From assembly GCF_009755605.1 (NCBI RefSeq), contig NZ_WPNZ01000031.1:1-64000 (forward strand): a stretch of 64,000 bases of DNA, written 5' to 3'. Positions within the stretch are counted from its first letter, which is position 1. The number at the start of each line of letters is the position of its first letter. Position numbers and translations under genes: made by a program. Positions 1 through 64,000 of this stretch are shown piece after piece. The notes beneath the pieces are model-generated. The model worked only from the letters and a program-made list of their open reading frames with translations. It made no database searches and had not been told where the DNA came from. This DNA comes from Streptomyces typhae. GTDB lineage: Bacteria; Actinomycetota; Actinomycetes; Streptomycetales; Streptomycetaceae.

Positions 1-219
1 GGTCCCGTCCAGGGCCCACCGGCGGAAGCGGGTGTGCAGTGTCTGCCACGGCCCGTACCGCTCGGGCACATCCCGCCAGGCGGTGCCGGTGCGGAACTTC
101 CACACGATCCCGTTCAGGACCCTTCGGCCGTCCAGCCGCTTCCGCCCCCGCAAGGACACAGGCAGCAGCGGCCGGACGAACTCCCACTCGGCATCGGACA
201 GTCCATGGCGACGTATCAC
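1..219 (-). CDS. IS5-family transposase, N-terminal part, cut by the window edge
   Basis: The minus-strand frame from a GTG at 219 reads VIRRHGLSDAEWEFVRPLL, then a GIVWKFRTGTAWRDVPERYG block and a TRFRRWALDGT block. This is the helical N-terminal (DUF4096-like) domain of IS5-family transposases, and the GTG is the natural start just ahead of LSDAEW. The catalytic DDE part lies to the left of the window. The element's terminal inverted repeat probably ends near 263, where the sequence AGACACGACCTAG lies outside the gene. No frameshift is seen in the visible part. It is distinct in sequence from the complete IS5-type copy at 12938-13877. Confidence 0.85.
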   Translation of the reverse strand, partial: MIRRHGLSDAEWEFVRPLLPVSLRGRKRLDGRRVLNGIVWKFRTGTAWRDVPERYGPWQTLHTRFRRWALDGT

Positions 220-357
220 CCGACCATGATCCAGCACACAAGATCAATTGAAGACACGACCTAGTCCGTCATCACTGCGGGCCAGGCAAATGAGCTACAA
301 CGTCCGCTCCGACTCCACCGCCAAGCACAGCCGAAGGCGAACGGCACCAATGGTCCG

Positions 358-390
358 GACGATCCCCGGTTTTGCTAACCGGGGATCGTC
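358..390 (-). terminator. Perfect 14-bp hairpin, terminator of the gene at 443-955
   Basis: GACGATCCCCGGTT (358-371) and its exact complement (377-390) are separated by a 5-nt loop. It lies 53 bp downstream of the minus-strand stop at 443 and fits a Streptomyces-style rho-independent terminator without a strong T run. Confidence 0.75.
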
Positions 391-442
391 TGCTATGTGT
401 CGCCCAGCACGCCCAAGGGCGTGCCCTCTACTCCGGCACAGG

Positions 443-955
443 TCATGACGCCAGTCGGTAGGACCGCAGTGCAGGAGTCGCGCCGTCAGTGACCAGCACC
501 AACAGCTCGTCGTCGGTGAGGCGGTCGAGGTTCCGGGCGACGACGCGCTCCGAGGCTCCGACGGCTCGGGCTACGTGGCGAGTGGCGGCCCCAGGGTGCG
601 CCGCGATGTGCGCGAGGGCCGTGCTGTCACGGCGGTAGTCACGTTGCAGCAGATCCTCACCGAACAAACCAGCGGCGCAGACGCAAAGGCACAGCGCCGT
701 GGAGAGAGACCCGTAATCCTCAGTTCGTTGGGCCGTCCACGCGCTCACGGCTCCTAGCGTCAAGAGGACGGGGGCGGTGAAGCGGGCAGATCGGATAGCG
801 GGCTTCGACAGGTGAACCTCCGTGGGGTCGGGCGCTCGGCCGCGAAATAGAGTGGCACGGGCTGCGGGCTGTTGTGAGGCGGGGCGGCTCGCCCCCGCCA
901 GAAGTCCGCATTCCTTCGCTGCCCTGGTGTTTTCCGGGACGTTGTACGTTGACAT
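443..955 (-). CDS. Membrane protein with C-terminal winged-helix DNA-binding domain
   Basis: I start at the ATG at 955 (MSTYNVPENTR), because the frame further upstream has no typical protein character. The 170-residue product has two probable membrane segments (FTAPVLLTLGAVSAW and LSTALCLCVCAAGLFG). A C-terminal winged helix follows, with TALAHIAAHPGAATRHVARA as helix 1-2 and VVARNLDRLTDDELLVLV as recognition helix and wing. This layout is common in Streptomyces proteins of unknown function that tie a membrane anchor to a MarR/ArsR-like reader. No ligand site is visible. It is followed by a strong terminator, so it is probably the last gene of its transcript. The exact role is unknown. Confidence 0.6.
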   Translation of the reverse strand: MSTYNVPENTRAAKECGLLAGASRPASQQPAARATLFRGRAPDPTEVHLSKPAIRSARFTAPVLLTLGAVSAWTAQRTEDYGSLSTALCLCVCAAGLFGEDLLQRDYRRDSTALAHIAAHPGAATRHVARAVGASERVVARNLDRLTDDELLVLVTDGATPALRSYRLAS

Positions 956-1039
956 GGCCTCGGCGGAGGTTCCAGTCCTTTGGGGCTCTTCCTCGTCTGC
1001 CGTGGGCGAATGCCCCCGGCAGCTGCCCATTTGGGGCCC

Positions 1040-1277
1040 ATCCTGGAACGATCCGGGGGAAGTAGCGCTGCAGCGCCCCGTCACGGAGCCCTTGCACGAC
1101 CTCGCTAATCACGGACTGGTCGTCTCTGACTACTCCAACGACGTTGGCGTTCACGGCTGCCCCACTGTTCGGCTCGAACACTGCGGCGTTGACCTGCGCG
1201 TGGGTAGTGGCATCGTCGTACGCGGCGTGAACGGAGTAGGCCGTGTGGCAGTCCTCACCGAGCGCGCCCAGAGCACC
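1040..1277 (-). pseudogene. Possible degenerate small gene upstream of the winged-helix gene
   Basis: A minus-strand frame from 1277 downward has convincing protein texture (LGEDCHTAYSVHAAYDDATT, then VVGVVRDDQSVISEVVQGLR, then DGALQRYF). It is preceded by an in-frame TGA (1278-1280) that cuts it off from a plausible N-terminal piece, AAERLRRIE. Downstream it runs into the antisense or overlap of the next gene. I do not recognise the family. It could be a real gene with a GTG start at 1181 or a decayed one. Confidence 0.25.
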
Positions 1278-1660
1278 TCACTCAATTCGCCGAAGGCGCT
1301 CCGCTGCCGGATCATTGATCGGCACCAGAAGCTATGCGGCAATCCTGTCGCCAGCGCGACGCTCGACGACCACGAACCCAGCACCATTGTCAGGGAGGTG
1401 GACGTCGACGGGCAGGGCCTCAGCCGCTCGGAACCGGCGGGCAGGGCCCCGGGGCGCGCTGCCCGTGCGGGGCGGTACTCCTCGGGGACGGGTGGGTGCA
1501 GGGGGTTGGGGATGTGGTGGTTCGTGGTGCGGGGGGCACAGCCGTGTGGTCGGTTGCAGCCCTGGGGGGGCAGCTGGGGCTGTGCTTGTCTGCGCGCGCG
1601 GATACGGGGCAGCAGTGACGATAAAACTGTCCCTGTCCTTCGTGTCCCGCGGGATCTGTC

Positions 1661-1987
1661 ATGTCGACTTGTGAGTACCGGTCTTTGGCCCCTGAGGCAG
1701 TTGCCGCCCGGATCGCGCAGATGGAAGAGGAGAACCGGCAGCTGCGTCAGGCCATCGACTCGCACGCGGTCATCGACCAGGCCCTCGGCGTCCTGGCCGC
1801 CGCCCACCGCCTGGCGCCGGAGAACGGCTGGGAGGTACTGCGCGAGACCTCCCAGCACACCAACATCAAACTCCGCACCCTCGCCGAAGCCATCGTCCGC
1901 TGTGCCCTCGGGCGTCCCCTGCCCGGCACAGTCCGGCGCGAACTCCAGGCCGCTGTGGCACGCAGACACAGCCAGCGCCCGGCCTGA
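1661..1987 (+). CDS. Small ANTAR-domain protein
   Basis: The 108-residue protein begins MSTCEYRSLAPEAVAARIAQ. A short helix with a coiled-coil look (MEEENRQLRQAI) leads into an ANTAR domain: HAVIDQALGVLAAAHRLAPE, then the WEVLRETSQHTNIKLR segment and a final helix LAEAIV. ANTAR domains bind dual-hexaloop RNA and cause antitermination, usually as the output of a response regulator. Here there is no receiver, PAS or GAF domain, so it would be a stand-alone RNA binder or depend on a partner. It stands alone, with long non-coding stretches on both sides; the nearest co-directional sensory gene is the STAS-like gene at 3902. Confidence 0.85.
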   Translation: MSTCEYRSLAPEAVAARIAQMEEENRQLRQAIDSHAVIDQALGVLAAAHRLAPENGWEVLRETSQHTNIKLRTLAEAIVRCALGRPLPGTVRRELQAAVARRHSQRPA

Positions 1988-2463
1988 GACACACTCGCTC
2001 AACCGGAGCACGCTCTTCCCTACACGAAGGACGTATGTCGTACTACCGGCCAGTACAGTGCAGCGGCGCGGCGCTAGCGTGAGGGCACGCCGGCCGCTCA
2101 ACCCCCCGCGGCCCGCCAGGCTGTCCCCGTCCCGGACCCCGACCCGGACAGCCGCACCCACCACCAGGCCCTCCAACGGGCCTCACCCGCCGGGCCGCCC
2201 CGCACGCCTCCTCCCCGGGGCGGCCCGGCCCCCACAGTCCTGCGGCAAGACCGCCGGCAAGTCCGTGCCGTGGGGCGCGGCTGGCGCGGTAGGCGTAGCG
2301 GAGTCTGCACGCGCCTCACGCAACCGCGTGCGGGCAGCAGTGGCGACCGGCCCGGTCGGGTTGGCAGGCGGGCGGCGGCTTCTGTGCGAAAGAGGGCCTG
2401 TCGCGCGCTCGTCTGCGCGGGTACGGCACAGTCCGTGGTTGACGGCGCTGTAGAAACCTGTCT
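1988..2463. other. 476 bp without a recognisable gene
   Basis: Open frames here have composition and residue content typical of antisense high-GC DNA. A short inverted repeat GTACT...AGTAC lies near 2039-2055. The stretch around 2426-2445 contains CCGTGGTTGACGG, which resembles the sequence at 3696-3707 upstream of the STAS-like gene. I see nothing else that I can support. Confidence 0.5.
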
Positions 2464-2700
2464 CTAAACCCCGGAGGCTTCGAGGGCGATGATCGAGTCA
2501 ATCCGGATGACCACGGCGCCCCCTGCGGCCAGAGACCAGGCCAGGAAAGGTGTGGAGGGCGGTTCGGTCGTGAGCGCCTGTTCCATGGCCTCCTCCAGCC
2601 GATCGACATAGTCTGCCAAGCTGTGGCCGTTGGCCACTACGACCGCTTCGCGTTCCTGCAGGCCAACGGCGTAGCGGATGACGAACTGCGGCGGCTTCAA
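2464..2700 (-). CDS. Hypothetical 78-residue protein
   Basis: The sequence LKPPQFVIRYAVGLQEREAV, then VVANGHSLADYVDRLEEAME, then a hydrophobic end with VVIRIDSIIAL has balanced composition and alternating strand/helix texture, unlike the shadow frames around it. The only in-frame start is TTG at 2700. Just upstream, AGGGGG precedes an ATG at 2720 that opens a seven-codon frame (MFFETLS, stop at 2697-2699). Its stop codon overlaps the TTG, so initiation here may be coupled to a tiny leader. I do not recognise a family. Confidence 0.5.
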   Translation of the reverse strand: MKPPQFVIRYAVGLQEREAVVVANGHSLADYVDRLEEAMEQALTTEPPSTPFLAWSLAAGGAVVIRIDSIIALEASGV

Positions 2701-3360
2701 CTCAGTGTCTCAAAAAACATGTTGACCCCCTTTTGCGTTCAGACCCAGGCACTCACCGGGCCGGTGTATGGCGCCCTGACCGGCCTGTCCTGTCCAGCCG
2801 CCGTCGGCTCTCACTGATCTGCCGCCGGCTGGCGGCCACGAGCGCCTCGCTCTGCTCGATCCGGCAGCCAGCCCGCTCGATCACCAGCAACGACATCCGT
2901 ACGCGTACCAGCGCGTCGCTCCACTTCCCGCTCACCCTCGCTCCCCCCAGGCAGGTCCCCCGACACGAGGTCCCCACAGCCCCGGGCCGATACTCCCGAT
3001 CCCGGCAGTCTGGACGGCCTCGCCCCCTTCTGCACACCCCACCTGAGGGTGAAAACGACCCATCCGGCCAGCCGGGACAAGCAACCATGAGACGCTGGTG
3101 TGCCACGGGAGCGGGATGCCGCTGGTTCCCGGGCCGCCCCCGCCACGGAAGACCACGGAGATGGCAGGTCACACCCCCGGCCGCTCCGGACCGGGCTCCG
3201 TGCGCCCCGCGCTTGGCGGGGACCGAAACTCCCTTGCCAGCGCCGTCCGCTGAATCCGGTTCAGGAAAATGGTGTAGCGGACGGGAGCGGGGAGACCCGG
3301 CAGCACACCGGCACCACCTGCGTGGACGCGCGCCGGAGGATGCTCCCGTTGCCCCTCGGA

Positions 3361-3432
3361 ACTCCCGCGCCAAGGGGGCGGCGGTGCAGGCAGGCCCGGC
3401 CGCACACACCACCCATGCCGCGTGCGGCCGAG
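3361..3432. repeat. Imperfect direct repeat, copy 1
   Basis: It starts ACTCCCGCGCC and includes GGCGGCGGTG and CCCATGCCGCG blocks. The same blocks recur in the same order at 3576-3640 with small gaps and substitutions. The length of similarity is about 70 bp. Confidence 0.6.
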
Positions 3433-3575
3433 CCCGCGAAAGAAGCGAAAGAAGCCTTCAGCCCCCGGCCCGCCGCAGAGAGCGAAAGACCGGATGTCTG
3501 GTGGTCGGGGGCGGTGTAACGATCGGTGGCAAGGGCATCCGCTTAGAGCACAGGCAGCGCTCCCGCCGCCTCTTC

Positions 3576-3640
3576 ACTCCCGCGCCGGGGCGGCGGTGGA
3601 GGCGGGCCTGGCCGTGCACACCCATGCCGCGCGGCCGGGC
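3576..3640. repeat. Imperfect direct repeat, copy 2
   Basis: This is the second copy of the block at 3361-3432, with shared ACTCCCGCGCC, GGCGGCGGTG and CCCATGCCGCG segments. It is shorter by several bases. Confidence 0.6.
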
Positions 3641-3901
3641 CTGCCCGGAATATGCCTGTCGCCCGCGTGGGGGCAGGAGTAGGCTCGGTCACAGACCGTG
3701 GTTGACGATGTTGTTAGCGCAACATCCACTTTTCCGGCGATCTCTCGGGTCCGGGTTGGGGCCCACCACGCCAGCGGCTGCCATCAGCGGGACCCTGAAC
3801 CCGCCACACAGCACCGCGTGCACCTCGCCACGGCCCCCGCACCTCCCTTGTGCGTCCGTCGCTTTTCCACCGGTGCGACCCGATCCGCACCGGGAGGTGC
3901 G

Positions 3902-4234
3902 ATGCGCACCTACTTCGCCGACGAACTCCTGCTCATGCTGCCGCTCACCGACGGCCCCGGGGTGCGCCTGTTCGGTGAGATCCTCGGCATCCACCGCGGG
4001 CCCCTGGCCCTGGCCGTGACCGAAGAAGCCGACCGCACCGACGAGATCGTCGTGGACCTCACCGAAACCCGCTTCCTGGCCCACAGCGTCCTGGACATCC
4101 TCATCATCCTCGCCCAGCGCCTCACCCCGCCCCAGCACCTTGTCATCCGCGCCCCCGCCGACCTCAACCTGCACACGCGGTTAGCCGGCCGCGGCGCAGA
4201 CAGACTCACCACGCTGCACCTCCAGGAAAGCTGA
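3902..4234 (+). CDS. STAS-like (anti-sigma antagonist type) small protein
   Basis: The ATG at 3902 (GGGAGGTGCG just upstream) opens a 110-residue protein beginning MRTYFADELLLMLPLTDGPG. The order of elements fits a STAS/SpoIIAA fold: a first strand-rich part (VRLFGEILGIHRGPLALAVT), a second strand EIVVDLTETRFLAHSVLDIL, and a third block ILAQRLTPPQHLVIRAPADL. The usual phosphorylatable Ser/Thr after DLT..RF is occupied by LAHSVL, where the serine could serve. It probably modulates an anti-sigma or kinase partner, but none is adjacent. It is followed after 130 bp by a co-directional small coiled-coil gene. Confidence 0.6.
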   Translation: MRTYFADELLLMLPLTDGPGVRLFGEILGIHRGPLALAVTEEADRTDEIVVDLTETRFLAHSVLDILIILAQRLTPPQHLVIRAPADLNLHTRLAGRGADRLTTLHLQES

Positions 4235-4364
4235 CCCCTGCCCGTGCAGCACCCCGGGCGGGGCGTTCTCGCCGTCGCGGGAGGCGGCAAGAACCCCCGC
4301 CCGCAGGGCGCCCCGCACAGCCCGCTGCCTCCCGCAGACACCCAGCAGACCCAAGAGGTGCGCT

Positions 4365-4640
4365 ATGGAGAAACCCCCGCCACCACCCCAGCAGCCCACC
4401 GGACACGCCTCCCCCGACCAGGTCCAGACCTCACGCCAGACCATCGAACGAAGCCGGTCCCTCATCAACGGGATCCAGGCCAACCTCAGCAAAAGCCGCC
4501 AGCGGATCCAGCACAGCCGCCAGCGAGTACACCGAAGCCGCCAACTCCTGACCCTCACCCCCGAACCCACCACCGAACCCGCCGCCGACCACGACGAAAC
4601 CCACCCCGGCGCCGACGAACCGGACGGACCCTGCCCATGA
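4365..4640 (+). CDS. Small coiled-coil protein of unknown function
   Basis: The 91-residue protein begins MEKPPPPPQQPTGHASPDQV and is preceded by AGAGGTGCGCT. Its centre is a heptad-like basic repeat (RSRSLINGIQANLSKSRQRI, then RQRVHRSRQLL), which predicts a helix or coiled coil. Both ends are disordered: proline-rich N-terminus and acidic, proline-rich C-terminus. Similar short Q/R-rich proteins accompany ANTAR and STAS genes in Streptomyces, which matches its position here; the function is unknown to me. Confidence 0.6.
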   Translation: MEKPPPPPQQPTGHASPDQVQTSRQTIERSRSLINGIQANLSKSRQRIQHSRQRVHRSRQLLTLTPEPTTEPAADHDETHPGADEPDGPCP

Positions 4641-4858
4641 GATGCACGTGAACACCACCTGGGTGACGGCGTGTGGCGGGATGCCAGTTCTTGGAGCCGG
4701 GAGGTCGGCCGGGCCCCGGCCGGGCCCACCGCGATGACCCGCCGCAACCGCGCCTGGAGCGAGCCCTGTTCAAGCTGCGCCACGTCCGACCTCACGGTCA
4801 CCCGCCCCCATCAGTCAGTGAAGGAGACGATGCCCTGTATCCGCTGAAGGGGAGCCCG

Positions 4859-4883
4859 CCCCGGCTGGTTCTCGCAGCCGGGG
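4859..4883 (-). terminator. Perfect 9-bp hairpin downstream of the gene at 4901-5206
   Basis: CCCCGGCTG (4859-4867) pairs exactly with CAGCCGGGG (4875-4883) around a 7-nt loop. It lies 17 bp beyond the minus-strand stop at 4901. Confidence 0.7.
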
Positions 4884-4900
4884 CGAGGCTCTTCACTGGA

Positions 4901-5206
4901 TCAGCCCGTGGCGATGAAGTGGAAGGGACGGTCTCCCACGTCGCCGTTCGAGTTGCCCGTACGGACCGTCACCCTCTCGGTCGTGGCGCCGGTGACGTGC
5001 ACATTGTCCAGCAGGCTCCAGGCATCGCCATCCAGAGTGGCAACAACCGACGGCGTCTCGAGGAAGTCGTTGTTGAAGGTGATGGTGTACGTGCCAGTGC
5101 CGACCTTCGTAACCTTGAAGCCGTGGTTGGCGCCAGGCTTCCGAGTGCCGTCAGCCGCAACGGTCCCGCGGACGATCTGGAGATTCTCGTAGGCGTTGAT
5201 AGTCAT
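4901..5206 (-). CDS. Small beta-rich protein resembling tail-fibre/lectin-type domains
   Basis: The ATG at 5206 is chosen because AAAGAGG stands 6 bases before it. The 101-residue product opens MTINAYENLQIVRGTVAADG. It then carries the pattern HGFKVTKVGTGTYTITFNND followed by PSVVATL and a final VTVRTGN...FHFIATG. The GTGxYTITF / PSVVATL pattern is typical of small jelly-roll-like domains in phage tail fibres and secreted bacterial proteins. There is no signal peptide or membrane segment. It is flanked downstream by a terminator and upstream by an 8-bp inverted repeat (5286-5305). I infer a binding or structural role, but the ligand is unknown. Confidence 0.7.
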   Translation of the reverse strand: MTINAYENLQIVRGTVAADGTRKPGANHGFKVTKVGTGTYTITFNNDFLETPSVVATLDGDAWSLLDNVHVTGATTERVTVRTGNSNGDVGDRPFHFIATG

Positions 5207-5360
5207 TTCCGTACCTCTTTCCTTGGGAGTTTCGCCCCAAGGACATGTCCGAGCCGGATGCACCCATGCCCCATTCGAACGAAACGCGCTCGCTCGGGCG
5301 AGCGCCCGCTCTTACCCGTTCTCAGCCCGCGTGCGCCCGCCCCCTGGCCCCTCCCGGCCC

Positions 5361-5720
5361 CGATGCTCGCCGCCTCCGTGAACGATCCGGAGCTCCAGGC
5401 GGGCTGGGCGGAAGACGTGAAGTGGGGCGGCTTCCGCGCCCTGCTCACCGTCGACGGTGGCCAGGCGGTACTGCGCTCACGGCACGGCACCGACCTGGCA
5501 CCCGCCTTCCCCGACATCACCGACCCCGCACTCCGCCAGCTGCCGGACGCCACCGCGCTGGACGGGGAACTGTTCACGTGGGAGGCGGACGGGGCGGGGG
5601 CGGATCGCGTTCGAGCGGTTGCAGAACCGGTTGCACCGCCGCGACGCCGGCACACTACTGACGACGACCCGCCCCGGACACCCCTGGACAGGCCGCACGT
5701 TCTCCGCCTTCCCTGTTGAA
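5361..5720 (+). pseudogene. ATP-dependent DNA ligase remnant (LigD-like N-terminal part)
   Basis: The frame reads APMLAASVNDPELQAGWAED, VKWGGFRALLTVDGG, VLRSRHGTDLAPAFPDI and ALDGELFTWEADG. These match the start of ATP-dependent DNA ligases, where the lysine of the KxDG motif is adenylated. Here the motif is KWGG, so the conserved aspartate is lost. After the ELFTWE block the reading frame shifts by one, and the expected FERLQ.RLHRR segment is found in another frame (near 5606-5645). No start codon or C-terminal catalytic domain remains. It is a short decayed fragment. Confidence 0.7.
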
Positions 5721-5756
5721 TCGGCGTGTTGAAGCCGATGTGACAGGGGTGAACTC

Positions 5757-6315
5757 GTGCCTGGATGGCGTGTGTTCTGGGTGCCCACAGGGCGGCCGGT
5801 TGGCGGGACGGAACGGTTACCGGCGCTGGGGGTCTGGGAGGATCTGTCGCTTCGGGAGGAGCGAGTGGGTATCCATCCGGGTGACCCGATCATGCTCGCC
5901 CCCGACTGCAGGGTGGACGAACTCTTGAGCGAGTACCTGTGTCGCTCGAGCTTCGTTCACCTGGAACATGAGACGAAGCGGAACTACACCTCGGACTACC
6001 GCGTGTTCTTCGACTTCCTTTGGGGTCGGGGACTTGTCTGGAATGGCGCCAGTGCGGACAACCTGTTCGACTTTCATGACTGGCGTGTGCGGTCGCCGCG
6101 GAATCCCGACCGGGTGGGCGGGTCGAAGTGGAACCGCGAGCTGGCGGCCCTGGCCCGCCTCTACGACTGGCCCCAGCGGCGTGGACACGTGGCGATGAGC
6201 CCGGTGTTGATGCGGTCGGCCAGGGGGCGATACGGGGGGGGTGGTATCGGTTCCGGCCGGGCGGGCCAAGAACGCCCGATCCAGTAATGTGCATTGGCTG
6301 ACACCGCGGGCTTTT
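5757..6315 (+). pseudogene. Tyrosine recombinase remnant (Tn554 TnpA-like), N-terminal domain
   Basis: It begins MPGWRVFWVPTGRPVGGTER. The frame then continues with ELLSEYLCRSSFVHLEHETK, NYTSDYRVFFDFLWGRG and KWNRELAALARLYDW. This is the N-terminal SAM-like core-binding domain of phage-type integrases. At a run of eight G residues (around 6229-6236) the frame is lost. The next family segment (PAGRAKNARSSNVHWLTPRAF) continues in another frame and stops abruptly near 6315, where sequence from a different gene begins. The catalytic domain is absent, so this is dead. Confidence 0.7.
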
Positions 6316-6324
6316 AACGCCATG

Positions 6325-6485
6325 CCCGCCAACTCCTTCAGAAGGCACAACAGCTCGAACAGCGCCTCACGCAGCTGCCCGCCCCGCTGGCCGAGCGGCT
6401 GCGCGGTACCGCGGACAATCTCCGGCAGCACGCCGCGCTCCATCACCACCAGCGCATCACCGCCCAAGAGGGAGAAGCCCCGTGA
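6325..6485 (+). pseudogene. C-terminal tail of a second transposon recombinase (TnpB-like)
   Basis: In the frame ending TGA at 6483-6485 the sequence reads KAQQLEQRLTQLPAPLAERL and then NLRQHAALHHHQRITAQEGE. This helical tail is typical of the second recombinase in Tn554-like trios. It is joined directly to the truncated first recombinase, which implies a deletion that removed the end of one gene and most of the next. Its stop overlaps the GTG start of the following gene (GTGA), as in intact trios. Confidence 0.55.
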
Positions 6486-6913
6486 GCCCGGCACTGGACG
6501 AACGCGAGCGCATCCGCGCCGCCATGCACCGCATCCTCACCGGCACCCCCCAGCACTCCAACGGAGCCCTGACCGTGGTCGCCCTCGCGCAGGAGGCCGA
6601 CGTCCCCCGCAATGCACTCACCCAACAGCACCCCGATCTGAAGAACGACTTCTACGCCGAGGTCCGCCAGCGGGCCCAGCCTGCCGAAGCCGAGCTACGG
6701 CTGCGCAAACAAGTCGTCAAACTCAAGGAACTGCGCGCAGCAGGCCGCAAAGAGCTCTCTGAACTCCGCGCCGACCGTGAAGCCCTGGTCCGCGTCGTCC
6801 ACCAGCTGACCCTGGAAAACCGGCAGCTTCGCCAACACGCGGCGCCCACCGCCGTCCTGCGGGCTCTGCCCACCCAGCCACAGCCGCCCGCCGACCCGGC
6901 CATTTTGGAATAG
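6482..6913 (+). CDS. DUF6262-like / TnpC-like transposon accessory protein
   Basis: The GTG at 6482 overlaps the preceding stop. The 143-residue protein starts MSPALDERERIRAAMHRILT. A helix-turn-helix-like region (SNGALTVVALAQEADVPRNA) leads into a long coiled coil (AELRLRKQVVKLKELRAAGR ... LVRVVHQLTLENRQLRQHAA). This matches the third protein of Tn554-like integrase trios (TnpC/DUF6262), which assists recombination. It is intact, but its two recombinases are destroyed, so it is probably a leftover. A weak hairpin, CCCCGCTGACGGGG (6929-6942), follows. Confidence 0.7.
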   Translation: MSPALDERERIRAAMHRILTGTPQHSNGALTVVALAQEADVPRNALTQQHPDLKNDFYAEVRQRAQPAEAELRLRKQVVKLKELRAAGRKELSELRADREALVRVVHQLTLENRQLRQHAAPTAVLRALPTQPQPPADPAILE

Positions 6914-7184
6914 GAACCCCTATTCGAACCCCGCTGACGGGGTCGTTGAAGCTGGTTGAGGCGCTGGTGGCGCGGGTCTTGGGCCTTTCCGGTGCGGATG
7001 ACGGCGAAGGTGAGCGGTCTCCTACCGGATCCAATTCCGTTCTGGCGATCACCAGGTCTGACCTGTGCGGTGGGCCGTGGCCCCGAGCGAGTGACAGCTG
7101 GTATCGGCAGAGTGGACGGAACGCCGCCAGGGCAAGATCGAAGCGTCACGGATTGCCGGTGACCTCTAGGGAAGCGAGTGCATC

Positions 7185-7628
7185 ATGGGACTGGTCCGTC
7201 TGACCGATATCCAGATCGCGGAGTTCAGGGAAGCGTTCGAGCTTGTCGATAAGGACCATGACGGCAAGATCACCCCTGAGGAGCTTGGAGCCGTCTTGCG
7301 GTCGATGGGTCGTAGCACGACGGACGCCGAGCTCCCAGAGCTCGTGAGCGTGCTCGACTCCGACGGCAGCGGGCAGATCGAGTACGCCGAATTTCTGGCT
7401 CTGACTTCGGCGAACACGGTCGACGACAGCCCAGATCTCATGGAGGCGTACAGGGTCCAAGATAAGAACGGCGACGGCCTGATCAGCCCCGAGGAGTTCA
7501 AGTACGTCACGGTCCAGCTCGGCGAGAAGTTCTCCGACGAGGAGGTTGCTCGGTGGGTGACCGAAGCTGACGTGAACGGCGACGGACAGATCAACTACGA
7601 GGAATTTGTGAGGGCACACCTCGCGTGA
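7185..7628 (+). CDS. Calmodulin-like protein with four EF-hands
   Basis: The ATG at 7185 starts a 147-residue protein with the calmodulin opening LTDIQIAEFREAFEL. There are four canonical EF-hand loops: D22-E33 (DKDHDGKITPEE), D58-E69 (DSDGSGQIEYAE), D93-E104 (DKNGDGLISPEE) and D129-E140 (DVNGDGQINYEE). All have Asp at position 1, Gly at 6 and Glu at 12. The loop starts at 22/58/93/129 almost coincide with 20/56/93/129 in eukaryotic calmodulin (148-149 residues), and whole segments such as LGEKFSDEEVARWV are close to it. The product is cytosolic, with no signal peptide. It presumably binds calcium and a target protein; no target is evident nearby. The gene stands alone between transposon debris, consistent with transfer. 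Confidence 0.9.
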   Translation: MGLVRLTDIQIAEFREAFELVDKDHDGKITPEELGAVLRSMGRSTTDAELPELVSVLDSDGSGQIEYAEFLALTSANTVDDSPDLMEAYRVQDKNGDGLISPEEFKYVTVQLGEKFSDEEVARWVTEADVNGDGQINYEEFVRAHLA

Positions 7629-8098
7629 GCGAGTGTCAGCGAAGGACGGCTGGATGAACGCCACCGAAGATCACCTGGGCCGACGCAGCAGGGCTGTGGC
7701 TGCGGCCAGGTGAAAGCCGGCTGAAACGGTCAGCGTGCTGGCGGAAGCGGGTACGGCTGGCCCATGCCGTCCCTTCTGCTTCCCGTCCCGCTGGTGCTGT
7801 GTCGTTCTGTCACGGCGGTCGGCGATGCTGCCGGTTTGAACCTGGAGCCGAAGTTATGGAGAGGGTTTGCTGTCTGTCCGTTGTCCATCTGAAGCCCGGC
7901 GGGAGGGACCAGCTCCCCGCTCTCGGCCTGTTCCGCAACGCCGTGCTGCTGACGAACACCCGCCGCTTGAACCCCTCCGTAACCTCGACGACGGTGAGGA
8001 CGCGAAGGCTGAGAGTCCCTGCGGAGGGAAGGACTGTATGGCTATGCGTGCAGTTTCAGCGGCGAAGGCCCGGTCGTCTGGCTGTGAACGCGTGAAGG
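7629..8098. other. 470 bp without a recognisable gene
   Basis: I find no frame with convincing protein character and no strong hairpin. The right boundary is the left terminal repeat of the ISL3-type element. Confidence 0.45.
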
Positions 8099-8135
8099 GG
8101 CTCTGGTCCACTTTCTGTGGTCGCGTGTCCCTCGG

Positions 8136-8545
8136 TCACGTCAACAGGGCTCGTTTGCGTAGGAGTTCGAACCCGGCCCGTCCGAACATCTGACGCTTGA
8201 GCATCTTGATCCGGTTGACGTGACCTTCGACGACGCCAGAGTTCCACGGCAGGGTGAGACCCGCGATGACGGCGTCGAGGTCACGTTCGAGGTGCTGGGC
8301 GAACCGGCTGAGGCTGGGCAGGTCGGTGGCAGCGCGAGCGGACTCGATCCATTCCGGCAGTCGTTCGCCCTCCAGCTCGGTGACCATGCGGGTGAAGGAC
8401 CGCACGTGCTCCGCGAGTGCTGTCAGCTGGCGGCAGTTGGCCAGGACTGCCTTGAACTGGAGTCGGTCGCGTTCGGGCAGGGCGTCGGGGTGGGAGAGGA
8501 GCCAGCGCGCAGGCGTGTGGCGGGAGGCACTGGCCGCGGTGGTCC
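8136..8545 (-). pseudogene. ISL3-family transposase, C-terminal fragment
   Basis: The frame reads SASRHTPARWLLSHPDALPE, DRLQFKAVLANCRQLTALAE, LPEWIESARAATDLPSLSRF and then the hallmark end WNSGVVEGHVNRIKMLKRQM. This is the final third of the DDE_Tnp_ISL3 domain, including the conserved E of the DDE triad in VVEGHVNRIK. Upstream of about 8545 the family match stops. It cannot be a functional enzyme alone. Confidence 0.8.
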
Positions 8546-8686
8546 TCCCGACCACACGCCGGTCAGGGGCGTGACCAGGTCACACTGAAGACCCCTCAGA
8601 CACCCGCTGTCACCCCCGGCCGTGAAGGCGGCGCGGCAGGCGGGCGCATGTCGGGCCATCCGCATCGTCCGGAAACTCAAATGTCC

Positions 8687-9034
8687 CTACAGCTCGTCTT
8701 TAGAGACGCCCAGGGACGTGAGCATGAAATGGAGATTGAACCCTTGCCCATTCTGCACCGGGAGGTCTGCGCCACCACACTGATTGACCGGACTACCGAC
8801 TGGTAGTCCGGCAAAGTTACTGTCGGCCATTCCACTACCGCGGGTGGTCGTTCCTGCTGCGTGACTACCGTGGTGGTTGGCGCAGTCGGTTCCGAAGGCC
8901 GGTGACAGGAAATCCCCGACGCCTCCCGCTGATGCCGGTGAAGCCACGGTTAGGGCCATCCCTGCTGTCGTCGCGGCTACCAGCGCTACCCTGGTGACTG
9001 TCTTGCGTGGAGTCATGCAAGGGAAACGATTCAC
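8687..9034 (-). CDS. Small secreted protein of a Streptomyces-specific family
   Basis: The N-terminus MTPRKTVTRVALVAATTAGM followed by ALTVASPASA is a classical Sec signal peptide with an A-S-A cleavage site. The mature part GGVGDFLSPAFGTDCANHHG continues with a region holding LPVGSPVNQCGGADLPVQN, with two cysteines likely to form a disulfide. The start could be the GTG at 9034 or the ATG at 9016; neither has a strong ribosome site. The composition (Gly, Asn, His, small residues) is reminiscent of chaplin-like cell-surface proteins, but the chaplin domain is not present. It lies inside the ISL3-type element as apparent cargo. Confidence 0.7.
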   Translation of the reverse strand: MNRFPCMTPRKTVTRVALVAATTAGMALTVASPASAGGVGDFLSPAFGTDCANHHGSHAAGTTTRGSGMADSNFAGLPVGSPVNQCGGADLPVQNGQGFNLHFMLTSLGVSKDEL

Positions 9035-9085
9035 AACCGCGTCAGGTCACTCGCCCTGCCAGCTTTCCCACCCGCGCAGGGTGAG

Positions 9086-9268
9086 TCAGACCGGTCCCTC
9101 GCATTCGTCGATCCAATGCGCGAGGAGACTCAGAGCTGCAAGGCGTTCCAGTGCCTGCTGGGCGGTCATCTCGTCGGAGGCCGAGTGGGTGGCCGTGTTA
9201 CGGACGGTGCGCGTTCCGTTCACCCAGGAAGCGGAAATCATGAGGGAATTTACACGCGTCAGGGGCAT
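9086..9268 (-). CDS. Possible 60-residue protein
   Basis: The sequence MPLTRVNSLMISASWVNGTR continues through TATHSASDEMTAQQALERLA to LLAHWIDECEGPV, with a believable C-terminal amphipathic helix. The internal ATG at 9241 is an alternative start. No ribosome site is convincing. It may be a truncated gene brought in with the secreted protein gene. The family is not recognised. Confidence 0.35.
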   Translation of the reverse strand: MPLTRVNSLMISASWVNGTRTVRNTATHSASDEMTAQQALERLAALSLLAHWIDECEGPV

Positions 9269-9340
9269 CCTGCGGGAGGAGGTGTGCGGAACAACTTCAA
9301 CACCTGTCTCTTACGCTTGGTGAAAATGTAAAGGCCGACA

Positions 9341-9409
9341 TCACGCCCACAAACTCAGTAACACGTCCTCCACCGAGGGGAACAGCAACTCTTCGAGTTG
9401 CGGTCGCAC
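9341..9409 (-). pseudogene. ISL3-family transposase, N-terminal stub
   Basis: From a GTG at 9409 the frame reads VRPQLEELLFPSVEDVLLSL, which is the usual beginning of ISL3 transposases. It then runs into WA and a stop where foreign sequence begins. Position and strand fit the fragment at 8136-8545 as the two ends of one interrupted gene. Confidence 0.6.
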
Positions 9410-9681
9410 TTCGTCCACGGCGCAGAACTGTCGGCCACGTTGTCCACCGGCCGGGAAATTTGGGGCTATCTCAGCCGCCCTCACGAGAAGATTGACAGCC
9501 ACGCTGCGTACGCGACCACACCAAGTGGACCAGAGACCGCTCAGACCTTCACAGCCAGTCGTCGGAGCCGGAAGCCGTGGCTGCGTGTCTGCGACACGAG
9601 GAGGTGCATCCTGTCGGCCGCATCTTGTCGGGTATGCGGGAAGATCATGGTGATCTCGCCTGAGCAACGAAGGGTATTTGT

Positions 9682-10065
9682 ATGTCTGAGAAACCTGGGC
9701 CGGCCCCTGCCGAGTTCGAGTTCGTGCTTCCCCGTGGTCTGAGGGGTGTAGACGGAACCCTGCACCGGCAGGGGGTGATGCGGCTGGCGACCGCCTACGA
9801 CGAGATCGAGCCACTGGTGGATCTGCGGGTGCGGAAGAACCCCGCCTACCTCGGCGTCCTCTTGTTGAGCGCGGTGGTGACCCGGATCGGGACCGTCACG
9901 GACATCACCCCCGAAACGATCGAGAATCTTTCTGCCACCGACCTGGTCTACCTGCAGACCTTCTATGAGAGGGTCAACGCCTCCGACAGCCTGGCGAACA
10001 TCAGCTACGCCACTGACAGCGTTACCGAGGAGAGCGAGGCACGGGATCGCCTGGGCGAGTCGTGA
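9682..10065 (+). CDS. Phage tail assembly protein (gp41/TAC-like), orphan
   Basis: The 127-residue protein MSEKPGPAPAEFEFVLPRGL contains GVDGTLHRQGVMRLATAYDE, NPAYLGVLLLSAVVTRIGTV and DITPETIENLSATDLVYLQT. This is the pattern of the Mu gp41-like tail assembly chaperones (strand, dG.lH..g.MRlAta.DE, helix ending in an LsatDl..L..fY...N segment). Such proteins sit beside tube and tape-measure genes in contractile tails and Streptomyces contractile injection clusters. No other tail gene is near, so it is an isolated survivor. A likely translation signal is the weak GAAGGGT 10 bases before the ATG. Confidence 0.75.
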   Translation: MSEKPGPAPAEFEFVLPRGLRGVDGTLHRQGVMRLATAYDEIEPLVDLRVRKNPAYLGVLLLSAVVTRIGTVTDITPETIENLSATDLVYLQTFYERVNASDSLANISYATDSVTEESEARDRLGES

Positions 10066-10087
10066 GTGCCTGCGGGGTATGGCGCCG

Positions 10088-10350
10088 TAGGCCGCGCGAT
10101 CATCCGCCGTGGCACCGCGCCAGCTGAGCTCTCCGCGCGCGAACCACAAGAAGTCGAAGAACGTACGCAGGTCCCGGGCGTGGGCGGCCTGCGTGTTCCA
10201 CGGGGAAGATGCCAGCCACACCGAGAAGTACCGGTTCAACTCGACGTCGCATTCGCCCTTCGGGCTGATCAGGAACGGCTGCCCCTTTGGTGCACCCAAC
10301 TCATCAAGCAGCTCATCGAGTTCGGCGAACAGCGTGCTGAACTCCCGCAT
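10088..10350 (-). pseudogene. Tyrosine recombinase remnant, N-terminal domain
   Basis: From an ATG at 10350 the frame reads MREFSTLFAELDELLDELGA, then FLISPKGECDVELNRYFSVW, then SSPWNTQAAHARDLRTFFDF, LWFARGELSWRGATADDRAA and Y. This is a core-binding domain of a phage-type integrase of a different subgroup from that at 5757. It breaks off at about 10088. What follows is antisense to the tail-assembly gene region. No catalytic domain remains. Confidence 0.7.
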
Positions 10351-11306
10351 GAGCGTCGTCGCCTCGCTTGGCCATGGGCACTCCCGGCGAGTGAAGCGCA
10401 CCCGCAAGGACTTCACGGTCCACCTGGCCGTCTTCGATCTTCTCGCCGTGGGGGACACGGACTGGCGGCCGCGCAGGTACGAGGAGCGCCGACACGGACT
10501 GCTTGAGGTACTGCAGGACGGCCCGGCCTTGATCCGGCCAGTCCTCGCCTCCGGCGACGCGGAGAGGGCTCTGCAGTGGGTCGGAAGCCTGGGCGGCGTC
10601 GAGGGCCTGGTAGGTCCTCGCCCTACGCGGGCCACGATGATGCCTATGCAACCTGGTCACGAGATCCGTCGGAGGCAGTTCCTTCAACACGCAGTACTTG
10701 ACAGAGAATCCGCCGGATGGGGAAGCCGCGACACCCTCAACACCACGCTGGTGCAACCCGAGCTGGTGGTAGAAGTCGGCATCGACATCGCCCGCGACGC
10801 CTCCGGCCGCTGGCGACACCCGCTTCCACCGCCCACGCCCCGACCTCACCCCCACCGACGTAACCCGCCTGACACCGCCGCCGACATGACACGACGGGAC
10901 TGTCAACGACCGCGCCGCCGGTCTCCGGAGACCTTCACCCCTGCCGGGTTGAGTCCGGAAGATGAGCAGCGCGGTTCGGGTCCGGTAGGAGAGCTGTCCG
11001 GCTTCGCCCGACTTAAGTGTGATGGTCGCCACTTGCTAGGCGGGAACTCGCCATGCGGAGGTAAACGGCAGTTCACCAGTGCTGCTCAGGGCGTCTTTCT
11101 GGACAGTTGTGCACTCCTCGTGAACACGTTCCGCAGTTGCCCATGATCACAGGGTCATTTTTTTGCAGATCGCGTTGAGTGAGCGGGCTCGATTCTCGGC
11201 AGGGTGGTCACTAGAGCCGCCCGGCTCGCCGGTGAGCGCCCTGGTGGGACACGCGCCGCCAACCTCCGCACCTACAGGGACATGTGATGACCACTGTGAG
11301 GCCCGC
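10351..11306. other. Nearly 1 kb without a supported gene
   Basis: Frames on both strands look like shadows. The stretch VKYCVLKELPPTDLVTRLHR on the minus strand (about 10630-10700) is the only piece with some protein texture, and I cannot place it. The right end serves as leader of the sigma-like gene; ribosome site GAGG stands five bases before the GTG at 11307. Confidence 0.45.
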
Positions 11307-11948
11307 GTGACCGATGACGATCACGCACTGACGGACGCGTTCGGGATTCCCCTGCGGGACGGCCCCGACACGCCTTCCGCGCTCCGCACAGGACTGCCCA
11401 TCGACTTCGAAGGGTTCTACCTGGGCCAGCAGGAGTTCTTCCACGCCTTCGCCGAACTCCACCTCGGCCACCGCAGCGCGGCCGAACTCGTCGTGCACGA
11501 CGTCTGCCTGGAGATACTGGCGACCTGGGACGACCTGCTGACCGAAGCCGACCTCGACCAGCGCGCGATGTCGGTCCTCAGCCGCCATGTCAGCGGGCGC
11601 CTCGCCCAGGAGCGGCGCCCGCCGGCGTTCGTCATCAACGCCCCGATATTCCGCAACCTCGCCGCGATCCGCGCCGAGATGGAGCTGGCGCCCAGCAACG
11701 CCGGGCTGTACGAGGCCATGCTCGAGCTGCCGACCCGCCAGTACAACGCGATCGTGCTCCGGTACGTCCTCAACTACCCGGTCACCCGCATCGCCCGCTA
11801 CATGGGCCTGGACTCACGCACCGTGGACTACCACATCCGCAAAGGACGCGAACGCCTGCGCGTCCTGCTGCAGCTGCCCACCGACGGGGACCGCCGCAAG
11901 AAGGCCGCCCCCACCAAGAAGAACACCGAGGAGAACAAGGGGGAATGA
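11307..11948 (+). CDS. Sigma-70 region 4-type regulator (ECF-like)
   Basis: The GTG at 11307 is chosen for the GAGG five bases ahead; the 213-residue protein begins with MTDDDHALTDAFGIPL (GTG read as Met). The N-terminal part FEGFYLGQQEFFHAFAELHL resembles a region-2-like helix set. The C-terminal part LELPTRQYNAIVLRYVLNYP, VTRIARYMGLDSRTVDYHIR, KGRERLRVLL is a clear sigma region 4 helix-turn-helix. No anti-sigma domain is fused. The stop overlaps the next ATG (ATGA), so the pair is translationally coupled. It likely directs RNA polymerase or acts as a sigma-like DNA binder; promoter targets are unknown. Confidence 0.75.
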   Translation: MTDDDHALTDAFGIPLRDGPDTPSALRTGLPIDFEGFYLGQQEFFHAFAELHLGHRSAAELVVHDVCLEILATWDDLLTEADLDQRAMSVLSRHVSGRLAQERRPPAFVINAPIFRNLAAIRAEMELAPSNAGLYEAMLELPTRQYNAIVLRYVLNYPVTRIARYMGLDSRTVDYHIRKGRERLRVLLQLPTDGDRRKKAAPTKKNTEENKGE

Positions 11949-12607
11949 TGAGGACGCTCGACGACGTGCTCGCCGGCGCCGCCATGCCGGTCCGCACGCA
12001 CAGCACCTTCGACGTCGGCGCAGCACTCAAAAAGCTCGCCATCGACGCCGGCCGCGCCCACACCACCGCGGACACCCAGCTCGCCGCCCAGGCCGGGCAG
12101 CGCCTGACCGTGATCGCCCGCTGGATGCTCAACGCACCGCACGCCGCCCACCACGTCGACCAGCTCGCCCGCGGCAACCCCGACCGCCCCGTCGAGGAGG
12201 ACAACCTCGACGTCGAGGGCGCCGCCGTCTTCGCCTCGCTCCTGCACCTGACCGGACAGCACCCCGAATCCGCCCAGTTCTGGTGGCAGCTCGCCGCAGG
12301 CGCCGGCCACCGCGCCTCCGCCTACTGCCTCCACCTGCACCACACCGCCCTCGGAGAACAGCGCGAAGCATCCCACTGGCTGCACCAGGTCCTCTACGAC
12401 CTCGGAGACCGCCTCGACGACGCCTACTTCGAAAAAGTCGAAGCCATCGCCCGCTACCTCTACCCCCGCCCCGCCACAGCCGCACCGCTCACCGGCAGCC
12501 TGGAAATGGAAGTCGACCGCCTCGCCGACGACGGCGCCCCCTGCGTGATCGTGCCCCGCCCCGACCGGCGCCTGGCCCAGGCCCTGCGCGAACACAGCCG
12601 CACCTGA
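11945..12607 (+). CDS. Partner of the sigma-like protein, TPR/Sel1-like helical protein
   Basis: It starts at the ATG overlapping the preceding stop and reads MMRTLDDVLAGAAMPVRTHS. The middle carries helical repeats, with TGQHPESAQFWWQLAAGAGH and SAYCLHLHHTALGEQREASH like degenerate TPR/Sel1 units. The end ACVIV-type segment (GAPCVIVPRPDRRLAQALRE) is hydrophobic then basic. It has 220 or 221 residues, with no signal or membrane segment. Strict coupling to the sigma-like gene suggests it modulates that protein, as an anti-sigma or a co-regulator. That is inference from position only. Confidence 0.6.
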   Translation: MMRTLDDVLAGAAMPVRTHSTFDVGAALKKLAIDAGRAHTTADTQLAAQAGQRLTVIARWMLNAPHAAHHVDQLARGNPDRPVEEDNLDVEGAAVFASLLHLTGQHPESAQFWWQLAAGAGHRASAYCLHLHHTALGEQREASHWLHQVLYDLGDRLDDAYFEKVEAIARYLYPRPATAAPLTGSLEMEVDRLADDGAPCVIVPRPDRRLAQALREHSRT

Positions 12608-12727
12608 CCCCCAGCAAGCAGCAAGGAGCCCCTTCTTCGCGCCCCCGGTTTCCTAGGCCAACGGGACGCAGGGCTCCTCGCATCGCACGACATCCCCCGA
12701 CACACCGCTGCGACGAAGGACATCCCC

Positions 12728-12937
12728 ATGAAGGTTAGCCGCTGGCGCCGCATCGCACACCGCATCCGCCAGACCACAACCCACACCACCCGCACACTCA
12801 CCCACCGCGGCCACCGCACCCGCCAATGGGCCCACGCCCGCCGCCGCCCCGCCCTCGGCCAACTGCTGCGCGGCATCTGCTTCGGCTGCGGCAGCAGCCT
12901 GGTCACCCTCTTCATCTTCTGGCTCACCCACCACTAG
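12728..12937 (+). CDS. Small basic single-pass membrane protein
   Basis: The ATG at 12728 has GAAGGACATCCCC upstream. The 69 residues start with a very basic stretch (MKVSRWRRIAHRIRQTTTHT) and end in a hydrophobic helix (LVTLFIFWLTHH) after CFGCGSS. It could be a membrane-active or regulatory peptide. The TAG stop codon is part of the CTAG at which the neighbouring insertion sequence inserted; the duplication preserved the stop. Confidence 0.55.
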   Translation: MKVSRWRRIAHRIRQTTTHTTRTLTHRGHRTRQWAHARRRPALGQLLRGICFGCGSSLVTLFIFWLTHH

Positions 12938-13877
12938 GGTCTGTTGCGAAAGTGGATCTTGTTCGGTGATGATCATGTCCTGTGGGACGTGGGGATCTGA
13001 CGAATGACCAGTGGGCCCGTCTTGAGCCTCTGCTGCCGACGGGCATCAAGCCGGGTCGGCCACAGGTGTGGACGCGGCGGCAGCTGATAGACGGCATACG
13101 GTGGCGGACCCGGACCGGTGCTCCCTGGCGGGACGTGCCCGGCCGTTATGGGCCGTGGGACCGGGTCTATGACCTGTTCCGGCGCTGGCAGCGGGACGGC
13201 ACCTGGGCAAGGATCCTCACCCAGCTCCAGGCCCAGGCGGACGCGAAAGGCCTGATCACCTGGGATGTCAACGTCGACTCCACCGTCTGCCGGGCCCACC
13301 GGCACGCCGCCGGAGCGGTGAAAAGGGGGACCTCCAGAAGGAGCCACCCGGCGGGACCTTCATCGAGCCGGCCGACCACGGCCTCGGACGCTCCCGGGGC
13401 GGACTGACCAGCAAAATCCACCTCGCGGTCGAGCAGGGGCAGAAGCCCTTGTCTGTCGTGATCACGGCCGGGCAGCGGGGCGACTCCTTGCAGTTCGAGC
13501 CGGTCCTGGAAGCCATCCGGGTTTCCCGGCTGGAGCTGGGCAGGCCGCGCAAGCGCCCGGACCGGGCCCGGGCCGACAAGGCGTACGACTCGCGCAGCAA
13601 TCGCTCCTACCTGCGCAGACGCGGAATCAAGGCCACCATCCCGGTTCCGGCGGACCGGGTCCGCAACCGTCTCGAGCGCGGATCGCGTGGCGGGCGGCCG
13701 CCGAAGTTCGACAAGGACGACTACAAGCAGCGGCACGCGGTCGAGTGCGGGATCAACCGGCTCAAGCGTCACCGGGCCGTCGCCACCCGGTACGACAAAC
13801 TCGCTGTCCGCTACGAAGCGACCGTGCTGGTCGCAGCCATCAACGAGTGGCTGTGACCAGCACTTTCACAACAGACC
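12938..13877 (+). mobile_element. Complete 940-bp IS5-family insertion sequence
   Basis: The terminal inverted repeats are GGTCTGTTGCGAAAGTG on the left and the complement of CACTTTCACAACAGACC on the right: 17 bp with one mismatch. A CTAG lies directly outside each end (12934-12937 and 13878-13881), consistent with a 4-bp target duplication. One transposase gene fills the element and needs a frame change. Confidence 0.9.
12982..13856 (+). CDS. IS5-family transposase made by -1 frameshift
   Basis: The first frame (ATG at 12982) encodes the N-terminal domain: [40 protein letters not shown], and [20 protein letters not shown] with the first catalytic Asp in VDSTV. At the tract AAAAGGGGG (13321-13329) the second frame takes over ([20 protein letters not shown]). 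It runs to the stop at 13856 through LVAAINEWL, passing [20 protein letters not shown] (second Asp) and [20 protein letters not shown] (catalytic Glu). Moving from frame 1 to frame 0 is a -1 shift at a homopolymer, the usual IS5-subgroup strategy. Both halves are intact. Confidence 0.85.
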
Positions 13878-13959
13878 CTAGAGGGGGCCGAGGAGCACAG
13901 CGGCGCGCACTCCTGACAGGCCCCTGAAGTCGGAGAGCTTGAGGCTCTCGGCGCGCACT

Positions 13960-14288
13960 GCGCCCTCCCACGCTTCTGTCCGAGCAGCCCACGCCGTGGC
14001 ACCTGCCTGCGGATCACGCCCCCGATTTCGCCGCCGCAAGGCGTTTCGGCGGTCCGCACAAAGGGCTGAAGTCGGCCGATGGAGAAGGATGGCGTGGGCA
14101 TCCCGTGCATCTGGCGCAACAGCGGCGCCAGGTCGGCTTCGGTGCTGGGCCAGCCAGCGCGCCACCGCCACCTCACGGGCTGCTGCTTCCTGGCGGGTCC
14201 TTGCAATGCGTACGACGACGTCCTTGATTCTCCACAAGTCGTTCTCGGCGTTCACGTGCCGGATCCGTCTGTGCGGACGCGTTGCCAT
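13960..14288 (-). pseudogene. Aminoglycoside-phosphotransferase-family remnant
   Basis: One frame gives AENDLWRIKDVVVRIARTRQ, EAAAREVAVARWLAQH, the N-lobe of an APH-type kinase with the ATP-anchoring lysine replaced by arginine (VVVRIA). A second frame then gives EADLAPLLRQMHGMPTPSFS, IGRLQPFVRTAE, the connector that normally follows about 35 residues later. The missing piece implies a deletion with frameshift. The catalytic HGD loop is absent, and the sequence ends near the insertion sequence at 13877. It overlaps the tail of the methyltransferase remnant. Confidence 0.6.
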
Positions 14289-14790
14289 CCTTGGTCCACA
14301 GTGATGTGGTAGTCCGCCCAGACCGGCCAGCCAACTTCGGCGTAGCTACGGTGGACGCGCTGGCCCCGAACTGGCATGAAATCGACAGCCCCTACGAATC
14401 GGCCGCTCGCTCGGCCGCCGCCATCGGCGACCAGGCGCACCAGGCCGTCGCACTGGAAGGGGCTGTCGAGGGGGGCCAGGAGCACACCTTCGGGCCAGAG
14501 CTGGTCGATCAGTGCCTGCGGGAGGGCGCGGAAGGAGGCAGTAGCGACGATGCGGTCGTAGGGGGCGCCTGGCGGGTATCCCGCCTCGACGTCGCCGACG
14601 ACGAGTTGCGGTGTGATGCCTGCTGCGTGCAGCACGGCCGCAGCGTGGTGGGCGAGTCCTTGGTCGATCTCGATCGAGGTGACGGTCGCGGCCCCGACGC
14701 GTTGCGCGAGGAGGGCGGTGGAGTAGCCGGTGCCGGTGCCGATTTCCAGGATCCGCCGAACGGGAAGGCGCTGGCGGCGAGGGCTTCGAT
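14252..14790 (-). pseudogene. Protein-L-isoaspartate-methyltransferase-like gene, 5' end lost
   Basis: The frame contains motif I LEIGTGTGYSTALLAQRVGA, then TVTSIEIDQGLAHHAAAVLH, motif II region VVGDVEAGYPPGAPYDRIVA, and PEGVLLAPLDSPFQCDGLVR. This is a PCMT-type SAM-dependent methyltransferase. Upstream of the motif the matching family sequence (ALAAIEALAASAFP) lies in another frame, and there is no start codon before the frame closes. The first in-frame start would be the GTG at 14635, beyond motif I. The enzyme is therefore probably dead, unless a sequencing indel is responsible. Confidence 0.6.
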
Positions 14791-15015
14791 CGCTGCCAGG
14801 GCCGTCGCGCGCTATGCCGAATTACTGCGTTTTGCGAGATCACGGATGGTGGCTAACAGATGTTCGACATTGGTGTGGTCAGACATCACGCAGTCGGCTC
14901 CAGCCGCAGCGAGCCGCTCGGTGCCGTGCAGTTGTTGGCCGAAGCTCTCGAAGGTACCCGGTAGGCGGTTCGTCCATGCCAGGGTGGGTGGGACGATGCG
15001 ACGTGAGGAGAGTGC

Positions 15016-15555
15016 GTGAAGTTCGCGATCCGACTGGCCCACCCGGATGACTATGAGTCTGTCGCCCAGATCGTCCGAGACCGTTCCGCCTGGTTGGAGG
15101 AGCGGGGCCTGCCGACCTGGCGGGAGAGCGCGGAGAAAGTAGCCGCCCTGACTCATTCCGGGGACGGGACGACGTGGGTGCTTGAGGCCGACGGCGCCCC
15201 GGTGGGCTGTACGACGGTGACCGACTCGACGCCGCCGATGGCCTGGAGCGAGCAGGAGCTGGCCGAGCCCGCGCTGTATCTGTACACCACGATCACGGAT
15301 CCGCGGGTGCGGGACGCACATCCGGGCGCGTTGATCGCGTTGTGGGCGGTGGACCGTGCTGCCCGGGAGGGCAAGAAGTGGGTGCGCCGCGGATGCCGGT
15401 TCGAGGGCCTGGTCGCCTACTACCAACGACAGGGCTTCTCGCTCGTGCACACGATGCAGAAGACGCACGGGCCCATGTACCTGCTGGAGCGTCACGCTGA
15501 GCGCATCCCCGATCTGGAGGACCGCTTCACTGGCGTGGTGCCTGCCCTGTCCTGA
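15016..15555 (+). CDS. GNAT-family N-acetyltransferase
   Basis: The GTG at 15016 follows GAGGAGAGTGC. The 179-residue protein begins MKFAIRLAHPDDYESVAQIV with the GNAT first strand and helix (IRLAHPDDYE). Strand pairs are at WVLEADGAPVGCTTV and PALYLYTTITDPRVRD, and the acetyl-CoA region is AHPGALIALWAVDRAAREGK followed by RRGCRFEGLVAYYQRQGFSL, in which YYQRQGF is the usual GNAT end. The acceptor is unknown. It converges with the asparagine-synthase-like gene, with only 22 bp between the stops. Confidence 0.8.
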   Translation: MKFAIRLAHPDDYESVAQIVRDRSAWLEERGLPTWRESAEKVAALTHSGDGTTWVLEADGAPVGCTTVTDSTPPMAWSEQELAEPALYLYTTITDPRVRDAHPGALIALWAVDRAAREGKKWVRRGCRFEGLVAYYQRQGFSLVHTMQKTHGPMYLLERHAERIPDLEDRFTGVVPALS

Positions 15556-15577
15556 AGTGCTGCAACCGTCCCCGTGC

Positions 15578-17149
15578 TCAGAGGAACGCTGTGGCTGCCT
15601 GGTGCAGGTGGATCACCTCGATCAACTGTGAGTCCCGCCGTTCCTCGTACCGGCCGTGGTCCAGGGCTTGCATACCGCGGGCCAGGCCGTCGGGGTCGAT
15701 CAGGCCAGTGTCGAACAGGGGCGATCCGGTGCTCAGTATCTGTTTCAGCAGCGGCTTGCCATAGGTGATCAGTGAGGTGGCGACGACTTCGGCGAAGGAC
15801 TCCCGTTCGGCCGGCCAGACCACGTCGCGGCTCAGCCCCAGGGCGGCGAGCCGGCGGCGCTGGAGCTGCTTGAGGGCGCGCCAGTCCATGGGCAGGGCCT
15901 CGCCCAGGGCGACCATTCCCGGGTCGGCGAAGGGATGCAGCGGCCACAGCCCGGCGCGCAGCAGGACCGGCGCGGACGTCTCCAGCGAGAGCAGGGTCAT
16001 GCTGTTCACGGGCGCAGGCGGAGCGATGCCGACATCGCTGAAGTCGGCCACTTCACCGACCCGGTGACCGATCCAGGGCAGTCCTTCGCCGTCTTCCATC
16101 CGGCCCGATGCTCGGTGCGGGTGCTCTGCCTGGGAAAGGGCGACCATCTCGTCGCCGCCCAGGCCGGTGGCCACCGTGTGCGCGCCGTGTTCGGCGATCC
16201 GTGCGGCCATGACGGTGAAGGGATGGTGCAGGGGCTCCTCGTACGGGCTGATGGGCTCTCCGCGCACCCGCGCGCAGGCAGGGTGGAGCGGGAGCTCGAC
16301 GGTGGCATCGACCACGTCGTCCAGTGGGCCGAAGGGCACCGCGGCTCGCATCTCTCTTCGTCGTCGCACCTGCTGGGCCCGTCCCGGTCCGGCGATCAGC
16401 AGGGCCGCGGTGTTCAGCTTGCCAGGGTATCGCTGGGCGGCGCGCAGGGCGGCGGTGCCGGAGTCGAAGCCTCCGGTGAGGTGGAAGACGGTGTGCTGTG
16501 CGTCGAGCGGGCGCACGTCCAGGGCGCCGTCCAGGGCCTGGGCGAAGGCGCCGAGGACATCCGCGCCGGGTGTCAGTTCACGCGGGCCGGTGTGCAGGGC
16601 CGGTTCGGGATAGCGAAGGTAGAGGTGACCGCCGAAGTGGGCGGTGGAACGCTCGGTGAGCCGGTGGATGCCGTCGAACAGGGTGTCGTGGCTGTACCGG
16701 GGGCGGTAGAGCAGCAGCCGCGCGGCCTCACGGACGTTGATCTGACGAGCATGCGCGCGTAACTCGGCCATGTCCCACGAGCCGTACAGGCGTACCTCGT
16801 CGTGCGCGAGGTACAGCGGCGTCGTGCGGCAGGGGCCCGCCGTCACCCGCACGGGCTCGTCCCCGGTGACCTCCACTGCCACGTAGTCCGCAGGCCAATG
16901 GGCCAGCGCCGTTTTCGCCTCGTCATACACGGCCGGGGAGATGTGCCGCACCGACGGCTCGCAGACGTTGCGGTCCGCGACCCGCTCGCGTACCACGATC
17001 AAGCAGCGTCTACCGTCATCGACGGCCAAATGTTCGACCATCGGGTGCCGAAATGGTTCGACCCGATTGCCTTCGTCCACAGTGACGTACCGGTCGCCGG
17101 TCCACTGCCAGGCGCTGTTCCGGTAGGGCGTGATGCACAGCTTAATCAC
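15578..17149 (-). CDS. Asparagine-synthase-like ATPase, candidate peptide cyclase
   Basis: I choose the GTG at 17149 because AAGGGGGAGACC precedes it, giving 523 residues starting with IKLCITPYRNSAWQWTG after the Met. The N-terminal part is a glutaminase-like domain without the catalytic cysteine at position 2. The synthetase domain has the pyrophosphate loop HLTGGFDSGTAALRAA (usual SGGxDS, here TGGFDS) and the second motif VATGLGGDEMVAL. This pattern is seen in beta-lactam synthetases and lasso-peptide cyclases rather than true asparagine synthetase. It lies 57 bp behind a 56-residue peptide gene on the same strand. I see no RRE (PqqD-like) or B2 protease gene, so a canonical lasso cluster is not present. 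Confidence 0.75.
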   Translation of the reverse strand: MIKLCITPYRNSAWQWTGDRYVTVDEGNRVEPFRHPMVEHLAVDDGRRCLIVVRERVADRNVCEPSVRHISPAVYDEAKTALAHWPADYVAVEVTGDEPVRVTAGPCRTTPLYLAHDEVRLYGSWDMAELRAHARQINVREAARLLLYRPRYSHDTLFDGIHRLTERSTAHFGGHLYLRYPEPALHTGPRELTPGADVLGAFAQALDGALDVRPLDAQHTVFHLTGGFDSGTAALRAAQRYPGKLNTAALLIAGPGRAQQVRRRREMRAAVPFGPLDDVVDATVELPLHPACARVRGEPISPYEEPLHHPFTVMAARIAEHGAHTVATGLGGDEMVALSQAEHPHRASGRMEDGEGLPWIGHRVGEVADFSDVGIAPPAPVNSMTLLSLETSAPVLLRAGLWPLHPFADPGMVALGEALPMDWRALKQLQRRRLAALGLSRDVVWPAERESFAEVVATSLITYGKPLLKQILSTGSPLFDTGLIDPDGLARGMQALDHGRYEERRDSQLIEVIHLHQAATAFL

Positions 17150-17206
17150 GGTCTCCCCCTTCGTCTGCGGGCCCGCCACCCAGGGCCGTGTCCGTGTACG
17201 CCAGCG

Positions 17207-17377
17207 TCAGATGGCCGTCGTGTCGTAGGTGTGGGAGCCGTCGGAGCTGCCTTGCTCCTTTTTGTATTCGTGCGTCTCCGTCGGCGCTTGAACCCTGCGG
17301 ACCGCTTTCGTCACGAAGAGATACTCGAAGGGCAAGCTGCTTCGTGGGGGCGGCGGCGTGAAGTCGGCAATGGGCAT
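17207..17377 (-). CDS. 56-residue peptide, candidate RiPP precursor
   Basis: The ATG at 17377 has an excellent ribosome site (GGAAGG, eight bases ahead). The peptide begins MPIADFTPPPPRSSLPFEYL and ends with EYKKEQGSSDGSHTYDTTAI. A proline-rich, aromatic N-terminal half and a Gly/Ser/Asp/Thr-rich tail resemble a leader/core split. It sits directly upstream of the asparagine-synthase-like gene on the same transcript. If the ATPase acts on it, an amide or isopeptide through the tail Asp residues is conceivable. No cysteine is present. The role is inferred from context. Confidence 0.6.
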   Translation of the reverse strand: MPIADFTPPPPRSSLPFEYLFVTKAVRRVQAPTETHEYKKEQGSSDGSHTYDTTAI

Positions 17378-17709
17378 GATGCGTCCTTCCGTACACGGTG
17401 CAAGACGGGAACTGTGCTGTCGGCGCCGCTCTGTGTGAGAAGGCTGGGCCAGATCACTATGCAACGTCGCAACGCGCCCGACGTCAGGCCATATGCCAGC
17501 TCGGGGGCTCCGCCAGGCGCTCGCTTGTACTGGTGCTGTTCTCTGAACGTGGGACAGACCATGCGCGTCGTCAGCCATGAGTTCTCGTAGCCCGGAACGA
17601 ACGCTCATACGCAGGACCGGGGGGCTAGTGGGGCTTCCCCGAAGTGGTAGCTGTGGTGTCTGAACTGAAAAAGCAGCATCCGGGGCAGCGTTTCCGCTCA
17701 GTTTCTCCG

Positions 17710-18618
17710 TCACAGGATGTGCCACGTCAAATCGAGATCCTCTCGTCGAAGCCCCTCAACGCGCCGCTTTACTTCATGAACACTCTGTGGCGCATGGTGT
17801 GTCTTACGCGCATTCGTAGTGATCATGCGTAGTTCCCGCAGGTCGCGCAGCGTTCGATAGTGCGGCATGACAGTGACGTCGAAACCGTAGGTATCGGCGA
17901 AATCCCGGTAGTGAGAAGGCTCGTATCCGAAGCGGCGGCAATGCACTTCGATGGTCACCAGGTCCCATTCAGGACGTCCGATGGCGACGGTGTCCCAATC
18001 ACACAGCACAGCATCCCCGTGCTGATGCAAAGCATTCCTGTGCTGGGGGTCGCCCTGCAGCGGTCCCTCGGGCAGGGCGAAGGCAACGTGTTCGAGGTCT
18101 ACTTCGAGGCGGTCGGCACGGTCACTGAGAAACCGGAGCGCCGCAGCGGGCAGGGAGGTGATGGTCGCGAGGGACGCACGGATTGCGCGGATGTTGTCGT
18201 GCTGTGGAAGCGAGAGCGGCGGCGTGGGCAGGTTGTGAAGGGCGAAGAGTGGTTTTGCGATCTTCGATGCCGCAACCGGTAGTCCCTCCGGCTGAGGGAG
18301 GTAGGTCCAGAAGGTGACGGCGTGGCCATCGATGACGACGGGCTGCTCAAGCCCGGGGTGCAGGGGCACCGTCGGGAAGCCGCGATCTACGAGCCACTGG
18401 ACGAAGCACACGGTCCGCCTCACTTTTTCGATCGGGGTGCCGCGGCGGGCGACCTTCATCACGACCGCTGCCTCGGGCAGTAGGACGACGGCGTTGGTGT
18501 GACCGCGCAGGAGCCGTGCACGCGCTGGATTGAGCCGTGTTGCGTTGCACGCGTGCCTCACGATGCTGCGCAGTTCGGCCTCGTTGAAACCGCCGGGAGC
18601 AGACGCTGGTTCTGTCAT
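17710..18618 (-). CDS. Aminoglycoside-phosphotransferase-family protein
   Basis: I start at the ATG at 18618 (MTEPASAPGGFNEAELRSIV), just after the stop of the upstream regulator at 18623. A GTG at 18654 would overlap it. Of the 302 residues, the N-lobe has VVLLPEAAVVMKVARRGTPI with the ATP-binding lysine. The hinge region is VTFWTYLPQPEG, and the catalytic loop is GPLQGDPQHRNALHQ (HGD.H.N with Gln for His), followed by the metal-binding AVLCDWDTVAIG. Such kinases can phosphorylate antibiotics or small metabolites. Pairing with the XRE-TPR regulator and the peptide locus suggests a pathway role rather than resistance, but this is inference. Confidence 0.75.
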   Translation of the reverse strand: MTEPASAPGGFNEAELRSIVRHACNATRLNPARARLLRGHTNAVVLLPEAAVVMKVARRGTPIEKVRRTVCFVQWLVDRGFPTVPLHPGLEQPVVIDGHAVTFWTYLPQPEGLPVAASKIAKPLFALHNLPTPPLSLPQHDNIRAIRASLATITSLPAAALRFLSDRADRLEVDLEHVAFALPEGPLQGDPQHRNALHQHGDAVLCDWDTVAIGRPEWDLVTIEVHCRRFGYEPSHYRDFADTYGFDVTVMPHYRTLRDLRELRMITTNARKTHHAPQSVHEVKRRVEGLRREDLDLTWHIL

Positions 18619-18622
18619 ACGT

Positions 18623-19987
18623 TCAGGCTCGCTGACGAGGCTCCAAACTGTCACCTCCTGCCTGCGACAGGGCCAGGATGTCCGTCAGCTCTCTCGCCGC
18701 TCGGGCGCCCCGTATACGTGGCGGCAAAACCCCGAGTACGTCCCGGGCGCGTTCCTGCAGAATGTGCGTTCGGTGCTCGGCGGGGACCTGGAGAACTGTG
18801 CGACCGGCGAGCTGGCATGCTTCGGCAGCGCTGTGGTCGTGGGCCAGGCAGATGGCGGCTTCGAGGTGTAGCAGAGCCGGATCGATGCCAGTGCGCTCCG
18901 GGTATAAATCTAGGGCCTGTGCTTGGACTTTACGAGCTTGACTGCTTCGGCCCATCGCCGTGTAAGCGCCGCTCAGGTACAGCAGCAGTCGCCGCTCCGG
19001 GAACGCGAAGGCATCGTCCGGGCTTCCGTGTTCACACTGCTCGTAGAGTCGCTGGGCGGTGGTGATCACCGTCTCTGCGGCGGAGAAACTTCCCTGGCGG
19101 GCAAGCGCCCGGGCTTCAGCAGCGGCTGCGAAAGCAGCCGTCGAGGTGGGCCGGCCACGTGTGAGCAGGCGTGCCTCCCGGCCCAGGACGACCGCGCCCT
19201 CCAGCGGGCCGTAGTAGTAGGGGAGCATGGCGCGTTGCGCTCTCACCCGGGCCCGCAGTTCTACCCGTCCGCTGTCGTCGGCCGCACTCTGCGCGGTGTC
19301 GTACCACTTGCGCGAAGAAGCCAGTTTGCCCAGCTTCATCAGGGAGTCCGCAATGAGCGTGGCCAGCACGGCTGTCATCTCTGACAGCCGGACCTGTACG
19401 GATGCGGGCTGGCGGTCCGCAGCCAGGCACTTGACCTCCTCAAGCTCGCCGAGCAGGGAGCGGAGCATCTGCGTCGGGGGCTCGTAGAGGTATTGCCGTC
19501 GCACTTCCAGAATGCGCATATCGAGCAGATCCATCTGAGCCGCGCTGACGGTGGACAGGGCGAGGGTGCGATCCACCGAGCGCCGGGCTGCCTCAACATG
19601 CTCTGCCAGCGGATCACCCACAGGTTCAGGCAGCATCCGGGCGTCCGCTGTCTGCGGTTGATCCCAGGAGCCGAGGGCTGCCGAAGCGGTTAGGGGTTGA
19701 GTACCGAACCCCAAGTCACGCGCCGAGCACTCGTACAGGCTGCACAGTAATTCGAGCGTTGCTCTCTTGGGCTCGTGCAAGCCCCGCTCCCACTGGCCGA
19801 CCGTGTTCGCATCAGTACGCGGTGGCGAAATGCCGACCTGGTCAGCCGCTGCAGAGAGACGTTCCGCCACGTCGTCACAGGACCAGCCCCGCGCGAGTCG
19901 ACGAGCACGCAAACGGCTCACGCCACAGCACCGGCGAATCTCCTCTGCAATCTGCCCGCTGTCCCACCCTGCCTCGGTCTTCACCAC
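18623..19987 (-). CDS. XRE-family regulator with TPR-like C-terminal part
   Basis: The start is taken at tandem GTG codons near 19987; the frame stays open to 20038. The N-terminal helix-turn-helix is RLRARRLARGWSCDDVAERL, SAAADQVG, then NTVGQWERGLHEPKRATLEL, LCSLYECSARDLGFG. A long helical region with tetratricopeptide-like units follows (MAVLATLIADSLMKLGKLAS, AEARALARQGSFSAAETVIT, PERRLLLYLSGAYTAMGRSS), to a total of 454 residues. This is the architecture of Streptomyces regulators linked to specialised metabolism and morphogenesis. It heads a minus-strand group with the kinase, the peptide and the ATPase, and probably controls them. Confidence 0.8.
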   Translation of the reverse strand: MVKTEAGWDSGQIAEEIRRCCGVSRLRARRLARGWSCDDVAERLSAAADQVGISPPRTDANTVGQWERGLHEPKRATLELLCSLYECSARDLGFGTQPLTASAALGSWDQPQTADARMLPEPVGDPLAEHVEAARRSVDRTLALSTVSAAQMDLLDMRILEVRRQYLYEPPTQMLRSLLGELEEVKCLAADRQPASVQVRLSEMTAVLATLIADSLMKLGKLASSRKWYDTAQSAADDSGRVELRARVRAQRAMLPYYYGPLEGAVVLGREARLLTRGRPTSTAAFAAAAEARALARQGSFSAAETVITTAQRLYEQCEHGSPDDAFAFPERRLLLYLSGAYTAMGRSSQARKVQAQALDLYPERTGIDPALLHLEAAICLAHDHSAAEACQLAGRTVLQVPAEHRTHILQERARDVLGVLPPRIRGARAARELTDILALSQAGGDSLEPRQRA

Positions 19988-20038
19988 GCAAATTCGCCGG
20001 GCACACGACAAGCTGTGCGCCTTAGCCCGCTGCTCCAC

Positions 20039-20441
20039 CTGCGACCTCCCCTCCCCGCGGACTTAGAGCTTAGTAATCCTCCTACCACTCTGAGTGAAGA
20101 ACCATGGATCCCTCCATGGTTGTGGCCTCGGAACAGCATGTAGTCCATCGCCCGAAGTGATCCATGCACTGATCCCTGTTGTCGCTCCTGATGAGGCTGA
20201 CGACCCTTGCACCACTCGAAACGCAAATGCACGGAGTCGGAGGGCGGGGGTGAGGAACTTCGTTGAACAGAGAAGCGTTCTTGGCGGCCAAGCTCTGACA
20301 CCCCGGGTAGGAACAGGCCCGACGCCCGACGCTCCGTCTCCGCGGATCTTTCCCTTGCTCCCCTACGTGACACCAATGGCCCATGTGTGAACACGGGACG
20401 CGGGGGCCATACCCCTACGAGCCATTTCTCCGAGGATTCCC
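20039..20441. other. Divergent intergenic region
   Basis: 403 bp between the minus-strand XRE gene and the plus-strand conservon. I see no gene. It should hold promoters for both directions. A ribosome site GAGG stands seven bases before the ATG at 20442. Confidence 0.5.
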
Positions 20442-21974
20442 ATGCCTGACAGCGCCCTCCCCGCACACCCGGCGACCCTCGGTCATCACAGACGGCTGCC
20501 TTCGCGGACCAACGCGTTCACGGTGCGCTGTGTCCGTCTTGCCGTGGTTCTGCCTCTGCTGCTTCTCGCGCTGCTGCTGGGCGCCGCCTTTGCCCTCTGG
20601 TCGATGTCTGCGGTAGCACAGGACTGGCTGCTGGCTGGCCTTCTCGGCGGTCTGGCCGTGGTCGCGGTGGTGGCAGGACGTGGCGCTCGTACGGCTGCGC
20701 GGGCCGTGCAGACGGCCGCGGAGGAGACCCGGGCAGCGGAACTGACCCCGCTCACGCGGTACGCGACGGACTACGCGGCGGCCGTGGAGAAGTCGGTGGC
20801 CTGGTCGGCGGAGGAGTTGGTCCGCGGGGGCCGTCCGGCCTTGCCGACGGGGCAGGCGGCGCAGCCCGGGACGGCCGGGGAGTTCGGTGAAGTGCTGGGT
20901 GCGCTGCACTTCCAGGTCATCGCGTCGTTGATACGGGTGCACGACGAGTCCCAGTCTGGGGTCCTGCTGGAGGTGCTGCGGCGTCTGGCCGCGCGTGAGC
21001 ACGCCCTGGTCGGTCGGGCTCTGGAGGCGCTGACCCAGGTGGAGGGGCTGACCGACGACCCGGAGCTGCTGGCGAGGATCTGGGAGATCGACCATCTGGT
21101 GACGCGGGTGCGTCGTCAGGTGGAGAGCACGGCGGTGCTGGGCGGGCACTCCCTGCGCAGTACGCGGCAGCCGGTTCCCGTGCGGACCGTGCTGCGGGGC
21201 GCGGTCTCCGAGGTGGTGCAGTACGCGCGCGTCGCTGTTGTGCCGGGGTCTGTGGGCATCGAGCTGGGGCTGCCCGGGCATGTGGGCCCAGATCTGACGC
21301 ACCTGCTGGCGGAGTTGATCGAGAACTCGTGTGAGTGCTCCGATCCGTCGACCCAGGTGGTGGTGCGCGCGCAGCGTGTGCCGCTCGGGTTGGAGGTCGA
21401 GGTCGAGGACCGGGCTATCCGCATGGATCCGCAGATGCGTGAGCGGATGAACCAGTTGCTCGCGGCGCCGGACGGGGTGGACGTCAGCGGGCAGGTGCGA
21501 GCGGGACAGATCGGTCTGCTGGTCGCTGCGAAGATCGCCCAGTCGCACGGGCTGTCCGTGCGCTTGCAGGAGAACGTCGCCGGCGGCACCACTGCCCAGG
21601 TCGTGATCCCGTCACAGCTCCTTGTGGCGATCGACCCGGTCGCTGATGCGGGTGTGCGCCCGACTGGGACCCTCACCGCACCGCCGCCGTCGCGTGCGGC
21701 GTCCCCGGCTCCCGCCCCCCGTACGGCCGAGGAGGTCGTGCACTCGGGCCCCGCGGGGGAACCGGGAGTCGTCAAGGCTGGTCAGGCCGACGTGCCCGCT
21801 CTTCCCACGCGCACACGCACACGTCGGCCCGGTGCGTTCCGTCCGACTCACGAGCCTGACCAGCCCCCTGCGCCGCTGGCGTCGCCGGGCCTCGCGGGCG
21901 CTTTCCGCACCGGCATCCAGACCGCCGGGACCATCGATTCCTCTCCCGCACCGGTGGAGCGTCCCGGCCCCTGA
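20442..21974 (+). CDS. cvnA: Conservon sensor-like membrane ATPase (CvnA type)
   Basis: The 510-residue protein has two N-terminal membrane helices (LAVVLPLLLLALLLGAAFAL and WLLAGLLGGLAVVAVVAG) and a cytoplasmic helical region. An incomplete histidine-kinase-like ATPase domain follows: N-box HLLAELIENSCECSDPSTQV, G1-like RAIRMDPQMRERMNQ and G2-like QIGLLVAAKIAQSHGLSVRL. The C-terminal 130 residues are proline-rich and disordered. It matches the first protein of Streptomyces conservons, which assemble with CvnB-D into a G-protein-like signalling complex at the membrane. Three co-directional genes of the same system follow. Confidence 0.88.
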   Translation: MPDSALPAHPATLGHHRRLPSRTNAFTVRCVRLAVVLPLLLLALLLGAAFALWSMSAVAQDWLLAGLLGGLAVVAVVAGRGARTAARAVQTAAEETRAAELTPLTRYATDYAAAVEKSVAWSAEELVRGGRPALPTGQAAQPGTAGEFGEVLGALHFQVIASLIRVHDESQSGVLLEVLRRLAAREHALVGRALEALTQVEGLTDDPELLARIWEIDHLVTRVRRQVESTAVLGGHSLRSTRQPVPVRTVLRGAVSEVVQYARVAVVPGSVGIELGLPGHVGPDLTHLLAELIENSCECSDPSTQVVVRAQRVPLGLEVEVEDRAIRMDPQMRERMNQLLAAPDGVDVSGQVRAGQIGLLVAAKIAQSHGLSVRLQENVAGGTTAQVVIPSQLLVAIDPVADAGVRPTGTLTAPPPSRAASPAPAPRTAEEVVHSGPAGEPGVVKAGQADVPALPTRTRTRRPGAFRPTHEPDQPPAPLASPGLAGAFRTGIQTAGTIDSSPAPVERPGP

Positions 21975-22056
21975 CGCTCCCTCCTCTTCCCCTCCTCTCC
22001 CCGTTCCCGGTGGCCGGATGCACTTTCTGGCCCTTCCCCCTTCTGGAGCGATCCCT

Positions 22057-22563
22057 ATGAGCACTCACTCTCCGACGCACGACGTATCCGATGCGGTGCC
22101 CGCTGAGGCGTCGGCGGCCGGTCCGCAGGAGGCCATGGCCTGGCTGCTGCGGCAGTTCGCCATCGACGTCTCGGGGGTCACGCACGCCGTCCTGCTGTCG
22201 CGGGACGGGCTGCGGCTGCTGGACAGCGACGTCGACAAGGACTGGGCAGACGAACTGTCGGCCGCGGTCAGCGGTATGGCCTCTATCGCGTCGAACATCA
22301 CCGGCCCCCGCAACGAGACGCATCCCGCCACGCAGATCATGATCGAGCGGGAGGACTGCCTGGTCTTCGTGCAGAACGCCGGTCGCGCCGCCGCGGTCGA
22401 GGGCTACCCCGGCACCGACGGTTTCGTGGACACTGTCCTGGCGGCCATCGCCACCCCGGATGCCGACGCCGGACGGGTCGGGTTCGAGATGGGGCGTCTC
22501 ATCGGCCGGTTCGAGCGCTACATGCTGGTGCCGGTCCGTGTCAGCGCGGGTGACGTGCGGTGA
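22057..22563 (+). CDS. cvnB: Roadblock/LC7 protein of the conservon (CvnB type)
   Basis: The ATG at 22057 follows GGAGCGATCCCT. The 168-residue protein contains AMAWLLRQFAIDVSGVTHAV, LLSRDGLRLLDSDVDKDWAD, SAAVSGMASIASNITGPRNE and IMIEREDCLVFVQNAGRAAA. This is a roadblock/LC7 domain, which regulates small GTPases of the MglA type. It is the second gene of the conservon, and its stop overlaps the GTG of the next gene, indicating coupled translation. Confidence 0.9.
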   Translation: MSTHSPTHDVSDAVPAEASAAGPQEAMAWLLRQFAIDVSGVTHAVLLSRDGLRLLDSDVDKDWADELSAAVSGMASIASNITGPRNETHPATQIMIEREDCLVFVQNAGRAAAVEGYPGTDGFVDTVLAAIATPDADAGRVGFEMGRLIGRFERYMLVPVRVSAGDVR

Positions 22564-22973
22564 CGGCGCCCGGCCGCACGGCCGAGGACTCGGTGTTCGT
22601 GCGGACCTACACCCTGACGCGGGGGCGCACCGCGCCGCGGCATCGGCTGGGGCTGGAGACCGTGCTGGAGGCCGGGCCGGGACGGCCAGGTCCGGGGCAG
22701 GCCGAGGAATGCGCCCGGATCCTGGCCCTATGCCGTGAGCGCCACCGGTCGGTGGCCGAGCTGGCGGGCCTGCTCCGCCGTCCCGTCACGGCCATCAAGA
22801 TCCTCGTCTCGGACCTCGTGGACGCCGACGCCCTGGTCGTCCCCGTCACCTCCCCGTACGCGGCATCCAGTGTGGACTCGGGTGCCGGTCCCTCCCCGCA
22901 GATGCTCGCCGCCGTAACTGCGGGCCTGAGAAAGAAGTTTCCCGATGCCGTCTCCTACGCGCATGCCGGATAA
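22560..22973 (+). CDS. cvnC: DUF742 protein of the conservon (CvnC type)
   Basis: The GTG at 22560 overlaps the preceding stop. The 137-residue protein carries the typical DUF742 sequence: VFVRTYTLTRGRTAPRHRLG, ILALCRERHRSVAELAGLLR, RPVTAIKILVSDLVDADALV. The latter has a winged-helix look. It is the third conservon component and probably binds the GTPase or DNA. Its end overlaps the next gene by 29 bases. Confidence 0.88.
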   Translation: MTAPGRTAEDSVFVRTYTLTRGRTAPRHRLGLETVLEAGPGRPGPGQAEECARILALCRERHRSVAELAGLLRRPVTAIKILVSDLVDADALVVPVTSPYAASSVDSGAGPSPQMLAAVTAGLRKKFPDAVSYAHAG

Positions 22974-23613
22974 CCCGGTCGCGGTACCGCGGACACCCGC
23001 GAGGCCGCAGACCGGTGCCGCGACGGTGCTGAAGATCGTGATCGCCGGGGGCTTCGGCACGGGCAAGACGACCGCGGTGGGCGCCGTCAGCGAGATCACG
23101 CCGCTGAGTACGGAGGAGTACCTGACGAGTGCGAGCGCGGACGTGGACAGCCTGGAGGGCCTTGCGGCCAAGCGGACCACCACGGTCGCCTTCGACTTCG
23201 GCCGCCTGACCCTGCCCGACGCACCCATACCTCTGGAGCTGTTCCTGTTCGGCACGCCCGGCCAGGACCGGTTCGTGAACCTCTGGCACGACATCGTCCG
23301 CGGCGCCGTCGGCGCGGTGGTCCTCGTCGACACCCGCCGCCTGGCGGCCAGTTTCACCCCCATCAGCTTCTTCGAGGACATCGACCTGCCCTTCGTCGTC
23401 GCCGTCAACGAGTTCGACGGCGCCCACCGCTACGACCTCTGCCAGGTCCGCGCCGCTCTCGACCTGCCCGACCGCGTACCGGTGGTCACCTGTGATGCCC
23501 GCGATGCGAACCGCGTCGCCGGTGCCCTGCTGACCCTGGTCCATCACGCCGCCAAGAACACACCGGCCAGCCCTCGCCACTCCTCCCTCCCTACTTCCTT
23601 CCAGGACGTCTGA
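22945..23613 (+). CDS. cvnD: Conservon GTPase (CvnD type)
   Basis: The 222-residue protein shows the P-loop IVIAGGFGTGKTTAVGAVSE and the switch region ATP-binding family signature TTVAFDFGRLTL. The G3-like segment is ELFLFGTPGQDRFVNLWHDI, and G4-like VVAVNEFDGAHRYD gives NxxD, matching the CvnD group of Ras/MglA-like GTPases. Either ATG at 22945 or 22963 could start it. It completes a standard four-gene conservon and is joined by a one-base overlap to the GAF gene that follows. Confidence 0.9.
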   Translation: MPSPTRMPDNPVAVPRTPARPQTGAATVLKIVIAGGFGTGKTTAVGAVSEITPLSTEEYLTSASADVDSLEGLAAKRTTTVAFDFGRLTLPDAPIPLELFLFGTPGQDRFVNLWHDIVRGAVGAVVLVDTRRLAASFTPISFFEDIDLPFVVAVNEFDGAHRYDLCQVRAALDLPDRVPVVTCDARDANRVAGALLTLVHHAAKNTPASPRHSSLPTSFQDV

Positions 23614-24269
23614 TGACCCATCACCCGCTCGCCGCGTCTCGCCCCGTGCCCCAGGGGGCGGGTGCGGCGCCGCTGGCACTGCCGCACCGCAACGCGCAGG
23701 GAACCGCCCGCCGCCCGGCCGCCCCCGCCCCGGACTGCATCGCCGTCACCGACCAACAGGCACGGCAGGCCGCCGAGCTGGAGCAGCGCTACGACCTGCT
23801 CAAATACCTGAAGGTGCCCACTCAGCCCAGCGACGACCTCGACAAGATGGCCAGCGACATGGCCCGGGAGACTGGGTTTCTGTACGGGTTCGTCAATCTC
23901 TTCCTCGGCGAACAGACCTTCGTCGGGCTGCACCAGCCGCCTGCGGGCAGCGGGCACTTCGTCATCGGCCGCACCATGAGCCTCGAACACGGCTGGTGCC
24001 CCGAGGTCGTGAACCGGAGGAAGTCCCTCCCGCTGCACGACGTGCACGCGTCCCCGCGCTTCAGCGGCAACCACGTGGTGGACGCAGTCGGAATCCGCTC
24101 CTACTTCGGAGCCCCGCTCATCCATGAAAGCGGGGTGGTGCTGGGGACCGTCTGCGTCATCGACCCCGAGAAGCGGCACCTGGAGCAGGCCGAGCGTCTG
24201 AGGGACACCGTCATCGAGGGCGCCGCCCGCGTGATGAAGCACCTCGCGCCACCCGCCCCAGGCCGCTGA
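23613..24269 (+). CDS. GAF-domain protein
   Basis: The ATG overlaps the preceding stop by one base. The 218-residue protein begins with a disordered stretch. A GAF domain (about residues 55-200) follows: RYDLLKYLKVPTQPSDDLDK, GFVNLFLGEQTFVGLHQPPA, then RTMSLEHGWCPEVVNRRKSL and IRSYFGAPLIHESGVVLGTV, CVIDPEKR. This is the pattern of small-molecule or redox-sensing GAF domains, with a Cys in GWCPEVV. No output domain is present, so it likely passes a signal to the conservon proteins encoded upstream. Confidence 0.85.
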   Translation: MTHHPLAASRPVPQGAGAAPLALPHRNAQGTARRPAAPAPDCIAVTDQQARQAAELEQRYDLLKYLKVPTQPSDDLDKMASDMARETGFLYGFVNLFLGEQTFVGLHQPPAGSGHFVIGRTMSLEHGWCPEVVNRRKSLPLHDVHASPRFSGNHVVDAVGIRSYFGAPLIHESGVVLGTVCVIDPEKRHLEQAERLRDTVIEGAARVMKHLAPPAPGR

Positions 24270-24332
24270 ACCCCGCCGGGAGCCCCCGGCCGCCGCATGT
24301 TGTGACCTTCCCAGGGAGAGGCAGAGCCGTTC

Positions 24333-25613
24333 ATGCCCGCCACACCCCCCACACCGGCCACGCCGCCACCGGCGCTGCGTCCGTTCCTCACCGCCCGCCA
24401 CGACCTGCTGTGGCAGGAGGCGGACGCCTTCGCGGCCGAGCACCTCGCGCCGCTGGCCGCGTCCATGGAGGCCGCTCCTGGCAAGGTGGAGCGCGGGGCC
24501 GCGGAGCTGATGGCCGCCCGGGGCTGGTTCGCCGTGACCGTCCCGGCCGCCTTCGGCGGACTGGACGCCGGGCACGTGGCCAAGACGGTCCTGGTCCACC
24601 GGATCGCCTGCGTCTCGGCCGCAGCCGCGGCCATCCTGCAAGCCACCCTGATCCCCGTCGGCGCCCTGCTGCACTTCGCCACCGACGAGCAGAAGGAACG
24701 CTGGCTGCCACGGGTGGCCGACGGCTCGCTGCTCCTGACGATCGCGGTGACCGAGCCGCGGACGGGCGGTCACATCGGCGGCATCGAGACCACCGCCAAC
24801 CGCAAGGGCAAGACATGGGTGATCACCGGCAGCAAGGTCCACATCGGCAACAGCCACCTCGCCGGGGCCCACCTCGTCATTGCCCGCACCGCCAAGCCCG
24901 GGGTACGCACCTCGAAGGCGCTGACCGCGTTCATGGTCGTGGCCGACCGTCCCGGGCTCACCGTCGCCGAGCACCGGCCGGGCCTGGGTCTGCACGGCTT
25001 CTCCGCCGGCCGCCTCGAACTCGACCAGGTACGCGTCCCCGCGGACAACGTCGTCGGCGAAGTTGGCGGCGGGCTGAGCGTGGCCCAGAGCAGCAGCATC
25101 CTCTACGGCCGCCCCAACCTGGCCGCGGTCAGCCTCGGCATTCACGAGGCAGCCGTCGACCTCACCACCGACCGCCTCAAGAATCGCGCCCGCTACCAGG
25201 GAACCCTGTCCGACCTTCCGGTCCTGCGGGACCGCGTCGGCGAGATGGAGGCCCGCCTGCGAGCCGGACGGAACCTGCTCTACCAGTCCGTGCACCTCCT
25301 CGACCAGGGCCTGCCCTGCGACACCGACCTGATCAACGCCAAGTACCAGGGCCACCGTTGGGCCATGCAGTCGGTGCAGGACGCCATGGAACTGCACGGG
25401 GCCCACGCGCTGGAGGGCGGCTACCTCCTGCAGCGCCTGTGGCGCGACATCCCGTACACCTATCCGCCCGCCGGTACCGGCGAGTTTCAGCGGATACGGC
25501 TCGCCGACGCCGCCTTCGACGAGGACCCCGTCCAGTGGTCCGAACGCCTCGCCCCCCACGGACACCAGCAACGTCCCGGCATGAACGTGCCCCGCGAAAG
25601 CAGAACACCATGA
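24333..25613 (+). CDS. Acyl-CoA dehydrogenase family flavoprotein
   Basis: The 426-residue protein has the usual order of an acyl-CoA dehydrogenase: helical N-domain (ELMAARGWFAVTVPAAFGGL), then ATDEQKERWLPRVADGSLLL and TIAVTEPRTGGHIGGIETTA, then KTWVITGSKVHIGNSHLAGA. The beta domain has GLHGFSAGRLELDQVRVPAD, and the C-terminal four-helix domain has SVQDAMELHGAHALEGGYLL. The catalytic Glu position falls near AMELHGA, but I cannot assign it with certainty. FAD-dependent desaturation of a CoA- or carrier-bound acyl group is the family reaction. Its placement between signalling genes is unusual. The stop overlaps the next ATG. Confidence 0.85.
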   Translation: MPATPPTPATPPPALRPFLTARHDLLWQEADAFAAEHLAPLAASMEAAPGKVERGAAELMAARGWFAVTVPAAFGGLDAGHVAKTVLVHRIACVSAAAAAILQATLIPVGALLHFATDEQKERWLPRVADGSLLLTIAVTEPRTGGHIGGIETTANRKGKTWVITGSKVHIGNSHLAGAHLVIARTAKPGVRTSKALTAFMVVADRPGLTVAEHRPGLGLHGFSAGRLELDQVRVPADNVVGEVGGGLSVAQSSSILYGRPNLAAVSLGIHEAAVDLTTDRLKNRARYQGTLSDLPVLRDRVGEMEARLRAGRNLLYQSVHLLDQGLPCDTDLINAKYQGHRWAMQSVQDAMELHGAHALEGGYLLQRLWRDIPYTYPPAGTGEFQRIRLADAAFDEDPVQWSERLAPHGHQQRPGMNVPRESRTP

Positions 25614-26080
25614 CCGGCCCCGAGCAGCCCAGCACGCAGTGGCAGGCAGGCGATCCCCTGAACTTCGCCTCCCTGCGCCACACCGTGGACGACGCCCTGG
25701 CCACGCTCCCTCCCCCGAGCGGGGACGACCTCCTCTTCACCTTCAGCGACCCCAAGCCCACCCCGACGCCGAAGCTGATCGACATGCTCCTGGTCGACCT
25801 GGCCGGTCTCCTGGTCCCCTGCCAGGACGCGGTGAGGTCCTGGGAGCCGGAGCCCAAGGCCATGGTCACGACCATGATCACAGAGGCGTACGCGCTCATC
25901 GAACGGCGCCCGGTAGCCCCGAAAGCCGACCAGGCATACGACTACCTCCAGAAACTCGCCCACGCCACCCGGGCCCTCGCCGTCGTCGCCTACCCCGGCC
26001 CATCACCCGAGGCCCCGGCGCACGACGCTCCCCTTCCCCACCCGCACACACCTACCGACGGAGAGGCACGACACACGTGA
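25610..26080 (+). CDS. DUF6415-like helical protein
   Basis: The ATG overlaps the previous stop (ATGA). The 156-residue product reads MTGPEQPSTQWQAGDPLNFA, LRHTVDDALATLPPPSGDDL, LIDMLLVDLAGLLVPCQDAV, TMITEAYALIERRPVAPKAD, YDYLQKLAHATRALAVVAYP. All-helical proteins of this type are frequent in Streptomyces accessory loci, often beside regulators of the XRE and zincin sort (DUF6415). No catalytic motif is seen. It is coupled at both ends within the operon. Confidence 0.65.
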   Translation: MTGPEQPSTQWQAGDPLNFASLRHTVDDALATLPPPSGDDLLFTFSDPKPTPTPKLIDMLLVDLAGLLVPCQDAVRSWEPEPKAMVTTMITEAYALIERRPVAPKADQAYDYLQKLAHATRALAVVAYPGPSPEAPAHDAPLPHPHTPTDGEARHT

Positions 26081-26955
26081 GCACCTGCGACATCCGCTAC
26101 GAAACCGACCTGCATCCCGAAATCGTCGAGCTGATCGAGCCCCTGTCGGAGAAGGTCCTGCCGCTCGTGGCAGAGGTGACCAGGCTGCCGCTCGGCAACC
26201 GTCCGGTAATCCGCGTGGTCGGTCACGAACAGCTCATCGCCAACGTGATGGAGGCGCGGCGGCGGGCGTTCGTCCGCGATGAGCGACAGCTCGACATGTC
26301 CGTCGAGGAAGTCAGCTCCCTGCGTGCCCGGCTGGGAACCGAGGAGGAGCAGCTGCGGCTGTCCTGGATGGGGGGACCTGCCGCCACGGTCACCAGGGTG
26401 TCCGGCAGGCCGGAGATCTTCATCGTTCCTGAGGCCATCCACCACATAGGTGGCGGGGAGGCGTTGATCGCCAAGGGGCTCGCGCACGAGCTCGCGCACG
26501 TGGGCCAGCACTGGGCAAGCAGCGGTGAGGCGTTGCGGGCCTACAGCACCAGCAGGCCCGACCTCCGCGACCTCGCGGACGTGGCGGTGGGACCGCTGTT
26601 GCACGGTCATTCCGAGTGGACCGATCACCAGGTCACCACCCGCCTGCTCGGCCACATCGTGGAGCCGGGCCCCACGGGCCGGGAGACACCCGAGTTCCTG
26701 GCCCAGATGCAGCGGTACTACGAGCGCATGCAGGACCCCGCCACCGCGCCAGCACACCCGGCGCCGTCGGGGAACCCCTACCAGGTCGGTCTCCTCTGGG
26801 TGAGCGGCATCATCAACCGCCTGGGCATCGAGACGTTCAACGAGGTCTGGAACAGCCTGCGGTTCTTCCCCACCACCCAGGAGCTCAAGAAGCCCGACAC
26901 GTGGGTGCGACGGATGGCCCCCAACGCCCACGCTCAGCACGAGGGGAACGCGTGA
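26077..26955 (+). CDS. Zinc-dependent metallopeptidase-like protein
   Basis: The GTG at 26077 overlaps the previous stop. The 292-residue protein contains a zincin motif in LIAKGLAHELAHVGQHWASS (HExxH with a further His). It is preceded by a helical and strand region with FIVPEAIHHIGGGEA. Downstream LHGHSEWTDHQVTTRLLGHI may supply the third ligand (His or Glu). There is no signal peptide, so it acts in the cytoplasm. It resembles the actinobacterial zinc-dependent metalloprotease families of unknown substrate. Context places it in the conservon-extended operon. Confidence 0.7.
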   Translation: MSTCDIRYETDLHPEIVELIEPLSEKVLPLVAEVTRLPLGNRPVIRVVGHEQLIANVMEARRRAFVRDERQLDMSVEEVSSLRARLGTEEEQLRLSWMGGPAATVTRVSGRPEIFIVPEAIHHIGGGEALIAKGLAHELAHVGQHWASSGEALRAYSTSRPDLRDLADVAVGPLLHGHSEWTDHQVTTRLLGHIVEPGPTGRETPEFLAQMQRYYERMQDPATAPAHPAPSGNPYQVGLLWVSGIINRLGIETFNEVWNSLRFFPTTQELKKPDTWVRRMAPNAHAQHEGNA

Positions 26956-27104
26956 GCTGGTGGGTTCTGTGGCCGCCGCTCAAGCCTCCTGGCCCGGAGA
27001 GGCGGGCACACCACGAGACCGAGAGGTCGCGTCCCTCGCCACCCCTCGCACCAGCCTCGCCCCGCGACCCCCGGAAGGACCCGCCCCCGCATGTCCGCCC
27101 TTGA
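26952..27104 (+). CDS. Possible 50-residue proline-rich protein
   Basis: A GTG overlapping the zincin stop opens a 50-codon frame, MSWWVLWPPLKPPGPERRAH..., that ends inside the start of the methyltransferase gene. The Trp/Pro-rich start and overlapping position suggest translation, but the composition may be fortuitous. No ribosome site is needed if coupled. Confidence 0.3.
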   Translation: MSWWVLWPPLKPPGPERRAHHETERSRPSPPLAPASPRDPRKDPPPHVRP

Positions 27105-27720
27105 CCACACCGACGCCCTGACCGCGGGGGACTGGGACGCGTACTACACGAAATGGGGAGGGCGTTTGGTGACCCAGGCGGAGAAGGAGCGGTTCCTGAA
27201 GCGGGCTCCCTCCGTGCGTGGACGGCGCGTTGCCGATATCGGCTGCGGCACCGGGTCGTGGACGCGCCAGCTCGCCCTGTGGGGTGCGCGGGTCACCGGC
27301 TACGACTACTCGGCCGTGGCCCTGCGTCAGGCCCGCCGCCACCCTCAGCCGGGCATGACCTACGAGCAGTGGGACGTCACCAGCGGGCCCGCCCCCGACA
27401 GTCTGGCGGCGGGCAGCGTCGACCTCGTGACGTGCCGTCTGTCGCTGGCCTACCTGGACATCGAGCCCTTTCTTGGTCGCGTCGCCGACTGGCTGACTCC
27501 TGACGGCGCGCTCTACATCCTCACCCCCGTGCAGTACGGCCCGCTCCGCCCCCGGCCACCGGCCACGCCACCGGCCGCGGATGACGACCCCTACCTGCGG
27601 GCGATCACCGAGGACCAGCTCACCCGCCTCCTGGCCAGCAGCCCGCAGCAGTGGGATTCACTGCGCCACGTCGTCGTCAAGCAGGTCAGCGTGCTCGTGC
27701 TGCAAGGACCCACCATCTAG
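27091..27720 (+). CDS. Class I SAM-dependent methyltransferase
   Basis: The 209-residue protein has motif I at VRGRRVADIGCGTGSWTRQL, motif post-I at RVTGYDYSAVALRQARRHPQ, motif II at GSVDLVTCRLSLAYLDIEPF and motif III at LTPDGALYILTPVQYGP. This is the Methyltransf_11/25 type, acting on a small molecule. The acceptor is unknown. GGAAGGAC precedes the ATG at 27091. It belongs to the co-directional series after the zincin gene. Confidence 0.85.
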   Translation: MSALDHTDALTAGDWDAYYTKWGGRLVTQAEKERFLKRAPSVRGRRVADIGCGTGSWTRQLALWGARVTGYDYSAVALRQARRHPQPGMTYEQWDVTSGPAPDSLAAGSVDLVTCRLSLAYLDIEPFLGRVADWLTPDGALYILTPVQYGPLRPRPPATPPAADDDPYLRAITEDQLTRLLASSPQQWDSLRHVVVKQVSVLVLQGPTI

Positions 27721-27756
27721 CCTCCCCGCCCGCTCCTCTCAGAGAAAGGTGCTGTG

Positions 27757-27948
27757 ATGTGCCCGCAACAGCCGCCGTGTCCCCCCGCGGAGGCCACCGA
27801 CCACGAGGCGGCCCGCGCCCGGTCGGTCCACCCCAGCCAAGGCCGCACACGGCACGCCGTCCTGCTGTTCGAGGACACCGGACAACTGCTGCCCACCAGC
27901 AAGGTCATCGCTCCCCACCGCCCCACCGACTTCGGGGCCGCCGCGTGA
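27757..27948 (+). CDS. DUF5999-like small protein
   Basis: The start is ATG at 27757 (or the GTG three bases earlier) after AAAGGTGC. The sequence begins MCPQQPPCPPAEATDHEAAR and ends VLLFEDTGQLLPTSKVIAPH, RPTDFGAAA. It matches the pattern of DUF5999, a short family common in Streptomyces (CQHQPPCP...DREAAR...FEDTGELLP...APHRP). The paired cysteines could bind metal. The stop overlaps the GTG of the following STAND gene. Confidence 0.75.
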   Translation: MCPQQPPCPPAEATDHEAARARSVHPSQGRTRHAVLLFEDTGQLLPTSKVIAPHRPTDFGAAA

Positions 27949-30104
27949 CGGACGTACCGCACCCACCCGCCGACAGCGCCAACAACCTGGTGACGGACTA
28001 CGCCGGGGCCGTGGTCCAGGCCGGACACGTCGGCACCCTCCAGCTCCACACACCTTGCGTGGCTCCGCCGCCGCCCCGCCAGATGCTGCCGGTCCCGCAG
28101 ACCTGGATCGACCGGAGCACGGTGCTGCGCGAACTGGACGCCGCAGCCGCCGACCGCCGCGGCGGTCCCTCTCTGCTCGTGGTGATCTCGGGTGTCGGCG
28201 GTGTGGGCAAGACCGCCCTGGCCACCAAGTGGCTTGCGAGCCGCAGCGCGGACACGCCCGGCGGACAGGTGTACGCCGACCTCTCCCGCGGGCGCCACGA
28301 GTCTGCCGAGGCCCTGGTGCGCCGGGTGCTGCGGCACTTCCTGCGCTCGACTGGCCACGACCCCGGCACCGACGACGTCCAGGAACTGGCCGCCTGGTGG
28401 CGCTCCGCCAGCCACGGCCCCCGCCTCGGCATCCTGCTGGACAACGCCGAGGGCGCCGCCGACGTGCAGCCTCTGCTGCCCGGCGACGCCGGGCACCTGA
28501 TCATGGTCACCTCCCGCGTGCGGCTGGACGCGCTCACGGCACAGGGCGCTCTTCGATGCGAACTGCCGCCCCTGAACCGTGCGGTGGCCGAGCGGCTACT
28601 GGCCCGCATCGCAGGCAGGGAACTCGCACACGAGCGCCGGGGCGCAGCGCAGACGCGGGGCGCCCTGCGGACGATCGCCAGCGCCTGCAACTACTTGCCC
28701 CTGGCACTCGTCGTGGCCGCCACCAGCCTGACCACCCGCCCCGAGCGGCAGATCGCCGCCGTCGCCCGCGAGCTGGATCACGCCACCATCCTCGAAAGGC
28801 ATGCCCTCGTGCCCGTTCTGGAGCAGCGCTACGCCGACTTACCCACCGCCAGCGACCGCCAGGCGTACCGGCTGCTGAGCGTTGCCCCGCTCAGGGAGAT
28901 CGAGGCCGACGCCGCCGCCAACATCTGCCAGCTCGCCCGCCCCGAGGCGGCCTCCGCCCTGCGGACGCTGGCCGACGCCGGTCTCCTGGAGCGCCTTGGG
29001 CCCCGGTCCGGGCGCGGGGTGACCTACCGCTTCCACGACGCCGTCAAGGAGCACGCGCAGCAGCGCGCCCAGGACGAGGACGGCCCCACCGGCGTCGACG
29101 AGGCGATGCGCCGCTGCGGTGCCTGGCTGCTGGTTACGTCCACGCGTGCGGAGCGGATTCTCACCCCCCATCACCGCCAGCTCGCCCGGGACCTGCACCA
29201 CCACGTCGACCGCTTCGCCTTCGCCGACGACGACCACGGCGCGGCTCTGCGCTGGGTCGAGGCCCACCTGCCGGATGTGGCCCTGACGGTCTACGAAGCT
29301 CGCCGTCAGGGCTGGCACGTCCTGGTGTGGCAGCTCGTGCACGCGACCTGGCCCGCTTTCCACTACCTGCGCCCGATGGAACTCTCCGCGGAACTGCACC
29401 GCCTCGGCGCCGAGGCCGCCGAGGCGTGCGGGGACCGGGAGGCGCTGCGGGAGATGCTGACCACCGGCGTCATCGCACTGCGCGCACTGAACCGCGTCCC
29501 GGAAGCCGCCCAGTGGGCTGCGCGGGCCCTCACCCTCGCTCGGGAGGACGGCGATATCCGCAGCCTGAGCCAGGCCACCCACGAACTGGGCGTCTGCGCC
29601 CGCGCCCATGGCGACAAGAAGGAAGCGAGGCAGTACCTGTTCGAAGCCCGCGTGATGCGCGAGGAGAACGGAGACTGCCGCGGTGCGGCACTGACCAGCA
29701 TCGTCGAGAGCCAGATCGACCTCGACGACGGACAGCCCAACCGTGCCATCGACCGGGTCGGCCCCGCCCACGTCGACCTGCGCAGCGTCGGCGACACGAT
29801 CAACGCCGGCCGCGCCTGCCTGGTCCTCGCCGAAGCCCACAGCCGCATCGGCAGCTCCGCCAACGCCGCACGGCTCCTCAACCGCGCGGAAGACGACTTC
29901 CAGCATGCGGGCAGTCCCACCGGGCAGGCCCGCGTACTGCGGATGCGCGGACGCCTCGCCGAACAGGACGGCGACACCGCCACAGCACGCACTCACTACA
30001 CAGCCGCCCTCGCTCTCTACAAGAAGACCAGCCCACAGGACGCCGACGAGGTCACCACTCTCCTCAATGCACTACCGAAGGGGTGGGTCACGCCCACCCC
30101 TTGA
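27945..30104 (+). CDS. STAND (NB-ARC-type) ATPase with TPR repeats
   Basis: The GTG at 27945 overlaps the stop of the DUF5999-like gene. Of the 719 residues, the N-terminus contains DYAGAVVQAGHVGTLQLHTP, a short element frequently found ahead of STAND domains in actinobacteria. The P-loop is VVISGVGGVGKTALATKWLA (about 80-99), Walker B RLGILLDNAEGAADVQPLLP, and sensor HLIMVTSRVRLDAL. A winged-helix region (YRLLSVAPLREIEADAAANI) is followed by roughly ten TPR units (for example ATHELGVCARAHGDKKEARQ). No effector domain is fused. It may signal with the upstream operon. A hairpin overlapping its end terminates transcription. Confidence 0.85.
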   Translation: MTDVPHPPADSANNLVTDYAGAVVQAGHVGTLQLHTPCVAPPPPRQMLPVPQTWIDRSTVLRELDAAAADRRGGPSLLVVISGVGGVGKTALATKWLASRSADTPGGQVYADLSRGRHESAEALVRRVLRHFLRSTGHDPGTDDVQELAAWWRSASHGPRLGILLDNAEGAADVQPLLPGDAGHLIMVTSRVRLDALTAQGALRCELPPLNRAVAERLLARIAGRELAHERRGAAQTRGALRTIASACNYLPLALVVAATSLTTRPERQIAAVARELDHATILERHALVPVLEQRYADLPTASDRQAYRLLSVAPLREIEADAAANICQLARPEAASALRTLADAGLLERLGPRSGRGVTYRFHDAVKEHAQQRAQDEDGPTGVDEAMRRCGAWLLVTSTRAERILTPHHRQLARDLHHHVDRFAFADDDHGAALRWVEAHLPDVALTVYEARRQGWHVLVWQLVHATWPAFHYLRPMELSAELHRLGAEAAEACGDREALREMLTTGVIALRALNRVPEAAQWAARALTLAREDGDIRSLSQATHELGVCARAHGDKKEARQYLFEARVMREENGDCRGAALTSIVESQIDLDDGQPNRAIDRVGPAHVDLRSVGDTINAGRACLVLAEAHSRIGSSANAARLLNRAEDDFQHAGSPTGQARVLRMRGRLAEQDGDTATARTHYTAALALYKKTSPQDADEVTTLLNALPKGWVTPTP
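30078..30102 (+). terminator. 10-bp perfect hairpin at the end of the operon
   Basis: AAGGGGTGGG (30078-30087) pairs with CCCACCCCTT (30093-30102) around five bases. It overlaps the last codons of the STAND gene and can serve the converging gene as well. Confidence 0.7.
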
Positions 30105-30237
30105 GGATCGCCCCAGCCGTCTGTCCTCGACGCCAGCCTTCCGCGGGCCAGAGCGTCAGCTCGACCTGAAAGGGGCGCCCCTCCGGCAGCACGAGCGGAC
30201 ACCCAGTCAGGTGCCCCCTCCGGAGCGAATCTGTGGA

Positions 30238-30645
30238 TCAGGGCGTCGTATAGCGGTCCAGGAACGTCAACTCGGTTCCGGTGAGTCGGCGGGGCCGCCG
30301 CGTGTCCAGGTTGTAGGCGACGATAGTGGTTGTGCCCTCGGCGTAGACGTGCTGCGCATCGCGGATCTCATAGGCCAGGTCAAACTGCACACTGCGGCGT
30401 TGCGCGACCCGCACGCACACGTCGACAGGATCTTCGCGGTACAGCAGAGGGACGCGGTACTCGACGGCGGCTCGACTGACGACGAACGAATGCCAACGGC
30501 GCTCCGCGGCGTCGGCGAGAAGCACCTGTTGGAACATGCGCGTGCGCGCCTCTTCCATGTAGCGCAGGTACAGCGCGTTGTTGACGTGTCCGTAGGTGTC
30601 GGCGTCAGCCCAGCGCAGCGGGCAGGAGTAGGTGTACGTGTGCAA
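30238..30645 (-). CDS. 4-hydroxybenzoyl-CoA-type thioesterase
   Basis: Only a TTG at 30645 gives a complete start; the protein has 135 residues. It reads CPLRWADADTYGHVNNALYL, RYMEEARTRMFQQVLL, where the Asp of RWADAD-YGHVNN is the usual 4HBT catalytic site. Then come VEYRVPLLYREDPVDVCVRV and VQFDLAYEIRDAQHVYAEGT, the hot-dog strands. It hydrolyses an acyl-CoA or carrier thioester, substrate unknown. It lies 18 bp behind the MmyB-type regulator and is likely co-transcribed with it. Confidence 0.85.
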   Translation of the reverse strand: MHTYTYSCPLRWADADTYGHVNNALYLRYMEEARTRMFQQVLLADAAERRWHSFVVSRAAVEYRVPLLYREDPVDVCVRVAQRRSVQFDLAYEIRDAQHVYAEGTTTIVAYNLDTRRPRRLTGTELTFLDRYTTP

Positions 30646-30663
30646 GTGGGGCTGGCTTTCTGT

Positions 30664-32145
30664 TCAGTTGCGGCCGTGAGGTGCCGGCTGGTCCGGGGAG
30701 TGTGCGCCTCGGGCGCCAGGAGCTTCCTGAACGCTGTCGGTCGACGCGTATGGGGCGGTGATCTCGGCGCGGAGTTCGCGGAGCAGGCGTATGTGCTCGT
30801 CCGATTCGCTGAGGTAGTTGTCGATCTCTGCGAGTGCGCCCTCGGGGTCGTCTGGCAGGCCCGTGCGGGTGACGGACTTCAGCTCGGCCCGTTCCTGGTC
30901 ATTAAGGTCGGTCCAGGGGAGTCGTGCGAGCACGAGAATGGGAGCGATCTCGGTGACGGCCCAGTGTCCGGCGTTCTCCTGGACGGCCCAGACCACGCTG
31001 CGCTTTGAGGGCGAGAGGGTCAGTTGTGCGTCGGGGCCCATCCGGCGGCTGAGGGCAGGCAGGGGGACGGCGTGCTCGCCAGCTCGGGCCGCGGCCTGCT
31101 CCGGGGTGCTGACCAACAGGCGCACGGTGCGGACGTCGTCTCGCAGGCTGTCGGCTTGGGCGAGGCGCCCCTGGGCCCGTTGCCTCTCCTGCACGGAGTT
31201 GTGTGTCTCTTCTGCCCAGGCGTCGCGGATGCCGCCCAGTGCGTCGAGCGTGGCGTCGGCTTCCACCTCGGCGCCGGCCTCGACCCAGGTCATTACGACG
31301 AACCGGCAGTCCGGCATGATCGCCGGGTACGCGACGTGGCTGACGATCTCGATCGTGCGGTAGTCGAGCGTCGGCACGGTGGCAAGGAAGACGTGACCGT
31401 CGCGGTGCTCCACGAAGTCGGTGTCGGACTCCCAGATACGGCGGATCTCCGGGTTCTTCTTGACGTCCTCGATCAGTTCTTTCAGGTCGGCGTCGTCACC
31501 GTGGGTGGTCTCGGCGAAGCGGAGCATCCGCATGAAGACCGTGGCGTGCTTGTGCCAGTCGTGATAGGTCGCGCGCCCCTCGGCCGTGGTCAGTGCCCAG
31601 CGGATCAGGTTGGCCTTCGGTTCCATCACCCAGGGCCAGATCTCGGCCATCGCCTGGTTGTAGGCGAGGATGTTCCAGTTCCGGTCGCTGAGGTAGGTGG
31701 GGCTGGGCATCTGCTGGTCGATGAGCAGGCGCAGTGCGGGTCCCACTTCCGGCTGGCCCTCGACGGACCGCAGATAGGTGCCGATGTTGTGGAGCAGAAG
31801 CGCGTGCCGGTCTTCAGCATCGAGCTGCAGCAGCTCGACCAGGGCGTCGCACTGCCCTTCGGAGAAGCGGGGGGTGGCGCCGGATTCGATGCCGCGCAGT
31901 TTGCGCTCGCTGATCCCCAGCGCGCGGGCGGTGCGAGGCTGCGTGACCTTGGCGGCCTTCCTCCACCGCTTGAGCATTGCGCCGAAGCCGATGAACTGGC
32001 CGGCGGGCGCGGGACGCGCGGGCACGAGACCTGTCTCCTCGGCATGAGGCTTGTCCGCCCCAGAGCGCGGCCGTGTGCTCGTGCCGGAGGACTCCTCGTC
32101 CGTAGCACCGTTGCTGTCGGGCCAGTCCTCCGCCTTCGCGACCAT
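30664..32145 (-). CDS. XRE regulator with MmyB-type ligand-binding domain
   Basis: The ATG at 32145 is chosen for the GGGAGG seven bases ahead; upstream frame is leader. The 493-residue protein has a disordered N-terminus. An HTH follows at FGAMLKRWRKAAKVTQPRTA, RALGISERKLRGIESGATPR. The MmyB-like ligand-binding domain is YLSDRNWNILAYNQAMAEIW, NLIRWALTTAEGRATYHDWH and EIRRIWESDTDFVEHRDGHV. An extra helical C-terminal region of about 180 residues extends beyond the usual MmyB length of about 280, with DQERAELKSVTRTGLPDDPE and an acidic end. It probably senses a fatty acyl or similar ligand and controls the thioesterase next to it. Confidence 0.8.
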   Translation of the reverse strand: MVAKAEDWPDSNGATDEESSGTSTRPRSGADKPHAEETGLVPARPAPAGQFIGFGAMLKRWRKAAKVTQPRTARALGISERKLRGIESGATPRFSEGQCDALVELLQLDAEDRHALLLHNIGTYLRSVEGQPEVGPALRLLIDQQMPSPTYLSDRNWNILAYNQAMAEIWPWVMEPKANLIRWALTTAEGRATYHDWHKHATVFMRMLRFAETTHGDDADLKELIEDVKKNPEIRRIWESDTDFVEHRDGHVFLATVPTLDYRTIEIVSHVAYPAIMPDCRFVVMTWVEAGAEVEADATLDALGGIRDAWAEETHNSVQERQRAQGRLAQADSLRDDVRTVRLLVSTPEQAAARAGEHAVPLPALSRRMGPDAQLTLSPSKRSVVWAVQENAGHWAVTEIAPILVLARLPWTDLNDQERAELKSVTRTGLPDDPEGALAEIDNYLSESDEHIRLLRELRAEITAPYASTDSVQEAPGARGAHSPDQPAPHGRN

Positions 32146-33222
32146 CGCGATCCTCCCTCTCCTTTCAGGGTCGATGACATCTGCTCCGGGCATGAAAAAA
32201 GGGGGACAGCACAATCGCCGGCCCCCGCCCTGCAGTCTCGCGACCACGACCATACGCAAAGATTCGTCCGATCTGGCCCCTGTGTGGCCTCCCCCACATA
32301 CCACTCCGAATATTTGGTTTATCCATGAACTGATCTCGCATATGCCGGGCGGTTCACGCGAGCAGAATCGGCCTCCCCGCAGTGAAATCATGATCATTAT
32401 GCGGAACCGGCAAAAGTTTGCCGGTTTTCGTTCCACCCTCTCGATAGCCGGTCTAGACCAGCCGGGGAACTGGCCTCGCCCTTCGTTGGATGCCCTCATT
32501 GCGCTTGCCCTGTAAGCGACTTGTGGACCCGCGGGCGGATCGGTGGCGCGCGCCAGCCGGGTGGGCTTTGCTCACGAATCGGGCAAATGATCGCCGTTGA
32601 CGCTCCTCTGCGACTTGGCTTAAATCCTCCTGACCAGCTGATTCAACACGCTGTGGCAGAGAGGGCGGAGGAGCGTAGTGCAGATCATCTTTGGTGCTCG
32701 TGGCGATTCGACTGCTGTTTCCATCTCGCGACCGGCAGGCTCGCCTCGCCGACGCACGCGTGGGCGCCTTCCCCGTGCGACTTGTACCGCGGCCGTGAAT
32801 AGAGTCTGGATCTTGTCGCGGTGTGCGCATATGTTCGTCGTCCCCCACCGGGTCCCTCGCCCAGCGGCAGAGACGAGAAGGAGCAGCGTGAACTTCATCC
32901 GGGGCGGCCGGGCCGGGTAACCCGGGAAACAGCGGCGGCGCCTGAGGGAGGCAACCCTCAGACGCCGACCGCCAGATGAAACTCCCGCCCGTGCAAAGGC
33001 CGGAGATTTACCCACCATCACCGCACCGGGCCGTATTCCCATAGCCCCGGAGCGGCATCACTTCAGAGGAGAGTGTTGCATGCGCGCTGCCCTGCGCAAA
33101 AGGCCGACCAGACCGGCCTGCGCGGCAGACTGCCCCCCGCCGTCCGCTGCCCGCACCCGCACCCGCACCCGCACCCGGGGCGGATGTCACAGGCTGCGGC
33201 ACCGTGTCGGAGGTGGGGTCTG
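32146..33222. other. 1.08-kb intergenic region, possible replication/regulatory region
   Basis: Divergent leader between the minus-strand MmyB-type gene and the plus-strand replication-like gene. I see no convincing gene. It holds a hairpin (32937-32966), a CCGCAC hexamer in four tandem copies (about 33150-33174), and A/T-richer patches near 32390-32420. These are features one would expect of a plasmid origin, but no DnaA boxes or iterons could be established by eye. Confidence 0.4.
32937..32966. repeat. Hairpin GGCG-C-CTGAGGG / CCCTCAG-A-CGCC
   Basis: Eleven of twelve base pairs form around a six-base loop (AGGCAA). It lies about 260 bp before the replication-like gene and could be a transcription terminator, attenuator or origin structure. 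Confidence 0.5.
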
Positions 33223-34281
33223 ATGGCGCGGATCCGCACGATCAAGCCGGAGGCGTTCGAGTCGGAGGACCTGGCCTCGGTCAGTCTCACCGCGGAGCGG
33301 ACCTTCTTCGGGCTGCTGACCCAGGCCGACGACTCCGGGCGGCACCGCGACCATCCCGCCATCATCGCCGGGCGGCTGTGGGCCCTGCGCCCCGAACACA
33401 CCGCCACCCACGTCGCACGTGACCTGGATGAGCTGGCCTCGGCCGGACTGGTGTGCCGTTACACCGGATGCGACGGGCGGACCTGGCTGCACATCGTCAC
33501 CTGGGGCCAGCACCAGAAGATCAACAAGGCGACCGCGTCTCGCCTGCCACGCTGCACCGCCCACCAAGCCCGACAGCACTGCGGCAAGTGCCAGGACGCG
33601 GCCTGCCCCAGCACACGGGCAGAGACATCGCCCTCGACCGCACCGACTCCTCCCGGAAGACTCCCGGAGGGCTCCCGGAGCACGCAGGGTGGACTCCCCC
33701 ACCCCCTCGTCCACGCTGTCGGCACCCCGGAGCCTGCACTGGAGCCCGAGACGGCAACGGCCGGCGCCCCTGCGGACACCGACTCAGAGCAAGCAGGTAA
33801 AACCGCAGGTCAGCGGGCACTACCGGAGGACTCCCGGAAGGCTCCCGGAGGACTACGGGAGGACTCACGCCCTGGATCTAGGATCTTGGATCCTGGATCT
33901 TTCCTTACGGGGCGCGAGGCGCCCGCGCCCGACGCCTCCCCGGGAGTTTCGGCCAAGCAACTGGTGGCCGAATACGTCCGGGACTGCCGTCGACGCCCAC
34001 CGGAGGACTTCCTGGGCCATCTGGGCCGGAAGATCAACGCGCTGCTCGACGAGCGGTTCGAGGCCGACGACATCCGCGCCGCCCTCGACCGACTGCGGGC
34101 CAAGGGCCTCCACCCCAGCGTCCTGCCGAGCCTGGTGAACGAGCTGGTCAACGCGCCAGCGCAGCCGGACAGCGGGGGATCGTCCGCCTCCGGCGCGGGG
34201 CCCTGGGCCAGTACCGGCGATACGTACACGCCCTACCTCAACCCCACTGACGGGCCGACGACGTTCGGAGGCCGCCTGTGA
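33223..34281 (+). CDS. Plasmid/phage replication-initiator-like protein
   Basis: The ATG at 33223 follows GGAGG at eight bases. The 352-residue protein begins MARIRTIKPEAFESEDLASV. A winged-helix region follows (LTAERTFFGLLTQADDSGRH, RDHPAIIAGRLWALRPEHTA, DLDELASAGLVCRYTG), then WLHIVTWGQHQKINKATASR. This RTIKPEFF/E..W.HQ.I..P type is typical of phage and plasmid replication proteins that pair with DnaC-like loaders. A long low-complexity linker separates it from a C-terminal helical segment (AKQLVAEYVRDCRRRPPEDF ...). It overlaps the loader gene by four bases. Confidence 0.7.
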   Translation: MARIRTIKPEAFESEDLASVSLTAERTFFGLLTQADDSGRHRDHPAIIAGRLWALRPEHTATHVARDLDELASAGLVCRYTGCDGRTWLHIVTWGQHQKINKATASRLPRCTAHQARQHCGKCQDAACPSTRAETSPSTAPTPPGRLPEGSRSTQGGLPHPLVHAVGTPEPALEPETATAGAPADTDSEQAGKTAGQRALPEDSRKAPGGLREDSRPGSRILDPGSFLTGREAPAPDASPGVSAKQLVAEYVRDCRRRPPEDFLGHLGRKINALLDERFEADDIRAALDRLRAKGLHPSVLPSLVNELVNAPAQPDSGGSSASGAGPWASTGDTYTPYLNPTDGPTTFGGRL

Positions 34282-35033
34282 CCCGCGCCCGCTACGCCGA
34301 CCCCCAGCCCGCGATCCCCGACCGGCTGCGGGAGCGCCTGGAAGCCAGCCTTGCCGAGCGCGGCCTGGACCTGAAGCGCCCGCTGCCGGAAACCCCGGAG
34401 CCGATCCCGGCGCTTCAGGCCGCGCAGGCGCGCATCCCGGTCGACTACCGCACCGCCCTGCCCGAGCACCCCGACGTCACCGCCTGGGTCCGCGTCATCG
34501 CCGGCAACGCCGCGGCGCCGAACGCCGAGGGCGTCAACCCGCACTACGGCACCGCCGGGCGGCGTCAGGTCACGCACGGGCCCAGCCTGCTGCTGTGGGG
34601 GGCCACCGGCACCGGCAAGACCCACCAGGCATACGGGGCGATCCGTGCGCTGACCGCCGCCGGATGCGGGGTGGCCTGGCACGCCACCACCGCCGCCGAC
34701 CTCTACGCCGCCCTGCGCCCACGCGCCGGAGCGGACCCCGAGGTGCTGCTGCGACGGCTGATGCGGATCCCGGTGCTGCTGCTCGACGACTTCGGCGCGG
34801 CCAAGCCGAGTGAGTGGACCGAGGAGATCACCTTCCGGCTGGTCAACTGGCGCTGCCAGAACCGGCTGCCCACGCTCTTCACCAGCAACATGCCACCCCT
34901 GCGCACCGACCAGGTCCCCGCGCGCCAGGCGGTACTGCGCGACAAGGTCGGCGACCGCGTCCTGTCACGCCTGTCCGGCATGTGCACCGCCATCGAATTC
35001 ACCGGCCCAGACCGCCGCTACCAGCGCCCCTGA
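34278..35033 (+). CDS. DnaC/IstB-like ATPase, helicase loader type
   Basis: The GTG at 34278 overlaps the stop of the replication-like gene. The 251-residue protein has Walker A LLLWGATGTGKTHQAYGAIR, Walker B RRLMRIPVLLLDDFGAAKPS and sensor TEEITFRLVNWRCQNRLPTL, FTSNMPPL. The arginine-rich region RLSGMCTAIEFTGPDRRYQR follows. It belongs to the AAA+ DnaC group, which loads the replicative helicase. Coupling to the replication-like gene supports a replication role for this backbone. Confidence 0.85.
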   Translation: MTRARYADPQPAIPDRLRERLEASLAERGLDLKRPLPETPEPIPALQAAQARIPVDYRTALPEHPDVTAWVRVIAGNAAAPNAEGVNPHYGTAGRRQVTHGPSLLLWGATGTGKTHQAYGAIRALTAAGCGVAWHATTAADLYAALRPRAGADPEVLLRRLMRIPVLLLDDFGAAKPSEWTEEITFRLVNWRCQNRLPTLFTSNMPPLRTDQVPARQAVLRDKVGDRVLSRLSGMCTAIEFTGPDRRYQRP

Positions 35034-35148
35034 ACTCCCCCCAGCGCCACCGATCCCGCCGTGCGGCCCCGCCCGCCGCACCCTGTCTGCCTCGCCGCGC
35101 CGCGGTGCAGCCCTGTCCGCCTCCTGTGAGGCGATCTCGGAGACTTCC

Positions 35149-35769
35149 TTGCGCTACCAGACCACCAACGACTCCCCCGCACCGACCCTGCGGGGAACCG
35201 GCGACCACAGCTGGCATCCCCGGGCCGCCTGTCACGGCATGGACCCGGCCCGCGCCGACAAGCTGTTCTTCCACACCCTCCGCGACCGCAAGGCCATCGC
35301 CGAGGCGAAACGACTCTGCGCCACCTGCCCGGTGAAGAAGGACTGCTTCACCTACGCCATCGACCACCAGGTCACCTTCGGCCTGTGGGGCGGGCTGACC
35401 GACAAGGAGCGCCGGCAGTGGTCCGGCAAGCGCGGTGAGCGCCTGGACTACGACCGCATACGCGCCACCCTCAAGGGCCGCGACGTGCCCCTGAGCACCG
35501 CGGAACGCAGCACGATCATCCACCACCTGTTCCTGCGCGGCTGGAGCCCGCAGCGCGTGGCCCACCGCCTGAACGCCGACCCCGACTGGACCCGCGACCT
35601 CATGCGCGAAGCCGTCCGCGTCACCGACGAGCGCGACCTGTGCTGGGGCCTCGTCGAGGAACCCGACGGCACCCTGCGCGAGCCCCGTGCGGACGAGGAG
35701 CACACAGCGACCGAGGGTCGCGACCTGCAGTGCCACGCCCTGATCGCCTCGCTCGGAAAGGCCGCATGA
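35149..35769 (+). CDS. WhiB-family iron-sulfur regulator with an extended C-terminus
   Basis: I use the TTG at 35149 (GGAG eight bases ahead); the next in-frame candidate is an ATG at 35240. The four cysteines are in WHPRAACHGMDP, then RLCATCPVKKDCFTYA, the C-Xn-CxxC-x5-C pattern of WhiB. The family G[VI]WGG motif appears as FGLWGGLTDKERRQW. At 206 residues it is about twice the usual length. The extra C-terminal part includes a helix-turn-helix-like segment (TIIHHLFLRGWSPQRVAHRL). Wbl proteins are common on actinobacterial plasmids and phages. It probably regulates the transfer genes. Confidence 0.85.
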   Translation: MRYQTTNDSPAPTLRGTGDHSWHPRAACHGMDPARADKLFFHTLRDRKAIAEAKRLCATCPVKKDCFTYAIDHQVTFGLWGGLTDKERRQWSGKRGERLDYDRIRATLKGRDVPLSTAERSTIIHHLFLRGWSPQRVAHRLNADPDWTRDLMREAVRVTDERDLCWGLVEEPDGTLREPRADEEHTATEGRDLQCHALIASLGKAA

Positions 35770-37190
35770 CCCACCCCACCGCCGCAGATCCCGCCGTCGC
35801 GCCCATCGGATTGTGGGACCGTCTGGCCATCGTGGTCCTGGGCCTGGCCGGCTGCGCGCTCAGCTACGACGCCCTGCAGCAGATGGCCGTGGCCATCCAC
35901 ATCCGCGGACACCTCACCTACCTCTTCCCCCTCGTTGTCGACGGCTTCATCGCCTACGGAGTACGCGCCCTGCTCGTCCTCTCCCAAGCCCCGCTCCGGG
36001 CCCGCCTCTACGTCTGGGTGCTCTTCGCCACCGCCACCGCCGCGAGCATCTGGGCCAACGCCCTGCACGCCGTCCGCCTCAACCAGCAGACCACTACCCA
36101 TCCCGGCCTGCGCCTGAGCGACACCGTCGTCGCCATCCTCTCCACCCTCGCCCCACTCGCCCTGGCCGGCGCCGTCCACCTGTACATCCTCATCACCCGC
36201 CACCACCCAGGCGGCGCGCCCCAGGCGGACCAGCCAGAGATGAGACCGGTCCGGCGCGGGAGGAGCACGCAGCGCTGCGAGAGCACGAGGCAGAGAGCCA
36301 CCGCGGAAGCGGGACCCACCACACGGACCACGGACCACCGGTCCGCCGCCGCGCGGGACCGGCGGACCAGTCCCACAGACGCCTCGCACGGCGAGCACGG
36401 ACAAGCCCAGCGCAGCGCGGACCACAGCACCGCGTCCGTCCGCAGCCACCTGCCGACCGCAGACCACCGGGGCGCCCACGCCCCTGCGGACCAGCAGACC
36501 AACACCACCCCGGGCCACCCGGCCCGGGATGCGGACCAGGCCGCGGACCGTGCTCTGCCCGCCGCGGACCGGCAGGCTCCCGCTGGCCCGCAAGAGGCTC
36601 CACATGAGCGCCGGACCAGTAACGACGCAGGTCAAACGGCATCCGGACCGCATGGTCCGGCGGACCACAAGCGGGCGGACCACGTACGCGGACCGGCCGA
36701 AGAGCCTGGTCCAGTGAGCGCGGACCAAGGTGCTCCGGCGGACCGGATGCCGGACCACGAGCACCCGCAGACCGCGGACCATAACCACCGAACCCCGGAC
36801 CAACCGACCGACACCACCCCCGCAGACCAGCGAACCAACCCCGCACCGGACCACCCGGACCACGAAGCGGACCAACCCGTAAAACCGTCGGCGGACCAAG
36901 ACGAGGACGGCTCGCCGGGCGGACCACAAGGGGCCCGGAGCCATAGCTCCCCGGCAGCGGACCAGCGAACCAAGCCCGCAGACCAGGACGAGGTTTCGTG
37001 GGAGGCGAAAGTCGCGGTCGCACGCCAAGCCGCCCTCGCTGAGGGTCGGATGACCCGCCGGGCCATCCGACCGCACCTGCGCAACGCCAACATCAGCGTC
37101 AGCAACGAGCTGTTCAGCGATCTCCAGGCCGCCCTGTACGCGGACCCAACGCTCGCCCACCTACCCCGCGACACAAGGAGAGTTCGATGA
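35766..37190 (+). CDS. DUF2637 membrane protein with long low-complexity tail
   Basis: The ATG at 35766 overlaps the stop of the WhiB gene. Residues 1-145 form the DUF2637 domain with four membrane segments: LAIVVLGLAGCALSYDALQQ, LTYLFPLVVDGFIAYGVRAL, LYVWVLFATATAASIWANAL, VVAILSTLAPLALAGAVHLY. About 250 residues of Ala/Asp/His/Gln/Pro-rich tail follow, with repeated ADQ, ADH and ADR triplets encoded by recurring GCGGACC. A folded-looking end is WEAKVAVARQAALAEGRMTR, LRNANISVSNELFSDLQAAL. DUF2637 proteins are spread or transfer-related in Streptomyces plasmids. The tail may bind a partner. Confidence 0.8.
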   Translation: MTHPTAADPAVAPIGLWDRLAIVVLGLAGCALSYDALQQMAVAIHIRGHLTYLFPLVVDGFIAYGVRALLVLSQAPLRARLYVWVLFATATAASIWANALHAVRLNQQTTTHPGLRLSDTVVAILSTLAPLALAGAVHLYILITRHHPGGAPQADQPEMRPVRRGRSTQRCESTRQRATAEAGPTTRTTDHRSAAARDRRTSPTDASHGEHGQAQRSADHSTASVRSHLPTADHRGAHAPADQQTNTTPGHPARDADQAADRALPAADRQAPAGPQEAPHERRTSNDAGQTASGPHGPADHKRADHVRGPAEEPGPVSADQGAPADRMPDHEHPQTADHNHRTPDQPTDTTPADQRTNPAPDHPDHEADQPVKPSADQDEDGSPGGPQGARSHSSPAADQRTKPADQDEVSWEAKVAVARQAALAEGRMTRRAIRPHLRNANISVSNELFSDLQAALYADPTLAHLPRDTRRVR

Positions 37191-37378
37191 AGACCTGCGA
37201 GCGCTTCGCGCGCATCAAGAGCGGCTACGAGCGGGACATCACCTACCTGCGCAACCACTCCCAGCGCAGCGCGGGAACCAAAGCCGCGAAGACGAGCGCG
37301 ACCAACGCCCTCGACCTGAAGTCCCGCATGGCCAAAGCCCTCGGCCGACACTTCGACGTCTGCCCCATATGCGGATGA
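37187..37378 (+). CDS. Small basic protein with a C-terminal CPICG
   Basis: The ATG overlaps the preceding stop (ATGA). Its 63 residues read MKTCERFARIKSGYERDITY and end with MAKALGRHFDVCPICG. It is helical and basic, with cysteines at both ends that may bind zinc. Small proteins like this occur between DUF2637 and mobilisation genes in Streptomyces elements. The function is unknown. Confidence 0.7.
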   Translation: MKTCERFARIKSGYERDITYLRNHSQRSAGTKAAKTSATNALDLKSRMAKALGRHFDVCPICG

Positions 37379-37473
37379 CCGGGCCATAACCGCAGGCCAA
37401 GCGCCCTATCCCCTGCAGCACGGTGGCCTGGCCCTGGTGCCGGACCACCGCCCCGCCTCCTGGAGGACCCGCC

Positions 37474-37710
37474 ATGTGCTCCCGCCGCTCCCGTACCCCG
37501 CTCCCGACCGCAGCCGAGGCGAGCGCCTGGGCCGAGGTGCTGGTCCGCCGACGTCTCCTGCACGCCACCGTCCTGGCCCCGAACGGCCAGTGGCTCGTGC
37601 AGCGCACCCTCGAGGCGCCCGTCCGTGTCCTGGACGGGCCTGCCGCCATGGTCGAACTCGCCGCCCAGATCCAGCACCGCACTCGCACCACAAGGACCCG
37701 TACCCGATGA
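37474..37710 (+). CDS. Hypothetical 78-residue protein of the mobilisation region
   Basis: The ATG at 37474 follows GGAGGACCCGCC. The sequence begins MCSRRSRTPLPTAAEASAWA and continues EVLVRRRLLHATVLAPNGQW, LVQRTLEAPVRVLDGPAAMV, ELAAQIQHRTR. Its strand/helix texture is balanced. It overlaps the next gene (ATGA). The family is not recognised. Confidence 0.6.
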   Translation: MCSRRSRTPLPTAAEASAWAEVLVRRRLLHATVLAPNGQWLVQRTLEAPVRVLDGPAAMVELAAQIQHRTRTTRTRTR

Positions 37711-38372
37711 CACACCCGAACGAACCCAGACCCCCCACCTCCAGCCAGCCGGACACCAACTCTCCTTCAGTGGGAGCAAGTTATCCCTTTTGCATTGCTC
37801 CCGTCGGGAGCAATGCAAAGGAATCTCCCGCCTCTGACATGGCGGGAGATACGGACCGGCACCAGGGGGCGCCGGTCCGGGGGGATGCGACCGAGGGCGG
37901 ACCGCATCTCCAGAGGCAGGAAGAGCACACCTGCCACAGCGTGCGCTGCACACATACCGCGCCTGCCACACCGCGTACGCGCCAGCGCAAGCGTCTGAGC
38001 GACGCGAACAAGCGCACGCACCAGCCGAGCTGCCGCATGAACGACGCCGAGTTTCAGCAGCTCGCCCGCGCCGCCGCCGCATGCCACATGAGCATCGCCA
38101 GTTTCCTCGCCCACGCGGCGCTCAAAGCCGCCCGCGACCTCGATCGCACGGCTGCCGAAATCGCCTCCGAACGCGACGTGATCACGGAGCTGTTTGCAGT
38201 ACGTCGCCACCTGAGCCACATGGGCAACAACCTGAACCAGGTGGCCAAGGCGACGAATTCCGGTGCGGACGTCCCCCACACCAGGGCCGTCCTCCAAGCG
38301 GTCCGCGCTGCCGCACAGCGGGTGGACGCCTTCACCCAGTACTACCTCGACACCGCAACTCGAACCGGATGA
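37707..38372 (+). CDS. MobC-like relaxosome protein
   Basis: The C-terminal 130 residues match MobC: NDAEFQQLARAAAACHMSIA, SFLAHAALKAARD (ribbon-helix-helix-like), then LFAVRRHLSHMGNNLNQVAK, ATNSGADVPHTRAVLQAVRA, where GNNLNQVAK..N is the family hallmark. The first 100 codons are low-complexity and cross the hairpin cluster at 37789-37879, so the true start may lie further in (for example GTG at 37941). With the relaxase it would nick and hold the transfer origin. Its stop overlaps the relaxase ATG. Confidence 0.8.
   Translation: MTHPNEPRPPTSSQPDTNSPSVGASYPFCIAPVGSNAKESPASDMAGDTDRHQGAPVRGDATEGGPHLQRQEEHTCHSVRCTHTAPATPRTRQRKRLSDANKRTHQPSCRMNDAEFQQLARAAAACHMSIASFLAHAALKAARDLDRTAAEIASERDVITELFAVRRHLSHMGNNLNQVAKATNSGADVPHTRAVLQAVRAAAQRVDAFTQYYLDTATRTG
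37789..37879. other. Three consecutive perfect hairpins, candidate oriT
   Basis: Hairpin 1: 15-bp arms (37789-37803 and 37805-37819) around a single T, containing TTTGCATTGCTCCCG. Hairpin 2: ATCTCCCGCC / GGCGGGAGAT (37823-37832, 37841-37850). Hairpin 3: CGGACCGGC / GCCGGTCCG (37852-37860, 37871-37879). All arms are perfect, spacing is tight, and MobC-like and relaxase genes follow directly. This is how origins of transfer are usually built. The nic site is not identified. Confidence 0.5.
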
Positions 38373-40090
38373 TCCCCAGAGTCCACAAGCGCGGCTCGCG
38401 CACCATCGGCCTCCTCGCCTACCTCTACGGGCCCGGCACCCACGAGGAACACACCGACCCGCACCTCGTGGCCGCCTGGGACGGGTTCGCCCCTGACCCC
38501 GGGCGTGATCCGCAGGCAACGCTCAAACAACTCCAGCAGCTCCTGGACCAGCCGGTGACCGCCCTGCCCACTTCACGCCGCCCGGTCAAACATGTGTGGC
38601 ACCTGTCAGTGAGAGCCGCTCCCAAGGATCCGGTGCTGAGCGACGAGCAGTGGGCGCAGATCGCCCGGCGCATGGTCACGGCCACCGGCATCACTCCGTC
38701 TGGCGACGATGCGGGATGCCGCTGGGCGGCCGTACGTCACGCCGACGACCACATCCACATCATCGCCACCCTGGTACGCGAGGACGGACGCAGGCCCCGG
38801 CTGCACAACGACGCGAAGCGCAGCCAGGCCGAAGCACGCCTGATCGAAACCGAACACGGCCTCACGCAGCTGCACACCGGCGACGGCACCGCAGCCAAGC
38901 GGCCTACGAGCGCCGAACGCCACAAGGCCACCCGCCAAGGCCGTGAGCGCACCGCACGCGAGGAGCTGCGCGAGAGCGTGCGCCGGGCGGTGGCCGGCGC
39001 CACCAGTGAGACGGAGTTCTTCGAGCGCCTGGCCGCCGCCGGACTGCTGGTCCAACAGCGTGTCGCGCCCTCCGGTGATCTGCTCGGCTACAAGGTCGCG
39101 CTGCCGGACGACCGCACCGGCGATGAGGAACCCCTCTACCTCGCGGGCTCCACGCTCGCCCCCGACCTGTCCCTGCCCCGGATCCGTGAACGCTGGTCCG
39201 CCCAGACCGCCGCGGACACCGCTACCGCTGCGGACCGTACCTCAGCGGTGAGCGGTCCCGCATACGCGCGGCGCCATGCTGCGGACGTGGCCTGGCAGGC
39301 GATCCTGGTCATCGACCACGGTGACGACGGCCCGGCCGCCGCGCACATCGCGGCGGCCGGGGAAGTTCTGGACGCGCTCGCCAAGACCTCCGCCGCCCAC
39401 ACCCGCACACAACTAAGCGAGGCGGCATGGGCGTTCGAGCGGGCCTCCCGCTCCCACGTGCGAGCCGAGCGCGGCCACGACCGCGCGCTGCGCCAGGCAG
39501 CCCGCGCCCTCATCCACGGTGGGCCCGCGCTGGGCCGCGGGGAAGACGGCGCCACCACCGCCATGCTCATCGACATGGCCTTCTTCCTGGTCACCGCCGC
39601 CGCCCACTGGCACAGCCGCAAGGACCACGCCCAGCAGGCCACCGCCGCCCGGCAGGCCGCCGAACACCTGCGCGCCGCCTACCGGGTCGCCGCCGCCCAC
39701 CCCATGGCCGTGCTGCACCACCGCGGGCGCCGCCTCGCCCGACCGTTGCTGCACCGGCAGGAGGCTCACCTGTGCCGTGCGGTACCGGAGCTGGCCGAGC
39801 AGATCCTTGCCGAACCGGGCTGGCACGCGCTCGCCGCCACCCTCGCCGACACCGACATCGCCGGGCACGACGTGACCTCGCTGCTGGCCGAAGCCGCGGA
39901 ACACCGCGAACTGCACACCGCCGACTCCCTCAGCGACGTTCTGGTCTGGCGGCTACGCCGGATGGCCAGCCTGCCCGCCGACGCCTCCACCATGCCCGAC
40001 ACCGACCGCGGCACCGCCCCATCGCGCCGTACCCGGCGGCCGGACCAGCCCACCGCCGGGCGCAACACCGGTGCCAGGAAAGCGAGGTAA
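38369..40090 (+). CDS. Relaxase/mobilisation nuclease
   Basis: The ATG overlaps the MobC stop. The 573-residue protein begins MIPRVHKRGSRTIGLLAYLY, where Tyr18 or Tyr20 is the candidate catalytic tyrosine. The three-histidine metal site is WAAVRHADDHIHIIATLVRE (His124, His128, His130). This is the MobP/MobA-VirD2 relaxase arrangement (motif I Tyr, motif III HxDxxHxH). The rest (about residues 190-573) is helical and Ala-rich. It would nick the oriT candidate 0.5 kb upstream and pilot the strand into a recipient, using the transfer machinery of a helper element, since none is encoded here. Confidence 0.85.
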   Translation: MIPRVHKRGSRTIGLLAYLYGPGTHEEHTDPHLVAAWDGFAPDPGRDPQATLKQLQQLLDQPVTALPTSRRPVKHVWHLSVRAAPKDPVLSDEQWAQIARRMVTATGITPSGDDAGCRWAAVRHADDHIHIIATLVREDGRRPRLHNDAKRSQAEARLIETEHGLTQLHTGDGTAAKRPTSAERHKATRQGRERTAREELRESVRRAVAGATSETEFFERLAAAGLLVQQRVAPSGDLLGYKVALPDDRTGDEEPLYLAGSTLAPDLSLPRIRERWSAQTAADTATAADRTSAVSGPAYARRHAADVAWQAILVIDHGDDGPAAAHIAAAGEVLDALAKTSAAHTRTQLSEAAWAFERASRSHVRAERGHDRALRQAARALIHGGPALGRGEDGATTAMLIDMAFFLVTAAAHWHSRKDHAQQATAARQAAEHLRAAYRVAAAHPMAVLHHRGRRLARPLLHRQEAHLCRAVPELAEQILAEPGWHALAATLADTDIAGHDVTSLLAEAAEHRELHTADSLSDVLVWRLRRMASLPADASTMPDTDRGTAPSRRTRRPDQPTAGRNTGARKAR

Positions 40091-40169
40091 TTACTGAATT
40101 TGCGAGTTGCGGCAGGTCAGAGCTTGGGGCACTCTCCGTGTGGCCCATGGACCGCAAGGAAGGGGACAG

Positions 40170-40622
40170 ATGTTCCGACGACGTGCTGACCGTGAGTTCC
40201 GTGACGCCCAGCGGGTCTGCCAGGCGATGCAGGAGATGGTCGCGACCTGGCAGGCACCCGACTTCCCGAGCCCTGCCGCCGAGTCGGCGCCGACCGCGCA
40301 GGACAGCGCGACCCCAGGGGACGTCCCCGACTTCCTGCCGCCGGATCTTCGGGTGCCCTCCCGCCACGAGGTCGAAGGGCTGATGATGCGCTGGCAGCAG
40401 CCGCTGGTCATCGACGGTGCGGTCCGCGCGTGCCCGCAGTGCGGCTCCTACCGGGACTGGATCATCTTCAGCATGCGCGACGACACCGTCTGGCTGCGCT
40501 GCCGCACCGGCCACAACACGCTCGAACGCCGTCTGGACCCGGCCTGGTACAACCGCAACTCCGGACCCGTGGACCACTTCCACCCCACCCTGGACGATGG
40601 CCTGCGCCACCTGGGCCACTGA
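40170..40622 (+). CDS. Hypothetical protein with a zinc-ribbon-like segment
   Basis: The ATG at 40170 follows AAGGAAGGGGACAG. The 150-residue protein starts MFRRRADREFRDAQRVCQAM. It contains VRACPQCGSYRDWIIFSMRD, DTVWLRCRTGHNTLERRLDP, AWYNRNSGPVDHFHP, in which CxxC and C..GH could form a metal site. It follows the relaxase closely on the same strand. No family was recognised. Confidence 0.65.
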   Translation: MFRRRADREFRDAQRVCQAMQEMVATWQAPDFPSPAAESAPTAQDSATPGDVPDFLPPDLRVPSRHEVEGLMMRWQQPLVIDGAVRACPQCGSYRDWIIFSMRDDTVWLRCRTGHNTLERRLDPAWYNRNSGPVDHFHPTLDDGLRHLGH

Positions 40623-40699
40623 CCCCCACGACCCCTACCCGCCGGCAGCGGATCGCCTGTCCGCTCCCGCCCACTCGTCCACTCCGTCGATCGAAGGGG

Positions 40700-41407
40700 T
40701 TCCGCATCCGCCGCCACACCACGACCACTCTCGTCCTGACCACGCTCGCCGCCCTCGCCCTGACGGGCTGCTCTGATGGCACTTCCGGCCCGAGGGGGAC
40801 TTCACCAGCGGCCTCCGCACCCCGCAGGGGAAGCGACGCCGTGCGGGCCGCACCACTGTCCTCTGCCGCGTTGAATCAGCGGCTTCTTACCGAGCAGGAC
40901 CTGGGCGAGGGCTACGTACGCAAGGCGGAGCCCGCCCAGCACGACGAGGACGTCTCGGTGATCGGCTGCCCCGCGCTGGACCAGCTCGGCGGGGAGGCAG
41001 CAACCGGCCAGGGCCTGGACTTCCCGCGCAAAGCGAAGGCCGCGTTCACCTACGACGCCGGCACCACCTTCGAGGTGAGCGAGGAGATCTACAGCGACAC
41101 CGCACAAAAGCTGTCCGACGGCGTCGGCCACATCTTCGACGCGATGACCTACTGCCCCAAGTACCAGGTCGTCTCGGGCAGCACCGTCATCGACATGACC
41201 ACCCAGGAGATGGCCGCTCCCCGGCTGGGCGAGGAGCGGTGGAGCCAGTTGCTCACCTACTCCGTGGGCGGACAGCGCAGCACCGTCAAACAGACCGCCG
41301 TCCGCACCAAGACGGTCATCGTCGTGGTCGCGGGCAGCCCTGCCCTGGTCGATGCTCACATACGCAAGGCCGTCACCAAGGCCACAGCAGCCCGGCGCAC
41401 CGGATGA
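40700..41407 (+). CDS. Lipoprotein, start codon unclear
   Basis: From about 40700 the frame reads FRIRRHTTTTLVLTTLAALA, LTGCSDGTSG: a basic, hydrophobic signal ending in an L-T-G-C lipobox. The mature 210 residues (AALNQRLLTEQDLGEGYVRK ... SQLLTYSVGGQRSTVKQTAV, RTKTVIVVVAGSPALVDAHI) look like a PknH-sensor-type or small extracytoplasmic domain. There is no ATG, GTG or TTG directly before the signal; the nearest in-frame starts are far upstream at 40430-40437. Either initiation is unusual or a base change removed the start. A terminator follows. Confidence 0.65.
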   Translation, partial: FRIRRHTTTTLVLTTLAALALTGCSDGTSGPRGTSPAASAPRRGSDAVRAAPLSSAALNQRLLTEQDLGEGYVRKAEPAQHDEDVSVIGCPALDQLGGEAATGQGLDFPRKAKAAFTYDAGTTFEVSEEIYSDTAQKLSDGVGHIFDAMTYCPKYQVVSGSTVIDMTTQEMAAPRLGEERWSQLLTYSVGGQRSTVKQTAVRTKTVIVVVAGSPALVDAHIRKAVTKATAARRTG

Positions 41408-41587
41408 AGGGGCGGCACACGCTCCCGCAGGCGGCGTGGACGCCGCCTGAGTCGTGGCGGCAGTCGAACAGTGCGCTGGCACCAGCTCCTGCGGCCAGGC
41501 GGCCGGGGCGTTCAGCAGTTGAGGTTCAGCGCGTTCACTGAGTGAACAGGTTCGTCAAGCCGTCCTCTGGTGCGCGGGTGGCTTGGC

Positions 41588-41617
41588 AGCAGCCCCGCAA
41601 GCGCTCGCGGGGCTGCT
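41588..41617 (+). terminator. 11-bp perfect hairpin
   Basis: AGCAGCCCCGC (41588-41598) pairs with GCGGGGCTGCT (41607-41617) around eight bases, 180 bp after the lipoprotein stop. Confidence 0.7.
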
Positions 41618-42078
41618 CGTTCTCTGAGCGAGTAGTTGTCCTCCATTGCGCACCAGCAGTGCCCGGAAAGGTCCTCCTCAACATCGTGCCGGGCATCTGC
41701 CGCTGCTCGATGCTCTAGCCGACGATGAGCCGACATGCGCCGCCCGTGCCTGGGTCCCACGAGCGTCGTCATGGTGATGTGGGCATCTGTGATGTGGAGT
41801 CGGGACCTGCTGCCCGTGGCTGCGTAGGTCTCCACGGATGTCATTCCGCGATGGATTCGGGAGTCAGTCGAGCGCTCTCGCCAAGATCAATGTCAGTGGA
41901 AGCAGAAGTCACTGCCCCTGCATTGCCCCTGGCGACGCGGGCCCCCGCAGTGACATCCGGTCTTATCGCGGTACGTGGCCAACGCAGACAAGTGACATCC
42001 GCCGACGCGTCGGAACGACTCCCGCTTTGAGATGCACAGCCACTGCCCGACGCGGGGGGGCGGTGTGTAAGGCAAGAG

Positions 42079-42115
42079 GCCCGGTGGCCGAGCTGGCAAG
42101 GCTCGGCCACCGGGC
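42079..42115 (-). terminator. 15-bp perfect hairpin
   Basis: GCCCGGTGGCCGAGC (42079-42093) pairs with its exact complement (42101-42115) around seven bases. It lies just beyond the minus-strand stop at 42130. Confidence 0.8.
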
Positions 42116-42129
42116 AGGGGCAGGTTGCA

Positions 42130-42705
42130 CTACAAGAGCTGGAGCAGCGTGTCGCGTGCGTGCGAGGGGCGTTGAAGGGTCACCAGGCGGTGACGGTGTA
42201 TCCGTACATCAGTGATCCGGTCCTCGGTGGCCAGGTAGACGATGAGGTCGGTGTGGCTCGTGCGGGTACGGTCCGCACGGGCGATGACGTGATGGGTCTC
42301 GGCGCACCCCGACAGGGTGTACGCGTCGCCGGGCCGCAGCGCACCGGCCCGGTCGTCGAAGGCACCGAGGCCGTCTTCGTGCCGCTGGTCCCATCGGCGG
42401 GCATATTCACGTGCCTGGGGCAGCGTGTAGGTCTGGCGGGCGACCTCGGCCTCCTGCCAGATGCGCCTGCACGCCGCGCACTCGTTGCAGGCGTCAGGGT
42501 TGGGGCCGGAGAGCTGCTGCCCGCACCAGGAGGTGCCCACCAGCGCGTCGCGGCGGTGGCCCGTGACGAGGTTGCCCCGCCCGCTCGCGGCCCACAGGAC
42601 GTCCTCGTCCACATGGCAAGGCTCGCCGGCGGGCAACATCAGCTCGCCGACGGTGTGGTAGAAGCGTTCGAGCGCGGCGCCGAGTCGGGTGCAGATGACG
42701 CACAC
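42130..42705 (-). CDS. Cysteine-rich protein, 5' part without a usable start
   Basis: From the GTG at 42705 the 191 residues include VCVICTRLGAALERFYHTVG, SGRGNLVTGHRRDALVGTSW, DACNECAACRRIWQEAEVAR and HHVIARADRTRTSHTDLIVY, with several metal-binding cysteine pairs. The same frame stays open upstream to about 42990. It contains a further zinc-ribbon half, ILCQSCTRARLILTTPSHPG followed by HLLGYCGNRLQDGPSTAQPV, but no ATG, GTG or TTG. The real protein was therefore longer, and its start has been lost or shifted. The family is not recognised. Confidence 0.6.
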   Translation of the reverse strand: MCVICTRLGAALERFYHTVGELMLPAGEPCHVDEDVLWAASGRGNLVTGHRRDALVGTSWCGQQLSGPNPDACNECAACRRIWQEAEVARQTYTLPQAREYARRWDQRHEDGLGAFDDRAGALRPGDAYTLSGCAETHHVIARADRTRTSHTDLIVYLATEDRITDVRIHRHRLVTLQRPSHARDTLLQLL

Positions 42706-43085
42706 GGGTTGCGCGGTTGACGGCCCGTCCTGGAGCCGGTTGCCGCAGTAGCCGAGCAGGTGCCCGGGGACGGGGCGGTGCGCGGCGGCGTTCTTGCCCG
42801 CGCCTGCGGCCGGGCGGAAGTCCGGCTCGCCGCCGGGGTGCGAGGGTGTGGTGAGGATGAGTCGGGCGCGGGTGCAGCTCTGGCACAGGATGTGTGCGGT
42901 GTTCTCGCCGACGGGCTCAAGGTCGGGCGAGTGACTGGAGATCCGACGGGTTCCCTGTGCACCCTCTCGCGTACGTACTCGCTGTTGACACTAGTCGGGG
43001 CCTCATTGGCGGGGTCCACACCTTCGTGTGAGGTTCTGACGATTACTGGCAGATTCCTGGAGTTCAGCCCGTAATTTGCCTGCTC

Positions 43086-44255
43086 GTGGAGGATTCCGGG
43101 ACTCGCCACCTCTCGCTCATCTCAGGCGTCGGTGGCACGGACGTGCTGGACCAGCCGCGGGAGGCTGGGCTCGCCGACGTGCTCACGCTCCAGCGGAAGG
43201 CGTTCGAGACCTCCACGGCGACCGATGAACGGGCCTTGTTCCAGGACACCCTCGCCGAGTACTGCTGGGCACGGGACGTGGCGGGCCTGTCGCCACGGAC
43301 GCTGCAGATCTTGGTCCAGCCAGTGCTGGAGGTCTGCTCGTTCTACGACGTCGTGCCGTGGCGGCTGACGTCGCGGGACGTGGACCGGTACTTCGCGGGG
43401 CCCGGCAAGCCGGGTCGTCACGCGACGATGCGATCGAAGATCAACCGGATCGACGGGTACTTCGCTTTCCTGGAGCAGCGCTACGCAGGCGAGATCCTGC
43501 GGCGCTTCGGGGCAGCGGTGGAATCGCCCATCGACCCGTTCAATCGGCCGCGGCACCGTGGTGATTTCGGCCTGCGGATCCCGCCGTCGGCCCGGGCCAC
43601 GAAGGAGTTCTTCGCCGCCTGGCGGGATGCGCTTCCGGTCGCACGGAAGTACCCGGTGGCCGTCCGGAACTATGTGATGTCCAAGCTCACCTATATCTCC
43701 GGCGTTCGGGCTGCCGAACTCTGCGCAGTGGGGCTGGGCGATATCCACTGGGAGAACGGCCAGTGGGGCCGCTTCCTTGTGCACGGCAAGGGCGCACGCG
43801 GGTCGGGCCCGCGTGAGCGCGAAGCGTTCATGTTCCAGCAGGGACGCGACCTGCTGTGGTGGTACATCGAGGAGGTCCGCGGAGAGTTCCGTGACGATCC
43901 CACCGACCCGCACGCCCCGCTGTTCCCCTCCGAGCGACTGCCTGCGTCGATCGCCGCGCTGGAGATGCCGGTCGCTCCCGCTGTGCTGCCGGACACGTTC
44001 CGTAGGGCCTTGAAGATCGCGTCGCGCGAGCACCTTCGGGGGCCGGTTGGCGAGCTGTTTCCGCATCTGCTCCGCCATGCTTGCGCCACCCACAACTACG
44101 AGGCGGGAATGCCGTTGTGGGACGTGCAGGTCTTGTTGGGCCATACCTGGGCGACCACCACGGTTGGATATCTCGCGACCGCCAAGGGCGACCCGGAACG
44201 GCAGAGCCTGGAGTCCTCCCGGCGAGCGGTTCGCCGGCTGACTTTGGAGTCGTGA
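43086..44255 (+). CDS. Tyrosine recombinase/integrase
   Basis: The 389-residue protein has an N-terminal SAM-like domain (FQDTLAEYCWARDVAGLSPR, TLQILVQPVLEVCSFYDVVP). The catalytic domain holds all expected residues: Arg208 in TYISGVRAAELCAVGL, a Lys in LVHGKGARG, His327-x-x-Arg330 in LFPHLLRHACATHNYEAG, His353 in VQVLLGHTWATT and the nucleophile Tyr362 in TVGYLATAKGD. The start shown follows GGCCTGCTCGTG; the first in-frame GTG is used. It is co-directional with an HTH gene and two zinc-ribbon genes and probably catalyses movement of this module. Confidence 0.85.
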   Translation: MEDSGTRHLSLISGVGGTDVLDQPREAGLADVLTLQRKAFETSTATDERALFQDTLAEYCWARDVAGLSPRTLQILVQPVLEVCSFYDVVPWRLTSRDVDRYFAGPGKPGRHATMRSKINRIDGYFAFLEQRYAGEILRRFGAAVESPIDPFNRPRHRGDFGLRIPPSARATKEFFAAWRDALPVARKYPVAVRNYVMSKLTYISGVRAAELCAVGLGDIHWENGQWGRFLVHGKGARGSGPREREAFMFQQGRDLLWWYIEEVRGEFRDDPTDPHAPLFPSERLPASIAALEMPVAPAVLPDTFRRALKIASREHLRGPVGELFPHLLRHACATHNYEAGMPLWDVQVLLGHTWATTTVGYLATAKGDPERQSLESSRRAVRRLTLES

Positions 44256-44259
44256 TCCC

Positions 44260-44601
44260 ATGAAATGGAACCTGCGCTGGGTTGCTGCCCGGCGCGACAT
44301 CTGGCGCCCCACTCAGCTCTTGGCCGCCTTCCAGGAAGTCGGCTTCAACCCGTCGCTGAGCAAGGTCGCGGCCTTGTGGTCGAACAAGCCGATCACTGTT
44401 CGGCTGGACGACCTGGACAAGATCTGCACCGCGCTGGGCTGCACGGTCGCGGACTTGATGGAGGCCGAGCCCGTCGAGGTGGCCGACAGCGAGCGGCAGG
44501 CTGAGCCGCGGGCCGTCGGCGGGGAAGACACGGCGGGGGCAATCCGGCCGGTCCCGAAGCCGGGCAGCGGCGGGCGGCGCCGCTCGTTGCCCCCGAACTG
44601 A
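44260..44601 (+). CDS. XRE/Cro-like HTH protein
   Basis: Four bases after the recombinase stop, 113 residues begin MKWNLRWVAARRDIWRPTQL. The HTH_26-like fold follows: LLAAFQEVGFNPSLSKVAAL, WSNKPITVRLDDLDKICTAL, GCTVADLMEAEP. This is a Cro/C1-type HTH in which the LDDLDKICTALGCTVADL stretch is the conserved end. The C-terminus is disordered and basic. It may repress or guide the recombinase. Confidence 0.8.
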   Translation: MKWNLRWVAARRDIWRPTQLLAAFQEVGFNPSLSKVAALWSNKPITVRLDDLDKICTALGCTVADLMEAEPVEVADSERQAEPRAVGGEDTAGAIRPVPKPGSGGRRRSLPPN

Positions 44602-44611
44602 GGAGGCGGCA

Positions 44612-45424
44612 GTGGCCCGGCGAAAGCGGCCTCCAGTGGGCTCCTGCGCGTACTGCGCGAGCTGGGGCACCGTCACCATGCAATGGCTCTGTCCACCGTG
44701 CGGAAGACTGCGGCAAGACGCCAACAAGGGCGTCCACGATCGCCGTTACGGATCCTGTCGCCGATGCGGCCATCCGCAGCCGGTCGCTCGCGACGGCACG
44801 TGCCGCGCGTGTCTGCTGGCGGTCCGTGCCGGACAGGACGAAGAGTGGATGTGGGCCGAGGTCAGGCGCGGGTACCTGCCGCCCGGCCGACCGTTGCAAC
44901 TGGCGTTCAGCCTGAGCGGGGTCCGGCTGCCGGACGCGCTGCCGATCCGCAGACACGACCAGCCGATGGCCGTGCAGAAGATTCCACCGTGGGTACGGGC
45001 GGTGTGCCCCGAGCCGGTGAAGGACGACCCTCGAGTCTGCCCACCCCAGATGCCCGGCCAGCTCGCGCTGTTCCCCACACCGAAGCGGCACTTCGCGGTC
45101 ACCGATCCCGCGCGCATCCGCGACCGCGAGATCCCTGATCTTCAGCTGCTCATCGCCGAGTTGAAGGTGATCGCCACAGAGCGGGGCGTGAGAGCCGCCT
45201 CCTGGTTCCAGTTCACCTCCGGTCTGGCCCGGTTGGCGCTTGCTGCGCGTGAGCCCGGTGAGCGGCAGGTCCGCTCTGAAGTGCTGTCGTGGCTGCCGAA
45301 GATGGGCCCCACGGTCGGACACGCGCTGGAACGGGTGGGTTTGCTCAGCACGTCGCGGCGGCCGAGGCTCGGCAACGGACCTGGTGCACGGCAGTTGCGC
45401 ACACTGTCTGGCCTGGGCCAATGA
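44612..45424 (+). CDS. Zinc-ribbon protein, paralogue of the next gene's N-terminal half
   Basis: The GTG at 44612 follows GAGGAGGCGGCA. Of the 270 residues, the first 80 are cysteine-rich (GSCAYCASWGTVTMQWLCPP, CGRLRQDANKG, then YGSCRRCGHPQPVARDGTCR, ACL). A segment GQLALFPTPKRHFAV then leads to a helical domain (DLQLLIAELKVIATERGVRA, RSEVLSWLPKMGPTVGHALE). The same order (zinc ribbons, GQLELFDTP, helical domain) opens the following protein, so the two are paralogues. This one ends before any catalytic domain. Its last 41 bases overlap the next gene. Confidence 0.75.
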   Translation: MARRKRPPVGSCAYCASWGTVTMQWLCPPCGRLRQDANKGVHDRRYGSCRRCGHPQPVARDGTCRACLLAVRAGQDEEWMWAEVRRGYLPPGRPLQLAFSLSGVRLPDALPIRRHDQPMAVQKIPPWVRAVCPEPVKDDPRVCPPQMPGQLALFPTPKRHFAVTDPARIRDREIPDLQLLIAELKVIATERGVRAASWFQFTSGLARLALAAREPGERQVRSEVLSWLPKMGPTVGHALERVGLLSTSRRPRLGNGPGARQLRTLSGLGQ

Positions 45425-46967
45425 CCGGGTGAGGGTCTGCTTGAGCTGCGCTCAGTGGAAGTACCTCGGCCACGAGAACAGCGAGTGCGTACGCTGCCAC
45501 CGAGTCCTGCCGGTCACCGGCGGCCTGTGCCGGTTCTGCACCGTCGTGCTGGCCGAGACCGAGATCGACGTCGACGGCGCTGCGATGGCCGGTGGCGACC
45601 AGCTCTGGTTCGGCCGCGAGATCGGCCCGCGGCTACGGACGCTCGATGCCCGCTATCCCGGCGCTCGCCGCAAGGGCCGCTACGCGTCCAAGCGGCGACT
45701 CGCCCAGGAGGCCGAACAGGCCGCTCGCTCCGTCTCCGCCCACCTGACCGACCCCGGCCAGCTGGAGCTGTTCGACACCCCGGCACGGGACTGGACGGGC
45801 CTGGACGAGGCGGAACTGCCCGCACTGACCGAGCAAGCAGCCGCCGTGCTGGACGACTTCACCGCCTACATCCGCAGGCGGGGCTGGAAAATCGGTCAGC
45901 TCGGCGCCAGCATCCGCACCCTGCGGATCCTCGCCGCGTACCTGGGCATCGCCGCACCGATCCGGGAAACGGATATCAGGGCCGTCGCCGGCCTGAGCCA
46001 CAACCACCAGGGCGCACGCGTCATCAACTACCTGCGACGGCGCGGTCTGCTGATCTCGGACGAGCCCGTCGACACCTACGTGGCGAAAGCGCGCTCCATC
46101 GCGGACAGACTGCCGGCGACGTTCAGCGAGCCGGTACACGTCTGGATCGACGTGCTCGTCGGCCAGGGCAGCAAGCCGAGCCAACCCCTGGGGGCCGAGA
46201 CCATCCAGCGCTATACGCGCTACGTCGCCCCCGTCCTGCTGGACTGGGCCAACGACGGTCTTGGCGGCCCGCGGGAGGTCACTAGGGAGCACATCGAGGC
46301 AGCCATCGAACCGCTGCGCGGCTCCACTGCCCGGGGCGTTCATGTCGGCCTGCGCTCGATGTTCCGGGCCCTGCGCCGAGAGCGTCTGATCTTTCGCGAC
46401 CCCGCCCGCACCGTCGAGCTGGCCATTGCCCGCCGTCTGCCCCGGCCGCTGCCATCGGACCGGCTCACGGGCCTGCTCAACCCGATCACAGATGCCCGAG
46501 GGCGGCTGATCGTCTCCCTGGTCGCCGTCCATGCGCTCTTTCCCCGCGCCATCACCCAGCTCCTGCTGGAGGACCTGGACCGGGCCCGCGGCCAACAACG
46601 AGTTCGACGCGTCGGCCGTCCGGACCACGTCATCTACCTCGACGACCTCACCATGGAACTCGCCACCGCCTGGATCGCTGAGCGATATCGGCGCTGGCCG
46701 GACTGCGCCAACCCCTACCTGATCGTGAGCCGCGAAACGGCCATCGACGACCTGCACCGACCAGCCAGTAGCGACGTGATTGGGCAGCCCTTCCGCACAG
46801 TCGGGCTGCGCGCGAGCGAGCTGCGTCAGGACCGGATCTTCGACGAGGCCCGGCACACCGCCGACCCCGTCCACCTCATGCGCGTTTTCGGCCTGTCGGA
46901 TGTCACTGCGATGAAGTACGTCGCCGCTGCCCACCCCGACAAGAGGGCCGACCCGATCCAGGCATGA
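45384..46967 (+). CDS. Zinc-ribbon protein with degenerate tyrosine-recombinase domain
   Basis: I place the start at the GTG at 45384 (MHGSCAHCLAWANDRVRVCL), ahead of three CxxC pairs (SCAQ, CVRCHRVLPVTGGLCRFC); this gives 527 residues. GQLELFDTP and a SAM-like helical domain follow (YIRRRGWKIGQLGASIRTLR, VAGLSHNHQGARVINYLRRR). The last 200 residues resemble a tyrosine recombinase: HALFPRAITQLLLEDLDRAR, then GLRASELRQDRIFDEARHTA, FGLSDVTAMKYVAAAHP. The final Tyr fits the nucleophile, and R/H placement is partial. It probably works with the complete recombinase 2 kb upstream, perhaps as an architectural partner. Confidence 0.7.
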   Translation: MHGSCAHCLAWANDRVRVCLSCAQWKYLGHENSECVRCHRVLPVTGGLCRFCTVVLAETEIDVDGAAMAGGDQLWFGREIGPRLRTLDARYPGARRKGRYASKRRLAQEAEQAARSVSAHLTDPGQLELFDTPARDWTGLDEAELPALTEQAAAVLDDFTAYIRRRGWKIGQLGASIRTLRILAAYLGIAAPIRETDIRAVAGLSHNHQGARVINYLRRRGLLISDEPVDTYVAKARSIADRLPATFSEPVHVWIDVLVGQGSKPSQPLGAETIQRYTRYVAPVLLDWANDGLGGPREVTREHIEAAIEPLRGSTARGVHVGLRSMFRALRRERLIFRDPARTVELAIARRLPRPLPSDRLTGLLNPITDARGRLIVSLVAVHALFPRAITQLLLEDLDRARGQQRVRRVGRPDHVIYLDDLTMELATAWIAERYRRWPDCANPYLIVSRETAIDDLHRPASSDVIGQPFRTVGLRASELRQDRIFDEARHTADPVHLMRVFGLSDVTAMKYVAAAHPDKRADPIQA

Positions 46968-47097
46968 TCCGGCGTCGGGACTGGTGGGCTCGCATGTTTC
47001 GGTGTCGCGTATCTGTGGCTGGTGCCTGCAGCTCATGACGCTGAGTGAGAGCTCAGGATTGGTCGATCGCGGTGCCATGACGCGGTGAGCGATGCGA

Positions 47098-47132
47098 GGC
47101 TGCAGGCTGCAGGCTGCAGGCTGCAGGCTGCA
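47098..47132. repeat. Five tandem copies of GGCTGCA
   Basis: The seven-base unit GGCTGCA occurs five times without error. Each junction forms the palindrome CTGCAG. The array lies 75 bp before the GTG of the membrane protein gene, in its leader. Confidence 0.9.
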
Positions 47133-47207
47133 GAGAGCCTCCCCGGACCGGCCCAGCCTCGGCGTGGACCGGGGGACGGCACGAGGACGAAGGTAAGGGA
47201 CGGGCCC

Positions 47208-47810
47208 GTGAAAGAGCTGATTCCGGTGGTGGCTGGGTTCCTGTTAACCACGGTGCTGGGTGGGCTGCTGGGCTTCTTCTTCGAACGACGCACCTGGGCC
47301 CACCAGCATTATGTCCAGACCCAGGAGAGGGGACGGGGCGTCCTGGTGTTTGAGGAAGTCAGCAGGTTGCTGGACAAGCGCCTCTATCGGCTTCGGCTTC
47401 TTTACTGGAGCCTTGCTGCTGACACGGACGTCCGCTCCGAACGGTCCGAGTCACGTATGGAGGACTATGGGCAAGTACTGTACGAGTGGAACGACAGCAT
47501 CAACCGGAACCTCGCCCTCATCCAACAGTACTTCGGCATCGCGCTCCGAGATCGTCTCGACTACAGGATCGGGGCAGCCTTCGTCGAGCTGGGCCAGGCC
47601 GTGGAGGCCATGTGGAGACGGTTCGACAACGACCCTGGTACGGCGAGCCGCGAGCGGATCAACGATGTGCTGCTGACCAAGCTCGGGTCGCAGATCTATC
47701 ACCACAACCTGGACATGATCCGTGCCATCCAAGGTGGAGCAGTTGGCTGGTTGGTCGTAGAGAACCGCCGCCCTCCGGAGCGAAACGGTGAGGCCCATCA
47801 GTCAGCTTGA
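47208..47810 (+). CDS. Membrane-anchored helical protein of unknown function
   Basis: I choose the GTG at 47208, with AAGGGA eight bases ahead, since the frame upstream translates the heptamer repeat. The 200-residue protein starts MKELIPVVAGFLLTTVLGGL, LGFFFERRTW (one membrane helix). A cytoplasmic helical domain follows (VLVFEEVSRLLDKRLYRLRL, YEWNDSINRNLALIQQYFGI, FVELGQAVEAMWRRFDND). It stands alone. The helix-plus-long-helical-domain layout is seen in small defence or sensor membrane proteins, but I cannot assign it. Confidence 0.65.
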   Translation: MKELIPVVAGFLLTTVLGGLLGFFFERRTWAHQHYVQTQERGRGVLVFEEVSRLLDKRLYRLRLLYWSLAADTDVRSERSESRMEDYGQVLYEWNDSINRNLALIQQYFGIALRDRLDYRIGAAFVELGQAVEAMWRRFDNDPGTASRERINDVLLTKLGSQIYHHNLDMIRAIQGGAVGWLVVENRRPPERNGEAHQSA

Positions 47811-47829
47811 CGTCATGTTGAGGTGTCGC

Positions 47830-48138
47830 GGCGCGTACTCTCCGCTGAGGTCGGTCCTGATGTGATTGCGTGTGGTCGCCGGGAGCGTATGGGGTCTGAC
47901 CGAGATACGCGACACACTGCGGAGATCGTGCGGCAGCTGCTGGACGAAGGGGGAGATCGCCCAGGAGGACCTGGCCCATGTCTCGCCGTACCTGACCGAG
48001 CACATCAACCGGGTCGACGAGTACTTCAGGCATGAGCTCGGCATCCAGCCCGAGGCGTACGATCCGAAACTCGACCTCGGCTGCGCCCCGCTGCGCGAGC
48101 AGGACCTGACCGCCGCCAGCCTCGGCCAGGCCGCCTGA
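47830..48138 (+). pseudogene. Tn3-family transposase, C-terminal remnant
   Basis: In one frame AEIVRQLLDEGG, then in another GEIAQEDLAHVSPYLTEHIN, RVDEYFRHELGIQPEAYDPK and a final LREQDLTAASLGQAA. The LSPYLTEHIN block is the C-terminal signature of Tn3-type transposases. A shift at a GGGGGA run separates the two parts. It faces the next genes, mirrored by a minus-strand Tn3 remnant at 53068. Confidence 0.6.
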
Positions 48139-48319
48139 CACTGCCCGCACGGGCAAGGTGGGGAGGAACTTGTCGCGAATCGTTAGGACGTCGCGCGTGT
48201 AGCACACCGGATCACTGCGGCGCTCCTCGAACACGTCGGGCACCAAGCCGCGTGCGAGCTCGGCGACAACACGGGCAGACAGTCTCCCGGTACGGCCCGT
48301 AGTGCCGCACGGGTGCGTG

Positions 48320-48348
48320 TTGCGTCGGATCGCCGGGATCCGACGCAA
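48320..48348 (-). terminator. 12-bp perfect hairpin ending the minus-strand operon
   Basis: TTGCGTCGGATC (48320-48331) pairs with its exact complement (48337-48348) around five bases. It lies four bases beyond the stop at 48353. Confidence 0.8.
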
Positions 48349-48352
48349 GACG

Positions 48353-48562
48353 CTACTGGCTCGTCCGGCGCAGAGCTCGGGCCCCGAGGTCGTAGGCCAT
48401 GGATCCGAGTGCGAGGACAACGAGTGGCCACACCAGGGGTGAGTTAGCGGGAACTGCGCCGCCGACGAGCAGGGTGGTGGCGGAACCGTTGCTGAGCACG
48501 GCGGCGGTGGCGGACGCGCTGGGCATCCGGATGAGAACCGCGCGATCCCGGCCCTGGTTCAC
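48353..48562 (-). CDS. Small single-pass membrane protein
   Basis: A GTG at 48562 overlaps the stop of the upstream gene (GTGA). Its 69 residues contain LIRMPSASATAAVLSNGSAT, TLLVGGAVPANSPLVWPLVV and LALGSMAYDLGARALRRTSQ, with one clear membrane helix. It is the last gene before the terminator and probably co-expressed with the 239-residue protein ahead of it. No function can be assigned. Confidence 0.55.
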   Translation of the reverse strand: MNQGRDRAVLIRMPSASATAAVLSNGSATTLLVGGAVPANSPLVWPLVVLALGSMAYDLGARALRRTSQ

Positions 48563-49278
48563 TGGGCACCGTCCCGCGGGAGTCGAGCGGCTTGGGCACG
48601 GACGACCTGCTGCTGGCCGAGTCGCTTGAGCTTGCGCCGTACCCGCTCGCCAGCCTTGACCGGATCCGCCGCCCCCGCAGCGAGGGCCGCCTCGGCCCAG
48701 GTGGCTACGGCCGGGTGGGCCCAAGCCAAGGCCACCCGGCGCTCGGCGGGGGTGAGCGCGTTGAGGACGGCGGTGAGGCGGGGATCGTCGGGCAGCGCGC
48801 CGAGGGCCAGTTCCGGCGGGGTGGGGCTTCCCGCCACCAAGTCGTAGAGCGTCACCTCATGCCCCAGCGGAGTGTCGAGCAGCACCACCCGCGAGCCACC
48901 CGCCCGGCGCCGCCACAGCGGCCTCAGCTGCTGGTGGATCGTGCGGGCCTGCGCGCGCAGATCAGCGATGCTGCCGTGCACGTAGACCTCGGTCCCCCGG
49001 TGCTCAGCCCAGTCGCCCATCAGTGCAGTCGACACGGCTTCACGCCACAGGTTTCCAGTTCGAAGGCCGAGGACGTGGTTGGCGACCCAATCCAGGGCCG
49101 GGGATTGGCCGGATTCCCCGAGCGCCAGCACGAGCCGTGTCTGCAGGAGGGCGCGAAAGTCGCGGAGCTGTGACGGCCCGTCGAAGCCGGCACGGGGAGT
49201 CAGGGTGAACTGCGTAGGCCAAGAGGGCGGCTCTCCTGCACCCCGAGGAGGCGCAGAGGGCTTGCCGATAGAGATCAC
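48559..49278 (-). CDS. Hypothetical 239-residue protein
   Basis: The GTG at 49278 has GGAAGG upstream; the frame remains open to 49500 but with poor texture. The protein reads ISIGKPSAPPRGAGEPPSWP, TRLVLALGESGQSPALDWVA, TALMGDWAEHRGTEVYVHGS, RVVLLDTPLGHEVTLYDLVA. It ends with a region of DNA-binding character (LTPAERRVALAWAHPAVATW, VRRKLKRLGQQQVVRAQAAR), like a sigma-region-4 or HTH tail. It sits at the end of the minus-strand group that begins with the conflict genes, separated from them by 228 bp. Confidence 0.5.
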   Translation of the reverse strand: MISIGKPSAPPRGAGEPPSWPTQFTLTPRAGFDGPSQLRDFRALLQTRLVLALGESGQSPALDWVANHVLGLRTGNLWREAVSTALMGDWAEHRGTEVYVHGSIADLRAQARTIHQQLRPLWRRRAGGSRVVLLDTPLGHEVTLYDLVAGSPTPPELALGALPDDPRLTAVLNALTPAERRVALAWAHPAVATWAEAALAAGAADPVKAGERVRRKLKRLGQQQVVRAQAARLPRDGAQ

Positions 49279-49506
49279 GGGCGGCGGTTCCTTCCGGCAG
49301 CGGGGTTCAGTCTCAGCCTTCGGTCTCGGCGCAGCCCGGTTCCGGCAAAGAATCTTGGAATGCATTCCGTGATGCCCATCACACTGGGCGTCAGGGGCGC
49401 CGTCAATGAGGGGCGAACCAACCGGCATGCAGCTGAGCGTGGTGCTTAGGGCTGTGCTGCACGAGGCTGTTCGCCGCTCGGCTGCGATTCGGTGTTTCAT
49501 AGGTGG

Positions 49507-52500
49507 TCATTTATGCGAACCGCGGTGCCTGTTGGCGCGCAACGCTGCTGCCGCCTTGCGGCGCCCCCGCCAGGGTTGAGTTCGGTCGCGCGCGAGCAGA
49601 GCCAGAATGTCGGCGCCACGCTGGTGATCGAGCTCGAACAGGGCCAAAGCTGCCCAAACCTGGAGTCCGTCGAGGCTGTCATCGTGGGCCAGGAGGTCCA
49701 GGAGCTCGACGCCACGCTCCTGATCAAGTTTGATCAGCGTTTCGGCGGCGTGGCGGCGTTCCGGAAGGCCGTAGCCGCCATCACGGGCGAGTTCCGCGCC
49801 GCGCTCCTGATCCAGCTCGGTCAGTATTTCCGCCGCCAGTTTGCGTTCCTCCCCGCCCAGGCCGCGCTCCCGCGCCAGGAAAGCCAGGAGGTCCGCGCTA
49901 CGTTCATGATCAAGCTTGGCTACTCCTAGCGCCGCCATAATGCATTCCGCACCATGCGGGTTGCCGAGCTTGCGGGCGAGGCCACGCGTTGCGAAGCCCG
50001 GCGCTCCCAGGCCGGTCTGGCGGGCGAGGCCGGGCTGGCGGGCGAGGCGGGCCAAGAGGTCGGTGCCGCGCTCCTGATCGAGCTCAAACAGTCTTTCCGC
50101 CACCTCAATGCGATCCTGGAAATTTAGGTCGTGCTCGCAGGCGAGGCGGGTCAGGAGGTCAGTGGCGCGCTGGTGGTCGAACCAAGCAAGCTCTGTGGCT
50201 GCGTCCATGCGTTGAAAGCGGGCGAGCCAACGGTTACTGGCAAGCTTTGTGAGGGTGTCGGTGACGGCGTTGGCGACATGGCCCGGAATGCGAGTTCCGA
50301 GCCGTGCCTGCCTGACGACGAACTCAGCACCCTCCAGTCCCTGCATGGCGAGAGTTAGGAGACCTTCTTCGACCTGGAGTGCGTCGGTGGTCTCGGCGTA
50401 ACTGAGGTCGAGGAGGAAGCCGACGAAGGAGTCAGAATCTTCTGGCTTTGTCCCCCAGCGTCGGTGTGCCCACTGTTCCGGCGCGAAGGGCCGGATGCGC
50501 TCCCCAGAGGAATATTTGGTGAGCCGGTTGAGTACCTCGTGCGCCTGAGCTCGGGCCGGTCCGTTGCGTGTGGTGTGGCAGGCAGCCAGGTATTCCTCAA
50601 GGGTCGGGTGCAGGAAGGCGGCCTCCCCTTCGCGTACCGTCAGTAGCCCGCTGCTGCGCAGGCTCTCCGCCAAGAACATCGTCCATTCAGCCTCGGGAAC
50701 ACACTCCGGCCGTGCGGCGTCTGGTTGGGAAGCTATGAGGTCGAGCGTCGGCGTGGTGTTGCCGAGGCGCCGTTCAGCGGCCAGGAAGGCGATCATGTTC
50801 TGCAACTGCGTGAGCATCTGATCCGCCGCGTCGAGGGCCTCTTGCCCGCACTCCTGCAGGGTGGTTCGGGTCTGGGCCCGTAGCCCGGCAGAGCGCTGGC
50901 GCCTGTACAGCAGGTCCATGAAGTGCTTGTAGATCTGACCCCGGCTAGCGGGCAGGACCCGTTCGGGGTCCATGCTGTACAGCTGGCACAGCACGGTCGC
51001 CATCAGCGGGGTCCGGGCTGGACCTTCAAGGTGGCGCCGTTGCAGTTCGCTGCTGAAGTCCGAGGCAGTGCGTCCGGGGTCTGGCAGCTCTAGAGCGGTG
51101 AACCACTGCTGGGCGAACCGGTTCAGGTCCTCGGCAGTGAAGGGCAGCAGTTCGTAGCGCCGCTCTGGCCAGCCCTCAGACTCCCGCTTCGTCAGCTGTG
51201 CAGACTGCTGCTCCGACAGGGACAGCGGACGGGTGGTCGCGATGAACCGGTAGGGCGAGCCGGGCCGGGCGGACGCGTTCTTAAGCTTGGTGACGAGGTT
51301 CCGGCGGGCTTCGGGGTCCGTGATTTGGTCCAGGCCGTCGACCATCACTAGCCAGCGCACCCCGCGCAGCGGTTCGGTGTTGAAGAACTGCGGCGGCCAG
51401 TCCGGTGCTGGAGCTGCCGTACTCAGGTCCCTTTTCACCTCATGGGCGATAGCTTCGTGCAATGAACCGGGCGCAGCGAGGGCGGTGGCCGACAAGCACA
51501 CCGGGACCAGTCGGCTGGTGTGGTCCGTGCGCCAGCGCTCGGCCAAACTGACCAGTCCGGTGCGCAGCAGGGTGGACTTGCCACCCCCTGGCCCGGCTAT
51601 CACGAGGGCGTCCTCCTCCCGCTCAAGGATGTCCTCGGCTGGCACTGTCAGAGCATCGAAAGCGTCCGCCGGAAGTCCAGCGCTGGAGCCAGCGTCAGCA
51701 TGCGTTTGCCGGGCGTGTTGGCGCAGGTGCACTGCGGTCAACGGCGGGGGGCGAGTGCCCGGCACCACACCTGGGTACGGGTGCTCCCGCGCCACGAGGA
51801 TGGCGGCGTCCAGGTAGGCGCGCAGCCGCGGCCCCGGATAGGACCAGCCGCCGATCCACATCTGCTCGTCGTCGAGCTGCCCCAGCCATCGTGTGTTACA
51901 GGCCGGATCGGATTGGACCTGAGTGACCTGCGGCAGGGCGGTCAGGATGTCGGCGGCAGACACCAGGTGTGCGCTGCCCGCCTTGTGGGAGTACAGCATG
52001 CCGCACACCGCGCCGGTACGGCGGCTGAGCACTGCACTGCCGCTGTACCCGCCGCCTACTGGGGTACCGAACACGCGCTCCGGCTGCCACTCATCGCCCA
52101 GTGGGCGACCACCAGCATCGACCGCGCGCAGCCGGGAGGCACCCTGCGCGGTGAACAGCGCCGATTGCCCAGCTCGGAACCTGCCGGCCGGGTGCCCCCA
52201 CGTACACATTGTCTCGCCCGTCTGGACTACGCCAGATAGCAGCACGTGTGGCCCGGCGTCCAGCGGAGCGCGCAGGAACGCCAGGTCCAACCCGCCCGCA
52301 CGCTCCCGCAGATACCACTCCGGCGCCGTTTCGAGAACCAGCTCGCGGCCTGTGGCGGTCCGGGCCTCAACGGTGCCGGGCAGTTCCTCTCGGCGGTCGG
52401 CGAGAACGTGCGCGCAGGTGGCCACGATCCCCGGCGCGACCAGGAACCCGGTTCCCTCGATCACGCCCCCGCCGCCGCGTACACGGGACTCCAGCTCCAG

Positions 52501-52536
52501 GGTCGCCTCGTGCAGCAGATCTTCCAGTCTGGTCAT
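49507..52536 (-). CDS. Trypsin-like protease / NACHT ATPase / helical-repeat conflict protein
   Basis: The 1009-residue protein has an N-terminal trypsin-like domain with a full triad: His43 in GIVATCAHVLADRR, Asp84 in AGGLDLAFLRAPL, Ser166 in PVGGGYSGSAVLSR. A NACHT/STAND module follows: Walker A ALVIAGPGGGKSTLLRTGLV (about 311-330), Walker B GVRWLVMVDGLDQITDPEAR (about 392-411) and RFIATTRPLSLSEQQ. The C-terminal 240 residues are repeats of about 35 residues (LD.ERG.DLLA.LAR..), probably a target-recognition solenoid. Such proteins are predicted antiphage sensors whose oligomerisation activates the protease. It is seven bases behind its Trypco1 partner gene, as in known trypsin-STAND loci. 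Confidence 0.85.
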   Translation of the reverse strand: MTRLEDLLHEATLELESRVRGGGGVIEGTGFLVAPGIVATCAHVLADRREELPGTVEARTATGRELVLETAPEWYLRERAGGLDLAFLRAPLDAGPHVLLSGVVQTGETMCTWGHPAGRFRAGQSALFTAQGASRLRAVDAGGRPLGDEWQPERVFGTPVGGGYSGSAVLSRRTGAVCGMLYSHKAGSAHLVSAADILTALPQVTQVQSDPACNTRWLGQLDDEQMWIGGWSYPGPRLRAYLDAAILVAREHPYPGVVPGTRPPPLTAVHLRQHARQTHADAGSSAGLPADAFDALTVPAEDILEREEDALVIAGPGGGKSTLLRTGLVSLAERWRTDHTSRLVPVCLSATALAAPGSLHEAIAHEVKRDLSTAAPAPDWPPQFFNTEPLRGVRWLVMVDGLDQITDPEARRNLVTKLKNASARPGSPYRFIATTRPLSLSEQQSAQLTKRESEGWPERRYELLPFTAEDLNRFAQQWFTALELPDPGRTASDFSSELQRRHLEGPARTPLMATVLCQLYSMDPERVLPASRGQIYKHFMDLLYRRQRSAGLRAQTRTTLQECGQEALDAADQMLTQLQNMIAFLAAERRLGNTTPTLDLIASQPDAARPECVPEAEWTMFLAESLRSSGLLTVREGEAAFLHPTLEEYLAACHTTRNGPARAQAHEVLNRLTKYSSGERIRPFAPEQWAHRRWGTKPEDSDSFVGFLLDLSYAETTDALQVEEGLLTLAMQGLEGAEFVVRQARLGTRIPGHVANAVTDTLTKLASNRWLARFQRMDAATELAWFDHQRATDLLTRLACEHDLNFQDRIEVAERLFELDQERGTDLLARLARQPGLARQTGLGAPGFATRGLARKLGNPHGAECIMAALGVAKLDHERSADLLAFLARERGLGGEERKLAAEILTELDQERGAELARDGGYGLPERRHAAETLIKLDQERGVELLDLLAHDDSLDGLQVWAALALFELDHQRGADILALLARDRTQPWRGRRKAAAALRANRHRGSHK

Positions 52537-52543
52537 CGCGGAC

Positions 52544-52939
52544 TCACGGTGTCGGCTTGTCCCATTCCAGCCCGACCGTGATCGTCGACTTCGAAGACGC
52601 CTTGCCGATCACGGCGACGAACTGGCCAGACTCCACTATCACCTCGCAGCCGAACTGCACGCTGACTTTCGAGGCGTCGGTGCTCTGGAGCCTGCTAGCG
52701 ATCTCCTGGGCGAATCCCGCAAGCCCGTCCAGCAGCTGCTCAAGTCGGGGACGGCCCGGCCGCCGGGCGCCGATCTCCTCTTCTTCGTCCTCGGCCCCAG
52801 TTCTCCTTGCCGACTCCTGCCCTGGCTGGTCCTGCCGTACGGACAGGTAGATCCGCTGGCCGCCCGCATCCACGGCGATTAGCTCGACGTCGTCCCGTTC
52901 GGCTGTAGCAACGTCGCCCGGCTCCCCCAGACCCCCCAC
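52544..52939 (-). CDS. Trypco1-type protein (trypsin-co-occurring, CU044_2847-like)
   Basis: The GTG at 52939 is chosen because GGAGG lies five bases ahead; a GTG at 52996 is also possible. The 131-residue protein has DDVELIAVDAGGQRIYLSVR at its start. An acidic linker follows, then RLEQLLDGLAGFAQEIASRL, SKVSVQFGCEVIVESGQFVA, SSKSTITVGLEW. This matches the Trypco1 family, which accompanies trypsin/STAND conflict proteins. It probably acts as a regulator or substrate of the protease. The two genes form one transcript. Confidence 0.8.
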   Translation of the reverse strand: MGGLGEPGDVATAERDDVELIAVDAGGQRIYLSVRQDQPGQESARRTGAEDEEEEIGARRPGRPRLEQLLDGLAGFAQEIASRLQSTDASKVSVQFGCEVIVESGQFVAVIGKASSKSTITVGLEWDKPTP

Positions 52940-53067
52940 TTGCTCCTCCCCCAGCAGCACAACGCAGAATGCGCCTTCATGGGTGCTACCCGCCACGATG
53001 GCGTCTTGACCCGTTGAAATCAGCGGCTCCGACTCAAATCACCCCCGTGCTGTAGTAGTCGTCCGCA

Positions 53068-53325
53068 TCACCGAGCGCGTCCACGCGAGGCGCGTAGGGG
53101 ACGCAACCCGTCGCCCGCAGGTAGGGAGGGGCGGAAGCTGTAGCGGCCCCGGCAGTTGAGGTTCGCGTGCTTGAGCGGGGAGAGCCGGGCCACGTCCTCG
53201 TCCAGGACGTTGTGCTCGCGCTGGCCGGCGGGCAGCGCCCGCAGCGTGGTGACCGCGGCGTCCCGGTAGCGGGTCGTCCACAACACGGCGGCGTTCAGTA
53301 CCAGGTCGAGCGCGCCAACCTGGTT
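53068..53325 (-). pseudogene. Tn3-family transposase, C-terminal remnant
   Basis: The minus-strand frame reads NQVGALDLVLNAAVLWTTRY, RDAAVTTLRALPAGQREHNV, LDEDVARLSPLKHANLNCRG, RYSF. This is the classical end of Tn3 transposases (NAVVLWNTRY...LSPL.H.H.N..GRY). The rest is missing. It points left, converging on the plus-strand Tn3 remnant at 47830-48138. Confidence 0.8.
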
Positions 53326-53592
53326 TTATCCGAACTTACCCAGCTGGACTGCCGCACCGCAGTTTCGGAGCCTTCCTCACTGAAGGTAGTGGTCGGAAGT
53401 TGCGTGGTCGGACTCTGCCGGGCGTGTCGCGGGCTCGGCTCCTCCGCTTGTGCGGAAGCTTTTGGTCGAGAGTGACTAAGCGGTCCGTGCGGCGAGGTCG
53501 CGCAGCCGGAAACCGGCTACCTCCCGGCTCGCAGCCCTCGGCGTACATGGTAATAAGCGCCAGGAGGCTTGGCCGTCGAGAGTTCGAGGCTC

Positions 53593-54477
53593 TCAGGTGT
53601 TATCGCGGCCAGCATTTGGGCTGGTGTCCGTGAGCCATGGCGGCATCAGCGTGGGGTTCTCGGGGCCGATGATGTGCCCGGTACCGAAGGGCAGGTCCCC
53701 CATGTAGTCACCGATACGGAAGGGCCGCATGAACACGGACTGGAAGACCCCTTGCAGTTGCATAGTCATCAGAGGCAGCGGCGATCCACCGGGAGGGGGC
53801 GTGAGAAGACGCATCCAGGGCTCGCCGGCCTGAGCGGTGAGCCACTCGCCGGATGTTGATGAAACCCAGGTAATCGATCCCTTGTTGAGGATCCAAACGC
53901 CGTCCAGGCGGTGCTCGGGTTCGGTGTCCTGCGCGAGTTCCCACATGACGTTGCCCAGGCTCTGCAGCGTCGCGGACGAGGTGTAGGCGAAGAGGAAGCC
54001 CGCTGTGGGGAAGTAGTCGAACTGCTTGCCGTATGCCTGGATGGCGCGGTGGAAGACTTCCGGGGTCTGCTTGCGGATCCACGCGGTCTTCGCGTAGCGC
54101 TTGACGGCGGCGGTCTTCCGCCACGTCTCACGGAGTCCGTCCGTGCTCAGAACCGACTTGACCTCGATCAGGCCATGCAGGAATTCGACCGGGACGAGCT
54201 CGGCCTCGTCGGACCATAGAGGTGGGGTTGAAGCGTCGCAGATGGCCACGTCGCACTCGGTGGAATGCTCACCTGCGCTGCTGATGATCTCGACGTTCTG
54301 TCGGACGTCGACGGTCCCCGGCAGGTACTGGTCGAGATACGAGGCGACCACATTCCTCTCGGCGGCCTTCCCCTTCAGCCCCTTGTGCCGGACCACGCCC
54401 TTCGTGCACTCAAAGCGTTCCTGCATTTGTCGCGCAACGGATCCGAAGATCTTGCCGAGCTTGTCCTGGTGGCTCAT
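53593..54477 (-). CDS. DUF6602-like protein, probable nuclease fold
   Basis: I use the ATG at 54477 (MSHQDKLGKIFGSVARQMQE). The 294-residue protein has KGVVRHKGLKGKAAERNVVA, SYLDQYLPGTVDVRQNVEII, STECDVAICDASTPPLWSDE, then VPVEFLHGLIEVKSVLSTDG. The order Glu, Asp(ECDVAI), and EVKS gives a PD-(D/E)xK-like core. This fits the DUF6602 family, found beside restriction and abortive-infection genes. Its neighbours here (trypsin-STAND, caspase-STAND) make a defence role likely. No methyltransferase is present. Confidence 0.75.
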   Translation of the reverse strand: MSHQDKLGKIFGSVARQMQERFECTKGVVRHKGLKGKAAERNVVASYLDQYLPGTVDVRQNVEIISSAGEHSTECDVAICDASTPPLWSDEAELVPVEFLHGLIEVKSVLSTDGLRETWRKTAAVKRYAKTAWIRKQTPEVFHRAIQAYGKQFDYFPTAGFLFAYTSSATLQSLGNVMWELAQDTEPEHRLDGVWILNKGSITWVSSTSGEWLTAQAGEPWMRLLTPPPGGSPLPLMTMQLQGVFQSVFMRPFRIGDYMGDLPFGTGHIIGPENPTLMPPWLTDTSPNAGRDNT

Positions 54478-54754
54478 CTGGACAGTGTGCACACTTCGCT
54501 GCTGGTAATGCCCGACTTGGGCTGAGACTTCACGCAGAGCTGTACCTGGTGAGGTTAGCCGGTCCCGGGGGCTCCAGGGTGAGGTGGCCAGTACTGGTTC
54601 GGAAGTCGGGCATCCCGGACAAGCTCCGTCTAGTGTCCGGCATCAAGCGCTACCTCGACGCAGTGCCCGCTGAGCCAAGGACCCCCAGAACGGCCACGAA
54701 CCCGCTGCAGGCTGCCCGTCATAGCAGTCCTGCTGCGGTGAGTTCGTGGCCGTT

Positions 54755-54889
54755 CTACTTCCGGAATCCGGGAACCCGTCGGTTTCGGGTGGCGCACACC
54801 GTCATCGGTCCGGTGGCGTCGAGCAGGACGCCGTAGTGGGCGATGCCGTTCGTACGGCCGATGGCGAGCCGGATCAGCGGCAGGGACAA
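54755..54889 (-). CDS. Possible 44-residue protein
   Basis: From a TTG at 54889 (GGAGG six bases earlier, a tight spacing), the frame reads SLPLIRLAIGRTNGIAHYGV, LLDATGPMTVCATRNRRVPG, FRK. It looks like the end of a real protein. It could be a fragment joined by frameshift to the zinc-ribbon frame that overlaps it. Confidence 0.3.
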   Translation of the reverse strand: MSLPLIRLAIGRTNGIAHYGVLLDATGPMTVCATRNRRVPGFRK

Positions 54890-55083
54890 CGAACCTCCAT
54901 GGAGGTAGACAGCAGAGCAGAAGGGTCAGGCGCGTGCGGCGCGCAGCCCGTCGTGGTCGGTGGCGAGGGCAACACTCGTCGTCGCAGCAGTGCCCCTTCG
55001 CTGGCCGAAGAGCTGGCGGCCCGCTCGGGGCAGTCGAGGCACCAGGCAGATATCCCGGCGGCGCCACAGCGCTTGCAGCGCAC
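54874..55083 (-). CDS. Possible small zinc-ribbon protein
   Basis: A GTG at 55083 opens 69 codons with VRCKRCGAAGISAWCLDCPE, giving a C-x2-C...C-x2-C site, followed by a disordered Ser/Pro-rich part. It is on the same strand as the DUF317 gene and 113 bp behind it. No ribosome site is convincing. Confidence 0.35.
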   Translation of the reverse strand: MRCKRCGAAGISAWCLDCPERAASSSASEGALLRRRVLPSPPTTTGCAPHAPDPSALLSTSMEVRCPCR

Positions 55084-55196
55084 AGTCTGACCAGCGTGGG
55101 GCGGTTCGTGACGGGCAGCCTCTGCCAGAGGTTCGAGGCGTGCCCGTAGCCCGGGTAGGACGGGGCAAGGCCCGGCGCGATGGCTGGGCCCTGCTG

Positions 55197-55946
55197 TCAG
55201 GCGCGGTTCACGATGGTGAGGCGCTTCATGGCGCTCTGGGGCAGGCGGTGGCGTGCCACTGGTGCCGGGGAGGCGAGCGAGGCGGCGAAGACGGCGACCA
55301 GCTCGTTGGGGACGCTGGGGCTGAAGTTCGCGCACCACAGGTAGGGGGCGCCGAAGATGGGCTCGGCCCATGCCTGCCAGCCCAGCAGGTCCTCCCGCAG
55401 GTCGGCGTCCGCGATCAGGTCCGGCAGCATCTCCAGCGAGACGTGCGAGGCGAAGCCGGGGTCCGTGGCGGCGGTGCGGGGGCGGTCCGCGTCGGGGATC
55501 CAGCCCTGCGCGCGCAGCGCCGCCACTACCGCCTCGGGTTCTTCGAAGCCGGTGTCGGGCGCCGCGCCGGCGTCGAGCGCGAGGAGGAAGTCGTGCAGGA
55601 CCTCGTGCGGCACGCCGGTGGTGAAGTACGCGTTCCACTGCACCACCGCACTGGCGGCGTCGGGGCGTGCGGAGATCTGCAGGGCCACGCTCAGGCCGCC
55701 GAGGGTGAACGGGCTGGCGGCCAGGATCCATTCGGCGCCGCGCAGCGCGTCCGGGCTGACATACAGCAGAGTGTCGCGGGCGGTCGGCCACATCCGCCAG
55801 CCCAGTGCGGTCAGCGTATCGCCGATCCGCTCGGCAAGAACGTCGTCGTCCCCGGCCAGATGGCGCGGGGTGACCCAGCGCACCGCATCCGGCGAGCAGG
55901 GGTAGGAACGGTCAGAGGGAGGGTGCGGGTACAGGGGCGCCTCCAT
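55197..55946 (-). CDS. DUF317 protein
   Basis: The ATG at 55946 begins MEAPLYPHPPSDRSYPCSPD, giving 249 residues. Characteristic blocks are VRWVTPRHLAGDDDVLAERI, LTALGWRMWPTARDTLLYVS, PDALRGAEWILAASPFTLGG, YFTTGVPHEVLHDFLLALDA and YLWCANFSPSVPNELVAVFA. This is the duplicated DUF317 arrangement, found mostly in Streptomyces accessory and plasmid regions. The biochemical role is unknown. It follows the 160-residue gene on the same strand. Confidence 0.8.
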   Translation of the reverse strand: MEAPLYPHPPSDRSYPCSPDAVRWVTPRHLAGDDDVLAERIGDTLTALGWRMWPTARDTLLYVSPDALRGAEWILAASPFTLGGLSVALQISARPDAASAVVQWNAYFTTGVPHEVLHDFLLALDAGAAPDTGFEEPEAVVAALRAQGWIPDADRPRTAATDPGFASHVSLEMLPDLIADADLREDLLGWQAWAEPIFGAPYLWCANFSPSVPNELVAVFAASLASPAPVARHRLPQSAMKRLTIVNRA

Positions 55947-55962
55947 GGGGTGCGGGGATGAT

Positions 55963-56445
55963 TCACTGCCCGCCGTCGGGCCGGGCAGCGCGCCGCCAGC
56001 GCGGCGGGGCCTGGGTCGGTGCGTGCCAGCCCAGGGCGACCGCGACGTCGGGAAGGAGCGGGCCGAACTGCTCGGCCTCTTCCGGCTCGGTGAGGAACAG
56101 CATCGGACGGCCCTGTTCGTCGCGGTCAGCAAGCAGAGGGCCGGAGCGGTGGGCCATCGGGAAGTCGGGGTTGAGGGCGAGCTGCACGAATGCGTCACGG
56201 TCGCAGGCCGACAACTGGTCGAGCAGGCTACCGACGGTCGTCTCCGGCAGGGTGGCGAGCAGCTCGGTGTCCTTGGCTTCGGCCACGAACACCACCGGCC
56301 GATCGGCATCATCACGCGTGGCAACCACGCCGCCGATACGGCGGGCCGTGCGGGCGAAGGGGTTGATCCACAGACGAACCACCACCTCACGGTCGCTGGC
56401 GGACAGACTCTCCAGCAGGTCGCCGACGGTCAGCTCCGGGGCCAA
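55963..56445 (-). CDS. Hypothetical protein with a tandem-duplicated domain
   Basis: The 160-residue protein contains two copies of a 50-residue unit: ELTVGDLLESLSASDREVVV, ending DRPVVFVAEA, and ETTVGSLLDQLSACDRDAFV, ending GRPMLFLTEP. Each has TVG.LL..LSA.DR..-V.L..NP followed by a strand pair. No catalytic residue is obvious. GAAGGAGATACGTCTTG precedes the ATG, a good ribosome site. It heads the DUF317 operon, and the left 33-bp repeat (56625-56657) lies 180 bp upstream of it. Confidence 0.65.
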   Translation of the reverse strand: MAPELTVGDLLESLSASDREVVVRLWINPFARTARRIGGVVATRDDADRPVVFVAEAKDTELLATLPETTVGSLLDQLSACDRDAFVQLALNPDFPMAHRSGPLLADRDEQGRPMLFLTEPEEAEQFGPLLPDVAVALGWHAPTQAPPRWRRAARPDGGQ

Positions 56446-56624
56446 GACGTATCTCCTTCGGTGTATCGGTGGCGAAGCTCATGCGGCAGCCGGGCGCGGA
56501 CGCGTCCACGGTCACCGGAGCCACCTCTTTGACCTGGGGTTTTCGAGGAAGGTCGTCCACGTTGACATGACCCTGCTGCTTCCACCAGCCCTTTGGCGAT
56601 CTTTCCTGTCTGCCCCCGGCGAAC

Positions 56625-56657
56625 TGTCCTTTGCCATCCAATCGAGGCGCTTGTCAG
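56625..56657 (-). repeat. 33-bp inverted repeat, left copy
   Basis: On the minus strand it contains CTCGATTGGATGGCAAAG within a 33-base match to 62230-62262, with three mismatches, all in the first eleven bases. Together the two copies bracket the caspase-STAND and hydrolase genes. Confidence 0.8.
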
Positions 56658-56759
56658 CGAACCCAGCCGTTTCGGCTTCTGTGACAGTGCATCCAGCCGT
56701 GAGGGGTGAGCAGCCTTGATCCCGATAGCCTGGAGACTGAATCGCACGGGCACGGGGGG

Positions 56760-59700
56760 ATGATGATTCGAGCACTTCTGCTCGGAGTTGGGGCCTTTGA
56801 GAGCACGGTCGACGGCGAGTGGAGCCCCACGTCGGAAGGGTTGCCTCCGCTGCCGTCGATTGAACCGCAGGTGCGTGAACTCGCCACGGTGCTCTCGCGC
56901 TTCGACGGGCTGCACGTCAGTGAACCGGTGATCGACGCGGACCGGGTCAGCATTGAGGAAAGCTGGCGGCAGCTGCGGCACGATGCGGCGGGCCAGCCGC
57001 GTATCGTTCACTTTGCCGGTCACGGGGTCTCTCGTGGCCGGGTCTTGTACCTGCCCGTACACGACAGCCGTCCGACCGAGCTCCCGGAGTCGGCGATCGA
57101 TGTCGGCCGATGGCTGAATGAGGTCGAGCACGGCTCCGACCAATCTCCCGTCCTGTTCTTGCTCGATGTTTGCGGAGCGGGGGCCGCGACGGACTACCAG
57201 CTGTTCCAGGACGTTCCCGAGGGCGACCGAAGGACCTGGGTGATTGCGGCCTGCACGGCGGACGAGAGTGCCTTCGACGCGCGGTTCACCAAGGCCACGG
57301 CTCTGGCTCTGGAGCGGCTCCGCCGGGGGCACTGGGATATCTCTCCGGCTTTGTCCCACGTGCCGGTGGAGGCTGTTGCTGACGAGATCGCGCGGGAACT
57401 GGTCCGCCTCGGCGAGGGGTATCCGCAGACCGTAATGCACTCGCCGCGCCGGGCCGCCGCGTTGCCGGTACCGGAGTTCTTCGCCAACCCCGCGTTCAGC
57501 ACTGACGGCTGGCAGAGACTTCGAAGCCGCCTGCGGTTGGCAGTTCGGGAACTGGCTGCGGATTTCGACCCCGGTCTAGACCCGGTGCACTTCCTCACCC
57601 GGGCGTCCGGCCGCCTGGACGACGCCGCTACGATGACAGGCTGCCTATTCACCGGGCGGGCCCGTGAGCTGACCCAGATTCGCTTCTGGTTGGCTAGCGA
57701 CGAACCCCTGTTGCTGGTCACCGGAAGCCCCGGGGCCGGAAAGTCGGCGCTGCTGGGGGTGACGGTCTTCCTTGCGCACAACCAGCTCGCCGAGCTGAGT
57801 ACCGTGCTGGTTGGCCGCATTCCTGCTCGGTACCGCCCGGAGCGTCGATATCCGACTCTTGTCGCGGTCCATGCCCGGCACCGGAGCACGGACGAGGTGA
57901 TCGCTTCGATCATCGTTCAACTGACCCCCGAGGACGCCGAGCCGGCCGCCGCTACCAGTGAGCAAGCTCTGGACGAACTCAAACGCATCGCCCAAGACCT
58001 GCCGGAACCGGTGGTACTCATCCTCGATGCCGTTGACGAAGCCATGGAGAGCGACCGTATCGTCGACGATCTGCTACCCGAGCTCCTACGTACGCTCCGT
58101 TCTGACGGCCGCCCCGCCTTCCGGGCGCTCGTGGGAATGCGCCCGCCGCCGACGGACAGCCACCTGTTCTACGAGGCAGCCGGTGCCCGCGGGATGCTGC
58201 TCGACCTGGACACCTCTTCCAATGTCGAGGACCTCGCGAACGACCTCACGACCTACATCGCCGACATTCTGTACAGCGCACCCGCTTACAGCGACCAGGC
58301 CCTCCGTGAGTCCGTAGCCCGTGCGGTTGCCACCGCGATCGTTCATAGCCGCGATCGCAGCACCTTCCTAGTCGCAGCGCTCTTCGCCGACTTCCTGCGG
58401 ACCGGTGTACCCCTGAATCCTGCAGAGGCGGTCGCCCGGTTGCCGCAGAGCCTGCCGCACCTGCTCGAACTGCACCTGCGGACTACGCTGGACGGCGACC
58501 CGTGGATGCGGCACTTGATGGTGGGGCTGGCACAAGCGCGGGGTCAGGGTATGCCGCTGGAGCTTGTGGCGGCAGCGGCCACCGCTGCCGCCAGGGCCGC
58601 AGGACAGGAATTCCGCCCGCTGACCCCGAGCGAGGCCCGCGAAAAGCTGGCTCTCGCCCGTTTTTATCTGCGGACGAACATCGACGCGGATGGACGTCAG
58701 CTCTACCGGTTCTTCCACGAGGCGATCACCGAACACTTTCGTGAAGCGGGGACCGAACTCGACGGGCTCGCCGACAAGCTCTTCCACGAGCTGTTCTCGG
58801 CCGTCCCCGGACGGTGGGCCGCTTTGGGGCCTCGCTGGGACCTCGCCGCACCGTATCTGCTGCGACATCTTATGGAGCATGCCGTCGCTGTACCTGGAGG
58901 GTCCGCAGTCGACCAGTTGTTCCTGGACCCGGAGTACCTAGTCCGTGCCGACCACAACAGCATCTGGGAAGCCGTTCACCGGACGAAAACCCCCACAGCT
59001 CGGCGGGCCGGAGCCGCGTACCGGAAGGCATTCGGTCGCGGCGGCCTCTTCGGCCAGGACGGATTGCTGGAGACACGGCGTGCGAGGCTTCAGCAGAGCC
59101 TTGTGACCTACCGGGCGGCCGGACTGGCGCACCATCTTCAGGACGGACAGGCTCAGCTCTGCACGCGCTGGAGTACGGGCTTGCCTGAGGAGTCCCTGCT
59201 GCACGTCATCAGCAAGGATGAGTTGGGCGCCACAGTGTCGGCCCTGGCACTGGGAGTTGTCGGTCGACGGCTCCTCGCCGTGTTCGGCGGCACCGACGGC
59301 TCCCTCCAAGCGTGGGACATCACACCGAGCCGTGCCGGCGCGGTCCTCCGATATTCCTCGACACTCCGGACAAACAAGGATGCCATTGCGCAAATGGTGA
59401 TCGTGGATCTGGAGGAGCGGGTGGTCGTTGCCTTGGTGACTGACCGGAACGCTCTCCGGCTGCACGATCTCGCCACGGGTGCGATCGTTGCCGAAGCGCA
59501 CCTCGACGGCACGGGGGTCTCAGCCCTGACAGTCGTCGGCACCGGCGACGAAACGTCCCTTGCGGTCGGTCGGGTCAGTGGTGAGATCAGCCTGATCGGC
59601 CTGCTCGGCGAGTCGTTCGGCAGGGTCCTCGACACTGTCGAAGCTGGGGACGCCGCCATCACTTCGCTGCTCGGTGTGGAGTCCGCAGACGGATCCCTCG

Positions 59701-61280
59701 CCTTCCACTGCGTTTCCGCCGAGCCCCAGGGACGTGGGCCGAAGGTGCTGCGGAATCTGGATGAGCGGCCCGTCACCGTCTCGTCGGAGGGACCGCTCCA
59801 GGAGGTGCGGATCCAGCCCACCAACGTGCGCCTCCCGCTGTTCTCCCTCATCGCCTACCACCCCGGCATGTATGCGGTGAGAGGGGACGGTGAGACCGTC
59901 TACGTCGTCACGATGCCCGAAGACCGCGGGCTGGCACTCGCAGACATCCGTTATGTCGACCGCTTTCAGCTCGCGCTGACCGCCCATCGCGACGGCAACA
60001 TGAGGGTGTGGGACCTCGACGTTTGCCCGCGGTTCGGACACGGGCAAAACCACTGGGACCACGCTGCAATCCTCGGCACCATACGGCTCGGCGGCTCGGA
60101 GTTCACCCTCAGCGCCGAACTCGCGTCTGGCGAGATCAAGGCTTGGGACCTGAGCACCGGCGCCCAGGAGCACGAGCTGACCGACCTGGGCGCGCTCAGC
60201 CATGCCGCCGCCGTGGCCGTTGGCGACGCGTCCTACGTTGTCACCGTGACCACGGAGAACGAGCTCGACACCTGGAATGTCCGTGAGGATGCCCTGGAAT
60301 CGACGATTCACCTCCCCGACCCGGCCACCGCACTGGCCGCCGTGCCGCACGGCGATTCGGTGTGGGCCATGGTTGGCGGGGCCGACGGCAGTATCCATGT
60401 GTGGGACACGACCAAGGAGTCGCCTTCCCACGTCCTCGCCGGAGCGGAGGGGCCGGTCACGCAGCTGGTCGCAGGCGACATCGGCGGCGAGTCTCTCCTG
60501 ATCAGCGTCCACAACGAACGCAGAGTCTGTCTCTGGTCCGTGGTCGACAGCACTCTGCGGCAATCGATCACGCTGGACCGGATCGGAGCGATCGCGATGC
60601 AAGGCGGGCGTCTCTTCGCTGCCGAGCAATCGTCGGACGACGATCAGGTGCGTATCTGGGACCTTGCGACGGCCTCACTCGTGGGCTCCGTCCCCGTGGC
60701 TGGCCCTCGGGTGATGACGGTCAGCCAAGTGAACGGCAGGCCGGTACTCGTGGCCGCGGTCAACGAGGCGGAGGTCCAGGTGTGGGATGCCGAATCCGGT
60801 GATCCACTCGGACCTCCGGCCCCAGTACCCGATCAGGTGCACACGATCGCCCCCTACGAGAACGGCGTGCTGATAGGCAGCAAGGCCGGTTATGTCACGG
60901 CCCTCGCCTGGGCCGCATCGGCGTCGGCACCCCGTCCGACGCGGCCGGCCGTCCACGTCACCCACGTCCTGGCGTGGTTGCCGGGCGAACTGCTATGTGG
61001 CGATGCCCGCGCAGACGGGTGGGAGTTGCACACAGTCAGCGAGTGGGAGGGAGGACAGCCGCCCTCCTCCAGCTTGGTCTGCGCCCGCCCCATCACTGCG
61101 ACGACGGCCGAACTTCACGATGCTCTCGTCGACATACTCACGCCCGACGGATTTGAGGTCGTGTGGCTGGAAGCACACTGGTACGAGATCACCAAGGTCA
61201 ACGGCGTGACAAACGGCGGCCCGTGGCGATTCCCGGCGTACTCCGTTCATTGCCACGTGGAGGAAGGACCAGAGCAGTGA
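56760..61280 (+). CDS. Caspase-like / STAND ATPase / WD40 conflict protein
   Basis: I start at the first of two ATGs (56760) after a G run; a GTG at 56706 is possible. The product has 1506 residues. A caspase/CHAT-like protease domain opens it: IRALLLGVGAFESTVDGEWS, His88 in PRIVHFAGHGVSRGRVL, Cys138 in SPVLFLLDVCGAGAAT. A STAND ATPase follows, with P-loop LLLVTGSPGAGKSALLGVTV (about 318-337) and Walker B PVVLILDAVDEAMESDRI. From about residue 830 come roughly a dozen WD40-like blades (LLAVFGGTDGSLQAWDI, GEIKAWDLSTGAQEHEL, GSIHVWDTTKESPSHVL). Sensing by the propeller would trigger the ATPase and unleash the protease. It overlaps the hydrolase gene by four bases. Confidence 0.88.
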   Translation: MMIRALLLGVGAFESTVDGEWSPTSEGLPPLPSIEPQVRELATVLSRFDGLHVSEPVIDADRVSIEESWRQLRHDAAGQPRIVHFAGHGVSRGRVLYLPVHDSRPTELPESAIDVGRWLNEVEHGSDQSPVLFLLDVCGAGAATDYQLFQDVPEGDRRTWVIAACTADESAFDARFTKATALALERLRRGHWDISPALSHVPVEAVADEIARELVRLGEGYPQTVMHSPRRAAALPVPEFFANPAFSTDGWQRLRSRLRLAVRELAADFDPGLDPVHFLTRASGRLDDAATMTGCLFTGRARELTQIRFWLASDEPLLLVTGSPGAGKSALLGVTVFLAHNQLAELSTVLVGRIPARYRPERRYPTLVAVHARHRSTDEVIASIIVQLTPEDAEPAAATSEQALDELKRIAQDLPEPVVLILDAVDEAMESDRIVDDLLPELLRTLRSDGRPAFRALVGMRPPPTDSHLFYEAAGARGMLLDLDTSSNVEDLANDLTTYIADILYSAPAYSDQALRESVARAVATAIVHSRDRSTFLVAALFADFLRTGVPLNPAEAVARLPQSLPHLLELHLRTTLDGDPWMRHLMVGLAQARGQGMPLELVAAAATAAARAAGQEFRPLTPSEAREKLALARFYLRTNIDADGRQLYRFFHEAITEHFREAGTELDGLADKLFHELFSAVPGRWAALGPRWDLAAPYLLRHLMEHAVAVPGGSAVDQLFLDPEYLVRADHNSIWEAVHRTKTPTARRAGAAYRKAFGRGGLFGQDGLLETRRARLQQSLVTYRAAGLAHHLQDGQAQLCTRWSTGLPEESLLHVISKDELGATVSALALGVVGRRLLAVFGGTDGSLQAWDITPSRAGAVLRYSSTLRTNKDAIAQMVIVDLEERVVVALVTDRNALRLHDLATGAIVAEAHLDGTGVSALTVVGTGDETSLAVGRVSGEISLIGLLGESFGRVLDTVEAGDAAITSLLGVESADGSLAFHCVSAEPQGRGPKVLRNLDERPVTVSSEGPLQEVRIQPTNVRLPLFSLIAYHPGMYAVRGDGETVYVVTMPEDRGLALADIRYVDRFQLALTAHRDGNMRVWDLDVCPRFGHGQNHWDHAAILGTIRLGGSEFTLSAELASGEIKAWDLSTGAQEHELTDLGALSHAAAVAVGDASYVVTVTTENELDTWNVREDALESTIHLPDPATALAAVPHGDSVWAMVGGADGSIHVWDTTKESPSHVLAGAEGPVTQLVAGDIGGESLLISVHNERRVCLWSVVDSTLRQSITLDRIGAIAMQGGRLFAAEQSSDDDQVRIWDLATASLVGSVPVAGPRVMTVSQVNGRPVLVAAVNEAEVQVWDAESGDPLGPPAPVPDQVHTIAPYENGVLIGSKAGYVTALAWAASASAPRPTRPAVHVTHVLAWLPGELLCGDARADGWELHTVSEWEGGQPPSSSLVCARPITATTAELHDALVDILTPDGFEVVWLEAHWYEITKVNGVTNGGPWRFPAYSVHCHVEEGPEQ

Positions 61281-62143
61281 CGATCGTCGCAGTGCACGGC
61301 ATCGGCAACCACCTGAGCGGCCGCTCGCCGGAACAGGCGGCTACCGAACTAGCAGGGCAGTGGCGGCTCAGGCTTCAGCATGGGCTCACGACCGCTGGGC
61401 TGGCTGACCACCGGCTCCCTGCCCTGCACGCCGCGTACTACGCTCACCACACCCACGCCGCGGAGCGGCAGGCTGCCGTGCCGGACGTACATGCCATCGA
61501 CGAACGAGAACAATCGTTCGTCATCGCCTGGGCGCTGGCCCTAGGGTCACCCACCCTCCAGGAACGGCAGGGACTGATGACTGCACCACTGCGGCAGATC
61601 CTGTCCTGGGTTTCCCTACGCCGCAACATCCCGATCGGGACGGTCATTCGGCTCGCCGTCCAGATGGCGGGTGAGGTCCGCCGCTACCTCCACCTTCCGC
61701 AGGTACGGGCTGCCGCCCAGTCCACCGTGGCCGAGTCGATCCGACAGGTACGCCCCCGCGTGGTGCTGGCGCACTCCCTCGGCTCGGTCGTCGCGTACGA
61801 GGCTCTCCATGCTCACCCGGAACTGACCGTGGACTGCTTCGTGACCTTGGGCTCCCCCCTCGGCCTGCCGGGTGGGATCTTCGATCACCTGGTGCCCGCA
61901 CCCATCGCCGATCGGGGTGCCCGACCTGCCGGGGTCCGATACTGGGTGAACCTCGCCGACACAGGCGACCTGGTGGCGATTCCTCGTCGGCTCGGCGACC
62001 GATTCCCCGTCGACCAGCACGCCGACACTCCGATGGGCCGTATCGACTTCCATACCTTCGGAGCGTACTTGTCCTCCCCGCTCACCGCTGCGGCGATCAC
62101 TCCCTTCATCCGCAACCCGACAATCCCGGACCAGATCTCCTGA
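61277..62143 (+). CDS. Alpha/beta hydrolase coupled to the caspase-STAND protein
   Basis: The GTG at 61277 overlaps the stop of the giant gene. The 288-residue protein starts MTIVAVHGIGNHLSGRSPEQ, with the oxyanion-type HGIGN. Its nucleophile elbow is RVVLAHSLGSVVAYEALHAH (Ser167), and the acid and His are probably near WVNLADTGDLVA and DFHTFGAYLSSP. This lipase/esterase-like fold without a signal peptide resembles effector hydrolases that attack membranes or small molecules in conflict systems. Tight coupling makes it either a co-effector or a regulator of the caspase-STAND protein. Confidence 0.8.
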   Translation: MTIVAVHGIGNHLSGRSPEQAATELAGQWRLRLQHGLTTAGLADHRLPALHAAYYAHHTHAAERQAAVPDVHAIDEREQSFVIAWALALGSPTLQERQGLMTAPLRQILSWVSLRRNIPIGTVIRLAVQMAGEVRRYLHLPQVRAAAQSTVAESIRQVRPRVVLAHSLGSVVAYEALHAHPELTVDCFVTLGSPLGLPGGIFDHLVPAPIADRGARPAGVRYWVNLADTGDLVAIPRRLGDRFPVDQHADTPMGRIDFHTFGAYLSSPLTAAAITPFIRNPTIPDQIS

Positions 62144-62229
62144 GATTTCAGCAGGCGCGTCTTACATGACCCGTCGTCGCAGGTAACGCCCCTGCACGCA
62201 GGCACGCTCTCCTCGCGCGACTAGATTGA

Positions 62230-62262
62230 CTGTCAAACGACTCGATTGGATGGCAAAGGACA
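62230..62262 (+). repeat. 33-bp inverted repeat, right copy
   Basis: It contains CTCGATTGGATGGCAAAG and matches the complement of 56625-56657 at 30 of 33 positions. It begins 86 bp after the hydrolase stop and points toward the converging acetyltransferase. Confidence 0.8.
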
Positions 62263-62291
62263 CGAACTGCCGGGCTGCGGCTACTCGGTGC

Positions 62292-63032
62292 TCATGGCGG
62301 GCTGCTCGACTGCGCCGCCCAGGCTGCCTCGATTCGCAAGAACTTGCGGCGCAGCGCGGTTCGCTCCTCCTCGACGTCCGGCCAGGCAGGCGACAGGAAA
62401 TACAGGGTGTCCCTGAAGCGACGAAATCCGATGAGCTCCCAGCCGCCAGCGATCTTGCCCACTACACGGTCCCATTCCCCCTGGTCGCGCAACCGGGTAC
62501 CGCTCAGGTCGGAGACTCCGGGCGAACATACGACAGCCCGGGCGCCGAGCATCAGCCGGTGAATGGCCTCGGCAGCAAGGGCCGCGCCGATGCCGTGCCC
62601 CCGCCAGGGCCGTTCCAAGGTGACACGGTCCATGACCAGCAGAGCAGAGCCGGTGTACTCAAGCTGCTCGCTGAACTCCTCCGTGTAGTACCCAGTAGCG
62701 GGATCAAGGACGGCCTGCGCGATCTCGTAGAGGTCCTCCGACTCCTCCGCCATCGCCGCGTACCCGCTGCGGCTGCGGTCGAGATGCACCCGGTAGAAGG
62801 TCATCGAGCCTGCGGCGGCCTCCTCGACCGTGCACGAGAGGCAGTCCGTGCCGTCACAATCCGCGACCGTTCCCGGGCCCCTGTCGTCCCGGTGTGTACG
62901 ACGTCGGTGCAGGACGGCCACATTCCACCGCTCCAGGGTGTCGGCGTGTGGGGTGTCACCCAGTTCGTCGTTGTACGAGATGTGCAGGTGCAGCTCGGTG
63001 GGGTCTCCGGGCAGGGCAGGGGGCTTGGTCAC
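62292..63032 (-). CDS. GNAT-like acetyltransferase
   Basis: The GTG at 63032 starts a 246-residue protein beginning MTKPPALPGDPTELHLHISY. The first half is unusual, with two close cysteines (ADCDGTDCLSCTVEEAA). The second half has ALLVMDRVTLERPWRGHGIG, AALAAEAIHRLM, the acetyl-CoA-binding R-x-x-G-x-G/A loop of GNAT enzymes, then GWELIGFRRFRDTLYFLSPA. The substrate is unknown. It ends against the right 33-bp repeat. Confidence 0.7.
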   Translation of the reverse strand: MTKPPALPGDPTELHLHISYNDELGDTPHADTLERWNVAVLHRRRTHRDDRGPGTVADCDGTDCLSCTVEEAAAGSMTFYRVHLDRSRSGYAAMAEESEDLYEIAQAVLDPATGYYTEEFSEQLEYTGSALLVMDRVTLERPWRGHGIGAALAAEAIHRLMLGARAVVCSPGVSDLSGTRLRDQGEWDRVVGKIAGGWELIGFRRFRDTLYFLSPAWPDVEEERTALRRKFLRIEAAWAAQSSSPP

Positions 63033-63132
63033 TGCGGCAGCCTAGTCGGGTGCGGCTGCCGCGGCGTGGCATGCCCCAACGTGGACGAGAGCCGGCCAGG
63101 GAGCTATCGGCGGCTCGGGGTGAGGCATGACG

Positions 63133-63164
63133 AAGCCCCCGGAATCGGTTGATTCCGGGGGCTT
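63133..63164. terminator. 14-bp perfect hairpin
   Basis: AAGCCCCCGGAATC (63133-63146) pairs with GATTCCGGGGGCTT (63151-63164) around GGTT. It follows the stop of the cell-wall-anchored gene at 63184 on the minus strand. No other transcript obviously ends here. Confidence 0.85.
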
Positions 63165-63183
63165 GGTGAGGCTGGTGGGGTAG

Positions 63184-64000
63184 CTACTGGGCGTTGTCGT
63201 CGTTGGTGGCGTCCTCCGTGTGGTGTCGGCGCACTGTGATGAGGGCGCCTGTGCCTGTGGCGAGGAGCAGGCCGGCGCCACCGACCAGCCACCAGGTGGC
63301 GTCGGCCCCGGTGTGCGCGAGGGAACCAGCGGGTGCCGAGGCGGCGGTGCCCGCTGCGCCCGCACCGGAACTCGCAGTGCCGGTCGGCTTCGCAGAAGGC
63401 TGATCTGCGTGCTCGTCGGCGCCCTTGGCCGTCGGCCTTTCGGTGGACTTTTCTATCGGCGTCGCGTGGGGCTTTTCGGTGGGCCTTTTGGCGGGCGTGC
63501 GGGTGGGGTCCGGTTTTGTCGGTGTGGTGTGGGTTGCGGCGTAGGTGAGGGGCACGGTGACGTGGTCGCCGGGCTTGGCCGTGAAGCCGCTTCGCCCCCT
63601 CGGCAGCTCGTATCCGGTCGGCGTCTTGGCCTGCTTGGTCCAGAAGACGGTGCTGGCACGGGTGTTGACCGGCAGCTTGGCACTCGCGGTACCCGAGTGG
63701 CCGGTGGTGAGGGTCAGCAGGGTTTTGTCGCCGGTGCCGATGTTGACGGTGGCGCCGGGCAGAGGCTTGCCGCTCTTGCCGTCCTTGGCCTTGAGCAGAA
63801 CGGCCGCGGGTTTGAACGGGTCGATGATCGTGATCGGGGTGTCGCTGCCGGGGGTGACGATGACGTCCTGGTCCTCGACGACGCCGTGCATCGGGCTGTT
63901 GCTTTCACGTTCCTTGAGCCGGTAGACGCCCGGTACCAGGTCCCTGAAGGACAGGCGGCCCCCGGTGTCGGTCGTCCCGCTCCCGGCCTCCTTGCCCGTG
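63184..64000 (-). CDS. Cna_B/SpaA-type cell-wall-anchored protein, C-terminal part
   Basis: The frame stays open to the window edge, so the N-terminus lies outside. Visible are a Cna_B-like repeat (TDTGGRLSFRDLVPGVYRLK, ERESNSPMHGVVEDQDVIV) and a second one (AVLLKAKDGKSGKPLPGATV, GHSGTASAKLPVNTRA). A Thr/Pro/Lys-rich wall-spanning stretch follows, then the sorting signal LAHTGADATWWLVGGAGLLL and a basic tail. LAxTG is the class E sortase motif used in Streptomyces. The protein would be attached to peptidoglycan and displayed on the surface. Confidence 0.85.
   Translation of the reverse strand, partial: TGKEAGSGTTDTGGRLSFRDLVPGVYRLKERESNSPMHGVVEDQDVIVTPGSDTPITIIDPFKPAAVLLKAKDGKSGKPLPGATVNIGTGDKTLLTLTTGHSGTASAKLPVNTRASTVFWTKQAKTPTGYELPRGRSGFTAKPGDHVTVPLTYAATHTTPTKPDPTRTPAKRPTEKPHATPIEKSTERPTAKGADEHADQPSAKPTGTASSGAGAAGTAASAPAGSLAHTGADATWWLVGGAGLLLATGTGALITVRRHHTEDATNDDNAQ

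Follow-up and report, generated by a model that had tools for sequence, protein, structure and literature searches.

Calmodulin, which serves animals, plants and fungi as a calcium switch, is usually regarded as a eukaryotic signature; calerythrin and the Cab proteins are the established EF-hand proteins of actinobacteria. In a 64,000-nucleotide stretch of Streptomyces typhae DNA (hereafter the window), an original prediction had pointed to a short gene, lying amid transposon debris, whose product seemed to have the full four-EF-hand layout of calmodulin. The locus raises the question of whether this layout comes from calmodulin itself and, if so, by which route the gene reached a bacterial genome and what its product may do there. 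The features of the locus are collected in Table 1.

Table 1. Positions in the window of the calmodulin-like gene, its EF loops and the neighbouring features.
Feature	Positions	Strand	Remarks
Most likely calmodulin-derived protein, 147 aa, four EF-hands	7185..7628	+	ORF, Pfam, PDB, pairwise and EF-position evidence
EF loop 1, residues 22-33, DKDHDGKITPEE	7248..7283	+	
EF loop 2, residues 58-69, DSDGSGQIEYAE	7356..7391	+	
EF loop 3, residues 93-104, DKNGDGLISPEE	7461..7496	+	
EF loop 4, residues 129-140, DVNGDGQINYEE	7569..7604	+	
Possible ribosome-binding site GGAAG	7170..7174	+	10 bases 5' of the ATG; inferred from sequence
Stretch between mobile-element remnants, GC 63%	6914..8135	.	Holds the calmodulin-like ORF
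Recombinase fragment, N-terminal SAM-like domain PF02899 (5.4e-6)	5757..6287	+	Plasmid integrase similarity
143-aa ORF, 3' of the recombinase fragment	6482..6913	+	Matches 12/100 genomes at E≤1e-10, own included
ISL3 transposase fragment PF01610 (1.2e-8)	8136..8555	-	

The reading frame starts with an ATG and is uninterrupted for 147 codons, with an in-frame TAG upstream at 7167-7169. The GC content of its three codon positions (0.66/0.36/0.80) is coding-like, the GC3 of 0.80 being lower than that of some genes of the same contig (for example 0.91 for 11945-12607). In Pfam the product matched EF-hand_7 (2.8e-33) and EF-hand_1 (1.1e-30), and EF-hand pair models were found on both halves. The predicted four-EF calmodulin layout was borne out: in a protein of 147 residues the loops begin at residues 22, 58, 93 and 129, and the EF consensus at loop positions 1, 3, 5, 6, 8 and 12 is respected at 24 positions out of 24. 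Promoter and terminator scans gave nothing at this gene, nor at the calmodulin gene of a second Streptomyces genome, G233, that is described below.

We compared the window protein with proteins of known structure. A phmmer search of the PDB returned 515 distinct chains at E≤0.001, the best 60 of which were all calmodulin or calmodulin fusions, with E values of 1e-43 to 3e-42 and one fusion among these 60 reaching 1.8e-52. This match is far above chance and, judging from the sequences, the calmodulin-like layout reflects homology, beyond mere similar spacing. Pairwise comparisons with a small eukaryote panel of 15 sequences (the yeast one verified) gave identities of 51% with Arabidopsis and Chlamydomonas calmodulin, 50% with those of Paramecium and fission yeast and 49% with those of human and Trypanosoma; Neurospora was the lowest of the 12 panel calmodulins, whose overall range was 40-51%. 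Identity was 41% with human CALML5 and 35% with both centrin and troponin C. When the lobes were scored separately, each did best against its human counterpart: the N-lobe reached 203 there, compared with 140 for the human C-lobe and 127 for the highest-scoring of 18 EF-hand pairs of the family, and the C-lobe 187, compared with 105 for the human N-lobe and 129 for the highest-scoring of the same 18 pairs. An AlphaFold model showed eight helices (mean pLDDT 75, pTM 0.42), and the 50 Foldseek matches listed were all calmodulin, calmodulin-like protein or calmodulin-holding constructs, with 48-53% identity. Because the pTM is 0.42 and the TM-scores of these 50 matches are just 0.35-0.56, the arrangement of the two lobes is not predicted by the model.

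The distribution of the gene among bacteria was then surveyed in several genome draws that partly overlap. In the family draw, where, as in the genus and class draws, at most 10-12 candidates were scored in the richer genomes and single misses are possible, 17 of 394 genomes matched at E≤1e-8, 15 of them over one lobe only; full-length relatives were found in two genomes, that of the window and G233 (E 4.7e-37). The genus draw (392 genomes, E≤1e-15), the phylum draw (396 genomes, E≤1e-10), the class draw (296 genomes, E≤1e-12) and the relatives draw (100 genomes, E≤1e-12) each returned one genome, that of the window itself, and the G233 protein used as query found only itself among 100 genomes. 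All candidates were scored in the last two of these searches, as well as in a draw of 61 genomes made with a calerythrin-like protein of the window's own genome (L003). Counting its own genome, the latter protein had matches in 28 of the 61 at E≤1e-15, most of them with 27-35% identity, which shows that such a search can detect a multi-EF family inherited vertically. A broad vertical actinobacterial family, the outcome that was to speak against the original prediction, was thus sought and not found in the family, genus and phylum draws.

A scan of genome contigs with short peptide patterns gave 18 loci, 17 of which correspond to a short EF-hand segment of the window protein; such a scan picks up close relatives only and missed the G233 copy, hence it is a weak negative. 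The remaining locus is in Pseudomonas sp. Irchel s3b2 (L004, 5932-6234) and encodes a 100-aa protein, resembling the C-lobe of calmodulin and carrying an extra inserted stretch, in which 43 of 81 aligned residues are identical to the G233 calmodulin. No match was obtained in plasmid and phage records with the window protein, or in phage records with the G233 protein, and viral contigs searched with either protein, with their alignment or with Paramecium calmodulin yielded nothing beyond one IMG/VR contig. Two candidate assignments were rejected: the XopAW effector family (NF041410), for which the window protein scored 60 bits (E 2.9e-16) against an NCBIfam cut-off of 120 bits, and the calerythrin type, since neither 1NYA, 3AKA nor 3AKB appeared among the best 60 of the 515 PDB matches and the gene was present in 1 of 100 genomes. 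None of the actinobacterial families found here accounts for the window protein. As a separate observation, besides the window gene, the window's own genome has EF-hand pairs over the Pfam cut-off at five further places, on contigs C17, C3, C20, C59 and C45 (L048-L054).

The other full-length copy lies in a prophage. In G233, the calmodulin ORF is on the 8.48-Mb contig C1 (L022, 1465-1935; an earlier GTG is an alternative start). Its product, of about 156 aa, shares 70% identity with human calmodulin and 46-48% with the window protein (48% over 139 columns). The gene runs on the opposite strand, flanked by a gene for an endolysin (PHROG endolysin, 2.7e-97) on one side and minor-tail-protein-like genes on the other, and further up there is a tape-measure gene (2.7e-123); this position, inside a prophage within so long a contig, makes assembly contamination unlikely. 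A 100% identical calmodulin is encoded by the 39-kb viral contig IMGVR_UViG_2872861354_000001 of IMG/VR, which perhaps comes from the same strain. Among 101 phage records similar to the prophage, 98 are named Streptomyces. We compared the site with that of five other viral contigs whose endolysin is 87-95% identical, and the calmodulin gene was absent from all five. In three of them (L069, L071 and L072) the tail-side and endolysin-side similarities abut, the approximately 660 bases that hold the calmodulin gene being absent; the two others, L068 (3147-3842) and L070 (1730-3934), hold other DNA there, with no blastn match, which makes the gap between tail and endolysin genes look like a hot spot for insertions. 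In phage Attoomi, the endolysin and minor tail genes follow one another in the same order, with a small hypothetical gene in between. As the site is empty or otherwise filled in related prophages, the G233 calmodulin gene appears to be added cargo of the moron type. PHROGs gave no match for this protein, and no report of a phage-borne calmodulin was found among the listed titles and abstract openings of open-licence articles. The same prophage region also contains a gene (L040, 14182-17388) of low GC3 (0.59) for a 1068-aa NACHT-domain protein (PF05729, 3e-13), located on the same strand as the calmodulin gene and opposite to the late genes, and without a PADLOC match.

Looking at the surroundings of the window gene, the description of transposon debris holds for the immediate flanks, with the PF02899 recombinase fragment on the left and the PF01610 ISL3 fragment on the right. 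The left flank is similar to 76 plasmid records, 64 of which are from Streptomyces, and in the 15 listed among these 76 the similarity extends no further than 6891. Segments 6851-7185 and 7629-8250 share one inverted 11-mer and no exact direct repeat of at least 11 bases. None of the three flanking ORFs scanned matched PHROGs, in which the window protein itself had a single marginal match (0.0006), with a family whose function is unknown, and PADLOC found no match among the three proteins given. Elsewhere in the window and on the minus strand are genes for a Chaplin-like secreted protein (8687-9034; PF03777, 2e-5), which adjoins transposon remnants, and for an asparagine-synthase-like protein (15578-17179; PF00733, 9.4e-5), possibly part of a peptide biosynthesis cluster, as well as a compact 120-aa ORF (4901-5263) that has neither a Pfam nor a PHROG match.

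We then turned to phylogeny. Full-length trees were built from 16 or 17 proteins; CALML5, included in the first tree only, was dropped for its long branch from the later ones and from the lobe tree below, and calcineurin B was added in the second. The window and G233 proteins group with calmodulins against centrin and troponin C in all three, with supports of 84/90, 78/95 (calcineurin B added) and 82/77. Nesting among the calmodulins is not settled by these trees: one in which the window protein stands apart from a group of G233 and the 12 eukaryotic calmodulins is not rejected (p-AU 0.267), and neither is placing both bacterial copies outside the eukaryotic calmodulins (0.336), joining the window protein to centrin (0.382) or to troponin C (0.249), or joining it to the G233 calmodulin (0.306 in the final tree, 0.114 and 0.104 in two earlier ones). 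The terminal branch of the window protein is about 1.5 in the full-length tree. In a tree of 39 lobes and 70 columns, all 16 N-lobes, that of the window protein included, fall on one side of a branch supported at 94/94, and forcing both lobes of the window protein together costs 27.7 lnL units (p-AU 0.0499). When the C-lobe was forced to group with six two-EF proteins of the family, or the N-lobe with the L029 protein, the likelihood was 2.32 and 1.18 above that of the free search, respectively; since these constrained groupings fit slightly better, 70 columns do not settle the neighbours of either lobe. Orthology of the N-lobe to the calmodulin N-lobe is supported by its score and by the N-lobe branch, though the L029 grouping is not rejected (p-AU 0.569); that of the C-lobe to the calmodulin C-lobe is favoured by its score, whereas the tree does not reject the grouping with the family two-EF proteins (p-AU 0.612).

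What the protein may do can be approached through its target surface. The groove methionines of calmodulin serve target binding. The G233 prophage calmodulin keeps seven of these nine residues and the window protein none, the nine positions being occupied by L, L, L, T, A, T, W, A and H; relative to human calmodulin it also carries F19V and F92Q. At the EF positions 19 of 24 residues are identical to those of the human protein, versus 53 of 122 elsewhere (Fisher p 0.0016). With 24 of 24 EF positions in consensus against 0 of 9 groove methionines, calcium binding looks kept and target recognition rebuilt, a pattern that would be expected of a calcium switch that lost its eukaryotic targets and gained others. 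The protein is most likely derived from calmodulin; as one hallmark, the methionine groove, is lost, we class it as a retargeted variant and not as calmodulin proper, with a function that we infer from its sequence. No signal peptide was obvious on reading the N-terminus, so a cytosolic role is likely. The product would be a cytosolic two-lobed Ca2+ switch with one EF-hand pair per lobe and intact ligands, and by analogy with its family the binding of Ca2+ should open both lobes. Because, in the sequence, the methionine-rich surface with which calmodulin grips its targets is replaced, a role as Ca2+ sensor or buffer, exercised on a new and probably bacterial partner, is most likely, more so than general activation of eukaryotic calmodulin targets.

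How the gene came to be there is a matter of weighing several histories. According to a 2020 study (PMC7016017), calmodulin itself is inferred to stem from bacterial EF-hands of cyanobacteria or actinobacteria, and the window protein could then be a survivor of the lineage that gave rise to the eukaryotic protein, a placement outside the eukaryotic calmodulins being compatible with the tree (p-AU 0.267). We consider such a survival unlikely: a vertical spread would be expected, yet only the genome of the window itself matched in the phylum (1/396) and class (1/296) draws, the protein is nearer to the 12 panel calmodulins (40-51%) than to centrin (35%), and the genus has its other full-length copy in a prophage, with 70% identity to human calmodulin. 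The direction argued for here, from eukaryote to bacterium, is the reverse, because of the rarity of the gene and its mobile context, and it leaves standing the family origin proposed in PMC7016017. A home-made protein, in which duplication or fusion of the family's two-EF-hand proteins produced one lobe or the whole and whose resemblance to calmodulin is convergent, seems slightly less probable still. Such two-EF proteins do exist, 15 of the 17 matching genomes of the family draw having single-lobe matches only (E≤1e-8), and grouping the C-lobe with them fits slightly better than the free search; on the other hand, for each lobe the matching human lobe outscores the best of the 18 family pairs by 58-76 units, and the two lobes of the protein resist being placed together (27.7 lnL, p-AU 0.0499).

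A further possibility concerns use more than origin, namely that a transferred calmodulin gene is no longer employed and drifts as an intact relic amid mobile-element debris. The remnants on both flanks, the lack of a promoter-like site in our scan, the long branch and the loss of all nine groove methionines would suit a relic, but the intact frame, the coding-like codon pattern and the complete EF consensus (24/24) would not, and the excess of identity at EF positions (19/24 versus 53/122, p 0.0016) goes beyond drift alone, although conservation before the transfer contributes to it. We regard disuse as improbable. The preferred reading, namely descent from a eukaryotic calmodulin by way of mobile DNA together with a present role as a two-lobed Ca2+ switch with a new and probably bacterial partner, is the one that we hold to be probable on the sequences at hand. 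The similarity, the rarity and the prophage-borne relative in G233 all point to a eukaryotic calmodulin gene that would have entered a Streptomyces genome on mobile DNA, and this transfer is the likeliest origin, the trees being too weak for proof or for naming the donor. Since most eukaryotic calmodulins are at least as close to the window protein as the G233 protein is, the two copies could go back either to two independent entries or to a single old one.

Altogether, these data point to a window gene that is real, rare, intact and most likely calmodulin-derived, and they suggest that the eukaryotic calmodulin gene occasionally passes into bacteria and their viruses. More tentatively, one may imagine that in Streptomyces eukaryotic calmodulins travel as lysogenic-conversion cargo of temperate phages and other mobile DNA and that the window gene is an older, domesticated and bacterially retargeted copy, a combination that we put forward as possible and not as our expectation. 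If it were true, the prophage copy, which keeps most of the target groove, could influence eukaryotic neighbours or the calcium-controlled development of its host. A pair of calmodulin-derived genes within the same genus, one with 7 of 9 groove methionines and the other with 0 of 9, would provide natural experiments on how a cell without the usual targets receives a eukaryotic hub protein, and an isolated module derived from calmodulin would make the question of bacterial Ca2+ signalling testable.

Compared with known systems, the window protein shares with eukaryotic calmodulin its length, four EF-hands at matching positions, the lobe order, the EF ligands and 49-51% identity (human, Arabidopsis, Paramecium and Chlamydomonas); it differs by a central linker two residues shorter than that of the human protein, by the absence of all nine groove methionines, by F19V and F92Q and by its location in a bacterial genome. 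The G233 calmodulin is likewise a full-length relative in the same genus and on mobile DNA, but it is 70% identical to the human protein, keeps seven of the nine methionines and is seated in a prophage. The Pseudomonas protein is another sporadic calmodulin-like gene product in a bacterium, although its resemblance is limited to the C-lobe and it is a 100-aa protein with an inserted stretch. Proteins of the calerythrin or 3AKA-3AKB type, represented by L003, are also actinobacterial multi-EF-hand proteins; L003 has its best PDB matches with 3akb and 3aka (3e-17), calmodulin reaching just 1.8e-6, and in contrast to the window protein belongs to a separate and broader family. Finally, a review (PMC10574481) cites, besides the Streptomyces Cab proteins, a Streptomyces calmodulin-like protein and, from S. 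ambofaciens, one with four EF-hands; the Cab proteins and the S. ambofaciens protein, which enter this comparison by name and not by sequence, resemble the window protein in being EF-hand proteins of Streptomyces.
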